A stretch of 64,000 bases of DNA, taken from Leucobacter sp. G161. GTDB taxonomy: Bacteria > Actinomycetota > Actinomycetes > Actinomycetales > Microbacteriaceae. The notes under the pieces were generated by a model that ran no database searches, was not told where the DNA came from, and worked only from the letters and a program-made list of their open reading frames with translations. Both the position numbers and the translations under genes were made by a program. Positions 1-64,000 of the stretch are shown here, in pieces (the stretch's first letter is position 1; every line of letters begins with the position of its first letter). The DNA is taken from positions 1-64,000 of the forward strand of contig NZ_LOHP01000084.1 of NCBI RefSeq assembly GCF_001482305.1, written 5' to 3'.

Positions 1-1406
1 CCGCCGGCTCCCGCGATCTTCAGGATCCGCCATGCCATGTCGGGCGACGGGACCCGGAAGGGGCCGTCCTCCCGCTTCGGCGCGTACCCAAGGGCCTGGA
101 GCGCGCCATATTCGAGGCGCGGGTTCGCGCGTGCCTTTCCGCGCACAGCACCCGCTGCTGCCTGCAGCGCGGTGACAAGTTCGGGGAGCGTCCGCTCGGT
201 GACTGGCGTGATCGTGAGGTGCGCCGTGTGTGGCAGTCGCACGCCGTTCGGCTGCGTGAAACCCGGTTGGTGTTGAATGCGGAAGCCCAACGTCGCCAGT
301 TCGTCGGCGAGATGGTGCGGATCGACCTGCTCGGTCTCAGGGAGATCGCTGTCGGTGACGAGCGCGACAGACGGCCCGGTGGGTGCGCCCCAGACGTTGA
401 GGCCGCGGATCTGCGACGCCTCACGCACGATGACCTCTGCCGAGCGAACACATGAGGCCGTGAGCTCGGCGTAACCGGCGTTGCCGAGACGCTTCGTGAT
501 GGCCCACGCCGCGGCCAGCGGAGACGCAGGCTTCGAGCCGAGCAGCGTCGGGTTGACGACAGGGTAACCGGGCCAGCTCGTGGTCGCGAAGAACTGGGCC
601 CGGTGCCGCCTGCGTCCGCGGTGCAACAGCACCGAGACCCCCTTCGGGGCGTATCCGAACTTGTGCAGGTCGGCGGAGATGCTCGTCACGCCCGGCACCC
701 GGAAGTCCCACGGTTCGACGCTCGGCCACCACGGCAGCACGAGGCCGCCGAAGCAGGCATCCACGTGGCAGGACACAGCGAACTCCTTCGCGACCTGGGC
801 GACCTGCGCAACCGGGTCGACCGCACCCGAGGGGTATGCGGGGGCTGAGACCACAACGAGGGCAACGTCTGCGCCGAGTTTCCGTTCGAAACCGGCGGCC
901 CGCACCGACCCGTCGGGCTCGCACGGGACCGGATCCCAATCGAGATCGAATAACCGTGCTGCCTTTTGGAACGCCGCGTGTGCGGTTGCGGCTGTGACGA
1001 GTCGCGGCTGCTTGCCTGCGCGGGCCAGCTTTGCTGCGAGTTCGGGGTTCTCAGCCCGCCAGAGATCCCGGGCAGTTTTCACCGCGAGCAGGCAGCTCTC
1101 CGTCCCACCACTGGTGACGCTGCCGGCGACGGGGCCGCCGCCCAACTTAGGGGTTGTACCGTGCAGCGCTTTGCGCATGAACGCGATGATGTCGCGCTCC
1201 ATCGTAGCTACCGACGGGAACGTCGTCGGATCGAGTGCGTTGAGCGGTCGGGTGAGCTCCGCAGCGTCGCGCGCGAGGTCGTCGAGCTCGGCGAGGCCCG
1301 AATCGTAGACATATGACAGCACCCGGCCGCCGTGCGTCGGAGCGTCACTGTTGCGCAGCGCAGTGAGCTCGGCGAGGATCTCTGCCGAGGTCTGGCCGGC
1401 GCTCAT
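1..1406 (-). CDS. PLP-dependent decarboxylase/aminotransferase, group II type (partial, runs off the window)
   Basis: The reading frame opens with ATG at 1406 and stays open to base 1, so the C-terminus is outside the window; about 468 residues are visible. The PLP-binding lysine is in SADLHKFGYAPKG (about residue 248), preceded by HVDACFGG (the HxDxxxGG type of site) and by TSGGTESCLL near residue 100, which contacts cofactor phosphate in this fold. This pattern fits the group II decarboxylase / sphingosine-1-phosphate-lyase-like branch, which decarboxylates amino acids or cleaves phosphorylated amines; the substrate cannot be read from sequence. Its ATG overlaps the TGA of the upstream transporter gene (ATGA), so the two are probably translationally coupled and functionally linked. 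Confidence 0.85.
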   Translation of the reverse strand, partial: MSAGQTSAEILAELTALRNSDAPTHGGRVLSYVYDSGLAELDDLARDAAELTRPLNALDPTTFPSVATMERDIIAFMRKALHGTTPKLGGGPVAGSVTSGGTESCLLAVKTARDLWRAENPELAAKLARAGKQPRLVTAATAHAAFQKAARLFDLDWDPVPCEPDGSVRAAGFERKLGADVALVVVSAPAYPSGAVDPVAQVAQVAKEFAVSCHVDACFGGLVLPWWPSVEPWDFRVPGVTSISADLHKFGYAPKGVSVLLHRGRRRHRAQFFATTSWPGYPVVNPTLLGSKPASPLAAAWAITKRLGNAGYAELTASCVRSAEVIVREASQIRGLNVWGAPTGPSVALVTDSDLPETEQVDPHHLADELATLGFRIQHQPGFTQPNGVRLPHTAHLTITPVTERTLPELVTALQAAAGAVRGKARANPRLEYGALQALGYAPKREDGPFRVPSPDMAWRILKIAGAG

Positions 1407-2833
1407 GGTCGGCTCCCTGCAGCGGGGTCGATGTCGCGCTCGGACAGTTTGTAGCTGCGCAGCGTGGCGAGGCTTGCGAGCATGAGGAGGGCCGGGAAGA
1501 GACTGAACGCCAGCGTAATACCTGAGACTGCTGTCGCCGGCTGGGTGACCGTCACGGATGCGACTGACTCGACGTAGCCGGTTGCTGCGAGCACGAGCGC
1601 GAGCGTTGTTGATCCGAGCGCCATGCCGGCGGTCTCGCCCGCGGTCCAGACGCCGCCGAAGACGCCAGCGCGTGCCTCTCCACCGCCGGAGCGGGCGGCG
1701 TCGTGGCTCATGACGTCTGGCAGCATAGCCATCGGCATCGTCTGCATGCCGGCGTATGCAGCACCCGCGACGCCAACGGGCACGAGGATCCACATGCCCG
1801 GCCAGAGCAGCATGCCAATGAGGACGACTGTTGCGACGAGAAACAGGAGACTCGCGATGCGGAACGTGCGCACCTTGCCGACGCGATCCGCGATCCACCG
1901 CCACACGGGGGCGAAGAGCAGCGCGGGTGCGATGAGCGAAACGAACAGGATCGTCACGGCGCCCTGCGAATCCAGCACCCACGTCGCGACGTACTGTGCG
2001 CCGGCAAGCATGAGCCCGGTCGCGAGACCCTGCAGCATGAACGTCGCGAGCAGCGCGCGGAACGGCTGGCTGTCGCGCAACGCCCTGAGGCCCTCGCGGT
2101 AGTGCACGAGGGAGAAGGCGCGGGGGCCGCCGTGTGCCGCCATCGTCGGAGTGCCGCGGGGCGCCACGGTCGAAGCGATCCACAGGCTGACGCCGAGCAG
2201 CGCGGCTGCGGCGATCGCCATGATGAGGTAGCCGAGGAGCTGATTGTTGGGGAAGAGGTCGCGGATCTCGGGGCCGCCAGCACCAAACAGCAGGATCGCG
2301 ATCGTGAGCACAACGACGCGCCAGGTGAGCAGCCGTGTGCGCTCTTTATAGCCGTCGGTGAGTTCCGAGGGGAGCGAGATGTACGGGATCTGGAACATGC
2401 TGAAGAAGGTTGCAGCTGCGACGAAGGCGACGAGCACCCAGATGGCCGACACCGCGGGGGAGAGCCCCGGCGGAACCGCAAACATGAGCACGAACGCGAT
2501 GGGGAGGCCAACCACTCCGACGAGCATCGGCCCGCGCCGGGATCCGGTGCGAGCGAGCGCGCGGTCGCTGAGACCGCCGATGATGGGGCCGATGACGACG
2601 TCCCACACTTTTGCGAGTGTGACGATGAGCCCAGCGACGAGCGCGGTGACACCGAGTGAGTCCGTGAGGTAGTAGACGAGTACGAGGCCAGGAAGCGTCG
2701 CGAAACCGCCGGTCGCGAGCGAGCCAGCCGCGTAGCGAGCGACGCTGCCAGCGGGAAGTTTGGGGCTCGCGCCCTGGGCGGTGCCCGATGGTGTGGGCGG
2801 CGCTGCTGAATCAGAACTCGACGGTGAACTCAT
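1403..2833 (-). CDS. MFS transporter, GPH/MFS_2-like cation symporter
   Basis: About 476 residues with roughly twelve hydrophobic segments. The early block KVWDVVIGPIIGGLSDRA followed by GSRRGP is the cytoplasmic loop signature of the glycoside-pentoside-hexuronide:cation symporter branch of MFS. An ATG at 2908 would add 25 residues, but I chose 2833 because the minus strand reads TACGCT, six bases, then ATG, the leaderless pattern common in this window. The stop overlaps the start of the decarboxylase gene, so it probably moves that enzyme's substrate or product. Substrate unknown. Confidence 0.8.
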   Translation of the reverse strand: MSSPSSSDSAAPPTPSGTAQGASPKLPAGSVARYAAGSLATGGFATLPGLVLVYYLTDSLGVTALVAGLIVTLAKVWDVVIGPIIGGLSDRALARTGSRRGPMLVGVVGLPIAFVLMFAVPPGLSPAVSAIWVLVAFVAAATFFSMFQIPYISLPSELTDGYKERTRLLTWRVVVLTIAILLFGAGGPEIRDLFPNNQLLGYLIMAIAAAALLGVSLWIASTVAPRGTPTMAAHGGPRAFSLVHYREGLRALRDSQPFRALLATFMLQGLATGLMLAGAQYVATWVLDSQGAVTILFVSLIAPALLFAPVWRWIADRVGKVRTFRIASLLFLVATVVLIGMLLWPGMWILVPVGVAGAAYAGMQTMPMAMLPDVMSHDAARSGGGEARAGVFGGVWTAGETAGMALGSTTLALVLAATGYVESVASVTVTQPATAVSGITLAFSLFPALLMLASLATLRSYKLSERDIDPAAGSRP

Positions 2834-2839
2834 GGGTTC

Positions 2840-2845
2840 AGCGTA
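2840..2845 (-). promoter_or_regulatory. -10 element TACGCT, 6 nt before ATG 2833 (leaderless)
   Basis: Minus strand reads TACGCT-GAACCC-ATG. With the usual 6-7 nt from -10 to transcription start, the mRNA would begin at the start codon. Confidence 0.55.
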
Positions 2846-2900
2846 GCTGACTGCGAGGGTGGGTGTGTGGCCGGTACACCGCGGCGAGGGACTCCGGAAC

Positions 2901-2945
2901 GCACACACGCCACCCGGATCCTCAGGAAACGAGTGGCGTGTGTGC
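2901..2945 (-). terminator. 13-bp perfect hairpin downstream of the aldolase/membrane-protein pair
   Basis: The arms at 2901-2913 and 2933-2945 are perfect reverse complements with a 19-nt loop. It lies 13 nt past the stop of the gene ending at 2959 and upstream of the transporter start, where a terminator is expected. There is no T tract on the minus strand, so termination strength is uncertain. Confidence 0.5.
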
Positions 2946-2958
2946 AGGCCTCAGGGCG

Positions 2959-3872
2959 CTAATTCGACGGGAAGCCCTGCAGATAATTCAGGAGCTCGGT
3001 TGAGGCCTGTGGATCTCGCATGATCTCCATGAGCTCAGGCGTCTGCACCATGGCGGCTGCGACGATCGTCACGACCACGATAAACGCAAGCATGCCCGCT
3101 GCGAGCGGGGCCCAGAACGTGAGCTTGCGCGCGCGGAGCCGGCGGATCGAGTAGACGAGCACCAGCCCGTACAACACGAGCAGCACCATGCCGGTGACCT
3201 TGCCGGTGAGATCGAGCCAAACCGGCGGGGTGAGCTCGGTCACTCCTGGCGCGTCCTCCATCACCTTAAACATGGTGCTCATGCCCATCATCGCGAAGGC
3301 AGACTGGAGCGCGCCGAAGCCGCCGAACACGAGCAGCAGGATCGTGACGATCCTGTCGGCCATGTTCGGAGGCTTCTGGTAGCCGGCCATGCCCTGCGCT
3401 GGCGCCTGGAACTGCTGTGCCTGGCGCGGAGCGGCGGGCTGTCCCGGCGTCTGCCCGCGGTACGGCTCACCGGCGGCCGGAGTCGCCGCGGAGCCCTTTG
3501 ACGCCGCCTTGCGTGCCGGGCGAGCGATACCGGAGCCAAGGTTATGTGGCACACCCTGCACCGTTCCCGGTGCCGAGGCACGCCCAGCGCCGGAGCGCTG
3601 CTGGGGTGTGCCGACTGCCGTGCCGGAGGAGGCAGCGGCATCCTCACCCTCTGGCTTCCATTCCCAACCCTCGGGCGCGTACTCGCCAAATTCCGGGCGC
3701 GGGCGCGTGTCAGGCTTCGGAGCTGGTGCGGGAACCGGGAGGGTCGGGGTCACCGGTTCCTGAGGTGCCGTCAGGGGAGCCGACGCCGCGGAGGGAGCTG
3801 GTGCAGCATCCGGCTCGGCTTCGGGGGCCGTCGGCTCGGGAGCCTCGGGCCGGTCGTTGGGAGTGTCTGCCA

Positions 3873-3873
<1 letters not shown>
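2959..3873 (-). CDS. Pro/Ala-rich membrane protein, DUF6264-like, coupled to aldolase
   Basis: About 304 residues. The N-terminal ~170 residues are Pro/Ala/Glu-rich and probably disordered; a short conserved-looking patch EFGEYAPEGWEWKPEG follows, then MADRIVTILLLVFGGFGALQ and three to four membrane segments. This resembles the DUF6264 family of Microbacteriaceae (from memory). GTG at 3873 is chosen because its G is the last base of the aldolase TAG stop (TAGTG), a one-base overlap implying re-initiation. An upstream ATG at 3963 would place 30 residues inside aldolase. Function unknown. Confidence 0.7.
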
Positions 3874-4901
<1,028 letters not shown>

Positions 4902-5030
4902 GTGTGCTCCTTGGCGTAGATGATGGTTGCTCGCTTCCCGAACGGCAACACATGTTGAGTCTTGGCAGTGTGAAGGGCCACGTCACGAAACTTCGTCACC
5001 TGGCCGCACTGCAACGCCCAGTCTACGCGG

Positions 5031-5036
5031 TAGTCT
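5031..5036 (+). promoter_or_regulatory. -10 element TAGTCT for glpX (near-leaderless)
   Basis: TAGTCT lies 7 nt before ATG 5044 and only 1 nt before the alternative ATG 5038. A transcript starting at the normal distance could only use 5044. Confidence 0.5.
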
Positions 5037-5043
5037 TATGGGT

Positions 5044-6027
5044 ATGACTGATCCTCTTTCGCTCGACGACTGGCAGCCCGACCGGAACCTCGCGATGGAG
5101 CTCGTCCGCGCGACCGAAGCTGCAGCAATGCGTTCGACCCCGTGGATTGGCCGCGGAGACAAGAACGCAGCTGATGGCGCTGCGGTCGACGCGATGCGAC
5201 GCTTCCTCGCAACCGTGAACATGAACGGCACCGTCGTGATCGGTGAGGGGGAGAAGGACGACGCTCCGTGGCTGTACAACGGCGAGCGCGTCGGCAACGG
5301 CCTCGGCGCTGACTGCGACGTCGCTGTAGACCCGATTGACGGCACCCGCCTCACCGCAGAGGGCCGCCCAGGTGCGCTCTCCGTTATCGCCGTAGCCGAT
5401 CGCGGCAGCATGTACGACCCGTCTGCCGTGTTCTACATGGACAAGCTTGTTGCGGGCCCCGAGGGCGTCGGCGTTGTCGACATTCGCAATCCCATTGGTG
5501 AGAACATTCGCGCCCTCGCAAAGGTGAAGGGCGTCGACGTCTCAGACATCCGTGTTGCCGTGCTCGATCGCCCCCGCCACACTCAGCTCATCGCGGACAT
5601 CCGCGAGGCTGGCGCTGGCACGCGCCTCATCATGGACGGCGACGTCGCTGGCGGCGTGAACGCTGCGCGCTGGGACTCAGGCATTGACCTGTGCGTTGGC
5701 ATCGGCGGCACGCCCGAGGGCATCATCACCGCGTGTGCCGTGAAGGCTCTTGGCGGCGTCATCCAGGGCCGACTCTGGTCGACCGACGACGACGAGCGTC
5801 AGCGCGCACTCGATGCGGGACACGACTTCGAGCGTGTGCTCGAGGCGAACGACCTCGTCGCGAGCGACAACTGCTACTTCGTGGCCACCGGCATCACCGA
5901 CGCTGACTTCGTTACCGGTGTGGAGCGCCGAGGCCCGTTCGTGCGTGCGGAGAGCATCGTGATGCGATCGCACTCGGGCACGATCCGGCACATTATTAGC
6001 GATATGGATCCGAACCGCTGGGAGTAA
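5044..6027 (+). CDS. glpX: class II fructose-1,6-bisphosphatase GlpX
   Basis: 327 residues, typical for GlpX, which hydrolyses fructose 1,6-bisphosphate to fructose 6-phosphate in gluconeogenesis. Seen in order: [18 protein letters not shown] (N-terminal metal/substrate region), [30 protein letters not shown] (the lithium-sensitive phosphatase metal site), [18 protein letters not shown]. The start at 5044 rests on the promoter position; earlier ATGs at 4927 and 5038 lie upstream of or against the -10. It is divergent from fbaA, so control of opposing flux may be shared in the 142-bp gap. Confidence 0.97.
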
Positions 6028-6052
6028 ATCCCAACTAGATGGAGGGCGACAG

Positions 6053-6511
6053 ATGAGTGGACTTCGAAGCGCAGCACGAGTAATCGGATGGGCGGGGTTG
6101 ACCGCCGCTGGCGCCCTTCATGCAATTTGGGCCTCTGGCTCTACGTGGCCAGAGCGTAACGCGAAGCGGTTGGGCGAGGCCGTCGTTGGAAGTTCGAAGG
6201 AGCTCCCCGACGCGCAGTCCACCTGGGTTGTCGCCGGCACCGCGCTCGCAGGTGGCGCAGTTGCCGCTGGTGCGCTGGGCGAGGGCCGGGCCGTCGTCGG
6301 TCTGCGCCGACTCGCCGGAACGGCGATGCTCGCTCGCGCTGCGTTTGGGGGCGAGGCTGCGCTGCAACTGCTCGGGCGCCCGGCTCCCGGTGCACGCTTC
6401 CAAGATCTGGATCGCCGCTACTACCGGCCGCTCTTCGGAGTGATCGGTGCAGCGCTGCTTATCGGGGCGAAGAAGAAGCCCAAGCAGCGTGCCGACTCGC
6501 TCGACAGCTGA
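6053..6511 (+). CDS. DUF3995-like small membrane protein
   Basis: 152 residues with an N-terminal segment AGALHAIWASGSTWP that matches the HAxWAxGSxWP-type motif I associate with DUF3995, then three further hydrophobic stretches and a lysine-rich tail. It starts 25 nt after glpX with GGAGGG upstream of ATG, so it is probably cotranscribed with glpX. Function unknown. Confidence 0.7.
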   Translation: MSGLRSAARVIGWAGLTAAGALHAIWASGSTWPERNAKRLGEAVVGSSKELPDAQSTWVVAGTALAGGAVAAGALGEGRAVVGLRRLAGTAMLARAAFGGEAALQLLGRPAPGARFQDLDRRYYRPLFGVIGAALLIGAKKKPKQRADSLDS

Positions 6512-6513
6512 GA

Positions 6514-6519
6514 TACCGT
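6514..6519 (+). promoter_or_regulatory. -10-like TACCGT, 7 nt before ATG 6527
   Basis: TACCGT then seven bases then ATG. It fits the leaderless pattern with one extra base of spacing. Confidence 0.35.
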
Positions 6520-6526
6520 TGGGCGC

Positions 6527-6817
6527 ATGCTGAAAGTCATCGCCCAGGATTTTATTCGGCTCGACGCGATCGAGACGGTGATGCCGCTGTACCGTGAGCT
6601 CGTTGCACTGACGCGGCTCGAGCCGTTGAACATCAGCTACGAGCTCTGCATCGACCGTGAGGACCCGGGGCACTTCATTTTCCTCGAGACCTGGCCCGAT
6701 CGGGCCGCGCTTGACGCGCACTGCGAGACGGAGCACTTCACGCGTCTGGTGCCGCAAATTGATGCTTTCCAGCGCTCAGCCGACACCTACATTCAGATGC
6801 GGCCCGCGTTCGAGTAA
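6527..6817 (+). CDS. antibiotic biosynthesis monooxygenase (ABM) domain protein, YgiN-like
   Basis: 96 residues, the single ferredoxin-like ABM domain. Typical features are a central ELCIDREDPGHFIFLETW strand pair and a C-terminal ALDAHCETEHFTRLVPQI helix/strand with the conserved histidine region. Members act as quinol or anthrone-type monooxygenases or haem-degrading relatives; activity is not assignable from sequence. It is convergent with the LysR gene. Confidence 0.85.
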   Translation: MLKVIAQDFIRLDAIETVMPLYRELVALTRLEPLNISYELCIDREDPGHFIFLETWPDRAALDAHCETEHFTRLVPQIDAFQRSADTYIQMRPAFE

Positions 6818-6852
6818 CACGTCGATCTGCATGGCGCCGGATCTCCCGCCGG

Positions 6853-7761
6853 TCACCCCGTGACGAGCTGCGCGCTCGTGCGCAGCGCGTGCAGGAATGC
6901 TTCCGAGAGTGGACTGGTATCCGTCTCCCGTAGTGCCGCGATGATGTACCGGCTCGGCGGTGGATCCGCGAGCTGCAGTACCGAGACTGCTTCGCTCCGC
7001 CCCTGCAGTGATATCCGCGGCATGAGGGCGATCGCGAGACCTGAGTCCACGAGGCCGAGGATAGTGCCGGGGTTGTTGCTGTGAAACGCTACCGCCGGCG
7101 TAAAGCCCGCCGCCGCCGTGTACGTATGGAGGCACCGGTTCGCTGGTGTATCTGGGAGATGCGCGGCCCAGGTCTCTTCGCGCAACTCGTCAAGACGCAC
7201 ACTAGATTTCGCGCTGAGCCGATGCTTTGCGGGGGCAACGACAAGCAGGTCTTCTGTCGCTACCGTTTCAAGTCGCAGCCCGGGAGGGAACGAGGCGGGC
7301 ACGAGCTCGTACTCAAATCCGAGCGCGATGTCGATGGAGCCGTCGGCAACCCGTGGAAAGAGCTCGTGCGGCTCGCCCTCGTCGAGCGTGATCTCGGTGT
7401 CGCGCCGCCGCACCAAGAATTGTGCGATGGCTTTCCCGAGAAGCTTCCCGCCGGCGCTGTGAAAGCTGCCGATCCGGAGTCGGCCTGCCTGGCCTGCCCC
7501 GAGCCTGCCAACATCAAGGTCGATCTGCCTGAGTAGCGCGAAGAGTTCGGTAGAGCGTTGGACGAGGTACTCTGCGGCCTCCGTGGGCACGATGCGCTTG
7601 GCCTCGCGCTCGAAGAGTTGAACGCCCAGTGCGCGTTCGAGCCCGGAGATCTGCTGTGACAGCGCTGAGGCGGTGTAGCCGAGCTCTCTGGCGGCGGCGG
7701 CAAAAGAGCCCTGGCGCATGACCTCGCGCAGCGTGGACAGCGTTCGGACGTCGATCGGCAT
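6853..7761 (-). CDS. LysR-family transcriptional regulator
   Basis: About 302 residues from ATG 7761 (an ATG at 7785 would add eight residues). The N-terminal winged helix-turn-helix is clear: TLREVMRQGSFAAAARELG then SALSQQISGLERALGVQLFER. The rest is the substrate-binding effector domain. It is divergent from the sodium-solute symporter operon, the usual arrangement for a LysR activator of that operon. Inverted and direct repeats in the 166-bp gap are candidate sites. Confidence 0.92.
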   Translation of the reverse strand: MPIDVRTLSTLREVMRQGSFAAAARELGYTASALSQQISGLERALGVQLFEREAKRIVPTEAAEYLVQRSTELFALLRQIDLDVGRLGAGQAGRLRIGSFHSAGGKLLGKAIAQFLVRRRDTEITLDEGEPHELFPRVADGSIDIALGFEYELVPASFPPGLRLETVATEDLLVVAPAKHRLSAKSSVRLDELREETWAAHLPDTPANRCLHTYTAAAGFTPAVAFHSNNPGTILGLVDSGLAIALMPRISLQGRSEAVSVLQLADPPPSRYIIAALRETDTSPLSEAFLHALRTSAQLVTG

Positions 7762-7827
7762 GGAAGGCAACCTCCTGGTTCGCATCGTTGCGGTTCGTAA
7801 GTGATATTAATGCATAGCCTCGAAATC

Positions 7828-7843
7828 TGTCGCCCTTGCGACA
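7828..7843. promoter_or_regulatory. candidate LysR operator: TGTCGC-N4-GCGACA plus flanking TTAATGC repeats
   Basis: A perfect 6-bp inverted repeat with a 4-bp spacer lies mid-way between lysR and the symporter gene. Direct copies of TTAATGC occur at 7807-7813 and 7871-7877, each followed by TAG at nearly the same place. LysR regulators usually bind interrupted dyads in such divergent regions; binding here is inferred. Confidence 0.4.
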
Positions 7844-7927
7844 CATTCGGGCCTCGAGTCCTCGATAACGTTAATGCTAGTTGCAGTGCGCCGAACCTCT
7901 GGCTTGAGGAACAAAGGAGTTTTTCAA

Positions 7928-9460
7928 ATGTCTACTGACGTGAATCCGTCCACAGTGATTGTGTTTGTGGTGTATCTCGCCGCAGTACTCGCAATCGGGA
8001 TCTGGGCCTACAAACGAAACAACACCATGGGTGATTTTGCGATTGGCGGTCGTACCCTCGGCACGTTCGTCACCGCCGTCAGCGCGAAAGCGACCGACTC
8101 CAGCCAGTGGGTATTCTTCGGCTTGCCAGGCGCGTTTTACATCAGCGGCATGCGCAACGTCTGGATGATCATCGGCCTCACCGCCGGCTTCTACCTCAGC
8201 TGGCGCTTCCTCGCCGCACGGCTCCGCACGTACTCTGAACGGCTCAATGATTGGCGAGATGCCACCGATACGAACGAGTCGGTGACGCTGCCTGGCTTCT
8301 TTGCCAACCGCTTCCACAGTAACTCGCTGCGGTCGGTCACCGCTGTCTTTATCATCGTGTTCTACATCATTTACCTCGGCTCTGCGTTCATCGCGACCGG
8401 GGTGATCTTCTCGCAGATCTTCGGCACGACAATCCTCGTCGGCACCATCGTTGGCGCGATTGTTGTCACTGTGTACTCGTCGCTCGGTGGCTACCTGGCG
8501 AGTAGCTACACAGACCTCGTTCAGGGATTCCTGATGTTCGGCAGCCTCGTCGCTATCTCGATCGCAGCGGTCATTCGGCTCGGTGGCCCAGGTGGCTTTT
8601 TCGCAGCGGTGACCGAACAGAACCCGGATCTTCTGAACCCGTTCAAGGGCGTCGAAATGGTCGGCGACAGCTGGATGACGACGAGTTCTGTGCCCTTCGT
8701 CGCGATTATCTCGGCGCTCGCCTGGGCTGTGGGCTATTTCGGCTCGCCGCATATCCTCGCAAGGTTTATGGGCATGCGTTCAGCCAAGTCGGCCCGCGGC
8801 GGCGCCCGCATTGGCATCGTGCTCTCGATCACGCTGCTCGGATCCGCAGGCATTATCGGGTTCGCAGCGATCGCGCTCTTTGGGCCAGGGCTCGAAAACC
8901 CCGAGGACGCCTACATGCTGCTCGTCGGGGAGCTCTTCCCGAGCTGGGTAGCTGGGATCTTCCTCGCAGGAGTGCTGTCGGCGGTCATGAGCACTGCCGA
9001 TTCGCAGCTGGTCGTTGCGTCGGCAACACTCACCGAAGATTTCTACCGTGCGTTCATCAACAAAGATGCGCCGGCCAAGACGCTCGTCTGGATGAGCCGA
9101 CTGGGAGTCCTGCTGTGCGCTGGTATCGGTCTCTTTGTCGCCCTCCAAGGCGGCTCCATCCTCGACCTCGTCGGGTACGCCTGGGCTGGGTTCGGCGCAG
9201 CGTTCGGCCCTGCGATTCTTGCCGCCCTCTACTCAAAGAAGGCGACCTGGTTCGGGGTCATGCTCAGCATCATCGCCGGCGGCCTGACCGTCATTCTCTA
9301 CCGCGAGTTCGACACCATCGGCCTGTACGAGCTTGTGCCTGGCTTCCTCGCCGGCCTGCTCGCGCTTTGGCTTGGCAGTGCGTTTGGTCCGAAACAGCGG
9401 GCACCGGTTGGCGCGGCCTTCGACACACTCACCGGCAAGACGCCAGTCGTCACACAGTAA
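7928..9460 (+). CDS. sodium:solute symporter (SSS family, PutP-like)
   Basis: About 510 residues with about thirteen membrane segments. IGGRTLGTFVTAVSAKATDSS is the typical first-repeat unwound helix of the LeuT-fold SSS family (Na+ site), and GVLSAVMSTADSQLVVASA is the second Na+-site helix with the conserved STADS pattern, as in PutP/PanF. ATG 7928 is preceded by AAAGGAG; ATG 7874 lacks this. First gene of an operon with an enoyl-CoA hydratase and an acyl-CoA ligase, so the solute is probably a carboxylic acid or betaine that is then activated to a CoA thioester. Proline is not implied by the context. Confidence 0.9.
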   Translation: MSTDVNPSTVIVFVVYLAAVLAIGIWAYKRNNTMGDFAIGGRTLGTFVTAVSAKATDSSQWVFFGLPGAFYISGMRNVWMIIGLTAGFYLSWRFLAARLRTYSERLNDWRDATDTNESVTLPGFFANRFHSNSLRSVTAVFIIVFYIIYLGSAFIATGVIFSQIFGTTILVGTIVGAIVVTVYSSLGGYLASSYTDLVQGFLMFGSLVAISIAAVIRLGGPGGFFAAVTEQNPDLLNPFKGVEMVGDSWMTTSSVPFVAIISALAWAVGYFGSPHILARFMGMRSAKSARGGARIGIVLSITLLGSAGIIGFAAIALFGPGLENPEDAYMLLVGELFPSWVAGIFLAGVLSAVMSTADSQLVVASATLTEDFYRAFINKDAPAKTLVWMSRLGVLLCAGIGLFVALQGGSILDLVGYAWAGFGAAFGPAILAALYSKKATWFGVMLSIIAGGLTVILYREFDTIGLYELVPGFLAGLLALWLGSAFGPKQRAPVGAAFDTLTGKTPVVTQ

Positions 9461-9503
9461 CCACTTCGTTTACCCCCACTCACCGACCACAAAAGGAGTT
9501 TCC

Positions 9504-10262
9504 ATGGCCCAGCTAGATATCGCGAAGAACGACGGCATCGCGATCCTCACCATCAACAACCCGACTGCGATGAACGCCTGGACTCAGGCAATGCAGCGCG
9601 ACATGAAGGTGAAGCTCGATGCACTCGATCGCGACCCAGAGGTCGAGGCGATCGTCCTCACCGGGGCAGGGGATCGCGCATTCTGCGCGGGGCAGGATCT
9701 CAACGAGGTCGCCGATTTCACACCCTCAGATGTCGAAGAATGGCTCGACACGTTCTACGAGGTGTACGACGCCGTGCTCTCCAACTCGAAGCCTGTGATC
9801 GCCGCGCTCAACGGCGTCACCGCAGGGTCGGGCTACCAGCTGTCCTTGCTGTGTGACGTGCGCATCGCACACCCCGGCGTGCGAATCGGCCAGCCCGAGG
9901 TGAAATCTGGAATCCCGAGCATCACCGGCATGTATCTCACCTGGCAGTCCGTCGGCTACAGCAAGACCGCGGAAATGATGCTGACCGGAGAACTGCTCAC
10001 CGCAGAGGCCGCCGCCGCGCTCGGCATGATCGCGGAGGTTGTCCCGGAGGACGAGGTGCTCTCGCGCAGCGTCGAGCTTGCTCGGAGCCTCGCGAGCCTT
10101 CCGAAGCAGGCCTTCGCGCTGACGAAGCAGCGTGTCCGCGCGACGCTCATGCCCGGTCTCACCGAAGCGTTTGCTGCTGCGCTGGAAGCCGACAAGCAAG
10201 CCTATGGTGACGGTGAGCCCCAGCGCACCGCGACCAGCTTCGTTTCGAAGAAGAACAATTGA
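9504..10262 (+). CDS. enoyl-CoA hydratase/isomerase family protein
   Basis: 252 residues, a single crotonase domain. Oxyanion-hole strands are GAGDRAFCAGQDLNE (about 55-70) and NGVTAGSGYQLSLLCDVRI (about 100-118); IGQPEVKSGIPSITG follows as in family members. Start ATG 9504 has AAAGGAG upstream. It lies 43 nt after the symporter and overlaps the ligase start (TTGA). It likely hydrates or isomerises the CoA ester formed by the ligase; a crotonobetainyl-CoA-like role is possible but unproven. Confidence 0.92.
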   Translation: MAQLDIAKNDGIAILTINNPTAMNAWTQAMQRDMKVKLDALDRDPEVEAIVLTGAGDRAFCAGQDLNEVADFTPSDVEEWLDTFYEVYDAVLSNSKPVIAALNGVTAGSGYQLSLLCDVRIAHPGVRIGQPEVKSGIPSITGMYLTWQSVGYSKTAEMMLTGELLTAEAAAALGMIAEVVPEDEVLSRSVELARSLASLPKQAFALTKQRVRATLMPGLTEAFAAALEADKQAYGDGEPQRTATSFVSKKNN

Positions 10263-11842
10263 CGGGAGGGGTAGCGGCTGTACGCAGCAGCGATGCCGTC
10301 GCCCGTGCGGCAGATTTCGTCCATGGTCCGGCGCTCTCGGACGCCCTGCGTGCGCTGGCCGCACAAGAGCCCGACCGGGTCTACCTGAAGGATGCGGGGG
10401 CGCCGGTTACGGCAGCTGAACTGCTCCTCCGCGTGCAGCTCATGGTTGAACAGCTCCGCTCCCGAGGGGTGACGGCAGACTCGCGTGTCGCGCTGTCACT
10501 TCCGGTCGGTTGCGACCACGTCGTTTCAATCTTTGCTCTGCTCGAGCTTGGGGCTCTGTGGATCCCGCTCAACACGCAACTCATCGGGACACCGCTTGCG
10601 CACCAGCTCGCGGACTCCGGGGCGACGCACATCATCGCAGATCCGGCGGCCGCACTGACGCAGGACCCAGCGGTGCGGGACGAAGGGTGCGCGGCTGACT
10701 TCGCCGGTGCGCTCTCGCACCCGGTGCGCTTCGTTGTGCTGATCGGGCGACACCGGTCGCAACAGGAAGCCGAAGATCGAGCCGGGGCATGTCTGCTCAT
10801 GTACACCTCAGGGACGACGGGCCCACCGAAGGGGGCACTCGTCACGGAAACGATGCTCCGCGCGGCGGTGCTTGGTGCGCTTGAGGTGTCTGCACCCGTG
10901 GCGGGCGACGTGTTCTTTGTATGGGAGCCGCTCTTTCACATCGGCGGTGCGCAGGTCGTATTCCTGCCACTCTTCGCTGAGGTCTCGCTGGCGCTCGTCT
11001 CACGATTCAGTGCCTCACGCTTCTGGAGCGACGTCCGGGCATACGACGCGACCCATATCCATTACCTGGGAGGTGTCTTGCAGATCCTCCTGCAGCTGCC
11101 CGTCGATCCACTCGAACGGGACAACCGTGTGCGGGTTGCGTGGGGGGCCGGAGCGACGCCCGAAGTACAGACTGCCTGCCGTGAGCGCTTCGCATTCGCG
11201 CTACACGAGTGCTACGGGATGACCGAGGCCTCAAGTATCGTCACGGTGAACGCTGATGACCAGGAGGGTGGCGTCGGCCTGCCTCTGCCGTGGGTTGAAG
11301 TCGCGATCCGGGAGCATTCGGGTGCGCAGCAGACCGGCCAGGCGCCTGAAAGCGTCGGTGAGATTGTTGTGCGAGGACTCATCGATGGACTCGTGACACC
11401 CGGGTACCTCGGTAACGCAGACGCGACAGCCAAGATTCGTGACGGTGAGTGGTTCCGCACTGGAGACCTGGGCTTCCTAGACGCAGCCGGGCGGCTGCAT
11501 TTCAGCGGTCGTGCCAGCGACAGCATCCGGGTGCGCGGGGAGAACATTTCCGCGTGGCAGATTGAGAGCGTCTTTGGGCTGCACCCTGCGATTGACCGGT
11601 GCGCGGTGATTGGCGTCGACGCGGCAGTGGGGGAGCAAGAGATGGTGCTCTGTTACACGGTTGACTCTGAGGCCTCAGTCACCCCGCAAGAGATACTCGA
11701 CTGGGGGTCCACGCAGCTCGCGAAGTTCCAGATCCCGCGCTACGCCCGTCGCTTGGAGACGATGCCACTCACCCCAAGTCAACGCGTCGCGAAGCACAAG
11801 CTTCCACACACACTGGAGGGTGCAACCGCGCGCGCACGATGA
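10259..11842 (+). CDS. acyl-CoA ligase, AMP-binding enzyme (CaiC/FadD-like)
   Basis: 527 residues. The adenylate-forming P-loop LLMYTSGTTGPPKGA (about 178-192), HECYGMTEAS, WFRTGDLGFLD and the C-terminal hinge GRASDSIRVRGENISAWQIE are all present, and the C-terminal lysine region is SQRVAKHKLPH. The start is TTG 10259 overlapping the TGA of the preceding gene; no in-frame ATG/GTG lies near the N-terminus. It forms an acyl-AMP then a CoA thioester of the imported acid. Similarity to carnitine-CoA ligases is suggestive only. Confidence 0.9.
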   Translation: MTGGVAAVRSSDAVARAADFVHGPALSDALRALAAQEPDRVYLKDAGAPVTAAELLLRVQLMVEQLRSRGVTADSRVALSLPVGCDHVVSIFALLELGALWIPLNTQLIGTPLAHQLADSGATHIIADPAAALTQDPAVRDEGCAADFAGALSHPVRFVVLIGRHRSQQEAEDRAGACLLMYTSGTTGPPKGALVTETMLRAAVLGALEVSAPVAGDVFFVWEPLFHIGGAQVVFLPLFAEVSLALVSRFSASRFWSDVRAYDATHIHYLGGVLQILLQLPVDPLERDNRVRVAWGAGATPEVQTACRERFAFALHECYGMTEASSIVTVNADDQEGGVGLPLPWVEVAIREHSGAQQTGQAPESVGEIVVRGLIDGLVTPGYLGNADATAKIRDGEWFRTGDLGFLDAAGRLHFSGRASDSIRVRGENISAWQIESVFGLHPAIDRCAVIGVDAAVGEQEMVLCYTVDSEASVTPQEILDWGSTQLAKFQIPRYARRLETMPLTPSQRVAKHKLPHTLEGATARAR

Positions 11843-11863
11843 CGCGAGTGCTGTGGCGGCGTG

Positions 11864-13099
11864 TTAACGGCCGAGCGAGGAATCGCTCGGCCGTTCTGCA
11901 TCCGGCTCGGGTGACGACCACAGGTCGGGCGCGAGTTCGGGGGCGGTCAGTGGTCGCACCGCGTCTTCGAGCTGGGCCGGTGCGCTCTCGAGAGCGTCGC
12001 CGTTCAGCGCACTGATCTTTCGTGCTGTCGGCAGCACCTGGCGTTCGAGCGAACCGACGTAAGCGTTGTAGCCCTGGACGCTGCGGGAGAGCGTGCGACC
12101 GAGCTTATCGAGGTGGGTGGCGCTCACCCCGATCCGCTTATGGAGCTCGCGACCGAGCTCAAAGAGCGTGCGCGCCTCACTTGTGAGCGTGTCTTGGCGC
12201 CAGCTGAAGGCCACGGACTTCAGGATCGCCCACAGGCTGACGGGTGAGGCGAGCGCAACGCGGCGCTCGAATGCGAACTCGAGCAGCACTGGGTCAGTGT
12301 CGAGCGCAGCCGACAAGAGCGACTCGCTCGGAACGAACGCGATGACGAACTCGGGGGAGTCACCGAGCGCCGCTGAATAGTCGCGCCCGCTCAACTCGAT
12401 GACGTGGTCGCGGAGCGCGCGTGCGTGTCGCGCGAGCAGGTCTCGCTGCCGTGCGGCTCGCTCAGGCGCGTTATCTCCCGCCGGCTGCGTCGCAAGGTGC
12501 TGGGCCTCGAGGTACGCATCGAAGGGGACCTTCGCGTCGATTGCGATCGACTTGCCGCCCGGTAGTTTCACGACCATGTCGGGCCGGAGAGCCCCTGTCG
12601 ACGTAGGAATGTGCTGCTGCACCTCAAAGTCAACGTGCTCAAGCATGCCCGAGGCCTCGATGATGCGCCGCAGCTGGGTCTCTCCCCAGAGCCCGCGGGT
12701 GTTGTTCGATCGGAGCGCCGAGGCGAGGCTTTCGGCCGTGCCACGCAGCTTCTCCTCGGCGCGGGCTGCATGCCGAAGTTGTTCGGCGAGCTCACCGTGC
12801 TGGGCCGCACGCTGCTGCTCGATGCCGACGACGGTGCGCTCAAGTTTGCCGAGCGTGTCCCGCAGCGGCACGAGCTGCTGCAGCACTCGTTGCTCCTCGC
12901 GGTCGAGCTCGATGCGGCGTTCAGTGTTCGCCTGCGCATCGCGCAACCGTTCGTTGAGCCCCTGTGCGCGGGTTTCTGCGACCGCGAGCTGCTCTCGCAG
13001 CTGACCCGACCGTCTGCCCGCTAGGAAGGCGCCGCCTGCTCCACCAACGGCGAGAGCGGCAAGGATGATCGCGGTGAGGGCGAAAGCGGAGATGGTCAT
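11864..13099 (-). CDS. rmuC: DNA recombination protein RmuC family
   Basis: 411 residues: an N-terminal membrane anchor (about 5-28, ending AFLAGRRSG), a long Arg/Glu/Gln-rich coiled coil (about 30-125), then the RmuC core with NTRGLWGETQLRRIIEAS, RPDMVVKLPGGKSIAIDAK, and FVIAFVPSESLLSAAL. The D-x-K element in AIDAKVPF is the nuclease-like motif of this family, which limits inversions at short repeats in E. coli. The C-terminal ~50 residues are variable. It heads leftward after the DnaQ-like exonuclease gene. Confidence 0.93.
   Translation of the reverse strand: MTISAFALTAIILAALAVGGAGGAFLAGRRSGQLREQLAVAETRAQGLNERLRDAQANTERRIELDREEQRVLQQLVPLRDTLGKLERTVVGIEQQRAAQHGELAEQLRHAARAEEKLRGTAESLASALRSNNTRGLWGETQLRRIIEASGMLEHVDFEVQQHIPTSTGALRPDMVVKLPGGKSIAIDAKVPFDAYLEAQHLATQPAGDNAPERAARQRDLLARHARALRDHVIELSGRDYSAALGDSPEFVIAFVPSESLLSAALDTDPVLLEFAFERRVALASPVSLWAILKSVAFSWRQDTLTSEARTLFELGRELHKRIGVSATHLDKLGRTLSRSVQGYNAYVGSLERQVLPTARKISALNGDALESAPAQLEDAVRPLTAPELAPDLWSSPEPDAERPSDSSLGR
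11866..11895. terminator. bidirectional hairpin between acyl-CoA ligase and rmuC, overlapping the rmuC 3' end
   Basis: Perfect 13-bp arms (11866-11878, 11883-11895) with a GGAA loop, between convergent genes. The stem includes the last codons and part of the stop of rmuC, so the same bases serve as coding sequence and as terminator for the rightward operon. Confidence 0.75.
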
Positions 13100-13142
13100 G
13101 TCTCCATGGTGGCAGCTGCCACCGACAACGCCGGTACGGTAC

Positions 13143-13727
13143 TTACAGTTTGAGGGGGATCGCCTTCAGCTGGTTGAGGCGTACGCCGGTGAGTTTCGCG
13201 AGAGCAAGCACGTCGGGTGCCTCGTGTCGCCGGGCCGAATCGATGATGATTGAGGCGCACGCCTCCGCGTCGGCGAGGGCTTCGTGGTGGGAGAACTCGC
13301 CGTAGCCGGCTGCTGCGGCCGCGAGCGGGAGCCTGTGCGAGGGGATGTCGTAGGTCTTACGCGAGACCTGCACGCTGCAGAGATACTTGAGCCGCGGCGT
13401 CGGTACGACAGCCTCAGCGCATGCGGCTCGAATCACGCCCATGTCGAACGAGGCGTTGTGCGCGACCGCGACATCGTCTCCAATGAAACCGAGGAGATCC
13501 TCAAACTGTTCGGCCCATGTGGGTGCATCGAGCACCATCTCGGGGGTGATGTTGTGGATCTTCACGTTGAACGAAAGGAAGCGCGAGTGTGCCGCGGGTG
13601 GCTTGATGAGCCACTCGGTGCGGTCTACGACAACGCCATCGCGTACCCGAGCGAGCCCGACGGAACAGGCAGAGGACGGGTGACCGTTGGCGGTCTCGAA
13701 GTCGATCGCAGTGAAATCAATTGGCAC
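13143..13727 (-). CDS. DnaQ-like DEDDh 3'-5' exonuclease
   Basis: 194 residues, a stand-alone exonuclease domain like the epsilon proofreading fold. Exo I is FTAIDFETAN, Exo II is AVAHNASFDMGV, Exo III is HHEALADAEA, so all four acidic residues and the histidine are present. Start GTG 13727 is supported by CAGGCT, six bases, then GTG on the minus strand. The short C-terminal tail resembles many single-domain actinobacterial homologues. The precise nucleic-acid substrate is unknown; neighbours rmuC and agmatine deiminase do not narrow it. Confidence 0.92.
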   Translation of the reverse strand: MPIDFTAIDFETANGHPSSACSVGLARVRDGVVVDRTEWLIKPPAAHSRFLSFNVKIHNITPEMVLDAPTWAEQFEDLLGFIGDDVAVAHNASFDMGVIRAACAEAVVPTPRLKYLCSVQVSRKTYDIPSHRLPLAAAAAGYGEFSHHEALADAEACASIIIDSARRHEAPDVLALAKLTGVRLNQLKAIPLKL

Positions 13728-13733
13728 CGGTCA

Positions 13734-13739
13734 AGCCTG
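13734..13739 (-). promoter_or_regulatory. -10-like CAGGCT, 6 nt before GTG 13727
   Basis: Spacing is the same as the other leaderless starts, but the first base is C rather than T. Confidence 0.35.
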
Positions 13740-14771
13740 TCACATGCCGCTGACACTGGACCGCGAGGGCACCTCGCGTGTGGCGCAGTGAATCCCGCCG
13801 CCGCCCGCTGCGATCTCGTCGATCCGCACCGCCACGACTTCGCGGGAGGGGAAGTGCTCGCTGAGGATCGCGCGAGCGCGTCGATCCGCCCGGCGGTCGC
13901 CGAACTCGGGTACGAGAACGACCTCGTTGCCGACAAAGAAATTCACGTATGACGCGAGGAACTCGTCTGAGTTCGCGCGGATCCGTGTGAGGTCAGGCTG
14001 CGGAAGGTCGACGACGTCGAACGCCGCGCCCCTTGCATCGCGTTCGCGGCTGAGCACGCCGCGTGCTTGCTCAGCTGACCGAGACCACACATCTTTTGGG
14101 GCTCCCGGCGCCGCTACGTCAAGCAGCACGACGCCGGGCGCGGTGAAGCGGGCGAGGGAGTCGACGTGTGCGTCGGTGATGTCCGCGCCCACGACGCCAT
14201 CGAACCAGACCACACGGCTGACTCCGAGGAGCGCGCGCAGCTCCGCTTCGAGTTCGTCGCGGGTGCGGCCGGGATTGCGGTTCGGGTTGACGACGGAGCT
14301 CTCGGTCACGAGCAGCGTCCCGGCCCCGTCAGATTCGAGCGATCCGCCCTCGGCCACGATCCGTGCCTGCGTGCGCGGAATTGAGAGCGCGTCGAGGATC
14401 CGCTCGGCGACCGCCGCATCGTGATCGTGCGGCTGCTTGCCGCCCCAACCATTGAAGTTCAGGTCCACGCCCAAGATGCCCTCGGCGCTGTCGACACACA
14501 CGGGAACCGTGTCACGAGCCCACAGATCATCGACCGGGATCGGCACCACCTCCACGTTCGGACCGCAGGCGCGGGCCGCGCGCTCGGCATCGTCCGGTGA
14601 CGCGAGCAGCATCACCGGCTCGCTCTCGCCGAGCACGCGCGCGAGGCGGGCGATGTCCTTGCGAACGTACCTTGCATCTTCCTCCCAGATGCGGGCTGTC
14701 GGCCACGACATGATGGTGCGCTCGTGCGGTTCCCACTCCGCGGGGAGGCGTGGCGTGGCGTGCTGTGTCAT
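13740..14771 (-). CDS. aguA: agmatine deiminase (peptidyl-arginine deiminase family)
   Basis: 343 residues. Family landmarks: PHERTIMSWPT near the N-terminus, VDDLWARDTVPV (substrate-binding Asp/Trp/Arg), ESSVVNPNRNPGRTRDELE, ADITDAHVDSLARF with the catalytic His, and GGGGIHCATREVPS with the nucleophilic Cys near the C-terminus. The enzyme converts agmatine to N-carbamoylputrescine. No aguB or polyamine gene is adjacent. It ends 12 nt before the exonuclease start codon on the same strand. Confidence 0.93.
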   Translation of the reverse strand: MTQHATPRLPAEWEPHERTIMSWPTARIWEEDARYVRKDIARLARVLGESEPVMLLASPDDAERAARACGPNVEVVPIPVDDLWARDTVPVCVDSAEGILGVDLNFNGWGGKQPHDHDAAVAERILDALSIPRTQARIVAEGGSLESDGAGTLLVTESSVVNPNRNPGRTRDELEAELRALLGVSRVVWFDGVVGADITDAHVDSLARFTAPGVVLLDVAAPGAPKDVWSRSAEQARGVLSRERDARGAAFDVVDLPQPDLTRIRANSDEFLASYVNFFVGNEVVLVPEFGDRRADRRARAILSEHFPSREVVAVRIDEIAAGGGGIHCATREVPSRSSVSGM

Positions 14772-14904
14772 GGAAAGCTTTCGGCGTCGAGGTGCTGCCC
14801 GAATCGAGTGCGGGATGGGCGGGAGCCCTAATGCTAGGCGCCCTGCCGGGGTGAGCCGCTGTGAATCAGATCGCGGGCGCGGGTCGCGCGTCCCCGTTCC
14901 CGGG

Positions 14905-14910
14905 TAGACT
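14905..14910 (+). promoter_or_regulatory. -10 element TAGACT, 8 nt before GTG 14919 (ychF)
   Basis: TAGACT then eight bases then GTG, with no Shine-Dalgarno sequence. It fits a leaderless or near-leaderless mRNA. Confidence 0.5.
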
Positions 14911-14918
14911 TAACCCCC

Positions 14919-15992
14919 GTGGCTCTAACTATCGGAATCGTGGGACTGCCCAATGTTGGCAAGTCGACCCTCTTCAACGCGCTTACGCACAATGACGCTC
15001 TCGCGGCGAACTACCCGTTCGCGACGATCGAGCCGAACGTTGGCGTCGTCAACCTTCCCGACCCCAGGCTCGACAAGCTCGCCGAGATCTTCGGCAGCGA
15101 GCGGATCCTCCCCGCCCCCGTCAGCTTCGTCGACATCGCCGGCATCGTTCGCGGCGCGAGCGAGGGCGAAGGGCTCGGCAACCAGTTCCTCGCAAACATC
15201 CGCGAGTCTGACGCGATCGCCCAGGTCGTGCGCGGCTTCTCCGACCCCGACGTGATCCACGTCGAGGGTGGCGTGAACCCCGCGAGCGACATGGAGACCA
15301 TCAACACCGAGCTCATCCTCGCCGACATGCAGACGCTCGAAAAGGCGCTCGTGCGGTACGAGAAGGAGCTCAAGGGCAAGAAGATCGACCCCGCGGTCGT
15401 CGACTCCGCGAAGGCCGCGATGGCCGTGCTCAACGAAGGCACGCTGCTGTCGCTGTCGAAGGTGGATCTCGAGCCGATCCGCGAGCTCGGGCTGCTCACC
15501 GCGAAGCCCTTCCTCTACGTCTTCAACGTTGACGAGGGCGTGCTGCAGGACAAGGCACGTCTCGCCGAACTCGCCGAGCTCGTCGCACCGGCGAAGGCGA
15601 TCTTCCTCGATGCCAAGCTCGAGAGCGAGCTCATGGAGCTCGACGACGAGGACGCCGCAGAGCTCCTCGCCTCGATCGGCCAGGAAGAGAGCGGTCTCGA
15701 CCAGCTCGCACGCATCGGCTTCGAAACGCTCGGCCTGCAGACCTACCTCACCGCGGGTCCCAAGGAAGCACGCGCCTGGACGATCCCGAAGGGCGCAACC
15801 GCCCCGCAGGCTGCCGGCGTCATCCACGGCGACTTCGAGAAGGGCTTCATCAAGGGCGAGATCATCTCGTTCGAAGACCTCGTCGAGACCGGCTCGGTCG
15901 CCGAGGCGCGCGCGAAGGGCAAGGCCCGCATGGAGGGCAAGGAATACGTCATGCAGGACGGCGATGTGTGCGAGTGGCGGTTTAACGTCTAG
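14919..15992 (+). CDS. ychF: redox-regulated ATPase YchF (Obg-like)
   Basis: 357 residues, full length. The P-loop is GLPNVGKSTLFN at the N-terminus; YPFATIEPN and VDIAGIVRGASEGEGLGNQFL are the switch regions of the Obg/YchF GTPase-fold ATPases. FNVDEG replaces the usual NKxD guanine-specificity motif, consistent with ATP preference in this family. A TGS domain makes up the C-terminus (KEARAWTIPKGATAPQAAG onward, ending with DVCEWRFNV). It acts at the ribosome and in stress responses. GTG start at 14919 is fixed by the promoter and by homology of the first residues. Confidence 0.97.
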   Translation: MALTIGIVGLPNVGKSTLFNALTHNDALAANYPFATIEPNVGVVNLPDPRLDKLAEIFGSERILPAPVSFVDIAGIVRGASEGEGLGNQFLANIRESDAIAQVVRGFSDPDVIHVEGGVNPASDMETINTELILADMQTLEKALVRYEKELKGKKIDPAVVDSAKAAMAVLNEGTLLSLSKVDLEPIRELGLLTAKPFLYVFNVDEGVLQDKARLAELAELVAPAKAIFLDAKLESELMELDDEDAAELLASIGQEESGLDQLARIGFETLGLQTYLTAGPKEARAWTIPKGATAPQAAGVIHGDFEKGFIKGEIISFEDLVETGSVAEARAKGKARMEGKEYVMQDGDVCEWRFNV

Positions 15993-16018
15993 TCGCGCCA
16001 CACGCCTGCGCGTCGCGT

Positions 16019-16024
16019 TAGGCT
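16019..16024 (+). promoter_or_regulatory. -10 element TAGGCT, 6 nt before ATG 16031 (leaderless)
   Basis: TAGGCT-CGCCGT-ATG, with no Shine-Dalgarno sequence upstream of the start. Confidence 0.55.
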
Positions 16025-16030
16025 CGCCGT

Positions 16031-16555
16031 ATGCGGTTTTCATACGACCTTGGTGGCGGTTACTCGCTGTCCCTGCGCACCCTCGAGACAGCGGGGGAGC
16101 AACACGCGCTCATCCTGAAGAACCTTGAACGCCTGAAGCAGTGGGAGCATTGGGCGCACGAGAAGGGCGAGGAAGAGGATGCCGCCTTCATTCGGCAGTC
16201 GCTCGACTCATGGCTGGCGGGCAACTCGCTTCCGTGCAATATCTACGCGGGCGAAGCAATCGTGGGGTCGATTGAGCTGCGGATCAACCAGTATCAGCAG
16301 ACCGGTGAGATTGGGTATTGGATCGATGCCGATCACGAGGGCCACGGGGTCGTGACACGTGCGTGCCGGGCGCTGATTGAGCACGGTGTCGAGAAACAGG
16401 TGAAGCGCTTCGAGCTGCACCTTGCGGTCGAGAATACGCGCAGCGCCGCGGTCGCTGAGCGCCTCGGATTTACGTGCGAGGCGAAGCTTGCCCAGGCGAT
16501 GCGTCTCGGTGACAAGCGCCTCGACTCATACGTGTACGCGCTGATCGTGGACTAA
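16031..16555 (+). CDS. GNAT N-acetyltransferase, RimJ/RimL-like
   Basis: 174 residues covering one GNAT domain. EIGYWIDADHEGHGVVTRACRALIEHG is the beta4 strand plus acetyl-CoA pyrophosphate loop (H-x-G-x-G, here EGHGVV), and ENTRSAAVAERLGF is the beta6 acceptor region typical of ribosomal-protein acetyltransferase relatives and RimJ/L-like enzymes. Substrate unknown. Transcription appears independent of ychF because it has its own -10 immediately before the start. Confidence 0.9.
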   Translation: MRFSYDLGGGYSLSLRTLETAGEQHALILKNLERLKQWEHWAHEKGEEEDAAFIRQSLDSWLAGNSLPCNIYAGEAIVGSIELRINQYQQTGEIGYWIDADHEGHGVVTRACRALIEHGVEKQVKRFELHLAVENTRSAAVAERLGFTCEAKLAQAMRLGDKRLDSYVYALIVD

Positions 16556-16706
16556 CAGCGACGTTCTGAGAGTTCAGCGCCTGGGCAGTCTCGTGGGGCT
16601 GCACTTCGCGGGGGCTTCTTGAATATCCGCGGGGCTGGACGGGCGTCAGACATCCATTGAACGGTTTCGCACGAGGGGCCTGAGCGACCTATCGCTCAAG
16701 GAATGC

Positions 16707-16712
16707 CAGACT
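16707..16712 (+). promoter_or_regulatory. -10-like CAGACT, 6 nt before ATG 16719
   Basis: CAGACT-CGTCTC-ATG. The spacing matches the leaderless set; the first base is off consensus. Confidence 0.35.
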
Positions 16713-16718
16713 CGTCTC

Positions 16719-17516
16719 ATGACGAACTCCCCGGCGCAGGTCGATATCCGTGCCTACGAAAGCGCCGATGCCGCGGCGACCTTGCGCATCTTCGAGGAAG
16801 CGATCCTCGTCACGGCCGCCGCGGACTACACACCTGAACAGTTGGCGGTATGGGCGCGACCAGGCGACCGTGAGCTCAGCGGCTGGGATCGCTCCATGCT
16901 TGATCGCGAGAGCTGTGTCGCCACAATCGACGGGATCGTTGCTGGGTTCTCCGACGTGAATGTCGAAGGCTACATCGACATGATGTTCGTCTCTCCCGAG
17001 TGCGCGCGGCGCGGCGTCGCGCGCGAACTGCTGGTGTTTCTCGAACACCGAGCGCGTGCGGGTGCAGCGAGCCAGCTATCCGCCAATGTGAGCCTCACTG
17101 CCCGCCCATTGTTTGCAGCGCACGGGTTCCGCGTTGTCGCCGAGCAGCAGCCCGTGATCAACGGTGTCGCAATGACGAACTTGCTCATGGTGAAGCCGCT
17201 CGGTGCTGAGCGTGTTGAGGGCGAGACTAAGGCTCGCTGGCAGGCAAAGCTCAATGACGTGCGGAGTGCGGTTGAGCAGTTACGTGAGGTTTGCGCAGCG
17301 GAGGACGATGCCCGGCGCGCGGCGACCGCGACGTTGCTTGCGGGAATGTTTGCCGACATCGACAGCCCTCCTGCGCTCCGGAAGGGCGCCAGAGAAGCGT
17401 TGACGCTGTACGCGGGAGGAATGGGATCGTTCTCTGACGTTGGCACTGCGAGCATGGACAGGGCTGTCCAGACTCTGCGCGTCGCGCTGCGCGGTTCGGT
17501 GACTGCGCGTTCGTAG
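16719..17516 (+). CDS. GNAT acetyltransferase fused to a C-terminal helical domain
   Basis: 265 residues. Residues ~1-165 are a GNAT domain (AYESADAAATLRIFEEAI, then MFVSPECARRGVARELLVFLE as the acetyl-CoA loop, then AHGFRVVAEQ). Residues ~165-265 form a separate, mostly helical domain ending in LYAGGMGSFSDVGTASMDRA. That GGMGSxxDV motif is, from memory, like stand-alone DUF6966-type proteins. The fusion suggests a modifying enzyme with a dedicated partner-binding tail; neither substrate nor partner is known. Confidence 0.8.
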   Translation: MTNSPAQVDIRAYESADAAATLRIFEEAILVTAAADYTPEQLAVWARPGDRELSGWDRSMLDRESCVATIDGIVAGFSDVNVEGYIDMMFVSPECARRGVARELLVFLEHRARAGAASQLSANVSLTARPLFAAHGFRVVAEQQPVINGVAMTNLLMVKPLGAERVEGETKARWQAKLNDVRSAVEQLREVCAAEDDARRAATATLLAGMFADIDSPPALRKGAREALTLYAGGMGSFSDVGTASMDRAVQTLRVALRGSVTARS

Positions 17517-17558
17517 CGTGTGTCGCACCACAGCCCGGCGGGCCAAGACACTCGGGAG

Positions 17559-18062
17559 TCAGTGGCTGCTCGGGGTCTCCCGCTGCGCGGTCTGCCGTCG
17601 CGCGTCGACGGCGTCGGGGCCGTAGAGCTCCGGGTGCTGTGCTTTGTAGGCGATGAGGTCGCGCACGTTTTTCTGTACGACGATCACCGCGAACACTGCC
17701 ATCGCGAAGGTCATGCCATAAAGGCCATTTTCGCTGGGGAGGAGCGGGCTATTCCAGAGGCCCCAGGCGAGCATCGCGAGGCTGATGCCGAGCCCGAGCC
17801 AAGACACAGCGAGGTAGATGGAGGTCACGGGGACACCCTCGTGACGGTCGCGCACTGATTTTTGCAGGCCAACGGCGCTCACAAGGCCGAAGAAGAACGA
17901 GCCGAGGAAGAAGCCTTTCTCGAAGGGGTCCATGTCGGCCCGCCAGAGGCTCACGAAGTAGACGATCACTGAGAGCGCGAGTGCTGCCCAGGCCGCACCT
18001 ACGAAGGCTCCGGTTGGCTTGCCGAACTGTTCGCGGCGGGTCATTGTGAGTTCCTGTTCCAT
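17559..18062 (-). CDS. YiaA/YiaB-like two-helix-repeat membrane protein
   Basis: 167 residues with four membrane segments arranged as two similar pairs: GAAWAALALSVIVYFVSLW / GFFLGSFFFGLVSAVGLQK, then SIYLAVSWLGLGISLAMLAWG / GLYGMTFAMAVFAVIVVQK. Each pair ends in a K-x-VRD sequence (LQKSVRDR, VQKNVRDL), the hallmark of the YiaA/B two-helix domain. ATG 18062 is preceded by AAAGGAG. Role unknown in any organism as far as I know. Confidence 0.88.
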   Translation of the reverse strand: MEQELTMTRREQFGKPTGAFVGAAWAALALSVIVYFVSLWRADMDPFEKGFFLGSFFFGLVSAVGLQKSVRDRHEGVPVTSIYLAVSWLGLGISLAMLAWGLWNSPLLPSENGLYGMTFAMAVFAVIVVQKNVRDLIAYKAQHPELYGPDAVDARRQTAQRETPSSH

Positions 18063-18170
18063 GATCCTGCTCCTTTGCGTCTGGTTTGGGTCAGCATAAC
18101 GGCCGCTATATGAGGCTGTCGGAACATTGGGTTACTCTAAGACAGCCCTAAGCAAACAGAGGGGGACACG

Positions 18171-18530
18171 ATGTCAAAGCGCAAGACGGCTGCGGAGAAA
18201 GCTGACGAAGTACGACGCTACGCACTCGCTCAGGGGGCCTGCACTGAAGCAGAGTTCGAGCCGTTCTTCACGGACCCGAACCAGGCGATCCGAAACACTG
18301 CTGCAATGAACCCCGACGCGACCGCAGCCGTGCTTGCGCGGTTTGCCGGAGATCGCTTCTGGAGCGTCAGAGCAGCCGTTGCGGAGCACCCGAATACGAG
18401 CCGAGAGACGCTGCTCGGCCTGCTCGAAGCGCAGCAGCCCCGACGAGGCGTCGTGCATCATGCGGCGCGCGAACGCCTCGAGAGCGAAGGCGTCGCATTC
18501 GACGAGGACGGACTGCCAGAGCCGGCGTAG
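18171..18530 (+). CDS. small repeat protein with leucine-rich-variant/HEAT-like helices
   Basis: 119 residues, soluble. Two helical repeats of the type xxNPDATAAVLARFAGD and VRAAVAEHPNTSRETLLGLL resemble the leucine-rich-variant (LRV) or short HEAT repeats seen in bacterial scaffold proteins. Lysine/arginine-rich N-terminus. ATG 18171 follows AGAGGGGGAC. A TACTCT about 40 nt upstream could be the -10. No partner is apparent; the following K+ channel gene starts 84 nt later. Confidence 0.65.
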   Translation: MSKRKTAAEKADEVRRYALAQGACTEAEFEPFFTDPNQAIRNTAAMNPDATAAVLARFAGDRFWSVRAAVAEHPNTSRETLLGLLEAQQPRRGVVHHAARERLESEGVAFDEDGLPEPA

Positions 18531-18614
18531 GCGCGCGCCCGGCGTGCGCGATCGATTGTCGGTGAAGAGGGGCGACGGGTACACACACCCGAAAACCCCT
18601 GCAGGAATAATTCC

Positions 18615-19292
18615 GTGGAGAAAACACCTCGACAGGAACAACTCGGGCGCTCGCGCCGTTTCAAGCGGTCTGCTTCGACGGACCCGAGCCAGGCCGCGCG
18701 CTGGCGTCGGGTTGGGGAGCTATTGCGGACTGGGCTGGCGACGGTGGCGGTGATCGCCCTCTATTTCACGGTGCCACTCGCCTCAGGGGAGTTCAGCGCA
18801 TTTGGTCGCCTGATCGGCGCATCCATCGCGCTCGTCGTCCTCGGCTATGCGATTGTGCAGGTCGTACGTCAGCGCAGCAATCTCTCCAGGTTGATCGTGT
18901 TGTTTGTGGTCGTTGCCGCAGTGTTCTCGGCGCTGTTCTTTGTTATTGCTCGAAACTGGCCGGGATCTTTCGAGGGCCTCGACACCCGTATCGATGCCCT
19001 GTATTTCACGCTCACGACGATGACGACGACAGGGTATGGTGACATTCACGCTGTCGGACAGGTGGCGCGAGTACTCGTCTCCGCGGTGTTCGTCTTCGAC
19101 TTCGTGTTTATCGGGCTCGTCGCAGCTGAACTGTCACGGCATGTCGATAGGTCGCGACTTACCGCCCGTACCGTCGTGAACGTCACGGCGGTCGCCACGG
19201 CGCCCACTTCAGACAGTGACGATGAGACCGGCGCGGTCGGTGAAGAGCCACGAGGCCGTGATAGCGACGGCGAAGAAGGGCATCCAGCATGA
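18615..19292 (+). CDS. potassium channel family protein
   Basis: 225 residues from GTG 18615. About four membrane segments, the last two flanking the pore signature TLTTMTTTGYGDIH, whose TTGYGD is the K+ selectivity filter. The C-terminus is a ~45-residue hydrophilic, acidic tail with no RCK/TrkA-N domain, so gating by nucleotide is not evident. Its TGA overlaps the ATG of the ClC-type channel gene (ATGA), strongly suggesting the two channels are made together. Probably a stress- or osmotically-related K+ conductance. Confidence 0.88.
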   Translation: MEKTPRQEQLGRSRRFKRSASTDPSQAARWRRVGELLRTGLATVAVIALYFTVPLASGEFSAFGRLIGASIALVVLGYAIVQVVRQRSNLSRLIVLFVVVAAVFSALFFVIARNWPGSFEGLDTRIDALYFTLTTMTTTGYGDIHAVGQVARVLVSAVFVFDFVFIGLVAAELSRHVDRSRLTARTVVNVTAVATAPTSDSDDETGAVGEEPRGRDSDGEEGHPA

Positions 19293-20542
19293 TCCAGATC
19301 CCGGCACAGCGCGGCATCCCCGCGCCGCGGCTCATCGTGCTCGCACTCAGCTACGGTGCCGTCGCCGGTCTGCTCGCACTCCTCACGCTCTCGGGGATGA
19401 TGTGGTTGCAGGGCATCGTGTGGGGCGCCTCGGCTGCCGCTTTCGGAGACCGCAGCCCGCTGCAGATCGTGCTCACAATCCTCGCAGGGGGCGCGCTGCT
19501 CGTGCTTCTCGACCGGATCGCCCCGAGCGAGGACATCGAGACGTTGCTTCGCCAGTCGGCCGACCCTGGAGGGATGCCCCGTCGCGCGGTGCTTGCCACG
19601 GGACTCTCGGCGATCGTCGCCGTCGCCTGTGGCGGGGCCGTCGGCCCCGAGGCTGGCATCCTCGCGGTCGTCGCGCAGCTCTCGGCCATCGTCTCGCACC
19701 GACTCAGGGGAGACATCGAAGCGCAGCGTGTCATCGGACAGGCTGGCACAGCCGGCGCGCTTGGCGGGTTCTACGGTTCACCGCCCGGTGCGGCGGCGAT
19801 TGAGGGCGACACCATCGGGCCCCGCAAGGCACTCGAACTTGTTGCAGGATTCTCCGGCTTCCTTGTGTTTCTCGGAGTCGCGCGGCTCGTTGCGCCGGAT
19901 GGCGTGCAGCGGATCGAACTCCCCGCACTCACCGAGAGCTCCACGCTCGAGTTTGGGTTGGTGCTCGTGGCGCTCGCGGGGGCCGCTGCCGGGCTGCTGT
20001 TCCGCGCTCTCCACGGGGTGCTGCACCGTCTCACGGCGGCGATCCGCCACCGGTGGATCGTCATTCTGGCGGGCACCGGAATCTTCGCCATGCTCGCCGC
20101 CGCGCTCCCACTCGTACGGTTCTCGGGGCACCACGAACTCGTCGAGCTGTGGGGCCTCACCGAGTCGGGTTCGTGGGGCGAGCTCGCGCTACTTGCGGCC
20201 GCGAAGATCGTCGCCCTCGCGCTGTGTCTCGCGAGTGGTTGGCGCGGCGGCGAGTTCTTCCCGCTCGTGTTCGTCGGGGCTGCCGTTGGCGGCGCGCTCG
20301 CAGCGGTGACCGCCGTCGACGCCGGTGCGGCGATCGCCGTGGGCATGGCGGCCGCGGCCGCCGTCGGGTGGAAGCGCCCCCTTGCCGCGGTGCTCGTGCT
20401 CGTGTTGCTTGTCGAGACTCCGGCCGCGCTGCCGCTCCTGCTCGGCGCTGGAGTGGGCTACGTCGTGAATCTCCTCCTGCCCGACCGTGACGCGGGTCGA
20501 GCATCGTCGGATCCCAGCGATCCTGACTTTTCGATACCCTGA
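19289..20542 (+). CDS. ClC-family chloride channel/antiporter-like protein
   Basis: 417 residues with ten or more membrane segments. The anion-site elements are recognisable: GGAVGPEAGILAVVAQLS (equivalent of G-K/R-E-G-P), GTAGALGGFYGSPPGAAAIEG (end of helix J-K region) and GWRGGEFFPLVFVGAAVG (G-x-F-x-P loop). An acidic residue in GPEAG could be the gating Glu, though the order differs from the canonical GREGP. No CBS domains. Translationally coupled to the K+ channel gene, which would allow paired K+ and anion movement. Confidence 0.85.
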   Translation: MIQIPAQRGIPAPRLIVLALSYGAVAGLLALLTLSGMMWLQGIVWGASAAAFGDRSPLQIVLTILAGGALLVLLDRIAPSEDIETLLRQSADPGGMPRRAVLATGLSAIVAVACGGAVGPEAGILAVVAQLSAIVSHRLRGDIEAQRVIGQAGTAGALGGFYGSPPGAAAIEGDTIGPRKALELVAGFSGFLVFLGVARLVAPDGVQRIELPALTESSTLEFGLVLVALAGAAAGLLFRALHGVLHRLTAAIRHRWIVILAGTGIFAMLAAALPLVRFSGHHELVELWGLTESGSWGELALLAAAKIVALALCLASGWRGGEFFPLVFVGAAVGGALAAVTAVDAGAAIAVGMAAAAAVGWKRPLAAVLVLVLLVETPAALPLLLGAGVGYVVNLLLPDRDAGRASSDPSDPDFSIP

Positions 20543-20583
20543 GGATAGAAACTGGCCTATGTGCCAAGCCGGGGGAGTGGCGA

Positions 20584-21639
20584 ATGGTGGGGTCGAGTAC
20601 CAGCGGGCAGGAGCACACCGAGACGTTCGACGAGATCGTCGCAGACCTGCACACGCTGCGGGAGCAAGCTGGTCCCGTCTCGTACGCTGAGATCGTGCGG
20701 CGCATTTTCGATCTCAGGATTGCCCGCGGCGTGAACGAAGCCGCAGCAGCGCCGCCCCGATCCACCGTTTACAACGTCTTTACTGAGGGCCGAGCACGTC
20801 TGGACACCGAGCTCGTCAGGGACATCGTGCTCGCGCTGGGCGTCACCGAGGACGAAGCGGAGCAGTGGGTGGATCGGTGCCGAGCCGCCCAACGGGTGCA
20901 CCCGGCAGTGGAACCGGTCAGTGTTCCGCCTGCGCTAAGTTCGGGCAAGATTCGGCCGCCTGTTTCGGACCGCATCCAGCTACCAGCGGGACCGATTCGC
21001 CCTCCGCTCGGCGTCCTGATTCTGGTGCTGCTGCTGTGCATTTGCGTCAGCGTCGCGGGGAATGTGCTTGTGCGCGCCCTCGGACTCCCGATCTACCTGG
21101 ACATGGTCGGAACAGCGATTGCGGCGATCGCGCTTGGACCCTGGTACGGCGTGCTCGCCGCGGTCGTCACCGCCTTAGCGGGAACGCTCTACATGGACAG
21201 CGATTTTCTGTTCGCGCTTGTCGGGATCACCGGCGCCCTCGTCTGGGGCTACGGTGTGCGTCGATTTCGGATGGGCGACACCTTTGCGCGGTTCCTCGTG
21301 CTGGGCCTGATCGTCGCAGCGGCGAGCTCGCTCATGGCAACTCCCTTGCTGGTGCTTCGGCATGGGGGAAGCTTTGGCGAGGGGCAAGTGAATATGACCG
21401 GCTCGCTACTCGCCGCGGGCGTCCCACTGCTCGGCGCAGTCTTCACGGTGAACATCATTACGTCGCTCATCGACAAGCTCCTCACGAGTTACATCGCACT
21501 GGCGGTGCTGCCGCTGCTTCGCCGCTGGTTCGGAGTCTCCCTGACACATATTCCCGTTGTTGGCCAGCTGCACACCCCGGGTCCGCCAGCAGAGGGGCGA
21601 GAATCTCCCGACGGCCCAGAGCTACCGGGCGTAGGTTAG
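20584..21639 (+). CDS. membrane protein with N-terminal XRE-like helix-turn-helix and ECF-S-like membrane domain
   Basis: 351 residues. Residues ~10-105 look like the actinobacterial XRE-type DNA-binding module: FDEIVADLHTLREQAG, SYAEIVRRI, PPRSTVYNVFTEG, then LVRDIVLALGVTEDEAEQWVDRC. A ~35-residue linker leads to about six membrane segments starting near 140. The block LPIYLDMVGTAIAAIALGPWYG resembles the first conserved part of ECF-transporter substrate-binding (S) components. ATG 20584 has GGGGAG upstream. It could be a membrane-tethered one-component regulator or an S component with a regulatory head. It lies 41 nt after the ClC gene. Confidence 0.7.
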   Translation: MVGSSTSGQEHTETFDEIVADLHTLREQAGPVSYAEIVRRIFDLRIARGVNEAAAAPPRSTVYNVFTEGRARLDTELVRDIVLALGVTEDEAEQWVDRCRAAQRVHPAVEPVSVPPALSSGKIRPPVSDRIQLPAGPIRPPLGVLILVLLLCICVSVAGNVLVRALGLPIYLDMVGTAIAAIALGPWYGVLAAVVTALAGTLYMDSDFLFALVGITGALVWGYGVRRFRMGDTFARFLVLGLIVAAASSLMATPLLVLRHGGSFGEGQVNMTGSLLAAGVPLLGAVFTVNIITSLIDKLLTSYIALAVLPLLRRWFGVSLTHIPVVGQLHTPGPPAEGRESPDGPELPGVG

Positions 21640-22484
21640 CGGGCGTCGGAGACGAAGAGCGGTTCGCTCACTGCACGCGCCAGTGCTTCGTCAATGCGCG
21701 CGAACGCCGCACGGCGCTCATCGAGTGGCACCGCTCCCGCCGCCGCGCTCGAACTCGGCACGTAGACAACCTCGTATCCCAGTGGCGCGAAGTGCTCGCG
21801 GATCGGAGCCTCGACCTCGCGGCTGAGACAGGCGAGCACCGGCTTGACCGGCCCGCGCAGAATCGCGAGCTCTTCGTGCAGAAGTTCGAGCATGACGTCG
21901 AGTACGAGGCCGCAGTGCTCGGCACCGAGCCGCTCGACGATGGCGTCCTGCGTCGGCACTGAGATTCCCTTGTACAGGTCTGTGAGATACCCGCTCGCGC
22001 GCTGTGTCCCTGCCCAGTCGGCCGGTTCGTGTTGCCCGTTGATGCTGATGAAGAAGACATCGGCGTGGAGTTCGTCTCGCAGCGCATCCCAGTGCTCGGA
22101 GCCAACGGATGCGTCCGAGAAACGCTCGACGGTGACGCGCTGCTGCGGTGCAGTCTCTCCTGCTGCGGGCGGCGCTGGCTGGCTGCTCGGGGGTGGAACT
22201 GCCCAGCTGGTCGTGTGCGCGAGTGTCAGATCGTTGACCGTCAGCTCGCCGGGTGCATCGCTGGGTGCAGCATGCTGGTCAGGACGCTCCCGAAGCCTGC
22301 CTCCGGTCGCTCCGACGTGCAGCCCCTGCACGAGTGCGTGGACGCGCGCTGCGGCGGCGTTCCGGGTACCTGCCGGGAGACGGCAGAGCAGCCGTTCCGT
22401 CAGTGACAGTCGAGTCGAACGGAGCTCGTCGAGGGCAGCTTGCGACACGCGGTTGACTGGGGCGGTGCCTGACGTAGGCTGCAT
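21636..22484 (-). CDS. conserved hypothetical protein, two-part soluble
   Basis: 282 residues; I do not recognise a family. Residues 1-120 are Ala/Arg/Pro-rich and probably flexible. The C-terminal ~160 residues look folded: HADVFFISINGQHEPADW, ASGYLTDLYKGISVPTQDAIVERLG, PVKPVLACLSREVEAPIREHF, YEVVYVPSSS, suggesting an alternating alpha/beta fold. ATG 22484 follows AGAGGAG. Convergent with the preceding membrane protein; the stops overlap by four bases. Confidence 0.6.
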   Translation of the reverse strand: MQPTSGTAPVNRVSQAALDELRSTRLSLTERLLCRLPAGTRNAAAARVHALVQGLHVGATGGRLRERPDQHAAPSDAPGELTVNDLTLAHTTSWAVPPPSSQPAPPAAGETAPQQRVTVERFSDASVGSEHWDALRDELHADVFFISINGQHEPADWAGTQRASGYLTDLYKGISVPTQDAIVERLGAEHCGLVLDVMLELLHEELAILRGPVKPVLACLSREVEAPIREHFAPLGYEVVYVPSSSAAAGAVPLDERRAAFARIDEALARAVSEPLFVSDAR

Positions 22485-22663
22485 CGTATGCTCCTCTGGG
22501 CTGTTATTTGACGCGCACGTTCACGGGCGACTTCTCTGTGCTGATCTTTGCAGGGATGCTCGTTGACCGGGGCAGATACGAACCCGCCGAAGCGATTCTG
22601 GACAAGCTTGGACAACCCGGCGACGTCCTGCGGCATCCGGAACGATGCGGAAACGCCTCGGAA

Positions 22664-23242
22664 ATGCGCGGAGGGTGGAGCCGCTGGGGAGAATGCCCGA
22701 CGCACCAGCAGATACGAAAGAAGCACCGCTTGCACATTGCGCCGCTACAGGGGCCCCGAGTGGCCCTCACCCCGCTTGCCGTGACCGACGCCGAAGTGAT
22801 GGTCGAAGTGCTCGCGGACCCGGAGCTGTACCGGTTCACCGGGGACGCTCCGCCCACGCTCGCCGAGCTCACCGCACGCTACGAGCGGCAGGTGAGTGGG
22901 CCGCCAGCGGACTCGCGCACTCGGTGGCTGAACTGGATCGTGCGGTACGAGGGGCGTCCCGTCGGGTACGTGCAGGCGACAGTTCAGGAGCAGCCCGGTG
23001 CAGAGCTGGCTGAACTTGCCTGGGTGATCGCCACCGCAGCGCAGGGCCGCGGACTCGCAGCTGAGGCGGCAGGACTGATGGCGGACTGGATCGCGGCGCA
23101 GGGCGTGCCACGGCTCGTCGCGTCGATTCAATCTGGGCACCGGGCCTCGGAGCGTGTGGCCGAGCGGATTGGGCTCACGCTGACTGGTGTGACAGACGAG
23201 GAAGGCGAGCGCGTGTGGGAGCGTAACCTGAGTCTCGTCTGA
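22664..23242 (+). CDS. GNAT N-acetyltransferase (start uncertain)
   Basis: Residues from about 22730 onward are a clear GNAT domain: VALTPLAVTDAEVMVEVLADPELYRFTG, AELAWVIATAAQGRGLAAEAAGLM (acetyl-CoA loop QGRGLA), QSGHRASERVAERIGLT. The first ~22 residues from ATG 22664 are odd (basic, Trp/Cys-rich). Another frame opens at ATG 22694 with a more natural N-terminus (MPDAPADTKEAPL); one extra base near 22729 would join it to the GNAT frame. TTG 22730 is also possible. The body of the gene is confident, the start is not. Confidence 0.75.
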   Translation: MRGGWSRWGECPTHQQIRKKHRLHIAPLQGPRVALTPLAVTDAEVMVEVLADPELYRFTGDAPPTLAELTARYERQVSGPPADSRTRWLNWIVRYEGRPVGYVQATVQEQPGAELAELAWVIATAAQGRGLAAEAAGLMADWIAAQGVPRLVASIQSGHRASERVAERIGLTLTGVTDEEGERVWERNLSLV

Positions 23243-23297
23243 AGCCCGTCGGTGCGTGACCGTTGACTCGCCTGTGGGCAGCAGCTTTGATGTAGAC

Positions 23298-23906
23298 ATG
23301 AGCTTCTTTAGCAACATCCCAGCACCCGAACCAGAGGCGGACGACTCCGCCGAGCTCCGTGCCCCGGCCTGGTTCGTGCCCAGCGAGGACGAGGTCCCGG
23401 TCGCGGTGCACATCGGGAGGGTGCTTACCGAGCAGCCGGGGGTCACCCTCGTGCTGCAACGCGCAGACGTATATTCGCAGGGGATCCAGTTCGTGTTCCT
23501 CACTGCCGTCCGGGCTACCTCCGCGCTGAGTCGCGCGGAGTTCACGACCCTGTATGAAGCAGCCAGTGGATCGTTCCGCAGCAACGATCCACGTCGCGAT
23601 CTGCGGATCGGGCTCACGCTCGCCGACGGCGCCCGCCTCGACAGCTACCGCGGGGACAACGGCCTCGACTGGGAACACGCACCGAGCGGCCCGGTGTTCT
23701 CGCTCGGCGGAGGCGGCGCACACGGGGGCTCACACCGGATGAGTGTTCACAGTACGGGCTGGCTGTGGCCGCTGCCTGCGCCCGGCCAGGCAACGCTGCA
23801 CTTCTCGTACCCAGGGCTCGGAGTTGACGAGGGATCGATCGATATCGATCTGCGGCCGCTCGTGGACGCTGCCGCCGGCGTGGAATTCATTGAGAGTCCG
23901 TGCTGA
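23298..23906 (+). CDS. conserved hypothetical protein, beta-rich, possibly dimeric
   Basis: 202 residues from ATG 23298; not recognised. The sequence is beta-strand-rich (AVHIGRVLTEQPGVTLVLQRADVY, GIQFVFLTAVRATS, LRIGLTLADGARLD) with a Gly-rich FSLGGGGAHGGSH loop and C-terminal GQATLHFSYPGLGVDEG. No signal peptide or membrane segment. TTTGAT six bases before ATG is a weak leaderless match. Convergent with the TetR gene. It may be a stand-alone cytoplasmic protein. Confidence 0.6.
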   Translation: MSFFSNIPAPEPEADDSAELRAPAWFVPSEDEVPVAVHIGRVLTEQPGVTLVLQRADVYSQGIQFVFLTAVRATSALSRAEFTTLYEAASGSFRSNDPRRDLRIGLTLADGARLDSYRGDNGLDWEHAPSGPVFSLGGGGAHGGSHRMSVHSTGWLWPLPAPGQATLHFSYPGLGVDEGSIDIDLRPLVDAAAGVEFIESPC

Positions 23907-23921
23907 GCTGGCGCTCGGGGA

Positions 23922-24548
23922 CTACTCGGGTAGGTCGTACGGGAGCTGTTTGATCGAGCGCAGCTCCTCAGCCCAGAACTTCGCCATGGAGGTACGGCGC
24001 TGGGAGTCGTCGCGCAGCACGTCTGCGAGGCCGAGGCCGCGCGATAGATCGAGCGTGGACTGGATGAGCCGGTGCGTGCGCAGGTCGCTCGTGTCGGCGT
24101 TGAGGACGACGACGACCCGGTCGTAGACGGCCCGCGCGAGGCGGTCACCGTGCATCTGCAGCTGGGCGTTGAACTCAGGGTCACCGATCGCTGCCGTCCA
24201 CATTTGCAGGGCGGCCTTGAAATGGTCCGATGCGTAGTAATGCAGCACTTGCTCAGTGATGTACTCGAAGCGGTCGGTGCCTTCGGGCACGTCGTCAGTG
24301 ATCGAGAACTCGCTCGTATTCCGGCTCTCGTACATGTACTCGAGCGCGCCTCGCATGAGCGCTTCCTTCGTCGGGAAATGGTGCTGGATCGCTCCCCGGC
24401 TCACCCCGCTCTGCGCCGCGACAACGGTCGTCGTCGTGCCATTCCAGCCGGAGTGCGCGAGAGCCTTCAGGGTCGTCTCAAGAATGAGATCTCGGGTGTC
24501 TCTACTGCGGTCCTGTTGGGGTGCGCGTGCGGTTTCGGTGAGTGTCAT
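23922..24548 (-). CDS. TetR/AcrR-family transcriptional regulator
   Basis: 208 residues. The N-terminal helix-turn-helix reads TRDLILETTLKALAHSGWNGTTTTVVAAQSGVSRGAIQHHFPTKEALMRGALEYM, split here between residues ~17 and 72 (the SRGAIQHHF recognition helix is typical). The C-terminal ligand domain is divergent. It is the last gene of the leftward acyl-CoA catabolic operon and probably represses it by sensing an acyl-CoA, like LiuR/AtuR/FadR-type regulators. Confidence 0.93.
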   Translation of the reverse strand: MTLTETARAPQQDRSRDTRDLILETTLKALAHSGWNGTTTTVVAAQSGVSRGAIQHHFPTKEALMRGALEYMYESRNTSEFSITDDVPEGTDRFEYITEQVLHYYASDHFKAALQMWTAAIGDPEFNAQLQMHGDRLARAVYDRVVVVLNADTSDLRTHRLIQSTLDLSRGLGLADVLRDDSQRRTSMAKFWAEELRSIKQLPYDLPE

Positions 24549-24576
24549 GCCGTTCGAGTTCGGTGAGGTGAGCTGA

Positions 24577-25368
24577 TCAGCGCTCGAGCACCCAGGGAGG
24601 TACGGTGCGCTGTAGGAAGGATTGTATCCCGGCCTGTCCTTCCTCGCTCGCGAAGCCGTTCGCTGAGAGATCGAGCATCGCGTCGATCTCCTCGTCCATG
24701 CGGGAGAGCAGACGCTGGTTCACGAGGCGCTTCGACGCGGCGAGGGCGCCGGGAGCCGCCTTCCGTAGGTCGCCGAGGATCTCCTCGACTGCGTCAGCCA
24801 CACTTACGGACTCTCCGTCGACGGCGCGGGTGATGAACCCGGCTGCCGCCGCCTCGGCAGCGGAGACCGGGCCGCCGCGCAGGAGCCACTCGGCGGCCGC
24901 GCGGTCGCCGATCCGGCTGAGCACGGGCGGCGAGATGATCGCCGCGACGACCCCGATGCGCACTTCGCTGAGCCCGAAGGTTGCCTTCGGGCCAGCAACC
25001 ACGATGTCGCAGCTCGCGACGAACCCCATGCCGCCCGCGCGCACGTGACCGTGGATCGCCGCAACGACCGGGCGGCTGCTCGCAGCGAGCAGCCGGTTCA
25101 CCGCGGCGGCCTGCTCCCCGCTCGCGCGGATCCGCTCGACCGGTGACTCGTTCCCGCCAGCGACCGGGCCCGTGAGATCCGCCCCGGCGCAGAACGTGTT
25201 CCCGGTGTGTGTGAGCACGATCGCGCGGACGTTCGGGTCGGCCTCCGCAGCGGCGACGCCCGCGGTGATCCCGGCGAGCATATCCGCCGTGATCGCGTTG
25301 CGTTTTTCGGGGTGATCGAGCGTGAGGATCGCGGCCGAGCCGTCGACCTCGTATCTGACAGCAGCCAT
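24577..25368 (-). CDS. enoyl-CoA hydratase (crotonase family)
   Basis: 263 residues, full crotonase domain. Oxyanion-hole strands are LTHTGNTFCAGADLTG and AIHGHVRAGGMGFVASCDIVV; the latter includes the usual AGG. Starts directly after the stop of the carboxylase alpha gene (TAGATG), so translation is coupled. In this locus it likely hydrates the 3-methylglutaconyl-type (or isohexenylglutaconyl-type) CoA ester made by the carboxylase, as AtuE/LiuC do. Assignment to one substrate is inference. Confidence 0.92.
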   Translation of the reverse strand: MAAVRYEVDGSAAILTLDHPEKRNAITADMLAGITAGVAAAEADPNVRAIVLTHTGNTFCAGADLTGPVAGGNESPVERIRASGEQAAAVNRLLAASSRPVVAAIHGHVRAGGMGFVASCDIVVAGPKATFGLSEVRIGVVAAIISPPVLSRIGDRAAAEWLLRGGPVSAAEAAAAGFITRAVDGESVSVADAVEEILGDLRKAAPGALAASKRLVNQRLLSRMDEEIDAMLDLSANGFASEEGQAGIQSFLQRTVPPWVLER

Positions 25369-27477
25369 CTACTTCACGTCCTCTCCGGTGGAATCATCGT
25401 CGGCGCCGGCGATGACCGCGAGCAGCATGCCGACGTCTACCTGGTCGCCGACGCTCACCCGCAGCTCCTCGACGACGCCCGCGGCGTCTGAACTGATGGT
25501 GTGCATCATCTTCATCGCTTCGAGCCAAATGATCCCCTGGCCCGCGGTGACCTCGTCACCGATGGCGGCCTCCACTCGCACGACGGTGCCCGGCATCGGA
25601 GCGAGCAGGCTGCCAGGGGCCGCGATCGCGCTCGGATCCGTGTAGTGGGGCAGCTCGTGCAGCGTGACCGAGCCTGCGGCTGAGCCGACCACAAGGCTCG
25701 AGCCGCGACGTTCGACGCTGAAGCGCTGCTCGACGCCGTCGATACTCAGACGCACCTGCCCGGGCATTGCCGATACGACCTCGATCGTGGGCCCGCCGGC
25801 GAGTGTCTCGGTCGAGAACTCCCAACCGTCGCGGCGCTGCCGGTAGTCGACGCTGAGCTCGGTTGACCCGCTCGCGAAACTCCTGCTGCGGTAGTCGGGG
25901 TGGAACATCCGCCAGCCGCCGATTGCCGGGCGCGGGCTCCGCTGGGCCTGGTGCGCGGCGAGCGCGTCTTGTGCTGATACGGGGGCGCCGGCGACGACGG
26001 TGCCGTCGGCGCCGGCAGGGGCACCCTGCCCGATCGCGGCTGCGGTCGCGACCGCAGCCGCGATTGCGGCGGCCCGCAGTCGGTCTGACCCGGCGACGGG
26101 CGCGAACACTTCGGGGTGCTCGCCGAAGTACGCGGTCGTCGTCTCCCCGGCGAGGAAGTCGGACTCACGCAGGATGTTGACGAGCAGGTCTGCGTTCGTC
26201 GTCGGGCCGTCCCAGGTCATGCGTTCGATCGCGGAGGCGAGTGCGAGCGCGGTCTGCGTGCGATCCTGCCCGACACCAATCACCTTCGCGATCATCGGGT
26301 CGTAGAACGTTGAGATCGTCTCGCCGGCAGACACGCCAGCGTCGAGCCGGACGGCGGGGGAGCCGTCCGGGATCGCGAAGTGGCTCTGGGCCGCGGGCAT
26401 CGCGAACGCGTGCACTGGGCCGGACTGTGGCTGCCAGTTCTCCGCCGGATCCTCCGCGTAGAGCCGCACCTCGATCGCGTGCCCGGAGGCCGTGGGCGGC
26501 TCGCCAACGAGGGGAGCGCCCGACGCGACGTCGAGCTGCAGCCCGACGAGATCGACGCCGATGGTGCACTCGGTGACGGGGTGCTCGACCTGCAGCCGGG
26601 TGTTCATCTCGAGGAAGAAGAAGTCGCCGCGATCGTCTGCGAGGAACTCGACGGTGCCCGCACCGACATAGCTGATCTGTGCCGCGGCTGCGCGGGCAGC
26701 GTCGTAGAGGCGCTCGCGCATTGCCGTGCCGTGCCGCTCGACGAGCGGAGCCGGCGCCTCCTCGACAACCTTCTGGTGGCGGCGCTGGATCGAACACTCG
26801 CGTTCGCCGACAGCCCACACGGTGCCGTGCCTGTCGCCGAATACCTGCACCTCAATGTGGTGGCCATCGGGAATATACCGCTCGCAGAATACAGTGGGAT
26901 CGCCGAACGCGCTTGCCGCCTCAAGGGAGGCCGTGCGGATCGTTTCGGCGAGGTCCTCGATTCGCTCGACGACACGCATGCCTCGCCCGCCGCCACCCGC
27001 CGATGCCTTCACGAGCACCGGCAGCTGCTCCGCTGTGATCGTCTCGGGGTCAAGCTCGCCGAGCACGGGCACGCCGGCCGCCGACATGAGCCGCTTCGAT
27101 TCAACCTTCGAGCCCATCTGGTCGATGTTCTCGGGGTCCGGCCCGATCCACACGAGCCCCGCCGCGAGCACGTCGCGCGCGAACGCGGCGTTTTCGCTCA
27201 GGAAGCCGTAGCCGGGGTGGATCGCGTCGGCGCCCGCACGCCTGGCGGCCTCAATGATGAGATCCCCCCGTAAATACGTGTCAGCGGGAGCGGTGCCGGT
27301 CAGGCGCACAGCGGCGTCGGCCTCGGCGACGAATGCTGCGTGCTCGTCAGCATCGGAGAACACGGCGACGGTCGCGATGCCGCGTGTGCGGCAGGTCGCG
27401 AAGACGCGACGGGCAATTTCGCCGCGGTTCGCGACGAGCACCTTCGAAATGGTGCGGAGCGTGATGGGAGTAGTCAT
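25369..27477 (-). CDS. acyl-CoA carboxylase alpha subunit (biotin carboxylase + biotin carrier)
   Basis: 702 residues from ATG 27477; a longer open frame upstream lies in the beta-subunit gene and is not used. Domains: biotin-carboxylase N-domain (KVLVANRGEIARRVFATC), ATP-grasp (VKASAGGGGRGMRVV; RRHQKVVEEAP; FLEMNTRLQVEHPVTE), C-domain, a BT linker, and biotinyl domain with EAMKM at about residue 665, the lysine to be biotinylated. Architecture matches methylcrotonyl-, geranyl- and propionyl-type carboxylases. Five bases separate it from the beta stop and none from the hydratase start. Confidence 0.96.
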   Translation of the reverse strand: MTTPITLRTISKVLVANRGEIARRVFATCRTRGIATVAVFSDADEHAAFVAEADAAVRLTGTAPADTYLRGDLIIEAARRAGADAIHPGYGFLSENAAFARDVLAAGLVWIGPDPENIDQMGSKVESKRLMSAAGVPVLGELDPETITAEQLPVLVKASAGGGGRGMRVVERIEDLAETIRTASLEAASAFGDPTVFCERYIPDGHHIEVQVFGDRHGTVWAVGERECSIQRRHQKVVEEAPAPLVERHGTAMRERLYDAARAAAAQISYVGAGTVEFLADDRGDFFFLEMNTRLQVEHPVTECTIGVDLVGLQLDVASGAPLVGEPPTASGHAIEVRLYAEDPAENWQPQSGPVHAFAMPAAQSHFAIPDGSPAVRLDAGVSAGETISTFYDPMIAKVIGVGQDRTQTALALASAIERMTWDGPTTNADLLVNILRESDFLAGETTTAYFGEHPEVFAPVAGSDRLRAAAIAAAVATAAAIGQGAPAGADGTVVAGAPVSAQDALAAHQAQRSPRPAIGGWRMFHPDYRSRSFASGSTELSVDYRQRRDGWEFSTETLAGGPTIEVVSAMPGQVRLSIDGVEQRFSVERRGSSLVVGSAAGSVTLHELPHYTDPSAIAAPGSLLAPMPGTVVRVEAAIGDEVTAGQGIIWLEAMKMMHTISSDAAGVVEELRVSVGDQVDVGMLLAVIAGADDDSTGEDVK

Positions 27478-27482
27478 CTGGG

Positions 27483-29078
27483 TCACATCCTGAAGATTCC
27501 GTAGCTGCGATCGGACTCGATGGGTCCGCTCGAAATGGCCGAGAGGGAGAGCCCCAACACGGTGCGGGTGTCGCGCGGGTCGATGATGCCGTCGTCGTAG
27601 CCGAGGCCCGAAAGGAACAGCGGCAACGACTCTGCCTCGATCTGCTGCTCGATTGCCTGCCGCCTGAGCTCGTTGGCGTCGTCGTCGAACGGGAGTCCAC
27701 GGGAGGCTGCGGACGCCTTCGCGACCGAGGTGACGACGTCGGCGAGTTGGGCACCGCCCATGACCGCCGATTTCGACGAGGGCCAGGCGAACAGGAAACG
27801 CGGGTCGAAGGCTCTGCCGCACATGCCGTAGTGGCCGGCACCGTACGACGCCCCGATGAGCACCGAAATGTGCGGCACGGTCGACGTGGACACGGCATTC
27901 ACCATCGCCGATCCGTGCTTGATGATGCCGCCCTCCTCGTACTTCTTGCCGACCATGTAGCCGGTCGTGTTGTGCAGGAAGAGCAGGGGAGTGGCCTGCC
28001 GGTTGGCGAGCTGGATGAACTGCGTCACCTTCTGCGCCTCCTGACTGAAAATGACGCCCTTTGAATTCGCGATAATCCCGACGGGGTAGCCGTGGATGCG
28101 GGCCCAGCCCGTCACCATGCCGGACCCGTACATCGGCTTGAACTCGTCGAAGTCTGAGCCGTCAACGATGCGCGCGATGACCTCCCTCGGATCGAAGGGG
28201 ATCTTCAGATCCCCAGGGACGATCCCGACGAGTTCGTCGGCCGCGTAGCGCGGTTCGATCGCGATGGCCGGCGCTGGCCCCTGCTTCTCGTAGTTCAGGC
28301 GCGCAACGACGCGGCGGCCGATGCGGATCGCGTCTTGTTCGTCTCGTGCGAAGTGGTCGGCGAGGCCGCTCGTGCGCGCGTGCATCTCGGCGCCGCCGAG
28401 GGATTCTTCGTCGCTGATCTCGCCGGTCGCGGCCTTCACGAGCGGCGGGCCGCCGAGGAACACCATCGACTGCTTCTCGATCATGATGATGTGGTCGCTC
28501 ATACCGGGCAAGTAGGCGCCACCGGCGGTCGAATTACCGAAGACGATCGCGATCGTTGGGATGCCAGCCTTCGAGAGCTCGGCCAGTCGCCGGAAGCTGT
28601 CGCCGCCCGGGATGAAGATCTCGCTCTGCGTCGGCAGGTTCGCGCCCCCGGATTCGACGAGCGAGATGAGGGGGAGCCGGTTCTTCAGCGCGATGTCCAT
28701 GACGCGCAGCTGCTTCTTAAGCGTGACCGGGTTCGAGGTGCCGCCAGCGATGGTCGGGTCGTTCGCCATGATCACGCACTCGACGCCGGAGACCACTCCG
28801 ATGCCGCCGACGGTGCTCCCGCCGACCGGAAAGTCGCTACCCCAGCCGGCGAACGCTCCGAGCTCGAGGAACGCGGTGTCGCGGTCGAGCAACAGCTCGA
28901 TGCGCTCTCGCGCGGTGAGCTTGCCGCGCGCGCGGTGTCGCGCCACTGCCTTCTCTCCGCCAGAAGCGGCGAGCTGTGTGAAGACGCCGTCGAGCTCGGC
29001 GAGTTTTTCGTGCATCGCGCCCGCGGCATCACGGAACTCCTGCGAGCCGGTGTCGAGCGCTGATGTGAAGACTGTCAT
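27483..29078 (-). CDS. acyl-CoA carboxylase beta subunit (carboxyltransferase, MCC/GCC-like)
   Basis: 531 residues, the length of methylcrotonyl/geranyl-CoA carboxylase beta. The acyl-CoA-site half has ARGKLTARERIELLLD, and GGTSNPVTLKKQLRVMDIAL, then LVESGGANLPTQSEIF; the biotin half has FLHNTTGYMVGKKYEEGGIIKHGSAMV and ASYGAGHYGMCGRAFDPRF, which are MCC/GCC-type rather than propionyl-type. It starts by ATGA overlap with the AtuA-family gene. Carboxylates a 3-methyl-2-enoyl-CoA; whether leucine-derived or terpenoid cannot be told here. Confidence 0.95.
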   Translation of the reverse strand: MTVFTSALDTGSQEFRDAAGAMHEKLAELDGVFTQLAASGGEKAVARHRARGKLTARERIELLLDRDTAFLELGAFAGWGSDFPVGGSTVGGIGVVSGVECVIMANDPTIAGGTSNPVTLKKQLRVMDIALKNRLPLISLVESGGANLPTQSEIFIPGGDSFRRLAELSKAGIPTIAIVFGNSTAGGAYLPGMSDHIIMIEKQSMVFLGGPPLVKAATGEISDEESLGGAEMHARTSGLADHFARDEQDAIRIGRRVVARLNYEKQGPAPAIAIEPRYAADELVGIVPGDLKIPFDPREVIARIVDGSDFDEFKPMYGSGMVTGWARIHGYPVGIIANSKGVIFSQEAQKVTQFIQLANRQATPLLFLHNTTGYMVGKKYEEGGIIKHGSAMVNAVSTSTVPHISVLIGASYGAGHYGMCGRAFDPRFLFAWPSSKSAVMGGAQLADVVTSVAKASAASRGLPFDDDANELRRQAIEQQIEAESLPLFLSGLGYDDGIIDPRDTRTVLGLSLSAISSGPIESDRSYGIFRM

Positions 29079-30955
29079 GATGCGTTCCTCATATTCTCTG
29101 CGGTGAGGGTTGATGGTGACGAAGGAAGTGCCTCGGGCGGGGTGCCCCGTTCGGCGGCGAGCGCCTCGGGGACGGCGACGTGCCTGCTGCGCAGCCATTC
29201 GCCGATGCCCTTCGCTTGGGCGTCGAACCTGGCCCCGTATGCGACGCCCTCGCCGAGAATGTCGTCGATGACGAAGTTCACGGCCCTGAGATTCGGAAGC
29301 TCGACGCGGGTGATGTCGAGCGTGGCCGTCTCGGGGAGGAGTGCGCGCAGGCGATCGGCGGTGAGCTCCTCGCGTAGCCACTCCCAGGCTGCTGCGCTGC
29401 GCGCCCAGACGCCGACGTTTGCGGTGCCGCCCTTATCGCCGCTGCGCGCGCCGAAGAGCTCGCCGAGTGGGAGTACGACCCCGCCTGCTTCCGGGGTGCT
29501 CGCTGGGGCCTCGTCGGTAGCCTTCCAGCCGGCGCTGTGCGTGTCGGCCGCGGTCGGCTCGAGTGCGTGTGCATCGGTGGGTGGCGGCACATCGAGGGTG
29601 CTGCCATCGGGCAGGTGCACTGTGTGTGCAGGGGTCGCCTGCGGCACGAACATCGGGCGAAATCGACCGTAGACGCTCGCATCGCCAGGCGGGCCGTCGG
29701 TGAAGAACCCGGGGATCGAGCCGAGCGCGAACTCGACGGCGAGGTTCGCGAACGCCCGGCCAACGACCTTGGGGTTCACATCTCGAGCGACGAGCGTGAG
29801 GCGGGCCGCTGCTGCCTCCTCGGTCGCCGCGTTCGCGTGGTCGGTGCGGGCGAGCGTCCAGTTCATGCTCGCCGGGCGGGGGAGGCCCGACTGCTGCAAG
29901 CCGTACTCGAACTGCTGCTTGATGAGCTCGGTCTTCTGCTCGATGTGCAGGCCGACGATGGGGAAGGTGAGCTGCTGCCTGAATCCACCGATCTCGGTGA
30001 CTGAGACCTTCACGTCGGGTGGGGGAGCCTCTCCGCGTGCACCGCTGATGCGCACCCGATCCTCGCCGATCACGGTGAGGCGCAGCGAGTCAAGCCGGAG
30101 GGTGGCGTCGGGCCCGGCGTAGCGTGCGCCAGAGATCTCGTAGAGCAGCTGCGAGAGCACGGTCTCAGCGGTGACCGCGCCGCCGGTGCCTGGCGGCTTC
30201 GTGATGACGCTGTCGCCGTTCGCCGCGATCTCGGCGATGGGGAATCCCGGCCGGCGAAGATCATCGATCTCGTCGAAGAACGCGAAGTTGCCGCCGGTTG
30301 CCTGCATGCCGCACTCGATCACGTGACCCGCGGCCATGGCGCCCGCGAGTTCGTTGTAGTCGGTGCGCTCCCAGTCGTGGAACCAGGCGGCGGCGCCCGT
30401 GATGACAGCGGCGTCGGTGACACGGCCGGTGACGACGACCTGTGCGCCGCGTGTGAGCGCAGCCGTGATGCCCCACCCCCCAAGATACGCGTTGGCTGCG
30501 AGGGGGGTTCCGAGCCCCAGGGACTGAGCGCGCTCGGTGAGATCGTCGCCATCAACGTGCGCCACGGCAAGCGCCACCCCGTGCTCCGCGGCAAGGGTGC
30601 GCACCGCGGCCGCGAGCCCTGCGGGGTTCATGCCGCCCGCGTTCACGACGACACGTGTGCCAGCTGCCGCGATCTGGTCGAGCGAGCGCCCGAGCTGCGT
30701 GAGGAAGGTGTGCGCGTAGCCGCGCTCCGGGTCTTGCTGCTTCTGCCGCGCGAGAATGAGCATCGTGAGTTCGGCGAGGTAGTCGCCGGTGATGACGTCG
30801 ACGCCGGCGGCGACCATTTCGTCGAATCCACTCAGACGATCGCCGTAAAACCCAGACGCGTTACCGATTCGTACGACCCGATCCCCAGCATTGGGTGAGC
30901 TCGTACGCGGCGCAGCTTGCGTGTCGACGGGCGGTGACGCGGGTGCAGTGGTCAT
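29075..30955 (-). CDS. acyclic terpene utilization AtuA-family protein (DUF1446)
   Basis: 626 residues. The N-terminal ~440 residues match the AtuA core: VVRIGNASGFYGDRLSGFDEMV, DVITGDYLAELTMLIL, VVVNAGGMNPAGLAAAV, YLGGWGITAALTRGAQVVVTGRV. The C-terminal ~120 residues are the AtuA ferredoxin-like domain (ELFGARSGDKGGTANVGVW). AtuA is required for citronellol/geraniol growth in Pseudomonas but its reaction is, to my knowledge, undefined. First gene of the leftward operon. Start 30955 chosen by GAGG upstream and by a disordered ~25-residue N-terminus; the ATG at 31027 lies in the control region. Confidence 0.92.
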   Translation of the reverse strand: MTTAPASPPVDTQAAPRTSSPNAGDRVVRIGNASGFYGDRLSGFDEMVAAGVDVITGDYLAELTMLILARQKQQDPERGYAHTFLTQLGRSLDQIAAAGTRVVVNAGGMNPAGLAAAVRTLAAEHGVALAVAHVDGDDLTERAQSLGLGTPLAANAYLGGWGITAALTRGAQVVVTGRVTDAAVITGAAAWFHDWERTDYNELAGAMAAGHVIECGMQATGGNFAFFDEIDDLRRPGFPIAEIAANGDSVITKPPGTGGAVTAETVLSQLLYEISGARYAGPDATLRLDSLRLTVIGEDRVRISGARGEAPPPDVKVSVTEIGGFRQQLTFPIVGLHIEQKTELIKQQFEYGLQQSGLPRPASMNWTLARTDHANAATEEAAAARLTLVARDVNPKVVGRAFANLAVEFALGSIPGFFTDGPPGDASVYGRFRPMFVPQATPAHTVHLPDGSTLDVPPPTDAHALEPTAADTHSAGWKATDEAPASTPEAGGVVLPLGELFGARSGDKGGTANVGVWARSAAAWEWLREELTADRLRALLPETATLDITRVELPNLRAVNFVIDDILGEGVAYGARFDAQAKGIGEWLRSRHVAVPEALAAERGTPPEALPSSPSTLTAENMRNAS

Positions 30956-31025
30956 GGCGACGGTGCCCTCCTGAACTGTAAAAGTGACGTGATGGATCAC
31001 TATTCCACAGAGCCGGAAGATAAAC

Positions 31026-31043
31026 AATCAAGCATGAATGATT
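31026..31043. promoter_or_regulatory. candidate operator in AT-rich divergent control region: AATCA-N8-TGATT
   Basis: A perfect 5-bp dyad with an 8-bp spacer lies in a clearly AT-rich stretch (about 31000-31075) between the divergent AtuA-family and acyl-CoA dehydrogenase genes. The position suits a shared operator for the TetR regulator at 23922-24548. Inferred only. Confidence 0.35.
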
Positions 31044-31232
31044 TTTTATGAAAAAGCCGCTAGTGTGTCAGCAAGCTCACTGAGCGGGGGACAGATTTGG
31101 GCGGCACGCACGCGTGCCGAAACCTGCGACGACACCCGCTCGGAGCTCGGAGACAGCCGTCCTGCCGCCGCACCGTCGCGTGCGCAACCCGAGTTGAGTA
31201 CGTACCACCCTCGCAAAGGAGCACACCCAATC

Positions 31233-32371
31233 ATGAAGAGCGAAATCGACCAGTTCCGGGCCATGGTGCGCTCGGTGATCGCCGCCGAGATCCTGCCACA
31301 CATCGATCAGTGGGAGGCCGACGGCGTGTTCCCCGCGCACGAGCTGTTCCCCAAGCTTGCCCAGCACGGGCTCCTCGGCCTCGGCTTCGACCCTGAAGAC
31401 GGCGGCGAGGGTGCACCCATGGAGTACCAGATGGTGCTGTCGGAAGAGCTTGGACGCGGCAACGCGGCCGGGGTGTCGATGGCGATCAACGTGCAGATGC
31501 ACATGGCGACGCCGTCGCTCGCGAAGTTCGGCAGCGAGGAACTCAAGGAGACGTACCTGCGCCCTGCGATCCGCGGCGAACACGTGGCTGCCATCGCCGT
31601 GACCGAGCCCGACGCCGGATCCGACGTCGCCGCGATCACCACGCGCGCCGTGCGCGACGGCGACGATTGGATCATCACCGGCGCGAAGACCTACATCACG
31701 AATGCGACGCAGGCGGACTGGTTCTGCATGCTCGTGCGCACGAGCGACGAGGGCGGCTACCGGGGCATGTCGCAGATCATCGTGCCAGCGGGCACTCCCG
31801 GGTTTGAGGTCGTGCGCAAGCTTGACAAGCTCGGCAACCGGTCGAGTGACACCGCTGAGCTGCGGCTCGACAGCGTGCGTGTGCCGGTCACGAACACCAT
31901 CGGCGAGATCGGGCGCGGCTTCCAGCAACAGATGGGGCAGTTCATCATTGAGCGGCTCTCCGCCTGCTTCTCGATCGCCGGATCCGCCGAGTGGGCGCTC
32001 GGAAGACCCGCGACTATCTGCAACTGCGCGAGGTGTTCGGGGCGCCGCTCGCTACCCGTCAGTACCCCGTGTTCAAGCTCACCGAGCTTTCTGCCGACGT
32101 CGAGCTGCTCAAGGCGATGAACGAAAAGATGTGCCGCATGCTCACCGAGGGCGAAGACATCACCCGTGAGGCGACCGTTGCGAAGCTCCATGCCGGGCGC
32201 ACCTACCGCAACGTGGCCGACGCGGCCATGCAGTTCCACGGCGGCCTCGGGTACATGGAGGAGAGCTGGACGGCGCGCTACTACCGAGACGCGCGACTGA
32301 GCTCCATCGGCGGCGGCGCCGACGAAGTCATGCTGCAGGTGCTCGCCCGCATGGACGGCTACACCGTCTAA
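31233..32371 (+). pseudogene. acyl-CoA dehydrogenase, frameshifted near 31998-32003
   Basis: From ATG 31233 (AAAGGAG upstream) the frame encodes the N-terminal and beta domains: FPKLAQHGLLGLGFDPEDGG, AIAVTEPDAGSDVAAITTRA, WIITGAKTYITNATQADWF. At about 31998-32003 the homologous sequence moves to another frame (KTRDYLQLREVFGAPLATRQ onward), ending SIGGGADEVMLQVLARMDG at 32371. One missing base (expected GAG-AAG after GCG-CTC) explains it. The dehydrogenase would oxidise the branched acyl-CoA for the carboxylase (isovaleryl- or citronellyl-CoA-like). Translated as is, it loses the C-terminal helical domain. A sequencing error is as likely as a true lesion. Confidence 0.85.
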
Positions 32372-32439
32372 CCCCACCCGTCACACCCGGGCCCCAACCG
32401 GCCCCGACCACACCAGCCCCAGTCAAAGGAGACAGGACG

Positions 32440-34089
32440 ATGAAACCAGATACCAGCACGCTCGACCCGCAAGATCTCAACCTGGCGGTGCGCAACACCG
32501 TCGGGGACATGCTTACGCGGATTGCGGAAGTCGCACAACACAAGATCGCGGTTGTCGATGGCGAACGCCGGATCGATTATGCGACGCTGGATCGCGATGC
32601 CGAGGCGATTGCGCGCGGTGTGATCGGGCTGCCGGGAGCCCCTGCCCAGGGGCACCCGGTGGCGGTGATCATGCCCAACTGCTACGAATTCCTTCCGGTC
32701 TATTTTGGGCTCGCGAAGGCCGGCCGAGTGGTGCTTCCCATCAACTACGGACAGACCGCCGTTGAGATCGCTTGGATCCTCGGCGACGCCGAGGCGAAGC
32801 ACGTCATCGTGCACGAGTCGTTGCTGCCAGTGCTGCGCGGGGCGCTCGCCGCAGGAGCAGAGCTCGACACCGTCGTCGTGCATCGCGTCTCTGGCGAAGC
32901 GGTCACCATCGACGGCGTCCGCACGGTGGATCTCGCTGAGCTCCTGGCGACAGAAATTACTGAGGAGCTGCGGCTCATCATTCACAGCGATGACGTCGTG
33001 CAGTGCCTGTACACGTCGGGCACCACTGCTGCACCGAAGAGCGCGCTCGCGACGCACAACGCCGTCGTGACCGGGGTCATGTCGAACGCGCTCACGGTCG
33101 GGGACTCGTGGGTGCGGCGCCCGCCGACCGCGCTCGTTGTGTTGCCGCTCTTCCACGTGACCGCGCTCAACGCGGTCACGAAGCCGGTGCTGGCCGTCGG
33201 CGGAACGATCGTGCTGCACAACGGCTTCAACCCACCCGCCGTGCTCGACGACATGGTGTCCGAGGGCGTGACGATGTTCACGGGGCTTCCCATGATGTGG
33301 GCCGCCATGATCGCCGAGTACACCCGACAGCCGCGCGACCTGAGCGCGATCAACATTGCCATGTACGCGATGGCCCAGATGCCGGAGCGCGTGCTCGCCG
33401 GCATGGACGTGATGATGCCGAACGCGCTGAAGCTCTTGGGATCGGGCCAGACCGAGGTGATCCCGGCGACAACCTTCCAGCGCCCCGACCACCGCCACAC
33501 GAAGAATGCATCGTGGGGAATGTCGGCGTCGACCGTGCGCACCCGCATCATGGACCCAGAGGGCAACATTCTTCCGCCGGGCGAAACCGGTGAGATCGTC
33601 TACCGAGGGCCGCACGTCACCGCCGGCTACTGGAAGCGCCCGGAAGCGAACGAGGAGGCCTTCAAGCACGGCTGGTTCCACAGCGGCGACCTCGGGTACA
33701 TGGACGAGGAAGGCGTGATCTGGTTCACGGATCGCTCGAAGGACATCATCAAATCGGGTGGGGAGAACGTCTCCTCGATGAAGGTGGAGCGGATCATGGC
33801 CGATGCCCCTGGCGTCGTCGAATGCTGCGTCGTTGGTACGCCACACGAGTACTGGGGTGAAGCGGTGACCGTGGTCGCAATCGCGGACTCGCTCCCCGAT
33901 GCTGCGGAGGTCGGTGAGGCAGCCTTCCGGTTTGCGGTGGAGACGCTCGAAGAGAACCTCATCGCTCACGCGAAGCAGCACCTCGGCAAGTTTGAGGTTC
34001 CGAAACGGTTTGAGTTCGTGTCAGAGCTCCCGAAAACCACGACCGGGAAGGTGCGGAAGAACCTCGTACGCGAGCTCATCGACGGCTAG
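32440..34089 (+). CDS. fatty-acid/acyl-CoA ligase (AMP-binding)
   Basis: 549 residues. Adenylate-forming motifs: CLYTSGTTAAPKSALATHNA (A3), GSGQTEVIPAT in the YGxTE position, GWFHSGDLGYMDEEG, WFTDRSKDIIKSGGENVSS, and the C-terminal lysine in KTTTGKVRKN. ATG 32440 follows AAAGGAGAC. Cotranscribed with the frameshifted acyl-CoA dehydrogenase (68-nt gap) and divergent from the carboxylase operon. It probably activates the acid entering this pathway (AtuH-like). Confidence 0.93.
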   Translation: MKPDTSTLDPQDLNLAVRNTVGDMLTRIAEVAQHKIAVVDGERRIDYATLDRDAEAIARGVIGLPGAPAQGHPVAVIMPNCYEFLPVYFGLAKAGRVVLPINYGQTAVEIAWILGDAEAKHVIVHESLLPVLRGALAAGAELDTVVVHRVSGEAVTIDGVRTVDLAELLATEITEELRLIIHSDDVVQCLYTSGTTAAPKSALATHNAVVTGVMSNALTVGDSWVRRPPTALVVLPLFHVTALNAVTKPVLAVGGTIVLHNGFNPPAVLDDMVSEGVTMFTGLPMMWAAMIAEYTRQPRDLSAINIAMYAMAQMPERVLAGMDVMMPNALKLLGSGQTEVIPATTFQRPDHRHTKNASWGMSASTVRTRIMDPEGNILPPGETGEIVYRGPHVTAGYWKRPEANEEAFKHGWFHSGDLGYMDEEGVIWFTDRSKDIIKSGGENVSSMKVERIMADAPGVVECCVVGTPHEYWGEAVTVVAIADSLPDAAEVGEAAFRFAVETLEENLIAHAKQHLGKFEVPKRFEFVSELPKTTTGKVRKNLVRELIDG

Positions 34090-34794
34090 TTAACCGGAAG
34101 CCATCCGCTGCGACAAGAGCAGCTCCACCGCCTCAGGCATGTTCACTGGGCCGGAGAAGCTGAGCAGCTCACGCACCAGGTGGCCGCGGTGACGCGGGCC
34201 TCCCGGGGCCACCATGCGGTGAAACACCCGCTGGTCGTCCGGGAGGTCTCCGCGTTCAACCAGAAAGTCCCAGAGCTCTCGCGCGTGTATTCCGACGGGA
34301 ATGTACAGAGTGTCGGGGCCCAGATTGAGCGCCCGCTGCTCTGCAAAGAACGGTTCGACAATGTGCCGTTCGACGTCGAGGTCACCGTAGCGGATGTCTT
34401 GCTGGAGACCATTCGCGTACATCGTCGGGAAATCCTTGACGATGTTCGTGAGGAATGCGCCCTCGAGCGGCGAGCCGGTGAGTCCGCTGCGGAGCCTGCC
34501 GTCGGCGGCGCTGCGGTGCGCATGGAAGTTGCGAAACGGCGGCGAGTTCGTCAGCGTCCCTCCGGGCGCGAATGTCGCGGCGATGACCACGACGTCTTTC
34601 CGCAGCCGTGGAAGCAGCGCGTCGGTATCGTCGAACAGCGACAGGTCTCCTGTCTTGTCACCCCAGACCGCCCAGCTTGCGGCCGACCCGACCGTGCGGC
34701 TGGCGCTGAACTCGGTGCGTGTGACGGGCGAGAACGACGCCGCGAGTGTATCGCGCAGTGCCGCCGTTGTTGGCAGGGTTGCAGTGAAGCTCAT
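34090..34794 (-). CDS. hypothetical protein, possibly uracil-DNA-glycosylase-like fold
   Basis: About 234 residues from ATG 34794. Its stop abuts the ligase stop (convergent). VVVIAATFAPGGTLTNSPPFRNFHAH, then GSPLEGAFLTNIVKDFPTMYANGLQQDI and PDTLYIPVGIHARELWDFLVERG have the order of strands seen in UDG-superfamily proteins (a P-loop-like motif A, a middle 'GAYMTDIVKD'-like strand, then a late His region). I cannot confirm a catalytic motif. A longer open frame to 35028 runs into the next gene's promoter and is rejected. Confidence 0.6.
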   Translation of the reverse strand: MSFTATLPTTAALRDTLAASFSPVTRTEFSASRTVGSAASWAVWGDKTGDLSLFDDTDALLPRLRKDVVVIAATFAPGGTLTNSPPFRNFHAHRSAADGRLRSGLTGSPLEGAFLTNIVKDFPTMYANGLQQDIRYGDLDVERHIVEPFFAEQRALNLGPDTLYIPVGIHARELWDFLVERGDLPDDQRVFHRMVAPGGPRHRGHLVRELLSFSGPVNMPEAVELLLSQRMASG

Positions 34795-35026
34795 CAGCGG
34801 TGATGTGTCCTCTCTGAATGCGGTTTGGTGTGGGGCGACGGGTAGCGCGCCGTGCGAGCCGTTCCAATCTCGAACGTAGCGGCCGCCCGTTGCTGCCGGA
34901 TGCTCGTTCGGAAAGACTGGACAATTCGGAACGCCAAAACGGCGCGACTGTGCCGCCGGAGCCACCCGTGTCGCGAGTGGCCTAGGCTGGGCGAGACCGA
35001 CTGTCGGGTTCACGAACGGAGCTTTC

Positions 35027-35419
35027 ATGTCTGCAGAGACGACCGCCGCGGGCGAGACCGCTACCCCTCCTTGCCCCGAGTGTGCGAGCGAATTCTCCTA
35101 CGAATCGGGGGCGCTGCTCGCCTGCCCGATGTGCGGCCACGAGTGGGCTCCGGGTGAGAGTGCAGATGACGCCGACGGGAGCGACGACGAGGATGCCGGT
35201 ATTCGTGACGCCGTCGGTAACCTCCTCACGGACGGCGACACCGTCACCCTGGTGAAGACGGTGAAGGTATCGGGCGGTGGCGGCGGCACGATCAAGGTCG
35301 GCACGAAGGTGACAGGCATCCGGCTCGTGCCAGGAGGTGCCGGTGGTCACGACATTGACGCCAAGGTACCCGGCTTCGGCAAGATGCAGCTGAAGTCGAG
35401 CGTGGTGAAGCGGGCGTAG
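35027..35419 (+). CDS. yjdM: PhnA/YjdM-family zinc-ribbon protein
   Basis: 130 residues. N-terminal zinc ribbon CPECASEFSYESGALLACPMCGHEW (two CxxC knuckles, residues about 13-37), acidic linker, then the SH3-like PhnA C-domain: DAVGNLLTDGDTVTLVKTVKV, GTKVTGIRLV, GFGKMQLKSSVVKRA. Despite the old 'alkylphosphonate' name the family is not shown to degrade phosphonates, and no phn genes are nearby. ATG 35027 has ACGGAG upstream; TAGGCT at 34983-34988 could be its -10 with a ~35-nt leader. Confidence 0.93.
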   Translation: MSAETTAAGETATPPCPECASEFSYESGALLACPMCGHEWAPGESADDADGSDDEDAGIRDAVGNLLTDGDTVTLVKTVKVSGGGGGTIKVGTKVTGIRLVPGGAGGHDIDAKVPGFGKMQLKSSVVKRA

Positions 35420-35445
35420 CCTCCCCTGATATGAAGCTCGCGTAG

Positions 35446-36621
35446 CTACACGATCGTGAGCTGCGCGAGTTTCGCGCGCATGCGGGCGAGTGACCGCTCC
35501 CGCTCACGGAGCACCTGCGCCGGCCACGCTGAGCGTCGGAGCGTGAACGGGTTCGCGATCCACACCGCCGCGAGAAAGAGCGCGGCATAGCTGAGCGGGA
35601 TGATCACGGGGCGGATCCCGGAGAACACGAACCACAGGTTGTAGAGCACGAGGCAGCCGACGCCGACGGCGAGAATCACGCCGCCGATCGTCTCAAGCTT
35701 GCTGCGGACCTCGTGCCCGGCGAGCTTCGAGAGCCTGGCATCGATGAGTTCTCGCTGGATCAGGGACACCACGAGAAATACGAGCGCCCCGACCGCGGCG
35801 AGGTAGACGGCCTCGAGCAGCGCGGTTGACAGGGACTCACCGTGTACCAGCCAAAACGCAAAAAATACGATGACGGCGACGCCGCCCTGCGCGACGAGCG
35901 GCCACTTCCATGTGGAGCGCGAGGCGTGCGAGGTGACGCTGTCGTCGCCGTAGAACAACCGGGTGTCTGCGAGTCGGTGGTATTCGCGCTCGGACCTGGC
36001 GATCGAGGCGCGCAGCAGCTCCGCGCGCCGTGCCACTGGCCGGAAATCGAGCCTGCCGAGGACCAGCGCCAACACGACGGAGATTGGCGTGATGAACAGC
36101 AACCCCCAGAGCTGCTGCCCGCCGTCGCTCGTCGCTGTCGGGCCGTGTGTCGAGAGCACGATGACCGAGAGCACGGTCCAAGCGAGCATGAAGCCACCGA
36201 TGAGCGCCGCCACGAAGGGCAGTGGCCGCAGCACTGACTGGCTGTCGAGGTCGGCATTGGGTGTGACAAGAAACCCCAGTCCGACGAGTAGCGCCAGCAT
36301 GGAAGGTGCCACCCACCCGACGTAGTTGCCTGAGATCGCGACGACCTCGATCGTTTCCTGCCAGGCGCCGCCGTAGTGCGGCACACGGGAGTCTTCGGCG
36401 GCGAGCATTGCCGAACGGGCGAAGAACGCGAGGAAGAAGACAAACGGCCAGAGCAGGGAGCCCGCACCGAACAGCGCCGCAGAGGCGCCCCAGCTGTCAG
36501 ACATCGCCTGGGTGCTGTGCGCGGCCTCTAGAGACTCGTCGGGGTGTGGGCTCGCCTCGACGGTCGGCGTGCCAGCGGCAGTGCCGGCCAGCTCTGGATC
36601 AGTGTTCGCTTCGTTGGTCAT
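35446..36621 (-). CDS. polytopic membrane protein of unknown function
   Basis: About 391 residues from ATG 36621; the longer open frame upstream covers the next gene antisense and is rejected. Around eight membrane segments in two groups: WPFVFFLAFFARSAMLAAED, WVAPSMLALLVGLGFLVTP, LPFVAALIGGFMLAWTVLSV, LWGLLFITPISVVLALVLG, then after a cytoplasmic loop WPLVAQGGVAVIVFFAFWLV, VYLAAVGALVFLVVSLIQ and two more. The C-terminus is a charged helix. No family recognised. TACTAT upstream may be its -10. Confidence 0.65.
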   Translation of the reverse strand: MTNEANTDPELAGTAAGTPTVEASPHPDESLEAAHSTQAMSDSWGASAALFGAGSLLWPFVFFLAFFARSAMLAAEDSRVPHYGGAWQETIEVVAISGNYVGWVAPSMLALLVGLGFLVTPNADLDSQSVLRPLPFVAALIGGFMLAWTVLSVIVLSTHGPTATSDGGQQLWGLLFITPISVVLALVLGRLDFRPVARRAELLRASIARSEREYHRLADTRLFYGDDSVTSHASRSTWKWPLVAQGGVAVIVFFAFWLVHGESLSTALLEAVYLAAVGALVFLVVSLIQRELIDARLSKLAGHEVRSKLETIGGVILAVGVGCLVLYNLWFVFSGIRPVIIPLSYAALFLAAVWIANPFTLRRSAWPAQVLRERERSLARMRAKLAQLTIV

Positions 36622-36688
36622 ATCGTTCTGTAGCGATAGTACCCAGACCGTCGCGAAAGCGGGCGAAGCCGCTCCCTGTCGCGCTGCC

Positions 36689-37084
36689 TCAGTCCGAATC
36701 GGCGCAGAGGCAGAACGGATGACCCGCGGGGTCGAGAAACACGATGAACGAGCCGCTCTCGCTGGGCTGAACGGCGTGCCGTCTCGCGCCGGCGGCGACG
36801 GCCGCAACTGACGCTGTCTCCAGGTCTGGCACGTAGAAGTCGAGATGCGCCTGCTGCGGGACGGGGCCGTCTGGCCAGACCGGCTCGAGATAATTGGCGA
36901 CGGCTTGGAACGCGAGGAAGTGCGATCGCGGTTGCCCAGCTGGCGGGTGCACCTCGACCCAGCGGTCGTCTTCGCCGCGTTCGATGCGCCATCCGAGGAG
37001 CCCGGCGTAGAACTCAGCCAGCGCGACGGCATCCGGGCAATCGATCGCGAAGGTCATGCGATGCAGCGTGATGGGATCGGTCAT
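36689..37084 (-). CDS. VOC (glyoxalase/bleomycin-resistance-like) family protein
   Basis: 131 residues, two betaalphabetabetabeta modules: MTFAIDCPDAVALAEFYAGLLGW (split, residues 9-31) with the first metal-ligand His at HRMTF, WVEVHPPAG, HLDFYVPDLETA with a second His, and the C-terminal SFIVFLDPAGHPFCLC. Typical of the CalF5/glyoxalase-like branch. Start ATG 37084 is set by TACACT six bases upstream. Substrate unknown. Confidence 0.9.
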   Translation of the reverse strand: MTDPITLHRMTFAIDCPDAVALAEFYAGLLGWRIERGEDDRWVEVHPPAGQPRSHFLAFQAVANYLEPVWPDGPVPQQAHLDFYVPDLETASVAAVAAGARRHAVQPSESGSFIVFLDPAGHPFCLCADSD

Positions 37085-37090
37085 GGGAAA

Positions 37091-37096
37091 AGTGTA
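37091..37096 (-). promoter_or_regulatory. -10 element TACACT, 6 nt before ATG 37084 (leaderless)
   Basis: Minus strand reads TACACT-TTTCCC-ATG with no Shine-Dalgarno sequence. Confidence 0.55.
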
Positions 37097-37217
37097 GGCC
37101 CGCAGCGAGGTGAGGTCTACAGCTGAGAAACCACTGGAGAAAGGTCAGCCCGTGCTGCAGGATCCGCAGTTTCGGGGGATACTGGCTGCACTCCCGTCAA
37201 CGTCGAAGGACTCACTC

Positions 37218-37640
37218 ATGGCGCACATGCTTGCCACCTATATCGCCCTACCTGGCACGACCGCCGAGGCTATGGAGCACTGGCAGGAGGTGTTCGGTGG
37301 CGACCTCGAGATCATCCGGTACGGCGATGCGCAGCTCAAGGACCTGCCCTTCGACCCCCCAGCGGACGCGGTCGCCCACGCCTCGCTCACACTGCCTGCT
37401 GGGATCATTACCGGCGGCGATGTCATGGACACGGGCACTGAGTATCCGGTGCGCGGCACCGCATACTCGCTGCTCTACACAACGGACACCCCGGAAGAAG
37501 CGCAGCACTACATTGATCGCCTCACCGCAGGGGGCGGCTCGCTCGGGATGCCCTTCGAACAGGCGCCCTGGGGTGACTGGTACGGGCAGGTCTTTGACCA
37601 ATACGGCGTGATGTGGGCGTTTTCCTGCGCGGTAACGTAG
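37218..37640 (+). CDS. VOC family protein, PhnB/3-demethylubiquinone-type
   Basis: 140 residues from ATG 37218, preceded by GAAGGA. MLATYIALPGTTAEAMEHW is the N-terminal strand and helix of the PhnB-like branch; ASLTLPAGIITGGDV and LLYTTDTPEEAQHYIDRLTAGG follow, ending GQVFDQYGVMWAFS (typical WGxxxGxxxDxxGxxW-like end). The first of the usual metal ligands is not obvious, as often in this branch. Function unknown. The Nudix gene follows after four bases but has its own -10. Confidence 0.88.
   Translation: MAHMLATYIALPGTTAEAMEHWQEVFGGDLEIIRYGDAQLKDLPFDPPADAVAHASLTLPAGIITGGDVMDTGTEYPVRGTAYSLLYTTDTPEEAQHYIDRLTAGGGSLGMPFEQAPWGDWYGQVFDQYGVMWAFSCAVT
37633..37638 (+). promoter_or_regulatory. -10 element TAACGT, 6 nt before GTG 37645 (leaderless)
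   Basis: TAACGT-AGAACC-GTG. The element overlaps the end of the preceding gene, including the first base of its stop codon. Confidence 0.5.
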
Positions 37641-37644
37641 AACC

Positions 37645-38139
37645 GTGTCATTTGAGGATTCCTACCTGGGACGGTTACGGAAGCACGTCGGCAACGCTGA
37701 GTTGCTCGCACCCGGCGCGCAGGTGCTGTTGCTCACCGACGACGAGCACGCCATCTTTCAGCGACGCGCTGACTCCGGGCTGTGGGAGTTCCCGGCCGGC
37801 AGCGCGGAACCGGGGCAGAGCTTCGCGGACACCGCGATTGCCGAGGTCTCCGAAGAACTCGGGCTGCGCCTCACCGCAGACACCCTCACCGCGTTCGCAT
37901 CGTTCTCGGACCCTGTCGAACACCGGCTTACCTACCCGAACGGCGACATCGTGCACGCGTTTGCGCTGTGCTTCGTCGCGCGCGAATGGACCGGTGAGAT
38001 CCTGCCGGACGCCACCGAGGTGCGCGAGTGGGGCGTCTACTCGCTGAGTGATCCGCCGGCCGGGCTGCAGCGTGCCACGCGCCTCGTGCTCGACATGTAT
38101 CTCGCGTATCGGGAAACGGGCCGCTTCCAAGCGCGGTAG
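37645..38139 (+). CDS. Nudix hydrolase
   Basis: 164 residues. The Nudix box runs GSAEPGQSFADTAIAEVSEE then LGL (about residues 53-75). The metal-binding EE of the box is intact, but the expected early Glu is Gln (PGQS) and the Arg of REUxEE is Ala (AEVSEE), so catalysis may be altered or specialised. It starts at GTG 37645 with a leaderless-type promoter. Substrate (a nucleoside diphosphate derivative) unknown. Confidence 0.88.
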   Translation: MSFEDSYLGRLRKHVGNAELLAPGAQVLLLTDDEHAIFQRRADSGLWEFPAGSAEPGQSFADTAIAEVSEELGLRLTADTLTAFASFSDPVEHRLTYPNGDIVHAFALCFVAREWTGEILPDATEVREWGVYSLSDPPAGLQRATRLVLDMYLAYRETGRFQAR

Positions 38140-38186
38140 CGGCGTGCTACCTTCAGACTCCGAAACGAGTGCACCGAGGAGTGAGC

Positions 38187-38399
38187 ATGACCGAGCAGGT
38201 GAAGGGTCCGAGATCGTACTTCCCCTCGATTGAGGCGAAGTATGGAAAATCGATCGAGGAGTGGATCGCGCTCTTGCGCCCGCACGCCGGCGAGAAGCAC
38301 ATGGAACAGGTCGCGTTCCTCAAAGATCTCGGCATGGGACACGGCCACGCAAATGCCCTCGTGCACGTGTTCCGTGCAGAGTTCGAAGGTGCCGCATGA
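38187..38399 (+). CDS. DUF4287 domain protein
   Basis: 70 residues from ATG 38187 (GAGGAG upstream). SYFPSIEAKYGKSIEEWIALL and HMEQVAFLKDLGMGHGHANALVHVFR are the recognisable DUF4287 halves, a small helical domain often next to or fused with DUF5655. Its TGA overlaps the ATG of the next gene (ATGA), so both are made together. Function unknown. Confidence 0.85.
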   Translation: MTEQVKGPRSYFPSIEAKYGKSIEEWIALLRPHAGEKHMEQVAFLKDLGMGHGHANALVHVFRAEFEGAA

Positions 38400-38851
38400 C
38401 CGCTACAGAACCCGCAATGTCGCCCTCGGATATGCCCATCGCGGAGGCCCTTGACCGAGTCACAGGTCCGAGGCGGGCAGAGGCAGACGAGTTGCTCGCG
38501 TTGCACCGGGCAGCGAGCGGATCGGAACCCGTCGTCTGGGCCGGCCGCATCCTCGGCTTCGGTGAGCACCACTACGCCTACGAGAGCGGTCGCACCGGGC
38601 GCGTGCCCGAGCTCGCGTTTGCGACGGGCGCGAAGCGGCACACGATCTACCTCACCGAGAACTTCGCCGAGCGCTGGCCCGACCTGCTCGCCGAGCTGGG
38701 CCCGCACACCGCGAGCAAGGTGTGTCTGTACCTCACCCGCCTCACAAAGGTGGATCTTGGTGTGCTGCGAACGATCCTCGACCGAGCCCTCGCCGAAACG
38801 CGCGGGGGCGAGGAGATACACAGCGAGACCGCGAACACCCGCCCAGCGTAG
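38396..38851 (+). CDS. DUF1801 domain protein (YdhG-like)
   Basis: 151 residues. DRVTGPRRAEADELLALHRAASGS then PVVWAGRILGFGEHHYAYESG and KRHTIYLTENF match the DUF1801 (YdhG/YjbR-like) pattern. It ends with a charged C-terminal extension. Translationally coupled to the DUF4287 gene (four-base overlap), suggesting they act in the same unknown process. Confidence 0.83.
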   Translation: MTATEPAMSPSDMPIAEALDRVTGPRRAEADELLALHRAASGSEPVVWAGRILGFGEHHYAYESGRTGRVPELAFATGAKRHTIYLTENFAERWPDLLAELGPHTASKVCLYLTRLTKVDLGVLRTILDRALAETRGGEEIHSETANTRPA

Positions 38852-38935
38852 GCAGCGAGGCGGATCCCGCGGGTCGATCCTGTCCGACACAGCGAAACGC
38901 CCGCGAAGTCACAGGTGATTTGGAAGGCCCAGAGT

Positions 38936-38941
38936 TAGCCT
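38936..38941 (+). promoter_or_regulatory. -10 element TAGCCT, 6 nt before ATG 38948 (leaderless)
   Basis: TAGCCT-CAGACC-ATG. Confidence 0.55.
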
Positions 38942-38947
38942 CAGACC

Positions 38948-39697
38948 ATGAGCAACACCGCACCGATTCCGCGAGCATCCGTTGCCGCTGTGGGCGACGA
39001 AATCACGATCTCTCCCAGCGCGCTCCGCTCCCTGAGCGGGGAACTCCAACGCTTTATGCTCGAGTACCGTTTTGCGATGCAGGAGATCGAGACAAAACTC
39101 GCGATTCTCCGCGAAGAGTTCATGCACATGCACGAGTACAACCCGATCGAGCACGTCTCGAGCCGGGTGAAGACGCCGGAGAGCCTGCTCGCGAAAGTCG
39201 AGCGGCGCGGCGTGACTCCCGAGGTCGGTGCGATCCGCCGCGAGATCCAAGATATCGCCGGGGTGCGCGTGACCTGCGCCTTCATCCGCGACGTCTACCG
39301 GCTGTTCGGGCTGCTCACACAGCAGGACGACATCACCGTACTCGAGGTCGAGGACTACATTGAGCACCCGAAGCCCAACGGGTATAAAAGCCTGCACGCG
39401 ATCCTGTCCGTGCCCGTCTACCTCTCGAGCGGCCGCGTCGACGTGCCCGTCGAGGTGCAGTTCCGCACGATCGCGATGGACTTCTGGGCGAGCCTCGAGC
39501 ACAAGATTTATTACAAGTACCAGCGGCAGGTACCCGAGCAAATGATGGACGAGCTCAAGCAGGCAGCAGATTCGGCGGCCGAGCTCGACACCCGCATGCA
39601 GAGCTTGCATGTGCAGATGCACGGCGAACCGCCTCCCACCTCGCCGATCAACCTGCAGGAGATCCGCGAGGTACGAGAACGCATCAGGCGCGTATAA
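38948..39697 (+). CDS. small alarmone synthetase, GTP pyrophosphokinase family (RelQ/RelP-like)
   Basis: 249 residues, synthetase domain only (no HD hydrolase, no TGS/ACT), so it makes (p)ppGpp and is not bifunctional Rel. Motifs: SRVKTPESLLAKVERRGV (ATP/GTP-binding basic region), IQDIAGVRVTCAFIRDVYRLF (with the catalytic Asp region), EDYIEHPKPNGYKSLHAIL, VEVQFRTIAMDFWASLEHKIYYK. The last includes the synthetase-conserved Glu-x-Gln. Start by leaderless promoter. Likely stress-inducible guanosine tetraphosphate production. Confidence 0.93.
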   Translation: MSNTAPIPRASVAAVGDEITISPSALRSLSGELQRFMLEYRFAMQEIETKLAILREEFMHMHEYNPIEHVSSRVKTPESLLAKVERRGVTPEVGAIRREIQDIAGVRVTCAFIRDVYRLFGLLTQQDDITVLEVEDYIEHPKPNGYKSLHAILSVPVYLSSGRVDVPVEVQFRTIAMDFWASLEHKIYYKYQRQVPEQMMDELKQAADSAAELDTRMQSLHVQMHGEPPPTSPINLQEIREVRERIRRV

Positions 39698-39720
39698 CGC
39701 CCGAACTCTCCCCAAGCCCC

Positions 39721-39726
39721 TAGGCT
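39721..39726 (+). promoter_or_regulatory. -10 element TAGGCT, 6 nt before GTG 39733 (leaderless)
   Basis: TAGGCT-CGAGGC-GTG. Confidence 0.55.
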
Positions 39727-39732
39727 CGAGGC

Positions 39733-40548
39733 GTGGAACCAGACAGCGCGGCACACGGCGAACACCTCCCAGGCGGATCGGGCGGAGTGTGGCGCGTGCG
39801 CGCCGCAACCGGCGAGGTCCGCGTGCACCGGCCGACGGGGCCGTGGACCCCCGCAGTACACGAGCTGCTCACCCACCTGCGGGAGCGCGGGCTCGACGGG
39901 ATCCCCGAGGTACACGGCATCGACAGCGACGACCGCGAGGTGCTGAGCTATCTGCCGGGGGAGACGCTCGACCCGGAAACCACCTCTCCAAGTGATCGCG
40001 CGCTCGCCGCAGCGGCAGCGTGGATGCGGAGATTTCACGACGCTGTCGCAGACTTCACCCCAGCCAGCGACCACTGGCGGCAGGGCGAGCAACCCCTCGA
40101 TCGGGCGCGCGGTGAAATCATCTGCCACAACGATCCCGGCCTCTACAACTGGGTGGTTGTCGACGGCGAATTTGCGGGAATGATCGATTGGGATCGGGCG
40201 GGGCCCGGGCTCCCGATTGATGACCTGGCCTTCCTCGTGTGGTCGGGGGTACCGCTGCTGCGGGAGATCCCCGCGGTGGACGCGGCCAGGCGTATCCGCG
40301 TCGCCGCCGCGGCCTACGGTGGCGTCGACGGCTCTGACCTGCTCGACGCGGTCACGCGCCGAATGGGGCTGATCGCCGACCGATGGCAGGCGGGGATTGA
40401 GCGAGGAGATGCTGGCACGCTCGCGCTGCGCGACGCTGGGATTATGGCTCGGCACGAGAGCCGGGTCGCCGGGTTTGCGGCCCGCCGTGAGGGACTGCGG
40501 GAGCTCGTGCGCGCCGCGGGGAAGCAAGGCTCCGGCTCCGGGCAGTAG
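39733..40548 (+). CDS. aminoglycoside-phosphotransferase-like kinase (APH family)
   Basis: 271 residues, protein-kinase-like fold. Catalytic loop ICHNDPGLYNWVV (HxDxxxxN), then GEFAGMIDWDRAG (the metal-binding D of the DFG-equivalent) are clear. The N-lobe is short and lacks an obvious lysine-bearing strand; RAATGEVRVHRPTG may be the remnant. Such genes are common as stand-alone housekeeping kinases, and resistance should not be inferred. GTG 39733 set by the leaderless promoter. Confidence 0.88.
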   Translation: MEPDSAAHGEHLPGGSGGVWRVRAATGEVRVHRPTGPWTPAVHELLTHLRERGLDGIPEVHGIDSDDREVLSYLPGETLDPETTSPSDRALAAAAAWMRRFHDAVADFTPASDHWRQGEQPLDRARGEIICHNDPGLYNWVVVDGEFAGMIDWDRAGPGLPIDDLAFLVWSGVPLLREIPAVDAARRIRVAAAAYGGVDGSDLLDAVTRRMGLIADRWQAGIERGDAGTLALRDAGIMARHESRVAGFAARREGLRELVRAAGKQGSGSGQ

Positions 40549-40605
40549 GCTGCTTCGTAGGTTCGAGTGTGTAAGCGAGCCAGCGAAACGAAGGAGTGCG
40601 CGGAC

Positions 40606-41538
40606 ATGACGACCGAACCAGCCCAGGTAGCCTCGGCAGTGATGTTGGCTGATGGCGGAATCGAGACCGCCCTCGAGACCAGGCTGGGTCAGGTGCTCCC
40701 TGAGTTTGCGGCCTTCGTGCTGCTCGACACGGCCGAGGGGCGTGACGCGCTACGAGAGTACTACCGGCCCTTCGTCGAGCTCGGCGTCGAAGCGCGGGTG
40801 CCACTCGTGCTCGACACTCCAACGTGGCGTGCGAATCCGGACTGGGTCGAACTCGTTGACGGAGCTGACGCGGCCGTGCCAACCGCGGAGCGTGTGCGTG
40901 AGTTAAACACCGACGCGGTGTCTCTTGTACGCGAGTGCGCACTGCGGCTTGCACCCGACGCCGCGATTGAGGTGAACGGGGTCGTCGGACCGCGCTTCGA
41001 CGACTTCGAGGCAACCCAGCGGATGACCGCCGAATCAGCTGAGCAGTACCACGGCCCGCAGGTGCGTGCGCTCGCGGAAGCTGGAGCGGATCGCATCACC
41101 GCGGTGACCACCCTCGACGCGGCGGAGGGGATCGGTGTGGTTCGGGCGGCGGTCGCCGCGCGCGTCCCCGTAGCGGTGTCTTTCATCGTCGGCCCCGACG
41201 GGATGCTTGCTGACGGCTCGACGCTGGCTGCAGCGATCGCAGCGGTCGACGAGGCCACCGGCGGCGCGGCTCTCGGGTTCGCCGTGAACTGCGCGCACCC
41301 CGATGAGGTGCTGAGTGGGATCGATCCCGACGCTCCCGAGATGGGGAGGATCCTCGGGTTTCGACTCAACGCCGCACGCCACGGAGACGACGGCCCGGGG
41401 GACGGGCCGGAGGCATTCGCGGGTGCGCTCATGCGGCTCGCGACTCTCGTGCCAAGCGCAGGAGTGTTCGGGGGCTGCTGCGGAACTGACGCGCCGCACA
41501 TCGCGGCAGTCCTCGCAGGGGCCCGGCGCTCAGCGTAG
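40606..41538 (+). CDS. homocysteine S-methyltransferase family protein
   Basis: 310 residues from ATG 40606 (GAAGGAGT upstream). The (betaalpha)8 barrel carries the three zinc cysteines: FAVNCAHPDEV (about residue 228) and FGGCCGTDAPHI (about 295). DGGIETALETRLG at the N-terminus and ITAVTTLDAAEGIGVVRA fit MmuM/YagD-like enzymes that methylate homocysteine from S-methylmethionine or SAM. No partner permease (mmuP) is adjacent, so the methyl donor is open. Confidence 0.9.
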   Translation: MTTEPAQVASAVMLADGGIETALETRLGQVLPEFAAFVLLDTAEGRDALREYYRPFVELGVEARVPLVLDTPTWRANPDWVELVDGADAAVPTAERVRELNTDAVSLVRECALRLAPDAAIEVNGVVGPRFDDFEATQRMTAESAEQYHGPQVRALAEAGADRITAVTTLDAAEGIGVVRAAVAARVPVAVSFIVGPDGMLADGSTLAAAIAAVDEATGGAALGFAVNCAHPDEVLSGIDPDAPEMGRILGFRLNAARHGDDGPGDGPEAFAGALMRLATLVPSAGVFGGCCGTDAPHIAAVLAGARRSA

Positions 41539-41596
41539 ACAGTGCACAGGCGTGGCACAGCTTCCGTGCGGATCGGGGAATTCAGGCTTCGTCGTT

Positions 41597-41602
41597 TAGG
41601 CT
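41597..41602 (+). promoter_or_regulatory. -10 element TAGGCT, 6 nt before GTG 41609 (leaderless)
   Basis: TAGGCT-GTTCGT-GTG. Confidence 0.55.
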
Positions 41603-41608
41603 GTTCGT

Positions 41609-42460
41609 GTGAGTAGAGACCCCCTGGAAGAGCTCTTCGGTCCGCTGGACTCGGATGATGCCGAGACCGGCGCCATCGAGACCGACGAGATCCAAGCTGC
41701 CGGCGACACCAACAGCTCGGCCCCGACGCAGGCCTTCGAGCCCGCGCCAGCCGTGCGGCGTAGCCCTGCCGCGTCACCCGAGGCCCCAACTGCCCCGTTC
41801 GCGCCTGCCGCAGCGCCGGCCCCGGCCCCGGCGCCCATACGGACGCCCGCCCCAGCTCCTGCCCGCGCGGCGCGGGAAGAACCGCCGACGCGTCCCGTCT
41901 CGGCCAACCCGAAGCGGTCAAACGCCGCGCTGCCGTGGATCATCATTGCTGCCGTCGCCGTGCTTGCTCTCGTTGGCGCGCTGATCGCCGTCAACGCGCT
42001 CAGAAACGACGACGCGCCGGTCGAGGAGACTACCGCAGCGCCAGTGCCGACCCCCACCGAAACCGACGGCGCTGAGCCCGAGACTCCCGCTCCGACTCCC
42101 GAGGAGCCTGAGGTCGAAGAAGCCCCCAAGGTCGACGTTGGCGCAAACCCGATCTCGATGGACATTTCATTTGCCGGCATTTCCGTTGAATCCTCGCAGA
42201 AGCTCACGAACCCGCAGTGGTTCTACCACGCGGGCCCTCCGGAGCGCGTGATGATTGAATCCGGTCTCATGAACTCGTTCCCCGAGTCCTGCAGCGCGAT
42301 GCGCAGCCCGGTCGGGCAAAGCCCCTGGGGTATCGAGAAGGGTGAGGGCGACACCTGGACGGTCGTTCGCCCCGAGGGGACCTGCACCGCAGACCCGAAG
42401 CTCTATGACGAGGTCTGGGGCCTCATGCAGGCCGTCGCAGACAGCGCGAAGCCGCTCTAG
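41609..42460 (+). CDS. single-pass membrane protein with Pro/Ala-rich cytoplasmic tail
   Basis: 283 residues from GTG 41609. Residues 1-105 are acidic then Pro/Ala-rich and disordered; 107-130 (PWIIIAAVAVLALVGALIAV) form one membrane helix; a Thr/Pro/Glu linker follows, then an extracytoplasmic domain of ~100 residues with two cysteines (PESCSAMR and EGTCTADP) that could form a disulfide. No known domain recognised. Immediately upstream of the large inverted repeat that separates it from the convergent protease gene. Confidence 0.7.
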   Translation: MSRDPLEELFGPLDSDDAETGAIETDEIQAAGDTNSSAPTQAFEPAPAVRRSPAASPEAPTAPFAPAAAPAPAPAPIRTPAPAPARAAREEPPTRPVSANPKRSNAALPWIIIAAVAVLALVGALIAVNALRNDDAPVEETTAAPVPTPTETDGAEPETPAPTPEEPEVEEAPKVDVGANPISMDISFAGISVESSQKLTNPQWFYHAGPPERVMIESGLMNSFPESCSAMRSPVGQSPWGIEKGEGDTWTVVRPEGTCTADPKLYDEVWGLMQAVADSAKPL

Positions 42461-42499
42461 CCCCCTCCGGTGGGCCTCCGGCCCGGCCCTGCCATCGCT

Positions 42500-42570
42500 A
42501 CACCCCCGTTTTTTCTATTCCGACCCTTGTGTGCCCTGCACAAGGGTCGGAATAGAAAAAACGGGGGTGT
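42500..42570. terminator. perfect 32-bp inverted repeat between convergent genes (bidirectional terminator or mobile-repeat relic)
   Basis: Arms 42500-42531 and 42539-42570 are exact reverse complements with a 7-nt spacer TGCCCTG. The arms contain a T6/A6 run inside the stem. It lies between the stops of convergent genes at 42460 and 42585, so termination in both directions is likely. Its length and perfection exceed every other hairpin in the window, so a repeat-element origin is possible. Confidence 0.85.
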
Positions 42571-42584
42571 TTGGGTGTGTGGCG

Positions 42585-43409
42585 CTAGCCGAAGAGGGTG
42601 GGCCAGAGCGCGAGCGCGAGCGGGTACCCGACGAAGCTCACAATGTCCAAGAGCAGGTGCGCGACGATGAGGGGGAGGGACCGTCCCCAGCGCTGGTAAG
42701 CCCAGCCAAAAACGATACCCATCACGACGTTCCCGATAAAGCCGCCGAAGCCCTGATAGAGGTGGTACGAGCCGCGAAGCAGGGCGCTCGCGAAGATCGT
42801 CGCCCACGTTCCGACGCCGAGCCGTTTGAGCCGGTCGAAGAGGTAGGCCACGACGATGAGTTCCTCGCTGAGCGCCGCGCGGAGCGCCTGCAGAACGAGC
42901 ACGGGAACGGTCCACCAGAACGCATCGAGCGTCGTCGGGACCACCGTGGTGTTGATGCCGATCCACTTCGCGAACAGGTAGAACGCGAGCCCGGGGATTC
43001 CGATGACTGCCGCGAGCAGAAAGCCATGTCCGGTCTCTCGCAGCCAGGGCCAGCCAGCGCGTGTGTGCATCGGCGCGAATGATCCGGCGGACGCGGCCCC
43101 AAGTCCGAGGTCGCCAAGGTGCGGTTTGCGCGCCCGCCAGAGCAGGAACGCCACGAGCGCCACGGGTGCGAGACCCCCGACGATGCCGAGCAACTGGTAG
43201 GCCAGGTCGAAGTACTGCTGAGTCGAAAGCGGACGGTTGATCGTCGCCGTCTGATTCGCGAGCTCAGTCTCCTGCGCGAGGCGCTCGATGATGGTGATGA
43301 TTGCACGCACGCCGGAGTATCCGAATGAGAGCGCGAGCACAATGCCCAGCTCCCAGCGCAGCCTGGTGCGTTGGGAGCTGGGCACTGGTGTTCTGCGGTG
43401 TTCGGTCAC
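42585..43409 (-). CDS. CPBP-family intramembrane glutamic endopeptidase
   Basis: 274 residues from GTG 43409, about eight membrane segments. Catalytic motifs of the CPBP/Rce1 family: AALSEELIVVAYLFDRL (E-E pair), GSYHLYQGFGGFIGNVV (conserved His), and LPLIVAHLLLDI (second His). Such proteases process membrane proteins or are bacteriocin-immunity-like; no bacteriocin gene is adjacent. A frame opening at 43475 adds residues upstream of the promoter and is rejected because TACGCT lies six bases before GTG 43409. Confidence 0.88.
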   Translation of the reverse strand: MTEHRRTPVPSSQRTRLRWELGIVLALSFGYSGVRAIITIIERLAQETELANQTATINRPLSTQQYFDLAYQLLGIVGGLAPVALVAFLLWRARKPHLGDLGLGAASAGSFAPMHTRAGWPWLRETGHGFLLAAVIGIPGLAFYLFAKWIGINTTVVPTTLDAFWWTVPVLVLQALRAALSEELIVVAYLFDRLKRLGVGTWATIFASALLRGSYHLYQGFGGFIGNVVMGIVFGWAYQRWGRSLPLIVAHLLLDIVSFVGYPLALALWPTLFG

Positions 43410-43745
43410 GCACTTAGCGTAGCGGGCGTGTCCAGCGTCGGACTGGGACGCGAATCTCTTCTCTTCGAAAGACATTCAAGCTCAGGTATTTATGCATGCC
43501 TCCAGAGTACGTATGGCGTAGATCTTGCATGAATCACACAAGTTTTCTTCCTATGTGTGTCATTGCTTTGGTAGCCGGGAATGGCGCGGTTACGAGTCAG
43601 TCACGAGCCGACACAAGATTCGCTTCGGGGGAGCGCGGTGGCATAAACTGCACTACGGAAATACCTACATATCCCGTACCCGTTTTCGGGGCACTTTTCG
43701 TGTTTCTCGGCAACGGAGTCCAGGGTCAATACAAGGAGGAAACCA
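43410..43745. other. 336-bp control region between divergent protease gene and oligopeptide transporter operon
   Basis: No gene is supported. The region is noticeably AT-richer than its surroundings (roughly 43480-43740). It holds TACGCT at 43416-43421 for the leftward protease and, on the right, possible -10 elements such as TAAACT at 43644-43649 for the transporter operon. The only open frames (43496-43879, 43525-43749) overlap the lipoprotein gene out of frame and lack start signals. Confidence 0.6.
43416..43421 (-). promoter_or_regulatory. -10 element TACGCT, 6 nt before GTG 43409 (leaderless)
   Basis: Minus strand reads TACGCT-AAGTGC-GTG. Confidence 0.55.
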
Positions 43746-45410
43746 GTGAAGCGTTCACGCATCGGGCTGGGCATTGTTGCCCTGGCCGCAGCGAGCTCCC
43801 TGGCACTCGCCGGTTGCTCAACCGGCGGAGGCGACAAGGGGGGAGACAACAGTGGCGGTGGCGGGATCATCACCGCTAACGGCTCTGAGCCCCAGAACCC
43901 GCTCATCCCGACGAACACGAACGAGACGGGTGGCGGCAAGATCATTGACGCGCTGTTCGCTGGTCTCGTGAGCTACGGCGCCGACGGCGCAGCCTCGAAC
44001 GAGGTTGCAGAGTCGATCGAGCCCAACGAGGATGCTTCGGAGTTCACCATCAAGCTCCGCGAGGACGCGAAGTTCTCGGACGGCACCCCCGTCAAGGCTG
44101 AGAGCTTCGTGAAGGCATGGAACCAGGGCGCGAGCAACGAGCTCCAGCACCTGTCCAACTACTTCTTCGAGGACATCGAAGGCTTCGAGATCAACGACGG
44201 CCCCGACGGCGAAGCCGGGACCGACGATGACGTCTACGGCGCTGTTGGAGACATGTCGGGCCTCGTTGTTGAGGGCGACTACGAGTTCACGGTGAAGCTC
44301 AAGCAGCCCACCTCGGACTTCCCGCTGCGTCTCGGCTACTCGGCGTTCTACCCGCTGCCCGAGGTTGCTTTTGAGGACCTCGATGCATTCGGCCAGAACC
44401 CCATCGGTAACGGTCTGTACAAGATCGACGGCGAGGGCGCTTGGGAGCACGACGTGCAGATCAAGCTCGCCAAGAACGAAGACTACGTTGGCCCCCGCGA
44501 GGTGAAGAACGATGGTCTCACGATTATCTTCTACGCATCGCAGGACGCGGCATACGCTGACCTCCAGGGCGGCAACCTCGACGTGCTCGACGCCATCCCC
44601 GATGCAGCACTCGCAAACTTCGAGTCGGATCTCGGCGACCGCGCCGTGAACCAGCCCGCAGCGATCTTCCAGTCCTTCACCATCCCGGAGCGCCTCGAGC
44701 ACTTCGGTGGCGAAGAGGGCAAGCTCCGCCGCGCTGCAATCTCGATGGCAATCGACCGTGCTGAGATCACTGACGTGATCTTCGACGGCACTCGCACCCC
44801 CGCAAGCGACTTCACCTCACCCGTCATCGACGGCTGGAGCGACAAGCTTGAGGGCGCAGAGGTTCTCGAGTTCAACCCTGAAGAAGCAAAGAAGCTGTGG
44901 GCTGAGGCCGACAAGATTTCGCCTTGGAGCGGAACCTTCGAGATTGCATACAACGCTGATGGCGGCCACCAGGCGTGGGTCGACGCAGTCACCAACTCGG
45001 TGAAGAACACCCTCGAGATCGACGCGGCAGGCAAGCCCTACCCGACGTTCGCTGAGGCTCGCACCGAGATCACGAACCGCACCATCACCTCTGCGTTCCG
45101 CACCGGCTGGCAGGCTGACTACCCGGGTCTGTTCAACTTCCTCGGACCGTTGTACGCGACCAACGCTGGCTCGAACGATGGCGACTACTCCAGCAAGGAG
45201 TTCGACGGACTGCTGAAGCAGGGCGCGCAGGAGACTGACGTTGCCGCTGCGAACAAGCTGTTCCAGCAGGCGCAGGAAGTCCTCCTGAAGGATCTTCCCG
45301 CGACTCCGCTGTGGTACTCGAACGTGGCCGGTGGCTTCGGCGAGTCGGTAGAGAACGTCCAGTTCGGCTGGAACTCTGTACCGATGTTCGAGGACATCAC
45401 CAAGAAGTAA
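43746..45410 (+). CDS. oligopeptide ABC transporter substrate-binding lipoprotein (SBP family 5)
   Basis: 554 residues. GTG 43746 has AAGGAGG at good spacing. Lipoprotein signal peptide MKRSRIGLGIVALAAASSLA ends in lipobox LAGC with the lipidated Cys at residue 23, then a Gly/Asp-rich linker. The SBP_bac_5 core (FTIKLREDAKFSDGTPVKAESF, then LRRAAISMAIDRAEI) is typical of peptide/OppA-like receptors. First gene of operon 1; a hairpin just after it (45421-45450) should raise its expression over the permeases. Confidence 0.94.
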   Translation: MKRSRIGLGIVALAAASSLALAGCSTGGGDKGGDNSGGGGIITANGSEPQNPLIPTNTNETGGGKIIDALFAGLVSYGADGAASNEVAESIEPNEDASEFTIKLREDAKFSDGTPVKAESFVKAWNQGASNELQHLSNYFFEDIEGFEINDGPDGEAGTDDDVYGAVGDMSGLVVEGDYEFTVKLKQPTSDFPLRLGYSAFYPLPEVAFEDLDAFGQNPIGNGLYKIDGEGAWEHDVQIKLAKNEDYVGPREVKNDGLTIIFYASQDAAYADLQGGNLDVLDAIPDAALANFESDLGDRAVNQPAAIFQSFTIPERLEHFGGEEGKLRRAAISMAIDRAEITDVIFDGTRTPASDFTSPVIDGWSDKLEGAEVLEFNPEEAKKLWAEADKISPWSGTFEIAYNADGGHQAWVDAVTNSVKNTLEIDAAGKPYPTFAEARTEITNRTITSAFRTGWQADYPGLFNFLGPLYATNAGSNDGDYSSKEFDGLLKQGAQETDVAAANKLFQQAQEVLLKDLPATPLWYSNVAGGFGESVENVQFGWNSVPMFEDITKK

Positions 45411-45420
45411 CGCACTTCCT

Positions 45421-45450
45421 TAAGGCCCCGGGCGCAAGCCCGGGGCCTTA
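45421..45450 (+). terminator. intercistronic hairpin after the first peptide-binding lipoprotein gene
   Basis: Perfect 13-bp arms (45421-45433, 45438-45450) with a GCAA (GNRA) tetraloop, 10 nt after the stop. The T-run is weak (AACCCCGTTT), so it may be a partial terminator or a 3'-end stabiliser rather than an end point. The permease genes begin 150 nt downstream. Confidence 0.8.
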
Positions 45451-45599
45451 ACCCCGTTTCCTGGCTTATCCGGCGAGGCACAGCGGGGACATAGAGTCGT
45501 GCGAATCCGGAGACACCGGCGTCTCGACTTCGCATCGCGCAACCACAGCGAGAGAAAACCAACTATGCAAACTCAGTCTGAATGGGAGGCGGCAGCCAC

Positions 45600-46526
45600 A
45601 TGCTGAGATATATCGTCTTCCGCGTCCTTCAGGTCATTCCCGTCTTGCTGGGAACGACCTTCCTCATCTACTTCATGGTCTTCGCCATGCCGGGTGACCC
45701 GATCATCGCAATGTTCGGCGACAAAACCCCGAACCCCATCGTCCTCGAGAAGCTGCGCGCCCAGTACAACCTGGACAAGCCCTTCCTCGTGCAGTACTTC
45801 CTGTACCTCAAGGGCATTCTTGTTGGCGACTTTGGTGTGAGCTTCTCCGGCCAGCCAGTCTCCGATATCCTCGCCCGGACCTTCCCGGTCACCGCCAAGC
45901 TCGCGATCATGGCGATCATCCTCGAATTCGTGCTTGCAGTCGTCATCGGCCTGTTCTCAGGTCTGCGCAAGGGCAAGCTGTTCGACAACGTGAACCTCCT
46001 GATTGGTCTCGCCCTCATGAGTGTGCCGATCTTCGTGATCGCCTTCATCGGACAGTACGTTTTCGCTATCAAACTCGACTGGTTCCGCGCGACGGCCGGT
46101 GGCGGTGCTCCGCTGCAGGATCTCATCCTCCCCGCGATCGTCATCGGTATTACGGGATACGCGACCTCAATGCGCCTCACCCGTTCGTCGGTGATCGACA
46201 CGCTCAACCAGGACTTCGTGCGCACCGCGTACTCGAAGGGTCTGTCGCGTAACCGCGTCGTTCCCGTGCACGTGCTGCGTAACTCAATGATCCCGACTGT
46301 CACGAACACCGCCGCAAACTTCGGCGTGCTGCTCGTCGGTGCAACGGTCACGGAGGGCATCTTCAACGTGCCCGGTGTCGGTAACACCCTCTACCAGGCG
46401 ATTATTCGTGGCGAGAATGCGACGGTCGTGTCGTTCGTCACGATCATGGTCCTCCTGTATCTCGCAGTGAACCTCGTCGTGGATCTGCTGTACGCCGTGC
46501 TCGACCCGAGGATCCGTTATGCCTGA
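45600..46526 (+). CDS. peptide ABC transporter permease (DppB/OppB-like)
   Basis: 308 residues, six membrane segments. Start ATG 45600 with GGGAGG nine bases upstream, preferred to ATG 45582, which carries that GGGAGG inside it. N-terminal RYIVFRVLQVIPVLLGTTFL and the EAA-like ABC docking loop LNQDFVRTAYSKGLSR are as in DppB/OppB. Its stop overlaps the next permease start by eight bases. Confidence 0.94.
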   Translation: MLRYIVFRVLQVIPVLLGTTFLIYFMVFAMPGDPIIAMFGDKTPNPIVLEKLRAQYNLDKPFLVQYFLYLKGILVGDFGVSFSGQPVSDILARTFPVTAKLAIMAIILEFVLAVVIGLFSGLRKGKLFDNVNLLIGLALMSVPIFVIAFIGQYVFAIKLDWFRATAGGGAPLQDLILPAIVIGITGYATSMRLTRSSVIDTLNQDFVRTAYSKGLSRNRVVPVHVLRNSMIPTVTNTAANFGVLLVGATVTEGIFNVPGVGNTLYQAIIRGENATVVSFVTIMVLLYLAVNLVVDLLYAVLDPRIRYA

Positions 46527-47490
46527 GCCAACGCTAAATAATTCACAGAAGCGCCCCAAGATCGAGCACTTCGTCGCACCATTCGACGAGAACTCGGTTG
46601 CCGCGGTTGACGCGGTCAAGGTCCAAGCAAAGAAGTCGAACCTCTGGACTGACGCCTGGAAAGATATGCGCCGTCGGCCCATGTTTTGGATCTCCGCCGC
46701 GATCATTCTGCTCGTGCTTGTTGTCTCGCTGTTCCCGACGCTGTTCACCCAGGCTGATCCCCGGGTGTGCCAGCTTGCGCTGTCGAATCAGGGCGCCGCT
46801 CCGGGCCACCCGCTCGGCTTCAACAAGCAGGGCTGCGACATCTACTCGCGAGTGATTCACGGCACCTCGACCTCGGTTTCCGTGGGTCTCGTCGTGATCG
46901 TGATGACGTTTGTTATTGGCGTCGTGATGGGTGCTCTCGCTGGCTACTTCGGTGGCTGGGTTGACACCGTGCTCTCGCGTCTCGGCGACATCTTCTTCTC
47001 GATTCCCTACATCCTCGCGGCAGTTGTCGTGATGAGCGTCATGTCCGAGCACCGAAACATTCTCGTGATTTCCCTCGCGATCGGTGGCTTCTCCTGGCCG
47101 GTTACGGCGCGTATTTTGCGTGCTGAGATCTTCAAGGTGAAGAACAGCGACTACGTCATGGCTTCGCGTGCGCTGGGCTTGTCCGGCCAGGGCACGCTGT
47201 GGAAGCACGTGCTGCCAAACTCGATCGCGCCGGTGATCGTGGTCACGACGCTCTCGCTGTCGGGAGCTATCGTCGCCGAAGCCGTGCTGTCGTTCCTTGG
47301 CGTCGGGTTGCCGCCCGCAGAGTTCATGAGTTGGGGCAACGACATTAGTGCCGCACAGAGCGATCTTCGCACCAGGCCGCAGAACCTTATTTACCCGTCT
47401 ATCGCGCTCAGCGTCACCGTCCTCGCATTCATCATGCTTGGCGAGGTCGTTCGTGACGCACTCGATCCGAAGGCGAGGGCTCGCCGATGA
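46519..47490 (+). CDS. peptide ABC transporter permease (DppC/OppC-like)
   Basis: 323 residues. A hydrophilic N-terminus, a first helix (MFWISAAIILLVLVVSLFP), an extracytoplasmic stretch with HPLGFNKQGCDIYSRVIHG (the DxxGRDxxSR-like OppC motif), then five helices with docking loop SDYVMASRALGLSGQGT. Start overlaps the end of the previous gene; its stop overlaps the ATPase start (ATGA). Confidence 0.94.
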   Translation: MPEPTLNNSQKRPKIEHFVAPFDENSVAAVDAVKVQAKKSNLWTDAWKDMRRRPMFWISAAIILLVLVVSLFPTLFTQADPRVCQLALSNQGAAPGHPLGFNKQGCDIYSRVIHGTSTSVSVGLVVIVMTFVIGVVMGALAGYFGGWVDTVLSRLGDIFFSIPYILAAVVVMSVMSEHRNILVISLAIGGFSWPVTARILRAEIFKVKNSDYVMASRALGLSGQGTLWKHVLPNSIAPVIVVTTLSLSGAIVAEAVLSFLGVGLPPAEFMSWGNDISAAQSDLRTRPQNLIYPSIALSVTVLAFIMLGEVVRDALDPKARARR

Positions 47491-49271
47491 GCGACATGCA
47501 ACCGCTGCTCAGCGTGCGCGACCTCAAGGTCGCCTTCAAAACGGATAAGACTGCCAAGCAGGTGCTGCATGGCATCGGGTTCGACGTCTTCCCCGGGGAG
47601 ACCGTCGCGATTGTGGGCGAGTCCGGCTCCGGCAAGTCAACAACGATGCACGCAGTCATCAATCTGCTTCCCGGGACCGGTGAAATCACCGGCGGTTCTG
47701 TGAAGTGGAATGGTCGCGAGCTCGTCGGCATCGGCCGCCGCGACATGGAGACGATCCGTGGTCGCGAGATCGGTCTCGTGCCGCAGGATCCGATGTCGAA
47801 CCTCAACCCCGTATGGTCGGTCGGCTTCCAGGTCGAAGAAGCGATCCGTGCGAACGGAATTGCTTCGGGCAAGAAGGAAGTCCGTGCTCGCGCCATCGAG
47901 GTGCTCGAGCAGGCTGGTCTCAGCGACGCTGAGAAGCGGATGAAGCAGTACCCGCACCAGTTCTCTGGCGGTATGAAGCAGCGTGCGCTCATCGGCATCG
48001 GCCTGTCGGCGAAGCCTGAACTGCTCATCGCTGATGAGCCGACGAGTGCGCTTGACGTGACTGTGCAGCGCGTGGTGCTGGATCACCTCGCAAAGCTCAC
48101 GAGCGATCTCGGCACCGCGGTTGTGTTTATTACGCACGACCTCGGACTCGCCGCCGAGCGCGCTGAGAAGCTCATCGTGATGTACCAGGGCAACATCGTC
48201 GAGTCGGGGCCGAGCCGTGAGATCCTGCAGGATCCGCAGCACCCGTACACGAAGCGTCTCGTTGCTGCCGCACCGAGTCTTGCCTCGCGTCGTATTGGTT
48301 CCTCCGCTGGCATGCCCGCGGCTCCCACGAGCACGTTCAACGTTGCCGCTCTGGCGGATGCGGAGAACCGCGGGGGCGCGGTCGGCGAGCCGCTCATTGA
48401 GGTCGAGAACCTGCGCAAGGTATACAAACTGCGCAAGGGCAACTTCAAGAGCGAGGACTTTGTCGCGGTCGATGGTGCAAACTTCACGATCAACCGCGGC
48501 GAGACCCTCGCGCTCGTTGGCGAGTCCGGCTCGGGCAAGTCGACGATCGCGAAGATGGTCCTGCAGCTTGAGGAGCCCACTGGCGGCAAGGTGACGATTG
48601 CAGGAAGGGACACCGCGAAGCTCTCGAGCCGAGAACTGTTCGACTTGCGACGCACGCTGCAGCCGGTCTTCCAGGATCCGTACGGTTCGCTTGACCCGCT
48701 GCACAACATCGGCAACACGATCATGGAGCCGCTGAACATCCACAAGGTGGGTGACATGGCGAGCCGGAAGCGGCGCGTCAACGAGCTCCTTGATCAGGTC
48801 TCGTTGCCGCGTGAACTCGCGAGCCGGTACCCGAACGAGTTGTCTGGTGGACAGCGGCAGCGTGTCGCTGTGGCACGCGGGCTCGCGCTGAAGCCGGACA
48901 TTCTCGTCCTCGACGAGGCTGTCTCGGCACTCGACGTGCTCGTGCAGGCGCAGGTCCTCGACCTGCTCGCCGAGTTGCAGCGCGACCTCGGACTCACCTA
49001 CCTCTTCATCACGCATGACCTTGCAGTCGTTCGCCTCATCGCTGACCGCGTATGCGTCATGCAGCAGGGCAAGATTGTCGAGCAGGCGAGGACAGAGGAC
49101 GTGTTCGAGAACCCGAAGATGGAGTACACCAAGAATCTCCTTGCGGCGATCCCGGGTGCTTCGATCGAGCTGGGCATTGGTAGCGCCGGCGACAGCGTTG
49201 CGCATACGCCGATCACGGGCGCCGGAACCGCGCCGTTCGATGGTGGCGGCCAGCTAGGAGCCACTATCTAG
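47487..49271 (+). CDS. fused double ATPase of a peptide ABC transporter (DppD-DppF fusion)
   Basis: 594 residues, two ABC domains in one chain. Domain 1: Walker A GESGSGKST (~residue 43), signature FSGGMKQRALIG, Walker B LLIADEPTSALD, then the oligopeptide C-terminal HPYTKRLVAAAPSL. Domain 2 from ~residue 300: Walker A GESGSGKST, LSGGQRQRVAVAR, ILVLDEAVSALD, and MEYTKNLLAAIPGA. All catalytic motifs intact. Last gene of operon 1; overlaps the permease by four bases. Confidence 0.96.
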   Translation: MSDMQPLLSVRDLKVAFKTDKTAKQVLHGIGFDVFPGETVAIVGESGSGKSTTMHAVINLLPGTGEITGGSVKWNGRELVGIGRRDMETIRGREIGLVPQDPMSNLNPVWSVGFQVEEAIRANGIASGKKEVRARAIEVLEQAGLSDAEKRMKQYPHQFSGGMKQRALIGIGLSAKPELLIADEPTSALDVTVQRVVLDHLAKLTSDLGTAVVFITHDLGLAAERAEKLIVMYQGNIVESGPSREILQDPQHPYTKRLVAAAPSLASRRIGSSAGMPAAPTSTFNVAALADAENRGGAVGEPLIEVENLRKVYKLRKGNFKSEDFVAVDGANFTINRGETLALVGESGSGKSTIAKMVLQLEEPTGGKVTIAGRDTAKLSSRELFDLRRTLQPVFQDPYGSLDPLHNIGNTIMEPLNIHKVGDMASRKRRVNELLDQVSLPRELASRYPNELSGGQRQRVAVARGLALKPDILVLDEAVSALDVLVQAQVLDLLAELQRDLGLTYLFITHDLAVVRLIADRVCVMQQGKIVEQARTEDVFENPKMEYTKNLLAAIPGASIELGIGSAGDSVAHTPITGAGTAPFDGGGQLGATI

Positions 49272-49295
49272 TCGCACATGGTGCACGAATCACGC

Positions 49296-49331
49296 GCAGG
49301 GAGGTCCGTCGGAAGGCGGGCCTCCCTGCGT
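49296..49331 (+). terminator. terminator after peptide-transporter operon 1
   Basis: Perfect 10-bp arms (49296-49305, 49322-49331) with a 16-nt loop, followed by TATTTCTCT. It lies 24 nt after the fused ATPase stop. Confidence 0.75.
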
Positions 49332-49483
49332 ATTTCTCTGACCGTGGAACGGTGAGATCACGATTCGTGAGTCATTGTTACAAGGGAGTCAGTCTCCGCG
49401 TAGCGAGGCCGGTAGTGTGGGAGTGTTCTGAAAACAATTGTGGCGAGCAATGTTGTTCGCCTGTGTTTCCAATGGAGGAAGAA

Positions 49484-51100
49484 TTGAAGAAGAAACTATT
49501 TACCTCGGTCGCTCTCGCCGGCGCAGCTGCGCTGCTGCTGAGCTCATGCGCATCGGGCGATAACGGTGACAGCGGCGGCGGCGCATCGGGCGGCGCGATC
49601 ACCGTCGGTACGACCGACGTCGTGACCGCGCTTGATCCCGCAGGCTCCTACGACAACGGCTCTTTCGCCGTGATGACGAATGTCTACCCGTTCCTGCTCA
49701 ACCACGAGATCGGCTCGAGCGATGTTGCTCCCGATATCGCAGAGTCGGCGGAGTTCACCGAGCCGACCCAGTACACCGTGAAGCTCAAGGCTGGCCTGAA
49801 GTTCGCGAACGGCAACGACCTCACGAGCTCCGACGTGAAGCACACCTTCGACCGCCAGGTCGCCATCGCTGAGCCCACGGGCCCGTCGAGCCTCCTCGAG
49901 AACCTCGAGAGCGTCGAAGCAGTCGACGAAACCACCGTCATCTTCCACCTCAAGGAAGCGAACGACCAGACGTTCCCGCAGGTGCTGTCGACCCCGGTTG
50001 CGCCAATCGTTGACGAGGATGTGTTCCCCGCTGACAAGCTCGCCACCGACGAGGAGATCGTCTCGGGCAAGGGCTTCGCAGGCCAGTACACACTCGAGAG
50101 CTTCAAGAAGAACGACCTCGCATCGTACAAGGCGTTCGACGGCTACCAGGGCCTGTGGGGCGCTGCGAAGACCGACACTGTCAACACCAAGTACTTCGCC
50201 AACGAGACGAACCTCAGCCAGGCGATGGAAACGAAGGCAATCGACGTCGCCTTCCGCAGCCTCTCTGCGACCGACACCGAGAAGCTCGGTAACACCGACG
50301 GGCTGAAGCTTGTTGACGGCCCCGGCGGCGCAATCCGCTACATCGTCTTCAACTTCGATACCCAGCCGTTCGGCGCGAAGACCGCGGATGCGGATCCCGC
50401 AAAGGCGCTCGCGGTGCGCCAGGCCGCTGCCGACCTCATCGACCGCTCGAAGATTGCCTCGCAGGTCTACAAGGACACCTTTACGCCGCTGTTCAGCCCG
50501 GTTGCGCAGGGCTTCACCGGCGCGACTGAGTCGTTCAAGGAGCAGTACGGTGACAAGCAGGGCGGCGCAGACTCGGCCGCGGCAAAGGCTCGCCTCGAGG
50601 CAGCCGGCGTCGAACTCCCCGTCACGCTGCAGCTGCAGTACAACCCGGATCACTACGGCGACGCTTCGGCAGAAGAGTACGCGCTCGTGAAGCAGCAGCT
50701 CGAGGCCGACGGCGCGTTCACGGTCGACCTGCAGTCGACCGAGTGGGGCCAGTACTCGAAGGACTTCCCGGCTGACGCGTACCCCGCGTACCAGCTCGGC
50801 TGGTTCCCCGACTTCTCGGACGCCGACAACTTCCTGACGCCGTTCTTCGTCAACGGTGGCTTCTTCAACAACCACTACGAGTCGCCGAAGATCAACGAGC
50901 TCATCGGCAAGCAGCGCGTCACGGTCGACCCGACCGAGCGCACCGCGATCATCGAAGACGCTCAGGCGCAGGTCGCCCAGGACGTCCCGATGATCCCGCT
51001 GCTCCAGGGCACGCAGGTCGCGATCACGACTGATGCGATTGACGGTGTTGTCCTCGACGGCTCCTTCAAGTTCCGCCTCGGAACGATCACAAAGAACTAG
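49484..51100 (+). CDS. second oligopeptide ABC substrate-binding lipoprotein
   Basis: 538 residues from TTG 49484, selected because GGAGGAA (49475-49481) sits just upstream and the resulting N-terminus is a proper lipoprotein signal (KKKLFTSVALAGAAALLLSSC, lipobox LSSC, Cys ~22). ATG 49472 and ATG 49352 would place the ribosome site inside the protein. SBP_bac_5 core: YTVKLKAGLKFANGNDLTSSDVKH and ALAVRQAAADLIDRSKI. Paralogue of the operon-1 receptor with a different middle section, so different peptide range. Confidence 0.92.
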   Translation: MKKKLFTSVALAGAAALLLSSCASGDNGDSGGGASGGAITVGTTDVVTALDPAGSYDNGSFAVMTNVYPFLLNHEIGSSDVAPDIAESAEFTEPTQYTVKLKAGLKFANGNDLTSSDVKHTFDRQVAIAEPTGPSSLLENLESVEAVDETTVIFHLKEANDQTFPQVLSTPVAPIVDEDVFPADKLATDEEIVSGKGFAGQYTLESFKKNDLASYKAFDGYQGLWGAAKTDTVNTKYFANETNLSQAMETKAIDVAFRSLSATDTEKLGNTDGLKLVDGPGGAIRYIVFNFDTQPFGAKTADADPAKALAVRQAAADLIDRSKIASQVYKDTFTPLFSPVAQGFTGATESFKEQYGDKQGGADSAAAKARLEAAGVELPVTLQLQYNPDHYGDASAEEYALVKQQLEADGAFTVDLQSTEWGQYSKDFPADAYPAYQLGWFPDFSDADNFLTPFFVNGGFFNNHYESPKINELIGKQRVTVDPTERTAIIEDAQAQVAQDVPMIPLLQGTQVAITTDAIDGVVLDGSFKFRLGTITKN

Positions 51101-51114
51101 CAGTGCGTAGTCGA

Positions 51115-51148
51115 TGCGGGGAGGAGGCCTTCGGGCCTCCTCCCCGCA
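51115..51148 (+). terminator. intercistronic hairpin after the second peptide-binding lipoprotein gene
   Basis: Perfect 15-bp arms (51115-51129, 51134-51148) with a TTCG (UUCG) tetraloop, 14 nt after the stop. It mirrors the hairpin of operon 1. There is no T-run, so partial termination or 3'-end protection is likely. It overlaps an alternative upstream start (51114) for the next permease, which is therefore rejected. Confidence 0.85.
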
Positions 51149-51161
51149 CGGCGTGAGCATC

Positions 51162-52244
51162 ATGACTTCTCTCGAAACTCCGACGGCGCCGTCGATACCG
51201 AAAGCGCCGAAACGTCCCTCCGGTGGGGGGCTCTGGCGCTATATTCTGTGGCGCGCGGTGCTCATCATCCCCACCGTCTTTATCCTCGTCACGATGGTGT
51301 TCCTGCTCATGCGGACCATCGGTGACCCGATCACCGCGTCCGTCGGCGGTAAGCTGCCGCCCGACGAGCTTGCCCGTCGCATTGCCGACGCCGGCTACGA
51401 TCGCCCGGTCTTCGTGCAGTACATCGAATACCTCGGTCAGGTCTTCACCGGCAACTTTGGTACGACGCTGAGCGACCACCGCCCGGTGACTGAGGTCATC
51501 ATGACCTTCGGTTCGGCGACGCTCGAGCTCGCGTTCTTCACGCTGATCGTCGCCTTCATCGTCGGGATCCCGCTGGGCATGCTCGCGGCCTACTACCGCG
51601 ACCGTGGCCCAGATGCCTCGCTGCGCATCTTCGCGATCCTCACCTACGCGACCCCCGTCTTCTTCTCTGGCCTGCTCATGAAACTCGTGTTCGGGGTGTG
51701 GCTGGGCTGGTTCCCGCTCTCGGGTCGGGCCTCGATTGCGACCGAGTTGCAGATCGAGATGCTCGGAAACCCGAGCGGCTTCTACCTCATTGATGCGTTC
51801 CGCACGGGAAACATGGCGAACGTCGGGGACGTCCTCATGCACGCGGTGCTGCCCGCGCTGACGCTCGGGCTGATGACCGCCGGAGTCTTCCTGCGTCTCG
51901 TACGCACGAACATGATTGGCACGCTCGGGCGAGAGTACATTGACTCCGGGCGTTCGCGCGGCGTGACGGAGTTCCGTCTCGTCACCAAGCACGCCTACCG
52001 TCCCGCACTCATCCCGATCATCACCGTCATCGGCATGCAGATCGCGATGCTGCTTGCCGGCGCCGTGCTGACCGAGACAACGTTCGAGTGGAAAGGCCTC
52101 GGCTTCCAGCTTGCCCACTACCTCAGCGCGCGCGACTTCATCGCGGTCCAAGGCATTGTGGCGCTGCTCGCGGTCATTGTCGCCCTGAGCAACTTCATCG
52201 TCGACATCATCGCGGCGCTCATCGATCCGAGAGTGAGGTACTGA
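51162..52244 (+). CDS. second peptide ABC transporter permease (DppB-like)
   Basis: 360 residues. ATG 51162 lies 14 nt after the hairpin; a GTG at 51153 is also possible. A Pro/Lys-rich ~20-residue head precedes the first helix (YILWRAVLIIPTVFILVTMVF). Docking loop LGREYIDSGRSRGVTEFRLV. The protein is ~50 residues longer than its operon-1 equivalent, mainly in the second extracytoplasmic loop (GRASIATELQIEMLGN). Confidence 0.92.
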   Translation: MTSLETPTAPSIPKAPKRPSGGGLWRYILWRAVLIIPTVFILVTMVFLLMRTIGDPITASVGGKLPPDELARRIADAGYDRPVFVQYIEYLGQVFTGNFGTTLSDHRPVTEVIMTFGSATLELAFFTLIVAFIVGIPLGMLAAYYRDRGPDASLRIFAILTYATPVFFSGLLMKLVFGVWLGWFPLSGRASIATELQIEMLGNPSGFYLIDAFRTGNMANVGDVLMHAVLPALTLGLMTAGVFLRLVRTNMIGTLGREYIDSGRSRGVTEFRLVTKHAYRPALIPIITVIGMQIAMLLAGAVLTETTFEWKGLGFQLAHYLSARDFIAVQGIVALLAVIVALSNFIVDIIAALIDPRVRY

Positions 52245-52245
52245 G

Positions 52246-53295
52246 ATGGCTGATACGACTTCGCTCATCATCGGGGCCGGTCCGAGCCGTGAGCGCGGCT
52301 GGCACTCCTGGCCGATCATCAAGCAGTTGCGGCAGAGCGTCGGGCTGCAGCGTGGCATGCTCATCGCGGGCCTCGCGTTGATCGCGTTCTTTGTGATTCT
52401 TGCCGTGTTCGCGCCGCTGATCGCACCCTACGACTTCAACGCGCTCGCCGGGCCCGATGGCGACTTCGGGTCCCGCACACCACCTTCAGCGGCGCACCCC
52501 TTCGGCACCACGATCGCCGGCTACGACGTGATGTCACGCGTGATTTGGGGATCCCGCACCGCACTCATCGTGATCGTCATCGCGGTGCTCGCGTCGATCT
52601 TCGCCGGCTCGCTTCTCGGGCTTGTGTCCGGGTACATCGGGGGGGCGCTTGACCGCGTGCTGGTGATGCTCACTGACGCGATTTACGCATTCCCGTCGCT
52701 GCTGCTCGCGATCGTCATGTCGATCGTGATCTCGGGTGGCCAATCGAGCCTGTGGGGCGGTATCTGGTCAGCCTCGCTGTCGATCACCGTGGTGTTCATT
52801 CCGCAGTACTTCCGCGTCGTCCGCTCGGAGGTCGTGCGCGTGAAGGCGGCGGCGTTCGTCGAGTCGGCACGCGTGATCGGCGCGAGCCGTTCGCGGATCA
52901 TGTTTAAGCACGTGTTCCGTAACTCGACGCGCTCGCTCCCACTCGTGTTCACCCTGAACGCGTCCGAATCGATCCTCACCCTCGCGGGCCTCGGCTTCCT
53001 CGGCTTCGGCATCGAGCCGAACTCGGCTGCGGAGTGGGGCTACGACCTGAACAAGGCCGTCGGGGATGTCACGAACGGGGTGTGGTGGACGAGCCTGTGG
53101 CCCGGACTCGCGATCGTGCTCATCGTGATGGGGCTCACCCTCACGGGCGAGAGCCTGAACGATCTCGCAGACCCGCGCCTGCGCAGTCGCCGCCGGGCGA
53201 AGGCTGGCAGCGGGGCTGTAGCTGACACGGCGATGGGCGACGCCTCGGGCAGCGATCCGGTCGCTGACGCCGACTTGGACGGGGGAACTCGATGA
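52246..53295 (+). CDS. second peptide ABC transporter permease (DppC-like)
   Basis: 349 residues, starting two bases after the stop of the previous gene. First helix ALIAFFVILAVFAPLIA, then PFGTTIAGYDVMSRVIWG, five more helices with docking loop KAAAFVESARVIGASRSR, and a ~40-residue Asp/Ala-rich tail (VADTAMGDASGSDPVADADL). Overlaps the ATPase gene start by four bases. Confidence 0.93.
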   Translation: MADTTSLIIGAGPSRERGWHSWPIIKQLRQSVGLQRGMLIAGLALIAFFVILAVFAPLIAPYDFNALAGPDGDFGSRTPPSAAHPFGTTIAGYDVMSRVIWGSRTALIVIVIAVLASIFAGSLLGLVSGYIGGALDRVLVMLTDAIYAFPSLLLAIVMSIVISGGQSSLWGGIWSASLSITVVFIPQYFRVVRSEVVRVKAAAFVESARVIGASRSRIMFKHVFRNSTRSLPLVFTLNASESILTLAGLGFLGFGIEPNSAAEWGYDLNKAVGDVTNGVWWTSLWPGLAIVLIVMGLTLTGESLNDLADPRLRSRRRAKAGSGAVADTAMGDASGSDPVADADLDGGTR

Positions 53296-55023
53296 ACAAC
53301 GTGCTGCAGATTAAAGATCTTGAGGTGACGGTTTGCGACCGATCACGGCAACGTGAAGGCCGTCGATGGTGTCTCGCTTGCCGTGCAGCCGGGCAGGGTA
53401 CTCGCCGTCGTCGGCGAGTCCGGCTCGGGAAAGACAGTGTCAGCGCGCACCGTGCTCGGGCTGCTGCCCGAGACCGCTGTCGCGCAGGGTTCCGTACTCC
53501 TCGCGCCCCGCGCTGGTGGTGAGCCAAACGACGTGCTGCACCTCACCGCTGACCAGATGCGGGCCGTTCGGGGGCGCGATGTCGCGATGGTGTTCCAAGA
53601 GCCATCGACCGCGCTGAACCCTGTGTACACGATCGGTTGGCAGATTGGCGAGGGGCTGCGCGCCCACGGAACGTACTCGAAGAAGCAGCTGCGGGAACGG
53701 GCGATTGAGATGCTCGAACTCGTAGGCCTTCCCGATCCCTCCGACCGCGTCGACTACTACCCGCATCAGCTGTCTGGCGGGCAGAAGCAACGCGTGATGA
53801 TCGCGATGGCGCTTGCGTTGAAGCCTGGGCTCATCGTCGCCGACGAGCCGACGACGGCGCTCGATGTGACCGTGCAGGCCGAGATCCTCGACCTGCTCCG
53901 CTCGCTGCGCGACGAGCTCGGCACCGCGATCCTGCTCATCACCCACAACATGGGCGTGGTGGCGGATCTCGCCGACGATGTCGCCGTGATGTACCAGGGC
54001 AAGGTTGTCGAGCAGGCTCCTGTCGCTGAGGTGTTCGCGAACCCGCGCCAGGACTACACGAAGCGGCTGCTCGGCGCCGTGCTGAAGCTCGGCGACGGCA
54101 GGATCCAGCCGCGAGATCGCGCGCAGGATCCGGCCGGTGCCACCGGGCCCGGCACTGGGGCTATCGCCTCGGTGGATCGGGAGGGCGCGCCAATTGTGAG
54201 TGCGCGCGGGCTGGAAATCCAGTACCCGGGTCGACTCGGGAGGCCAGGGTTCACCGCCGTCCGCGGCGTCGACTTTGAGATCCGGCCCGGTGAGGTCTTC
54301 GGCCTGGTGGGGGAGTCTGGCTCCGGTAAATCGACGATCGGTCGCGCGATCGCCGGGCTGACGGCGGCAACCGGCGGATCATTGAGCGTGCTCGGACACG
54401 AGATGGTTGGGTTCAAGGAGCGCGCCTTCAAGCCGCTGCGGAAGCAGATCGGGTTCGTGTTCCAGGACCCCGCGTCGAGCTTCAACCCCCTGCTCACGAT
54501 CGCCGAGAACGTGGCCGAACCGCTCATTGTGCACGGGCTGGCGCGGAACGTCCGCGGCGCGCAGCAGCGCGTCGACGAGCTGCTCGAAGCGGTGCAGCTG
54601 CCGCGCGCATACGGCGAGCGGTTCCCGCACGAGCTGTCCGGTGGGCAGCGGCAGCGCGCCTCGCTCGCGCGTGGGCTCGCACTCGATCCGATGCTGCTCA
54701 TCGCAGACGAGCCCACGAGCGCGCTCGACGTCTCGGTCCAGGCGCGCGTGCTCGAACTGTTTACCGAGCTGCAGGCCGAACTCGGCTTCGCGTCGCTGTT
54801 CATCACCCACGATCTCGCGGTGGTCGACGCGCTCGCCGATCGGGTTGGGGTGCTGTTCCAGGGAGAACTCGTTGAGACGGGTCCGACCGCAGAAGTGCTG
54901 ATGGCCCCGAAGGAACGGTATACGCAGCGGCTCCTCGCATCGCTCCCGGTTCCGAACCCCGCAGAGCAGGCAGAACGCCGCGAACTCGCGCGGGCACTCA
55001 GGGAGTCCGAAGCGGCCAGATAG
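53292..55023 (+). pseudogene. second fused double ATPase, with a 1-nt insertion near residue 13
   Basis: ATG 53292 overlaps the permease stop (ATGA), and MNNVLQIKDLEVT is the expected first strand. An extra G at 53330-53331 shifts the frame; without it the sequence would read FATDHGNVKAVDGVSLAV and on into Walker A GESGSGKTVSAR. The rest is intact to 55023: [24 protein letters not shown], then a second ABC domain with GESGSGKSTIGR, LSGGQRQRASLA, LLIADEPTSALD. Re-initiation at GTG 53353 would lose ~20 residues of domain 1. A base-calling error is possible. Confidence 0.85.
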
Positions 55024-55056
55024 AGTTACTCATAAGGCGCGCCCGACGCGCACCCG

Positions 55057-55105
55057 CACGCCGGGGTTGTGGGGTCTGAAAAATAAGGCTCTCGACCCCG
55101 GCGTG
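55057..55105. repeat. 11-bp inverted repeat upstream of, and overlapping the -35 of, typA
   Basis: Arms 55057-55067 and 55095-55105 are exact reverse complements with a 27-nt AT-containing loop. The right arm overlaps the likely -35 of typA. It could end operon-2 transcription or be an operator. Confidence 0.55.
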
Positions 55106-55120
55106 TTCTGCGGGTATGAT
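55092..55120 (+). promoter_or_regulatory. typA promoter TCGACC-N17-TATGAT
   Basis: -35 TCGACC (55092-55097), 17-bp spacer, -10 TATGAT (55115-55120). The transcript would start near 55127, giving a ~33-nt leader with GAGGA before ATG 55160. It contrasts with the leaderless genes elsewhere in the window. Confidence 0.6.
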
Positions 55121-55159
55121 AGAACGTTCGCTAATTTATGATCGTGAGGATCCACCCAT

Positions 55160-57064
55160 ATGGCTCTCGCCACACGCGAAGACATTCGTAACGTCGCCAT
55201 CGTCGCACACGTCGACCATGGCAAGACCACCCTCGTTGACGCCATGCTGCGTCAGACAGGCTCCTTCGACGCACACGCTGACGTCGATGACCGGGTCATG
55301 GACTCCAACGACCTTGAACGCGAAAAGGGCATCACGATCCTCGCGAAGAACACCGCTATCTCGTACGAGGGTGTTCACGCGAAGAACGGCCCCATCACCA
55401 TTAACGTGGTCGACACCCCGGGTCACGCTGACTTCGGTGGCGAGGTAGAGCGCGCACTCTCGATGGTTGACGGCGTTGTACTGCTCGTCGACTCCTCTGA
55501 GGGCCCGCTGCCCCAGACCCGCTTCGTGCTCCGCAAGGCGCTTGAGGCGAAGCACCCCGTGATCCTCGCGGTCAACAAGACCGACCGCCCCGACTCGCGT
55601 ATCCCCGAGGTCGTTGGCGAGGCGCAGGATCTGCTGCTCGGCCTCGCATCGGACATCGCTGAGGAGCACCCCGACCTTGACGTCGACGCGATCCTCGACG
55701 TGCCCGTCGTGTACCTCTCGGGCCGTGCCGGTGCGTCGAGCCTGAACCAGCCCGCAAACGGCGTGCTGCCCGACGGCGACACCCTCGAGGCGCTCTTCGG
55801 CGTGATCCTCGAGCAGGTTCCCGCTCCGACCTACGATGATGAGCACCCGCTGCAGGCGCACGTCACCAACCTTGACTCCTCACCGTTCCTCGGCCGTATC
55901 GCGCTGCTGCGCGTGCACAACGGCTGGATCCACAAGGGCGAGACCGTCGCCTGGGTCAAGAGCGACGGCACCCAGCAGAACGTGCGCATCACCGAGCTCA
56001 TGCTCACCAAGGCGCTCACCCGCTACCCCGCCGAGAAGGCTGGCCCCGGCGACATCGTCGCGATCGCTGGTATCGAGAACATCACCATCGGCGAGACCAT
56101 CGCAGACGCTGAGGACACTCGTCCGCTGCCGCTCATCGAGATCGACGAGCCCGCAATCTCGATGACCATCGGTGCGAACACCTCGCCGCTCGTCGGCAAG
56201 GTGAAGGGGCACAAGCTCACCGCCCGTATGATCAAGGACCGCCTCGATCGTGAGCTCATCGGTAACGTCTCGCTGAAGGTCGTCGACACCGGCCGCCCCG
56301 ACGCGTGGGAAGTCCAGGGTCGTGGCGAGCTCGCCCTGTCGATCCTCGTTGAGAACATGCGCCGCGAGGGCTTCGAGCTCACCGTTGGCAAGCCGCAGGT
56401 AGTGACCCGCGAGATCAACGGCAAGACGCACGAGCCCTACGAGCACCTCACCATCGATACGCCCGAAGAGCACCTCGGCGCGATCACCCAGCTCATCGCG
56501 GCTCGCAAGGGCCGCATGGAGAACATGGTGAACAACGGCACCGGCTGGGTTCGCATGGAGTTCATCGTTCCCGCACGTGGCCTCATCGGCTTCCGCTCGG
56601 AGTTCATGACCACCACCCGCGGCACCGGCATCGCAAACGCGATCTCGCACGGCTACGACGAGTGGGCTGGCCCGATCGTGACCCGTAACAACGGTTCGAT
56701 CGTTGCCGACCGCTCGGGTGTTGTCACCCCGTTCTCGATGATTAACCTCCAGGAGCGCATGAGCTTCTTCGTGCAGCCCACGCAGGAGGTCTACGAGGGC
56801 ATGGTCATCGGCGAGAACTCGCGTTCCGAGGACATGGACGTGAACATCACCAAGGAAAAGAAGCTCACTAACATGCGTGCGGCGAGCTCCGACACCTTCG
56901 AGTCGATGACGCCGCCGCGCCAGCTCACCCTCGAGGAGAGCCTCGAGTTCGCCCGCGAGGACGAGTGCGTTGAGGTGACCCCCGAGGTCATCCGTATCCG
57001 CAAGGTTGAGCTCGACGCGTCGCTCCGTGCACGCTCGGTCTCACGCCTGAAGAACCAGAAGTAA
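55160..57064 (+). CDS. typA: translational GTPase TypA/BipA
   Basis: 634 residues. G1 AHVDHGKTTLVDAM, switch I with EREKGITILAKNT, G3 DTPGHADFGGEVERALSMVDG, G4 NKTDRPDSRI; then domain 2 and EF-G-like domains III and V, and the TypA-specific C-terminal domain (LTNMRAASSDTFESMTPPRQ). It binds ribosomes and aids growth and assembly at low temperature or under stress. A terminator follows at 57083. Confidence 0.97.
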   Translation: MALATREDIRNVAIVAHVDHGKTTLVDAMLRQTGSFDAHADVDDRVMDSNDLEREKGITILAKNTAISYEGVHAKNGPITINVVDTPGHADFGGEVERALSMVDGVVLLVDSSEGPLPQTRFVLRKALEAKHPVILAVNKTDRPDSRIPEVVGEAQDLLLGLASDIAEEHPDLDVDAILDVPVVYLSGRAGASSLNQPANGVLPDGDTLEALFGVILEQVPAPTYDDEHPLQAHVTNLDSSPFLGRIALLRVHNGWIHKGETVAWVKSDGTQQNVRITELMLTKALTRYPAEKAGPGDIVAIAGIENITIGETIADAEDTRPLPLIEIDEPAISMTIGANTSPLVGKVKGHKLTARMIKDRLDRELIGNVSLKVVDTGRPDAWEVQGRGELALSILVENMRREGFELTVGKPQVVTREINGKTHEPYEHLTIDTPEEHLGAITQLIAARKGRMENMVNNGTGWVRMEFIVPARGLIGFRSEFMTTTRGTGIANAISHGYDEWAGPIVTRNNGSIVADRSGVVTPFSMINLQERMSFFVQPTQEVYEGMVIGENSRSEDMDVNITKEKKLTNMRAASSDTFESMTPPRQLTLEESLEFAREDECVEVTPEVIRIRKVELDASLRARSVSRLKNQK

Positions 57065-57082
57065 GCTTCTCGCGGTTCTGCG

Positions 57083-57124
57083 CGAACGCCCGCTCCTGAG
57101 CATTGCTCGGGTGGCGGGCGTTCG
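57083..57124 (+). terminator. typA terminator hairpin
   Basis: Arms 57083-57093 and 57114-57124 are perfect 11-bp complements, with an inner GAGCA/TGCTC pair in the loop. T-run absent. 19 nt after the typA stop. Confidence 0.65.
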
Positions 57125-57138
57125 TCATCTGTGCCGCG

Positions 57139-57144
57139 TATGAT
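57139..57144 (+). promoter_or_regulatory. -10 element TATGAT, 6 nt before ATG 57151 (leaderless)
   Basis: TATGAT-CGGGTC-ATG, the best -10 match of the leaderless set. Confidence 0.6.
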
Positions 57145-57150
57145 CGGGTC

Positions 57151-57789
57151 ATGGCTCTCCTATACACAGACACCACGCTCGTTCCCTCGAAGCTCGAACT
57201 CGTTGCCGAGTGGCTGCCGAAGCAGCCCTGGTTCACGGGGGATCCCGCCAAGATCAGCCGCGTCTCCGGCTACCGGCTCGACGACCCCGAGGGCGAGGTC
57301 GGCATCGACGGCCTGCTCGTCTCCGCGGGTGAGGACAAGGTCTACCACGTGCCGCTTACGTACCGTGGTGCCCCGCTTGATGGCGGCGAGGCGCACCTCG
57401 TCGGCACAATGGAGCACGGCGTGCTCGGCACTCGCTGGGTGACTGAGGGGGCGGGGGATCCCGTCTACCGCGCGGTCATCGCGCAGGTCATCGCGCAGGG
57501 CGGATCGGGCGGCGAGGAGCTCGTGCACCAGCCCGACGGCTCTGCCGTTGCCCGCGAGATCGAGATGCCGCTGCAAGGCTCCGGTGAGCCCGGCTCCCAG
57601 GTACCAGAGGTCTGGGCCGCCGAAGTATCGACCGAGGGAGGCACAAGCGTTGCCTCGACGGGGTTTGTTGCACTTCGGGTTATGCACGTACCCGGCACTG
57701 CCGAAGCCGCCCCTGCAGCGAGCGCTGGCACGCTCACCGCGACCTGGCCGGGCCAGGACACCCCGGTCGTGATCGCCACCCTGGGCTAA
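57151..57789 (+). CDS. maltokinase N-terminal cap-like domain protein, stand-alone
   Basis: 212 residues. ALLYTDTTLVPSKLELVAEWLPKQPWF and VYHVPLTYRGAPLDGGEAHLVGTMEHGVLG match the cap domain that precedes the kinase in actinobacterial maltokinases (Cg0192-like proteins). Here no kinase domain follows; a short variable C-terminus ends the gene. It may be a regulatory or truncated paralogue of the alpha-glucan/trehalose pathway, but no gene of that pathway lies nearby. Start by the leaderless promoter. Confidence 0.78.
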   Translation: MALLYTDTTLVPSKLELVAEWLPKQPWFTGDPAKISRVSGYRLDDPEGEVGIDGLLVSAGEDKVYHVPLTYRGAPLDGGEAHLVGTMEHGVLGTRWVTEGAGDPVYRAVIAQVIAQGGSGGEELVHQPDGSAVAREIEMPLQGSGEPGSQVPEVWAAEVSTEGGTSVASTGFVALRVMHVPGTAEAAPAASAGTLTATWPGQDTPVVIATLG

Positions 57790-57873
57790 CGCGCCCGACC
57801 TTCCACATCCTGGCCGGTCGTTTTCGTTTTTCTCGGGCGAAGCGATAGAGTAGACCCTGCGCGAAAGCGTAAT

Positions 57874-57947
57874 CGGGATGTGGCGCAGCTTGGTAGCGCA
57901 CGTCGTTCGGGACGACGGGGTCGCAGGTTCAAATCCTGTCATCCCGA
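57874..57947 (+). tRNA. tRNA-Pro(CGG)
   Basis: 74 nt fold into a clover leaf: acceptor CGGGATG with CATCCCG, D-arm GCGC/GCGC, anticodon stem CGTCG/CGACG with loop TTCGGGA giving anticodon CGG (reads CCG), T-arm GCAGG with CCTGT and loop TTCAAAT, discriminator A. No CCA is encoded. Upstream TAGAGT (57846-57851) is a possible -10. A strong terminator follows. Confidence 0.95.
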
Positions 57948-57953
57948 CGAAAT

Positions 57954-57993
57954 GGCCCGAAACTCCGTTGAATTATCAACGGAGTTTCGGGCC
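57954..57993 (+). terminator. intrinsic terminator of tRNA-Pro
   Basis: Perfect 18-bp stem (57954-57971 with 57976-57993), loop ATTA, then TTTGTCGTTT. It is the classic hairpin plus T-run, 6 nt after the tRNA. Confidence 0.92.
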
Positions 57994-58068
57994 TTTGTCG
58001 TTTCCTCTTTAGGGCACATGGGAAACTGGCTCTTCACAATTGCAGGTGTACACGTCAGCTATCCGGAA

Positions 58069-58153
58069 CGCTCACCTGCCATAACCTCAGCGAGGTCATG
58101 ATGTTTTTACGGTTCATTGCTCCTGACTTCGCTGAGGTCATGGCTTGTGAGCG
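58069..58153. repeat. 28-bp imperfect inverted repeat pair (24/28) downstream of tRNA-Pro, no gene
   Basis: 58069-58096 and 58126-58153 are reverse complements except at four positions, separated by 29 nt. No coding region lies between 57948 and 58200. The pair resembles terminal repeats of a short non-autonomous element or a structured-RNA stem. No target-site duplication is obvious. Confidence 0.6.
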
Positions 58154-58200
58154 AATCAGTCTGGGCGTGCCCGCTCATCGGGAATGCGGTGAACGCAGGA

Positions 58201-58653
58201 TCAGCGCGATTCGTTGCGCCCAGCCGTAGAAACTCGCTTTACAAATCCGAGCAGCACGGCCCCAGCGACACCGCAGAGCACGATGACGAGGATCGACAGT
58301 GGCAGGTGGAACTCTTCCCTCCCGGCAATGGCGAACCCAATATGGAGCCCGGCGGTTGCGAGCCCGAGCGCCCCGCACAGCACGACGGCGTGCGGGGCCC
58401 ATCTGCCACCCAGGAGCAGCTCGCGGTACCCGACGAGAATCGCTCCGACCGCCACTGCGTTGAATACGAGGAAGCCTTGGACCCCGCCGGGCACGCCGAA
58501 CATTGACCACTCCTGCCAAAACGCCGCATCGATCTGATGGATGATGAGCGCGAGCAGGGTGACCTCATACCAGCGCGACACTGCCTGAGATGGCGTACGT
58601 GGTACCTGTGGGGCGTTGAGCTGGCCGGCGGGGATACCGCTATCTGAGGTCAC
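58201..58653 (-). CDS. DUF6713-like small membrane protein
   Basis: 150 residues from GTG 58653 (GTG 58659 lies right at the -10). Four membrane segments; the conserved-looking block WYEVTLLALIIHQIDAAFWQ then WSMFGVPGGVQGFLVFNAV resembles DUF6713 family proteins (from memory). Leaderless promoter TACACT-N6-GTG. Function unknown. Confidence 0.7.
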   Translation of the reverse strand: MTSDSGIPAGQLNAPQVPRTPSQAVSRWYEVTLLALIIHQIDAAFWQEWSMFGVPGGVQGFLVFNAVAVGAILVGYRELLLGGRWAPHAVVLCGALGLATAGLHIGFAIAGREEFHLPLSILVIVLCGVAGAVLLGFVKRVSTAGRNESR

Positions 58654-58659
58654 TCTCAC

Positions 58660-58665
58660 AGTGTA
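58660..58665 (-). promoter_or_regulatory. -10 element TACACT, 6 nt before GTG 58653 (leaderless)
   Basis: Minus strand TACACT-GTGAGA-GTG. The spacing decides between two in-frame GTGs. Confidence 0.5.
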
Positions 58666-58725
58666 ATGGCGAGCACCTGCTCAGACTCCACGGCGCTGAG
58701 TACCGAGCTGCAGGCCGCCGGCGCA

Positions 58726-59190
58726 TCACAGCGGTGTGGGGGCCGCCTCGTAGGTGACCCACGCGGTGCGCTGGGCGAGGGTGTTGTACAGGGCTTGCGC
58801 CTGGTGATTGTCTTCGGCAGTCATCCACTGCACGAAAGCCCGCCCCTCGGCCGCCGCCATGTCCGTGAGGCGAGCGATGAGTGCCCGCCCGATGCCCAGG
58901 CCACGCGCGGCGGGAACGGTGAATAGGTCATCAAGGAAGATGCCCGAGGTTCCGGTGTACGGCGAAGAGATGCGGCGGTGGTGAGCAAAGCCGAGGATCT
59001 CGCCGTCGACTTCGGCAACGACGGCCTGGCACTCGTGCGTGGGATCCATGAACCAACCCCACACGTTCGAGACAACCTCTTCGCTCTCCTCGAGCGTGTA
59101 GAACTCGCGGTAGGAGCGAAAGAGGCGTCGCCACTCGGCCTCGTCGGCGGGCAGGATCGGGCGGATCGTGGGGGAGTTATGCGTTGTCAT
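58726..59190 (-). CDS. GNAT N-acetyltransferase
   Basis: 154 residues. RPILPADEAEWRRLFRSYREF, EILGFAHHRR, LDDLFTVPAARGLGIGRALIARL (acetyl-CoA loop RGLGIG) and WMTAEDNHQAQALYNTLAQRT (Y near the C-terminus) are standard GNAT. It starts inside the end of the BenE-like transporter gene (14-base overlap), with AGGAAG upstream of ATG 59190, so the two are coupled. Likely acetylates a small amine carried by the transporter, though this is inference. Confidence 0.9.
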   Translation of the reverse strand: MTTHNSPTIRPILPADEAEWRRLFRSYREFYTLEESEEVVSNVWGWFMDPTHECQAVVAEVDGEILGFAHHRRISSPYTGTSGIFLDDLFTVPAARGLGIGRALIARLTDMAAAEGRAFVQWMTAEDNHQAQALYNTLAQRTAWVTYEAAPTPL

Positions 59191-60445
59191 CGGTATCTTC
59201 CTGGGATGGCTGGGGTGGTTGTGTGTGAGGTGGTTGGACGTGTGGTTGGACGTGTAGTTGGGGACGCCGCCGAAGCGGAGCGAGTGCGAGGTAGACACCG
59301 GTGCCGGCAATGAGTGCCCAGAAAGCCGCACCGATGTTGAGGAACACGACGCCTGACATGGTGACGGCGAGCGTAGTGATGGCGGCCAGGCCCGTGCGGG
59401 TGTCGCCGCTCATTGCGCCTGAGAGCGCGGTCAGCGCCGAGCCCAACAGTGCAACCGCGGCAACAACCGAGACTGTCTCCGATGGGATGGACTGGAACCC
59501 GGCCACCAGCGCTCCTCCGAAGGACGCGAAGATGAGATAGGTGACGCCGCCAGAGAGCCCGGCGACATAGCGCCTAGAGCGGTCGGGGTGGGACTCAGGG
59601 CCGACCGCGATTGCGGCAGTGATCGCCCCCAGGTTAATGCCGTGAGCCCCGAAGGGCGCGAGCGCGGCGGACACCACGGAGATCGTGCCGACGAGGAACC
59701 TGTCGTTCGGCGCGTACCCCTGTGATCGGAGGAGCGCGAGTCCCGGCGCGTTCTGCGACGCCATCGTAACGACAAACAGCGGGAGCGCGATGCTCACAAG
59801 TGCGGCCGGGGTGAACGACGGCGTCGTGAACACCGGGCCGCCGAGTACGAGCGTTGCACCCACCGGCTGAAACGACCCGGTAGCCCACGTCGCCACGACA
59901 CCCGCTACGAGGGCCGCGAGCACAGCAAAGCGATCCCACAAGCGTTTCCCCACAACAAATGTGACAACGATACTTCCCGCGATGAGCGGCGCGGTCGCGA
60001 AGGCACCCGCTGCCGCGATGACGAACGGGAGGAGGATTCCGGCGAGCAGCGCCTGCAGCACGGGGCCGGGAACCTTGGACAGCAGCCACCCGAACCACCC
60101 CGTGTAGCCAGCGACCGCCGCCGCGACGGATGCAACGAGGAAGGCGCCGACGGCCTCCGAGAACGAGAACCCCCCGAGTGAGGCAATCAGCAGCGCGGCT
60201 CCGGGTGTCGACCACGCCACGATCACTGGGATGCGGGTGAAGAGGCTCAGCACGATGCTGCAGACGCCGTTGCCGAGCGATAGCGCCCACACCCACGAGG
60301 CGGTCTGCGCCTCGTTCAGGCCCGCGGCCCGTGTCGCCTCCAGCACGATGAGGAAGGGCCCAGCGAAGTTGATCACCGCCGAGAGGAACCCGGCGACCAC
60401 CGCAGAAATCGATAGATCCTGCGGCAGTGCTCTCGCCCGGATCAC
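59177..60445 (-). CDS. BenE-family transporter (benzoate/H+ symporter-like)
   Basis: 422 residues with about twelve helices. VVAGFLSAVINFAGPFLIVLE, SWVWALSLGNGVCSIVLSLF and VIVAWSTPGAALLI (the GxxxPxxxxWSTPGxxL-type motif) define the BenE family; FGAHGINLGAITAAIAVGPESHPD is the second repeat's signature. No benzoate catabolic gene is near, and BenE members also move other solutes, so the substrate is open. Starts at GTG 60445 without a clear ribosome site. Divergent from the MocR regulator. Confidence 0.9.
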   Translation of the reverse strand: MIRARALPQDLSISAVVAGFLSAVINFAGPFLIVLEATRAAGLNEAQTASWVWALSLGNGVCSIVLSLFTRIPVIVAWSTPGAALLIASLGGFSFSEAVGAFLVASVAAAVAGYTGWFGWLLSKVPGPVLQALLAGILLPFVIAAAGAFATAPLIAGSIVVTFVVGKRLWDRFAVLAALVAGVVATWATGSFQPVGATLVLGGPVFTTPSFTPAALVSIALPLFVVTMASQNAPGLALLRSQGYAPNDRFLVGTISVVSAALAPFGAHGINLGAITAAIAVGPESHPDRSRRYVAGLSGGVTYLIFASFGGALVAGFQSIPSETVSVVAAVALLGSALTALSGAMSGDTRTGLAAITTLAVTMSGVVFLNIGAAFWALIAGTGVYLALAPLRRRPQLHVQPHVQPPHTQPPQPSQEDTDDNA

Positions 60446-60527
60446 GCGCGCGCTGTCGAAACGAGAGTCCCGGTGGCTGGGTATCTCAGAGCGAGAAAAG
60501 GCCGTAACGGGCTTGCAAATTTATGAG

Positions 60528-60535
60528 TAACGTTA
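60528..60535. promoter_or_regulatory. palindrome TAACGTTA between benE-like and mocR-like genes
   Basis: 8-bp palindrome 13 nt before the MocR start in an AT-rich gap, near possible -10 TATCTA (60534-60539). Candidate auto-regulatory site. Confidence 0.3.
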
Positions 60536-60547
60536 TCTACTAGCTTC

Positions 60548-61930
60548 ATGTCCAAGGATAACAGATCGTCAGAGATTGCCACCCTCCTGCGCCGGCGGAT
60601 CGCGGCAGCGGCTGACGGCGAGCGGCTGGCCGGCGTGCGAGAGCTCTCTCGCGAGTACCAGGCGAGCGCGGCAACGATCTCGGCAGCGCTCGCCGAACTC
60701 AGCTCGCTCGGACTCGTGCGATCCGAGCCGGGGCGCGGAACATTCGTGACGCGGAGCACTCCTGCGCCCGAGCCCGACTTCTCCTGGCAGTCCCAGGCGC
60801 TGGGCCCCGCCCGCGTCGATCCTGATCGCGCGTCACGGCTCGGAGGCTACGGCACCGCCGAGCACATTCCCCTCTCGTGGGGATACCTCGCGCCAGAGCT
60901 ACTGCCCAACGACGAGCTGCACCGCATGGGTTCACGCGCAGCGAAGAGTAGCCGCGCGTGGGTCATGACGCCCTCGGCGGGGTCCCCCGAACTCCGGCGC
61001 ATGTTTGCCGCAGAGTATCGGGCCGATCCGAGCGACGTGCAGATCGTCGCTGGCGGGCAGCAGGGGCTCGTGTTCGCGATGCGTACCCTCGCCGAGCCAG
61101 GGGCCACGGTGATTACCGAGAGCCCGAGCTATCCCGGCGCAATCCTCGCGGCTCAGAGCGCGGGCCTGTCGATCGCCTCTGTGGCAGCCGATCGCGACGG
61201 GATCATGGTGGATCGGCTCGCCGACGCGCTCGAGCGCACGCGCGCCCGAGTCATCTATCTCCAGCCCAGCTACGCCAACCCCACCGGGGCAGTGCTCAGC
61301 CAGGAACGCCGAGCGCAGGTGCTCGAGCTCGCCGTGCGTCACGGCGCATTCATCATCGAAGACGACTGGGCGAGGCATCTCGGGCTCGACGGCTCAACGC
61401 CCGCGCCCCTCATGACGGACGACGCACACGGCCATGTGGTCACGGTCACCACACTGTCGAAGCCAGCATCGCCGGGGCTCCGCATCGGCGCGATCATTGC
61501 GCGCGGCCCGGCCGGGGCCAGGCTCCGCGCCTCGCGCACGGCGGACGACCTCTGTGTGGCTCCCATGGTGCAGGAGATCGCGCACAGCCTCCTCGCCTCC
61601 AACGTCTGGCCCCGGCATCTCAAACGTCTGCGCGCCGAACTCACGCTGCGCCGCGATGCTCTCGTCGCGGCGGTCCGGGCGAACCTCCCCGAGATGAGCA
61701 TCCAGACAGTCCCTCGCGGGGGCCTGCATCTCTGGGTCCGCCTGCCAGAGGGAACCGACACTCGTGAGATCAGCGCCGCGGCCTACGCCGCCGGCGTGCT
61801 CGTCGGTGACGGCCGACACTTCTTCGTCGACGAACCCCCGGCGCAGTTTCTCAGGTTCTCCTACGGGGCCGCGACGAAGGCACAGCTCGACCAGGGCACG
61901 AGAACGCTCGCCCGAACGCTCGCCGCGTGA
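60548..61930 (+). CDS. MocR/PdxR-type regulator (GntR HTH + aminotransferase domain)
   Basis: 460 residues. N-terminal GntR winged helix (EIATLLRRRIAAAADGERLAGVRELS, ASAATISAALAELSSLGLV, GRGTFVTR) then a class I aminotransferase-fold domain: GGQQGLVFAMRTLAEPG, ITESPSYPGAILAAQ, YLQPSYANPTG, IIEDDWARHLGLDG, and the PLP lysine in TVTTLSKPASPGLRIG. Such proteins bind PLP and a ligand and act as transcription factors. Divergent from and likely controlling the BenE-like/GNAT genes. Confidence 0.94.
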   Translation: MSKDNRSSEIATLLRRRIAAAADGERLAGVRELSREYQASAATISAALAELSSLGLVRSEPGRGTFVTRSTPAPEPDFSWQSQALGPARVDPDRASRLGGYGTAEHIPLSWGYLAPELLPNDELHRMGSRAAKSSRAWVMTPSAGSPELRRMFAAEYRADPSDVQIVAGGQQGLVFAMRTLAEPGATVITESPSYPGAILAAQSAGLSIASVAADRDGIMVDRLADALERTRARVIYLQPSYANPTGAVLSQERRAQVLELAVRHGAFIIEDDWARHLGLDGSTPAPLMTDDAHGHVVTVTTLSKPASPGLRIGAIIARGPAGARLRASRTADDLCVAPMVQEIAHSLLASNVWPRHLKRLRAELTLRRDALVAAVRANLPEMSIQTVPRGGLHLWVRLPEGTDTREISAAAYAAGVLVGDGRHFFVDEPPAQFLRFSYGAATKAQLDQGTRTLARTLAA

Positions 61931-62191
61931 AGTGCGCTGGTGACGAGTGCAAACACCTGCACGGATCGGGCTTCCCGAGGGGCGGCGCCCCGAGCTCGAA
62001 CCGTTCGAGGCCGAGCGAGTCGAGGGCGCAGGCCGCAACCATCACCGCGGCCCGGCTTGTCCAGCCGCGGCCGCGAGCGCTGTCCGTCATCCCGCACGAG
62101 AACCGGCATTTGGGGGCTGCGGTTCAGTCGGGCGAGCAGGTACTCTCTCAGTAGAGAAAGTCGCAACGAATCAAGCGAAGCGGAGGCCGTC

Positions 62192-62578
62192 GTGCGATCA
62201 GATACAGGTGAGAAACTCGGCCGATGGAGCCTGCGTCTCGACGCTGGTTACTGCTTGCTGTTGGGGCTGAGTATCGCCCTGTGTGCTCCACAGATCTCTG
62301 GCGGTGTGATGCTACCGGTTCCCCTGGTTGTGGGGATCGGGGCTGCCGTGGTGGCTTGGGCCGGCGGAGTGCTGTGGATGCTCGCTCGGCTCCCGCTGCG
62401 GGTGGCGCTCCGGTGGGTGATGTGCGCAAACCTTGTTGCTGCTGCCGCCGTAGCACTGGTCTCAATGTCGGCAGCGACGGTATTAGTTGTAGTTGCGATT
62501 GTGGCGATCGCGGTCGATGTTGCGCTCTTTGCAGCTAGCCAGGCGATTGCACTTCACAGGCTTCCAGCTCACGCCTGA
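62192..62578 (+). CDS. small four-helix membrane protein
   Basis: 128 residues from GTG 62192 with GGAGG five bases upstream. Four hydrophobic segments (YCLLLGLSIALCAPQISGG, LPVPLVVGIGAAVVAWAGGV, WVMCANLVAAAAVALVSMSA, VLVVVAIVAIAVDVALFAAS). TACTCT at 62139-62144 may be the -10. No family recognised. An upstream frame from 61940 runs antisense and is rejected. Confidence 0.7.
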   Translation: MRSDTGEKLGRWSLRLDAGYCLLLGLSIALCAPQISGGVMLPVPLVVGIGAAVVAWAGGVLWMLARLPLRVALRWVMCANLVAAAAVALVSMSAATVLVVVAIVAIAVDVALFAASQAIALHRLPAHA

Positions 62579-62593
62579 GGAGGCAGCGAGTGG

Positions 62594-62986
62594 CTAGGGG
62601 GCGGCGTTCCACGCAATGTAGGAGCCGTCGGCCTGGGTTGCCTGCCAGACGTTTCCGCACTGCTGCACGTCTTCAATGCCGACGTCCTGCAGCATGAGCA
62701 GTGAGACCGTCGAGTTCGTGAGGCCCTTGCCCGGTGCGCAGTCTTCAGTGAGCGGCTGACCCTTCCAGGAGATTCCAAACTCATCGCCATCGATCTCCAC
62801 ACGCAGATCCAGCGGTTCAGCGGTGAACGAAGCGGGAACCTTTCCTTCGCTCTTGAGCTGCTCGAGCTTTGCGGTTGCAGACTCCTGTGGCTCATTCTCA
62901 GTGCCATCGGTTGCTGCGGAGCATCCGCTCACGAGAAGCGCAAGCGCGATGGACACGGTTGCCAGCGGGGCGAATGGCTTTGGCAC
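62594..62986 (-). CDS. small secreted lipoprotein
   Basis: 130 residues from GTG 62986, preceded by GGAGG at five bases; ATG 63025 would be 13 codons longer without a signal. Lipoprotein signal peptide (KPFAPLATVSIALALLVSG, then lipidated Cys). The mature part is hydrophilic with two further Cys (EDCAPG and QQCGNVW). ~105 residues, no recognised domain. Confidence 0.72.
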   Translation of the reverse strand: MPKPFAPLATVSIALALLVSGCSAATDGTENEPQESATAKLEQLKSEGKVPASFTAEPLDLRVEIDGDEFGISWKGQPLTEDCAPGKGLTNSTVSLLMLQDVGIEDVQQCGNVWQATQADGSYIAWNAAP

Positions 62987-63122
62987 GAGTTCCTCCAGAC
63001 GGTGAGATGTTCTCAAATTAGACAATCAAGCTCTGTGCCTGCTGGGGATGTCCTGGGTGTTCCCCGGCGGTCATACCTCTGCTGTTGTCACAGGTGCAGC
63101 GTGGTTGTGGATGCGCCGGTGC

Positions 63123-63305
63123 CTACTCGCCCGAAGGGGGACTGGGCGCTGGTGGTTCTTGAGGGCTGCGTTGTTCCTCAGCGTGCTTTCGGAGTGCCGA
63201 CAGCACCGCGCCGCGAATCACGATGAATGCGAGTGTTGCGATCACGAGCGCACTCATGAGCCAGATAAGGAGACCGTATAGGCCAAACATAGGATTGCTC
63301 ACCAT
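63123..63305 (-). CDS. small single-helix membrane protein
   Basis: 60 residues: one membrane helix (LYGLLIWLMSALVIATLAFIVI) then a basic and Pro-rich tail (PQEPPAPSPPSGE). ATG 63305 or 63290 could be the start. Not recognised; moderately likely to be real given strong hydrophobic segment and codon usage. Confidence 0.5.
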   Translation of the reverse strand: MVSNPMFGLYGLLIWLMSALVIATLAFIVIRGAVLSALRKHAEEQRSPQEPPAPSPPSGE

Positions 63306-63478
63306 GCGGTCAGACTAGCCCGGCTGCGACGTTCTTGGAAGGGTGTGACCCGACTGCGGCACAGTGTGGGGTCGACCAGTGGGCGTGCATTCTGTGCGTT
63401 ACGCGCGGCATTTTCGCAACATTTGAGTAGTTTCGTGGGTGTGTCTCCAGGATGGTGATATTTGTCCGCTGGCTGTCC

Positions 63479-63484
63479 TAAAAT
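63479..63484 (+). promoter_or_regulatory. -10 element TAAAAT, 7 nt before ATG 63492
   Basis: TAAAAT-TGTGAAC-ATG, near-leaderless. Confidence 0.5.
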
Positions 63485-63491
63485 TGTGAAC

Positions 63492-63734
63492 ATGCTTAGT
63501 GACAGTTTCCAGCGTCTGCCCTCCCACATCCAGCAGGACGTCCTTGACAGCCTTGATGAGGAGATCCGCATCGGGTTCCAGGTGAGCGAGGAGGCTTCGG
63601 CCGACGAGAAGACCAGCCCCGAAAAGTCGCGGCAGCTCGCTGACCGCATCGTGAAGTCGCTCGCCCTGCGCAACTCGTTCACCGGTGAGTCAGTGACCTC
63701 GCCCCGTGACCTCGGGATCGGCAAGCGCAAGTAG
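63492..63734 (+). CDS. small hypothetical protein
   Basis: 80 residues, acidic then basic, predicted helical (SDSFQRLPSHIQQDVLDSLD, then SPEKSRQLADRIVKSLALRN), ending GIGKRK. Placed by a good -10 directly upstream. A possible hairpin terminator follows. Not recognised; it might be a small regulatory or DNA-associated protein. Confidence 0.6.
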   Translation: MLSDSFQRLPSHIQQDVLDSLDEEIRIGFQVSEEASADEKTSPEKSRQLADRIVKSLALRNSFTGESVTSPRDLGIGKRK

Positions 63735-63748
63735 CAGTCGCTACGAAG

Positions 63749-63786
63749 ACGCCTCGGCACGCTCTATTGAGCGAGTCGGGGCGTTG
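63749..63786 (+). terminator. hairpin after the 80-residue protein gene
   Basis: ACGCCTCG and CGGGGCGT flank inner CGCTC-TATT-GAGCG; one G-T pair. 15 nt after the stop, followed by TGTGCGTTG. Moderate. Confidence 0.5.
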
Positions 63787-63801
63787 TGCGTTGCGGGGAT
63801 G

Positions 63802-64000
63802 CTACCTTCGGCCGTTCGCCGGCCCCGAGTTCACCCGCGACATCTCTGCCACCGCCCTCGTGTCCCAGAGCACCGAGCCGTTCGCCTCCTCAAGCGTGTC
63901 GTGTTGCGAGACAACGCGGCGCTTGGAGGGCTCCGGGTGCCAGGTCATGACGAAGAAGAGTGGGACGTTCTCGCGGTTGGCGAGGCCCTGGATCATCGCG
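63802..64000 (-). CDS. C-terminal part of an unidentified protein (reaches the window edge)
   Basis: Sixty-four residues are visible from ATG 63996, but the frame is open to base 64000, so the real start may lie outside. NVPLFFVMTWHPEPSKRRVV and DTLEEANGSVLWDTRAVAEM are the only landmarks; no family recognised. Confidence 0.45.
   Translation of the reverse strand, partial: AMIQGLANRENVPLFFVMTWHPEPSKRRVVSQHDTLEEANGSVLWDTRAVAEMSRVNSGPANGRR

Follow-up and report, generated by a model that had tools for sequence, protein, structure and literature searches.

The systems closest to the locus reported here are the atuRABCDEFGH cluster of Pseudomonas, the AtuA-AccD2/AccA2-type operons of Tsukamurella and Nocardia, the citramalate lyase subunit CmlA, and the leucine-type carboxylase (MCC) operons that carry a CitE-type lyase. 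A 2016 paper already names AtuA, tentatively, as the lyase of its pathway, and in 2015 the role of AccA2/AccD2 was still described as open. In the excerpted part of Jurado 2015 (PMC4673880), the marks of the geranyl-type carboxylase (GCC) are a beta subunit without a three-residue insertion and a glycine in place of MCC Phe191. Among the matches listed for open-access literature searches with 9ERQ, DUF1446, DUF4387, and citramalate with AtuA, there was no paper on CmlA, and none of the matches listed joined AccD2 with geranyl-CoA or AtuA. The window analyzed here is a stretch of 64,000 nucleotides from Leucobacter sp. G161 (contig NZ_LOHP01000084.1, positions 1 to 64,000, here C84), which contains a gene cluster that probably strips the methyl branch from terpene-like acids.

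Organization of the locus

The original prediction placed genes for a TetR regulator, a crotonase, both carboxylase subunits, and AtuA on one strand, and for an acyl-CoA dehydrogenase and a ligase on the opposite strand. All seven lie among the window ORFs where they had been placed, each above its Pfam cut-off (Table 1). The AtuA and beta genes overlap by 4 bp and the remaining gaps are 5, 0, and 28 bp, and these genes therefore form one packed operon. The alpha subunit combines biotin carboxylase, BT, and biotin domains. The position of the TetR gene is conserved in genomes G018, G019, and G042, and the candidate operator dyad sits within a block that is identical in four of six aligned genus members, including the window. 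A scan for the locus returned one in genome contigs and none in viral sequences. The frameshift in the dehydrogenase gene and the ferredoxin-like domain fused to AtuA had been overlooked.

Table 1. Features of the AtuA locus, with gene bounds given as usable starts (long ORFs overlap each other).
Feature	Position	Strand	Pfam match or sequence
TetR-family regulator, AtuR/LiuR-like role, last operon gene	23922..24548	-	PF00440 TetR_N, 41.8 bits
Crotonase, AtuE/LiuC-like hydratase role	24577..25368	-	PF00378 ECH_1, 147 bits
Acyl-CoA carboxylase alpha, AtuF-like	25369..27477	-	PF00289, PF02786, PF02785, PF21139 BT_MCC_alpha, PF00364
Carboxyltransferase beta, AtuC-like, GCC-type pocket	27483..29078	-	PF01039 Carboxyl_trans, 467 bits
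AtuA fused to AtuA_ferredoxin, proposed C-C lyase	29075..30955	-	PF07287, 475 bits; PF23544, 64 bits
Divergent promoter region	30956..31232		
Candidate operator dyad (predicted)	31026-31043		AATCA-N8-TGATT
Acyl-CoA dehydrogenase, N-terminal and middle domains, AtuD/LiuA-like	31233..32120	+	PF02771, PF02770
Dehydrogenase C-terminal domain, other frame	31991..32371	+	PF00441, 102 bits
AMP-forming acyl-CoA ligase, AtuH/FadD-like	32440..34089	+	PF00501 AMP-binding, 217 bits; PF13193

The predicted absence of the short-chain dehydrogenases AtuB and AtuG and of an HMG-CoA lyase was borne out: a Pfam scan of 16 distinct ORFs of the window, all seven cluster genes among them, found none of the former, and contig C84 had no match to PF00682 (HMG-CoA lyase family) or PF03328 (CitE family). 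The crotonase scored 112.5 bits against the NCBIfam model of gamma-carboxygeranoyl-CoA hydratase (PRK05674), far below the cut-off of 426, and thus is not an AtuE-type hydratase equivalog by that model, which weighs against the reading preferred below.

AtuA as the proposed cleaving enzyme

AtuA matched PF07287 over the full profile length (cut-off 22.8 bits), and its closest named matches were from Nocardia, Tsukamurella, and Mycolicibacterium. The AtuA profile A1 found 9erq, "Citramalate lyase, subunit A", at E 3.3e-7, whereas the single sequence reached only E 0.22. Homology to CmlA is established with the profile only, and the match is distant; the two proteins have AGG, GRxxD, and YE motifs in common. 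Structure prediction of AtuA from two sequences gave a mean pLDDT of 41.

AtuA is closely coupled with the beta subunit. Among 295 genomes of the class, AtuA was present in 161, including 143 of the 145 that contain an Atu-type beta, and it lay at most 15 kb from beta at no fewer than 126 of 136 checkable beta places among the matches listed. The Atu-type operon is common in the class and not unusual there; within the genus, the AtuA system is patchy (6 of 54 genomes). AtuA must also have other partners, because 18 AtuA-positive genomes of the class lacked an Atu-type beta.

The occurrence of known lyases was compared in one family (f32) of 64 draft genomes that were 85-100% complete, which was chosen since four of its members had stood out. 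HMG-CoA lyase was found in 14 of 16 genomes with an MCC-type beta, in one of nine with an Atu-type beta alone, and in 3 of 39 with neither type. The contrast between the first two groups gave a Fisher p of 0.0003, which is only descriptive because the genomes are related; without the previously seen genomes, it was 10/12 versus 1/5 (p 0.028). AtuA lies beside beta and alpha in seven of the eight Atu-only genomes without HMG-CoA lyase, and in the eighth (G357) the contig ends first. In f32, AtuA and its partner can also be encoded as an unfused pair, as at L141. Two genomes with an MCC-type beta (G349 and G360) also had no HMG-CoA lyase. This contrast was absent across the 295 genomes of the class, where HMG-CoA lyase occurred in 12 of 16 genomes with the Atu type as the only such carboxylase, 34 of 58 with MCC only, and 40 of 92 that have neither type. 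As a rule for the class, the statement that AtuA-positive genomes lack HMG-CoA lyase is false (143/161 have it). At the level of loci, seven of the nine MCC-type loci examined in the genus (ten were found) had a CitE-type lyase of their own and the other two were interrupted by contig ends, and three complete Atu-type loci (L036, L037, and L039) contained neither CitE nor HMG-CoA lyase.

Because of its kinship to citramalate lyase subunit A and the HMG-CoA lyase pattern in f32, the best reading suggested for AtuA is that of a carbon-carbon lyase that would release acetate in the final cut of the pathway. We consider it reasonably probable that the operon serves in beta-methyl removal from a 3-methyl-branched acid beyond the leucine intermediate, with AtuA as the cleaving enzyme. 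Following the step order of the Pseudomonas Atu pathway, the ligase would make the acyl-CoA, a dehydrogenase (the one encoded here, should it work, or a substitute) would form the 2,3-enoyl-CoA, the alpha/beta carboxylase would put CO2 on the branch methyl group, and the crotonase would add water. AtuA with its ferredoxin-like domain would then cleave the tertiary 3-hydroxy acid into acetate and a 3-ketoacyl-CoA, which would continue into ordinary beta-oxidation, and TetR may repress the genes until the substrate is present.

It is unlikely, at perhaps one chance in a handful or slightly better, that the operon is Atu-like but that an HMG-CoA or CitE-type lyase cuts in trans and AtuA has another role, such as that of an isomerase or an accessory protein. 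HMG-CoA lyase or a strict CitE is present in 149 of the 161 AtuA-positive genomes of the class, LiuE of Pseudomonas aeruginosa reportedly cleaves the Atu intermediate, and the strain itself encodes a CitE-type protein on contig C57 that could act in trans, which also counts against the preferred reading. On the other hand, eight of the nine Atu-only genomes in f32 are without HMG-CoA lyase, CitE was not detected at E 1e-30 in the four of those eight that were searched genome-wide, and the AtuA family is related to citramalate lyase subunit A. The best NCBIfam models for the C57 protein were RipC (152.6 bits) and citE (139 bits), neither of which reached its cut-off. Judging by sequence and length, the PF00682 matches of the genome appear to represent two 2-isopropylmalate synthases plus a pyruvate carboxylase. 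The idea that the genome is devoid of any lyase was rejected on the presence of the C57 protein.

Frameshift in the acyl-CoA dehydrogenase gene

The dehydrogenase gene is not intact: its N-terminal and middle domains share one frame (ORF end at 32120) and PF00441 lies in another. The frame breaks slightly before 32010, where the window is without one base that is present in four relatives, in each of which a single ORF spans the whole gene. The break counts against the preferred reading, and the missing base and the out-of-frame C-terminal domain could indicate that the locus is losing its function in this strain. Such decay is improbable, as the remaining operon genes are open, the identity to genus relatives is 61-78% for AtuA and 81-92% for beta, and a different dehydrogenase could stand in; furthermore, a sequencing error is possible because the assembly is a draft of 109 contigs.

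Type and substrate of the carboxylase

The beta subunit of the window carries both GCC marks as published in that excerpt, since the three-residue insertion is absent and glycine occupies the position of MCC Phe191. The phylogeny of the beta subunit, which the original prediction had proposed as a check, set the propionyl-type enzymes (PCC) apart with support of 100/100, and a propionyl-type beta was rejected. An MCC clade (92/98) excluded the window beta, which was the sister of known GCC with all columns (89/97); without the pocket columns, this sisterhood fell to 81/35, with an AU p of 0.19 for the MCC alternative. The sister relationship to GCC thus appears only weakly resolved. The pocket marks and the position outside MCC and PCC support the Atu-like character of the locus.

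Terpenoid and leucine-type substrates had both been held possible. A leucine substrate is unlikely because the genome encodes a separate MCC-type beta elsewhere, and the GCC pocket marks also speak against that half of the proposal. At the sequence level, the choice between the geranyl and leucine types can largely be made in favor of the former, and some branched acid longer than the leucine intermediate is the best explanation for the substrate class. A second leucine/isovalerate (MCC) operon is very improbable and was rejected. In its favor, full-length beta is slightly more identical to MCC (49%) than to GCC (44%), phmmer gives 544 versus 471 bits, and, for the presumed mycobacterial relatives, a supplementary figure title in the excerpted part of PMC4347857 names an AccD2-AccA2 product from 3-methylcrotonyl-CoA, although its legend describes AccD1-AccA1. 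Against it, 3-methylcrotonyl-CoA is described in that paper as accumulating in the accD1-accA1 deletion and not in the accD2-accA2 deletion, the Phe191 and insertion motif is absent from the beta, which falls outside the MCC clade, an MCC-type beta is encoded elsewhere in the genome, and a CitE lyase accompanies MCC at the loci of the genus.

Implications

With the proposed pathway, AtuA and the very common, little understood AccD2-like carboxylase type acquire a function that can be tested. The f32 genomes that have AtuA and seemingly no HMG-CoA lyase amount to natural experiments, since the cut would there fall to AtuA. More broadly, and with somewhat less than even confidence, the AtuA family may consist of carbon-carbon lyases that release acetate from tertiary hydroxy acids, ranging from citramalate to 3-hydroxy-3-alkylglutaryl-CoA, and that form a sequence family distinct from both HMG-CoA lyase and CitE. 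The widespread AtuA/AccD2-type operons of actinobacteria, among them the orphan AccA2-AccD2 of mycobacteria, may then serve in beta-methyl removal from isoprenoid-like acids.

Comparison with known systems

The lyase idea was tentatively present in 2016, and the window operon is a further case of a known kind of operon. The window and the Pseudomonas atu cluster share AtuA, a GCC-type beta pocket, alpha, a crotonase, an acyl-CoA dehydrogenase, a ligase, and TetR. In contrast to that cluster, the window has no short-chain dehydrogenase nearby among the scanned ORFs, its beta is 44% identical to PaGCC, and its dehydrogenase (frameshifted) and ligase are on the opposite strand. A Pseudomonas-type atu cluster is found in Acinetobacter (L035), with a beta that scores 793 bits to GCC 5ikl.

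CmlA (9erq/9evf) belongs to the AtuA family by the profile match and shared motifs, but it has 456 amino acids, too short for the fused domain, its substrate is a free C5 acid, and its activity is taken from the PDB title. The MCC operon of the genus, presumably of the mycobacterial AccD1-Rv2498c type, has related beta and alpha subunits and the same chemistry on a C5 substrate; unlike the window, it retains Phe191 and the insertion and has a CitE lyase in place of AtuA.

The operons of Tsukamurella (L027) and Nocardia (L026), which we take to be of the Rv0971c-Rv0976c type, share AtuA, beta, alpha, the crotonase, TetR, the dehydrogenase, and the pocket marks with the window. Their gene order, together with the Rv gene order of M. 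tuberculosis, suggests that the window operon is of the mycobacterial AccA2/AccD2 type. It differs in that FadD and the dehydrogenase diverge from AtuA-beta-alpha-Ech-TetR, whereas the Tsukamurella operon has two dehydrogenases and a TIGR03084 protein.

Operon Organization and Related Loci

The seven genes that the original prediction had assigned to a divergent Atu/Liu-like locus were all present in the window at the predicted positions. From AtuA (PF07287) through TetR, neighboring genes overlapped or were at most 28 bp apart once their starts had been reassigned to usable codons, and the ferredoxin-like domain (PF23544) formed the terminal part of AtuA. A block between AtuA and the acyl-CoA dehydrogenase (ACAD) was identical in four of the six aligned genus members, including the window. 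The dehydrogenase lacked one base that four genus relatives have at the frame break, and this frameshift may reflect either a genuine mutation or a mistake in the 109-contig draft assembly.

Features of the AtuA operon and its divergent neighbor in the window
Feature	Position	Strand	Remark
TetR	23922-24548	-	usable start codon
Crotonase	24577-25368	-	usable start codon
Carboxylase alpha	25369-27477	-	usable start codon
Carboxylase beta	27483-29078	-	usable start codon
AtuA	29075-30955	-	usable start codon
Candidate operator dyad	31026-31043		between AtuA and dehydrogenase, inside conserved block
Acyl-CoA dehydrogenase, split	31233-32371	+	C-terminal domain in different frame

PF07287 was found in 6 of the 54 genomes of the genus sample. 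Three loci (L036, L037, and L039) had the complete window order, with acyl-CoA ligase (FadD)-ACAD divergent from AtuA-beta-alpha-crotonase-TetR, and a fourth (L041, genome G038) showed the FadD-ACAD-AtuA portion before it was cut. In genome G034, one locus (L088) deviated from the window order (AtuA-ACAD-beta-alpha), and at another (L042) AtuA stood beside FadD, ACAD, and a TIGR03084 protein in a different arrangement. A metal-binding protein of the TIGR03084 family adjoined AtuA in loci L027, L028, L029, L042, L143, L145, and L146.

In the class sample (295 genomes, requested completeness at least 95%), AtuA was detected in 161 genomes and an Atu-type (AtuC-like) beta subunit (best E under 1e-180) in 145. 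AtuA accompanied this beta in 143 of the 145, occurred without it in 18 genomes, and 132 genomes had neither; the p value of this co-occurrence is descriptive only, because the genomes are not independent. At the best 150 beta places, a listed AtuA lay within 15 kb at 126 (window counted) and not at 10, and the other 14 were uncheckable, their AtuA place not being among those listed. The window operon is a copy of a common type, and the locus itself is ordinary. Among the 17 listed class-sample genomes of the window's own family, AtuA occurred in only two, the window's genome and, weakly, G223 (E 1.7e-24), which gives the operon a patchy distribution near the window.

Carboxylase Type of the Beta Subunit

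Passages in Jurado (2015; PMC4673880) describe Phe191 and a three-residue insertion ahead of it as marks of methylcrotonyl-CoA carboxylase (MCC) beta subunits, and Gly without the insertion as those of geranyl-CoA carboxylase (GCC). The window beta had Gly at this position and no insertion. Among 11 aligned actinobacterial Atu-type betas, including that of L087, for which no adjoining AtuA was seen, the insertion was absent from all, and the residue was Gly in ten and Ala in one (Rhodococcus). Visual inspection of another ten class loci gave Gly in nine and Ala in one (L147), and a set of five loci from family f32 gave Gly in all four whose residue was read. The MCC-type betas of the genus had Phe and the insertion in 8/8 full sequences, and a truncated ninth (G038) had Phe. 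Outside actinobacteria these marks vary: Acinetobacter and Cupriavidus betas had Gly without the insertion, and the Sulfitobacter beta retained the insertion length.

In the beta tree, the Atu-type (100/98), MCC (92/98), and propionyl-CoA carboxylase (100/100) clades were separate, so a grouping with propionyl-type enzymes was not found. The union of Atu-type and GCC had support of 89/97, which fell to 81/35 when the pocket columns were dropped; the alternative union with MCC was then not rejected (AU p 0.19). Over its whole length, the window beta was slightly nearer to MCC (49% identity) than to GCC (44%). Taken together, marks, trees, and identities place it in the gamma-carboxylase lineage, outside MCC proper, with a GCC-like pocket. 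Of the geranyl- and leucine-type substrates originally proposed, the pocket and the position outside the MCC clade favor the former, although the sister grouping with GCC weakens without the pocket columns. The window operon is GCC-like, not leucine-type.

Distribution of Cleavage Enzymes

An MCC-type beta was present in ten genus genomes. Of nine fetched loci, seven contained a CitE-type lyase (phmmer) and two were cut by contig ends; this lyase was absent from the three complete genus Atu-type loci and from the window's contig. The window's genome seems to carry its MCC-type operon in two pieces at contig ends (L078 at the start of C57, L077 at the start of C68), and one of these contigs begins with a CitE-type lyase. 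The genus CitE-type lyase is presumably a relative of Rv2498c. Rv2498c is described in PMC6689899 as an (R)-HMG-CoA lyase that acts in leucine breakdown.

Class-wide, HMG-CoA lyase (NF004283 at E 1e-40 or better) was found in 206 genomes, 194 of them above the curated cut-off. It occurred in 12/16 genomes with an Atu-type beta as the single carboxylase of this kind, 120/129 with the Atu-type and another, 34/58 with MCC-type only (52/58 including strict CitE, at E 1e-57 or better, a line drawn after the list was seen), and 40/92 with no such carboxylase. Across the 295 genomes, lyase presence does not distinguish the carboxylase types. Scoring in these searches was limited to 4 carboxylase, 7 HMG-CoA lyase, and 8 CitE candidates in each genome, and a second carboxylase may therefore have been overlooked. 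Neither HMG-CoA lyase nor strict CitE was found in four of the genomes whose single carboxylase was Atu-type, and each of these four belonged to f32.

In the f32 sample (64 genomes, requested completeness at least 85%), all candidates were scored. HMG-CoA lyase (threshold E 1e-30; 17 of 18 above the cut-off) was present in 14/16 genomes with an MCC-type beta, 1/9 with the Atu-type only, and 3/39 with neither (Fisher p 0.0003), these being related drafts in which absences may be gaps. Without genomes already in the class sample, the counts were 10/12 (MCC-type) vs. 1/5 (Atu-type only; p 0.028). In 10 of the 14 genomes with both, no more than 6 kb separated the lyase from the MCC-type beta. AtuA adjoined beta and alpha in seven of the eight Atu-type-only genomes that lacked HMG-CoA lyase; in the eighth, G357, the contig ends first. 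The CitE search covered four of these eight.

Possible Function of AtuA and Comparison with Known Systems

The AtuA profile matched PDB entry 9erq at E 3.3e-7 (single-sequence search, E 0.22), an entry that bears two names, AtuA family protein and citramalate lyase subunit A; no publication on it was found in the open-access library searched. DUF1446 is the older name of the AtuA family. In enterobacteria, according to parts of PMC4682846, a DUF1446 gene adjoins methylaspartate ammonia-lyase, and the fate of citramalate is called unclear, which fits kinship with citramalate lyase. In the reactions proposed for citramalate lyase and for AtuA, a tertiary hydroxy acid would be cleaved with loss of acetate, whereas the products of HMG-CoA lyase are acetyl-CoA and acetoacetate. 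The window AtuA is most likely the acetate-releasing lyase.

The PF23544 domain was encoded as a separate gene in L038 and L141. Within f32, AtuA and the ferredoxin-like domain were separate ORFs, followed by TetR and ACAD, in L140, L141, L142, L151, and L152, and were fused in L139. Genome G019 had a second AtuA, 447 aa long and not fused, at L038 (8902-10613), together with a separate ferredoxin-like protein of 166 aa, near CocE/NonD-type hydrolases, an MFS transporter, and a LysR-type regulator, and no carboxylase was seen within the 19.9 kb read. This pair resembles a two-part citramalate lyase.

Ehebauer (2015; PMC4347857) leaves the role of the AccD2 type as "an open question." The interest of our analysis lies in the general inference on AtuA and the AccD2 type rather than in the window locus itself. 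In Tsukamurella, the gene order was TIGR03084-AtuA-ACAD-beta-alpha-ACAD-crotonase-TetR, and Nocardia (L026) had the same order from AtuA to TetR. Both match what we take to be the Mycobacterium tuberculosis order, Rv0976c-fadE13-accD2-accA2-fadE12-echA7.
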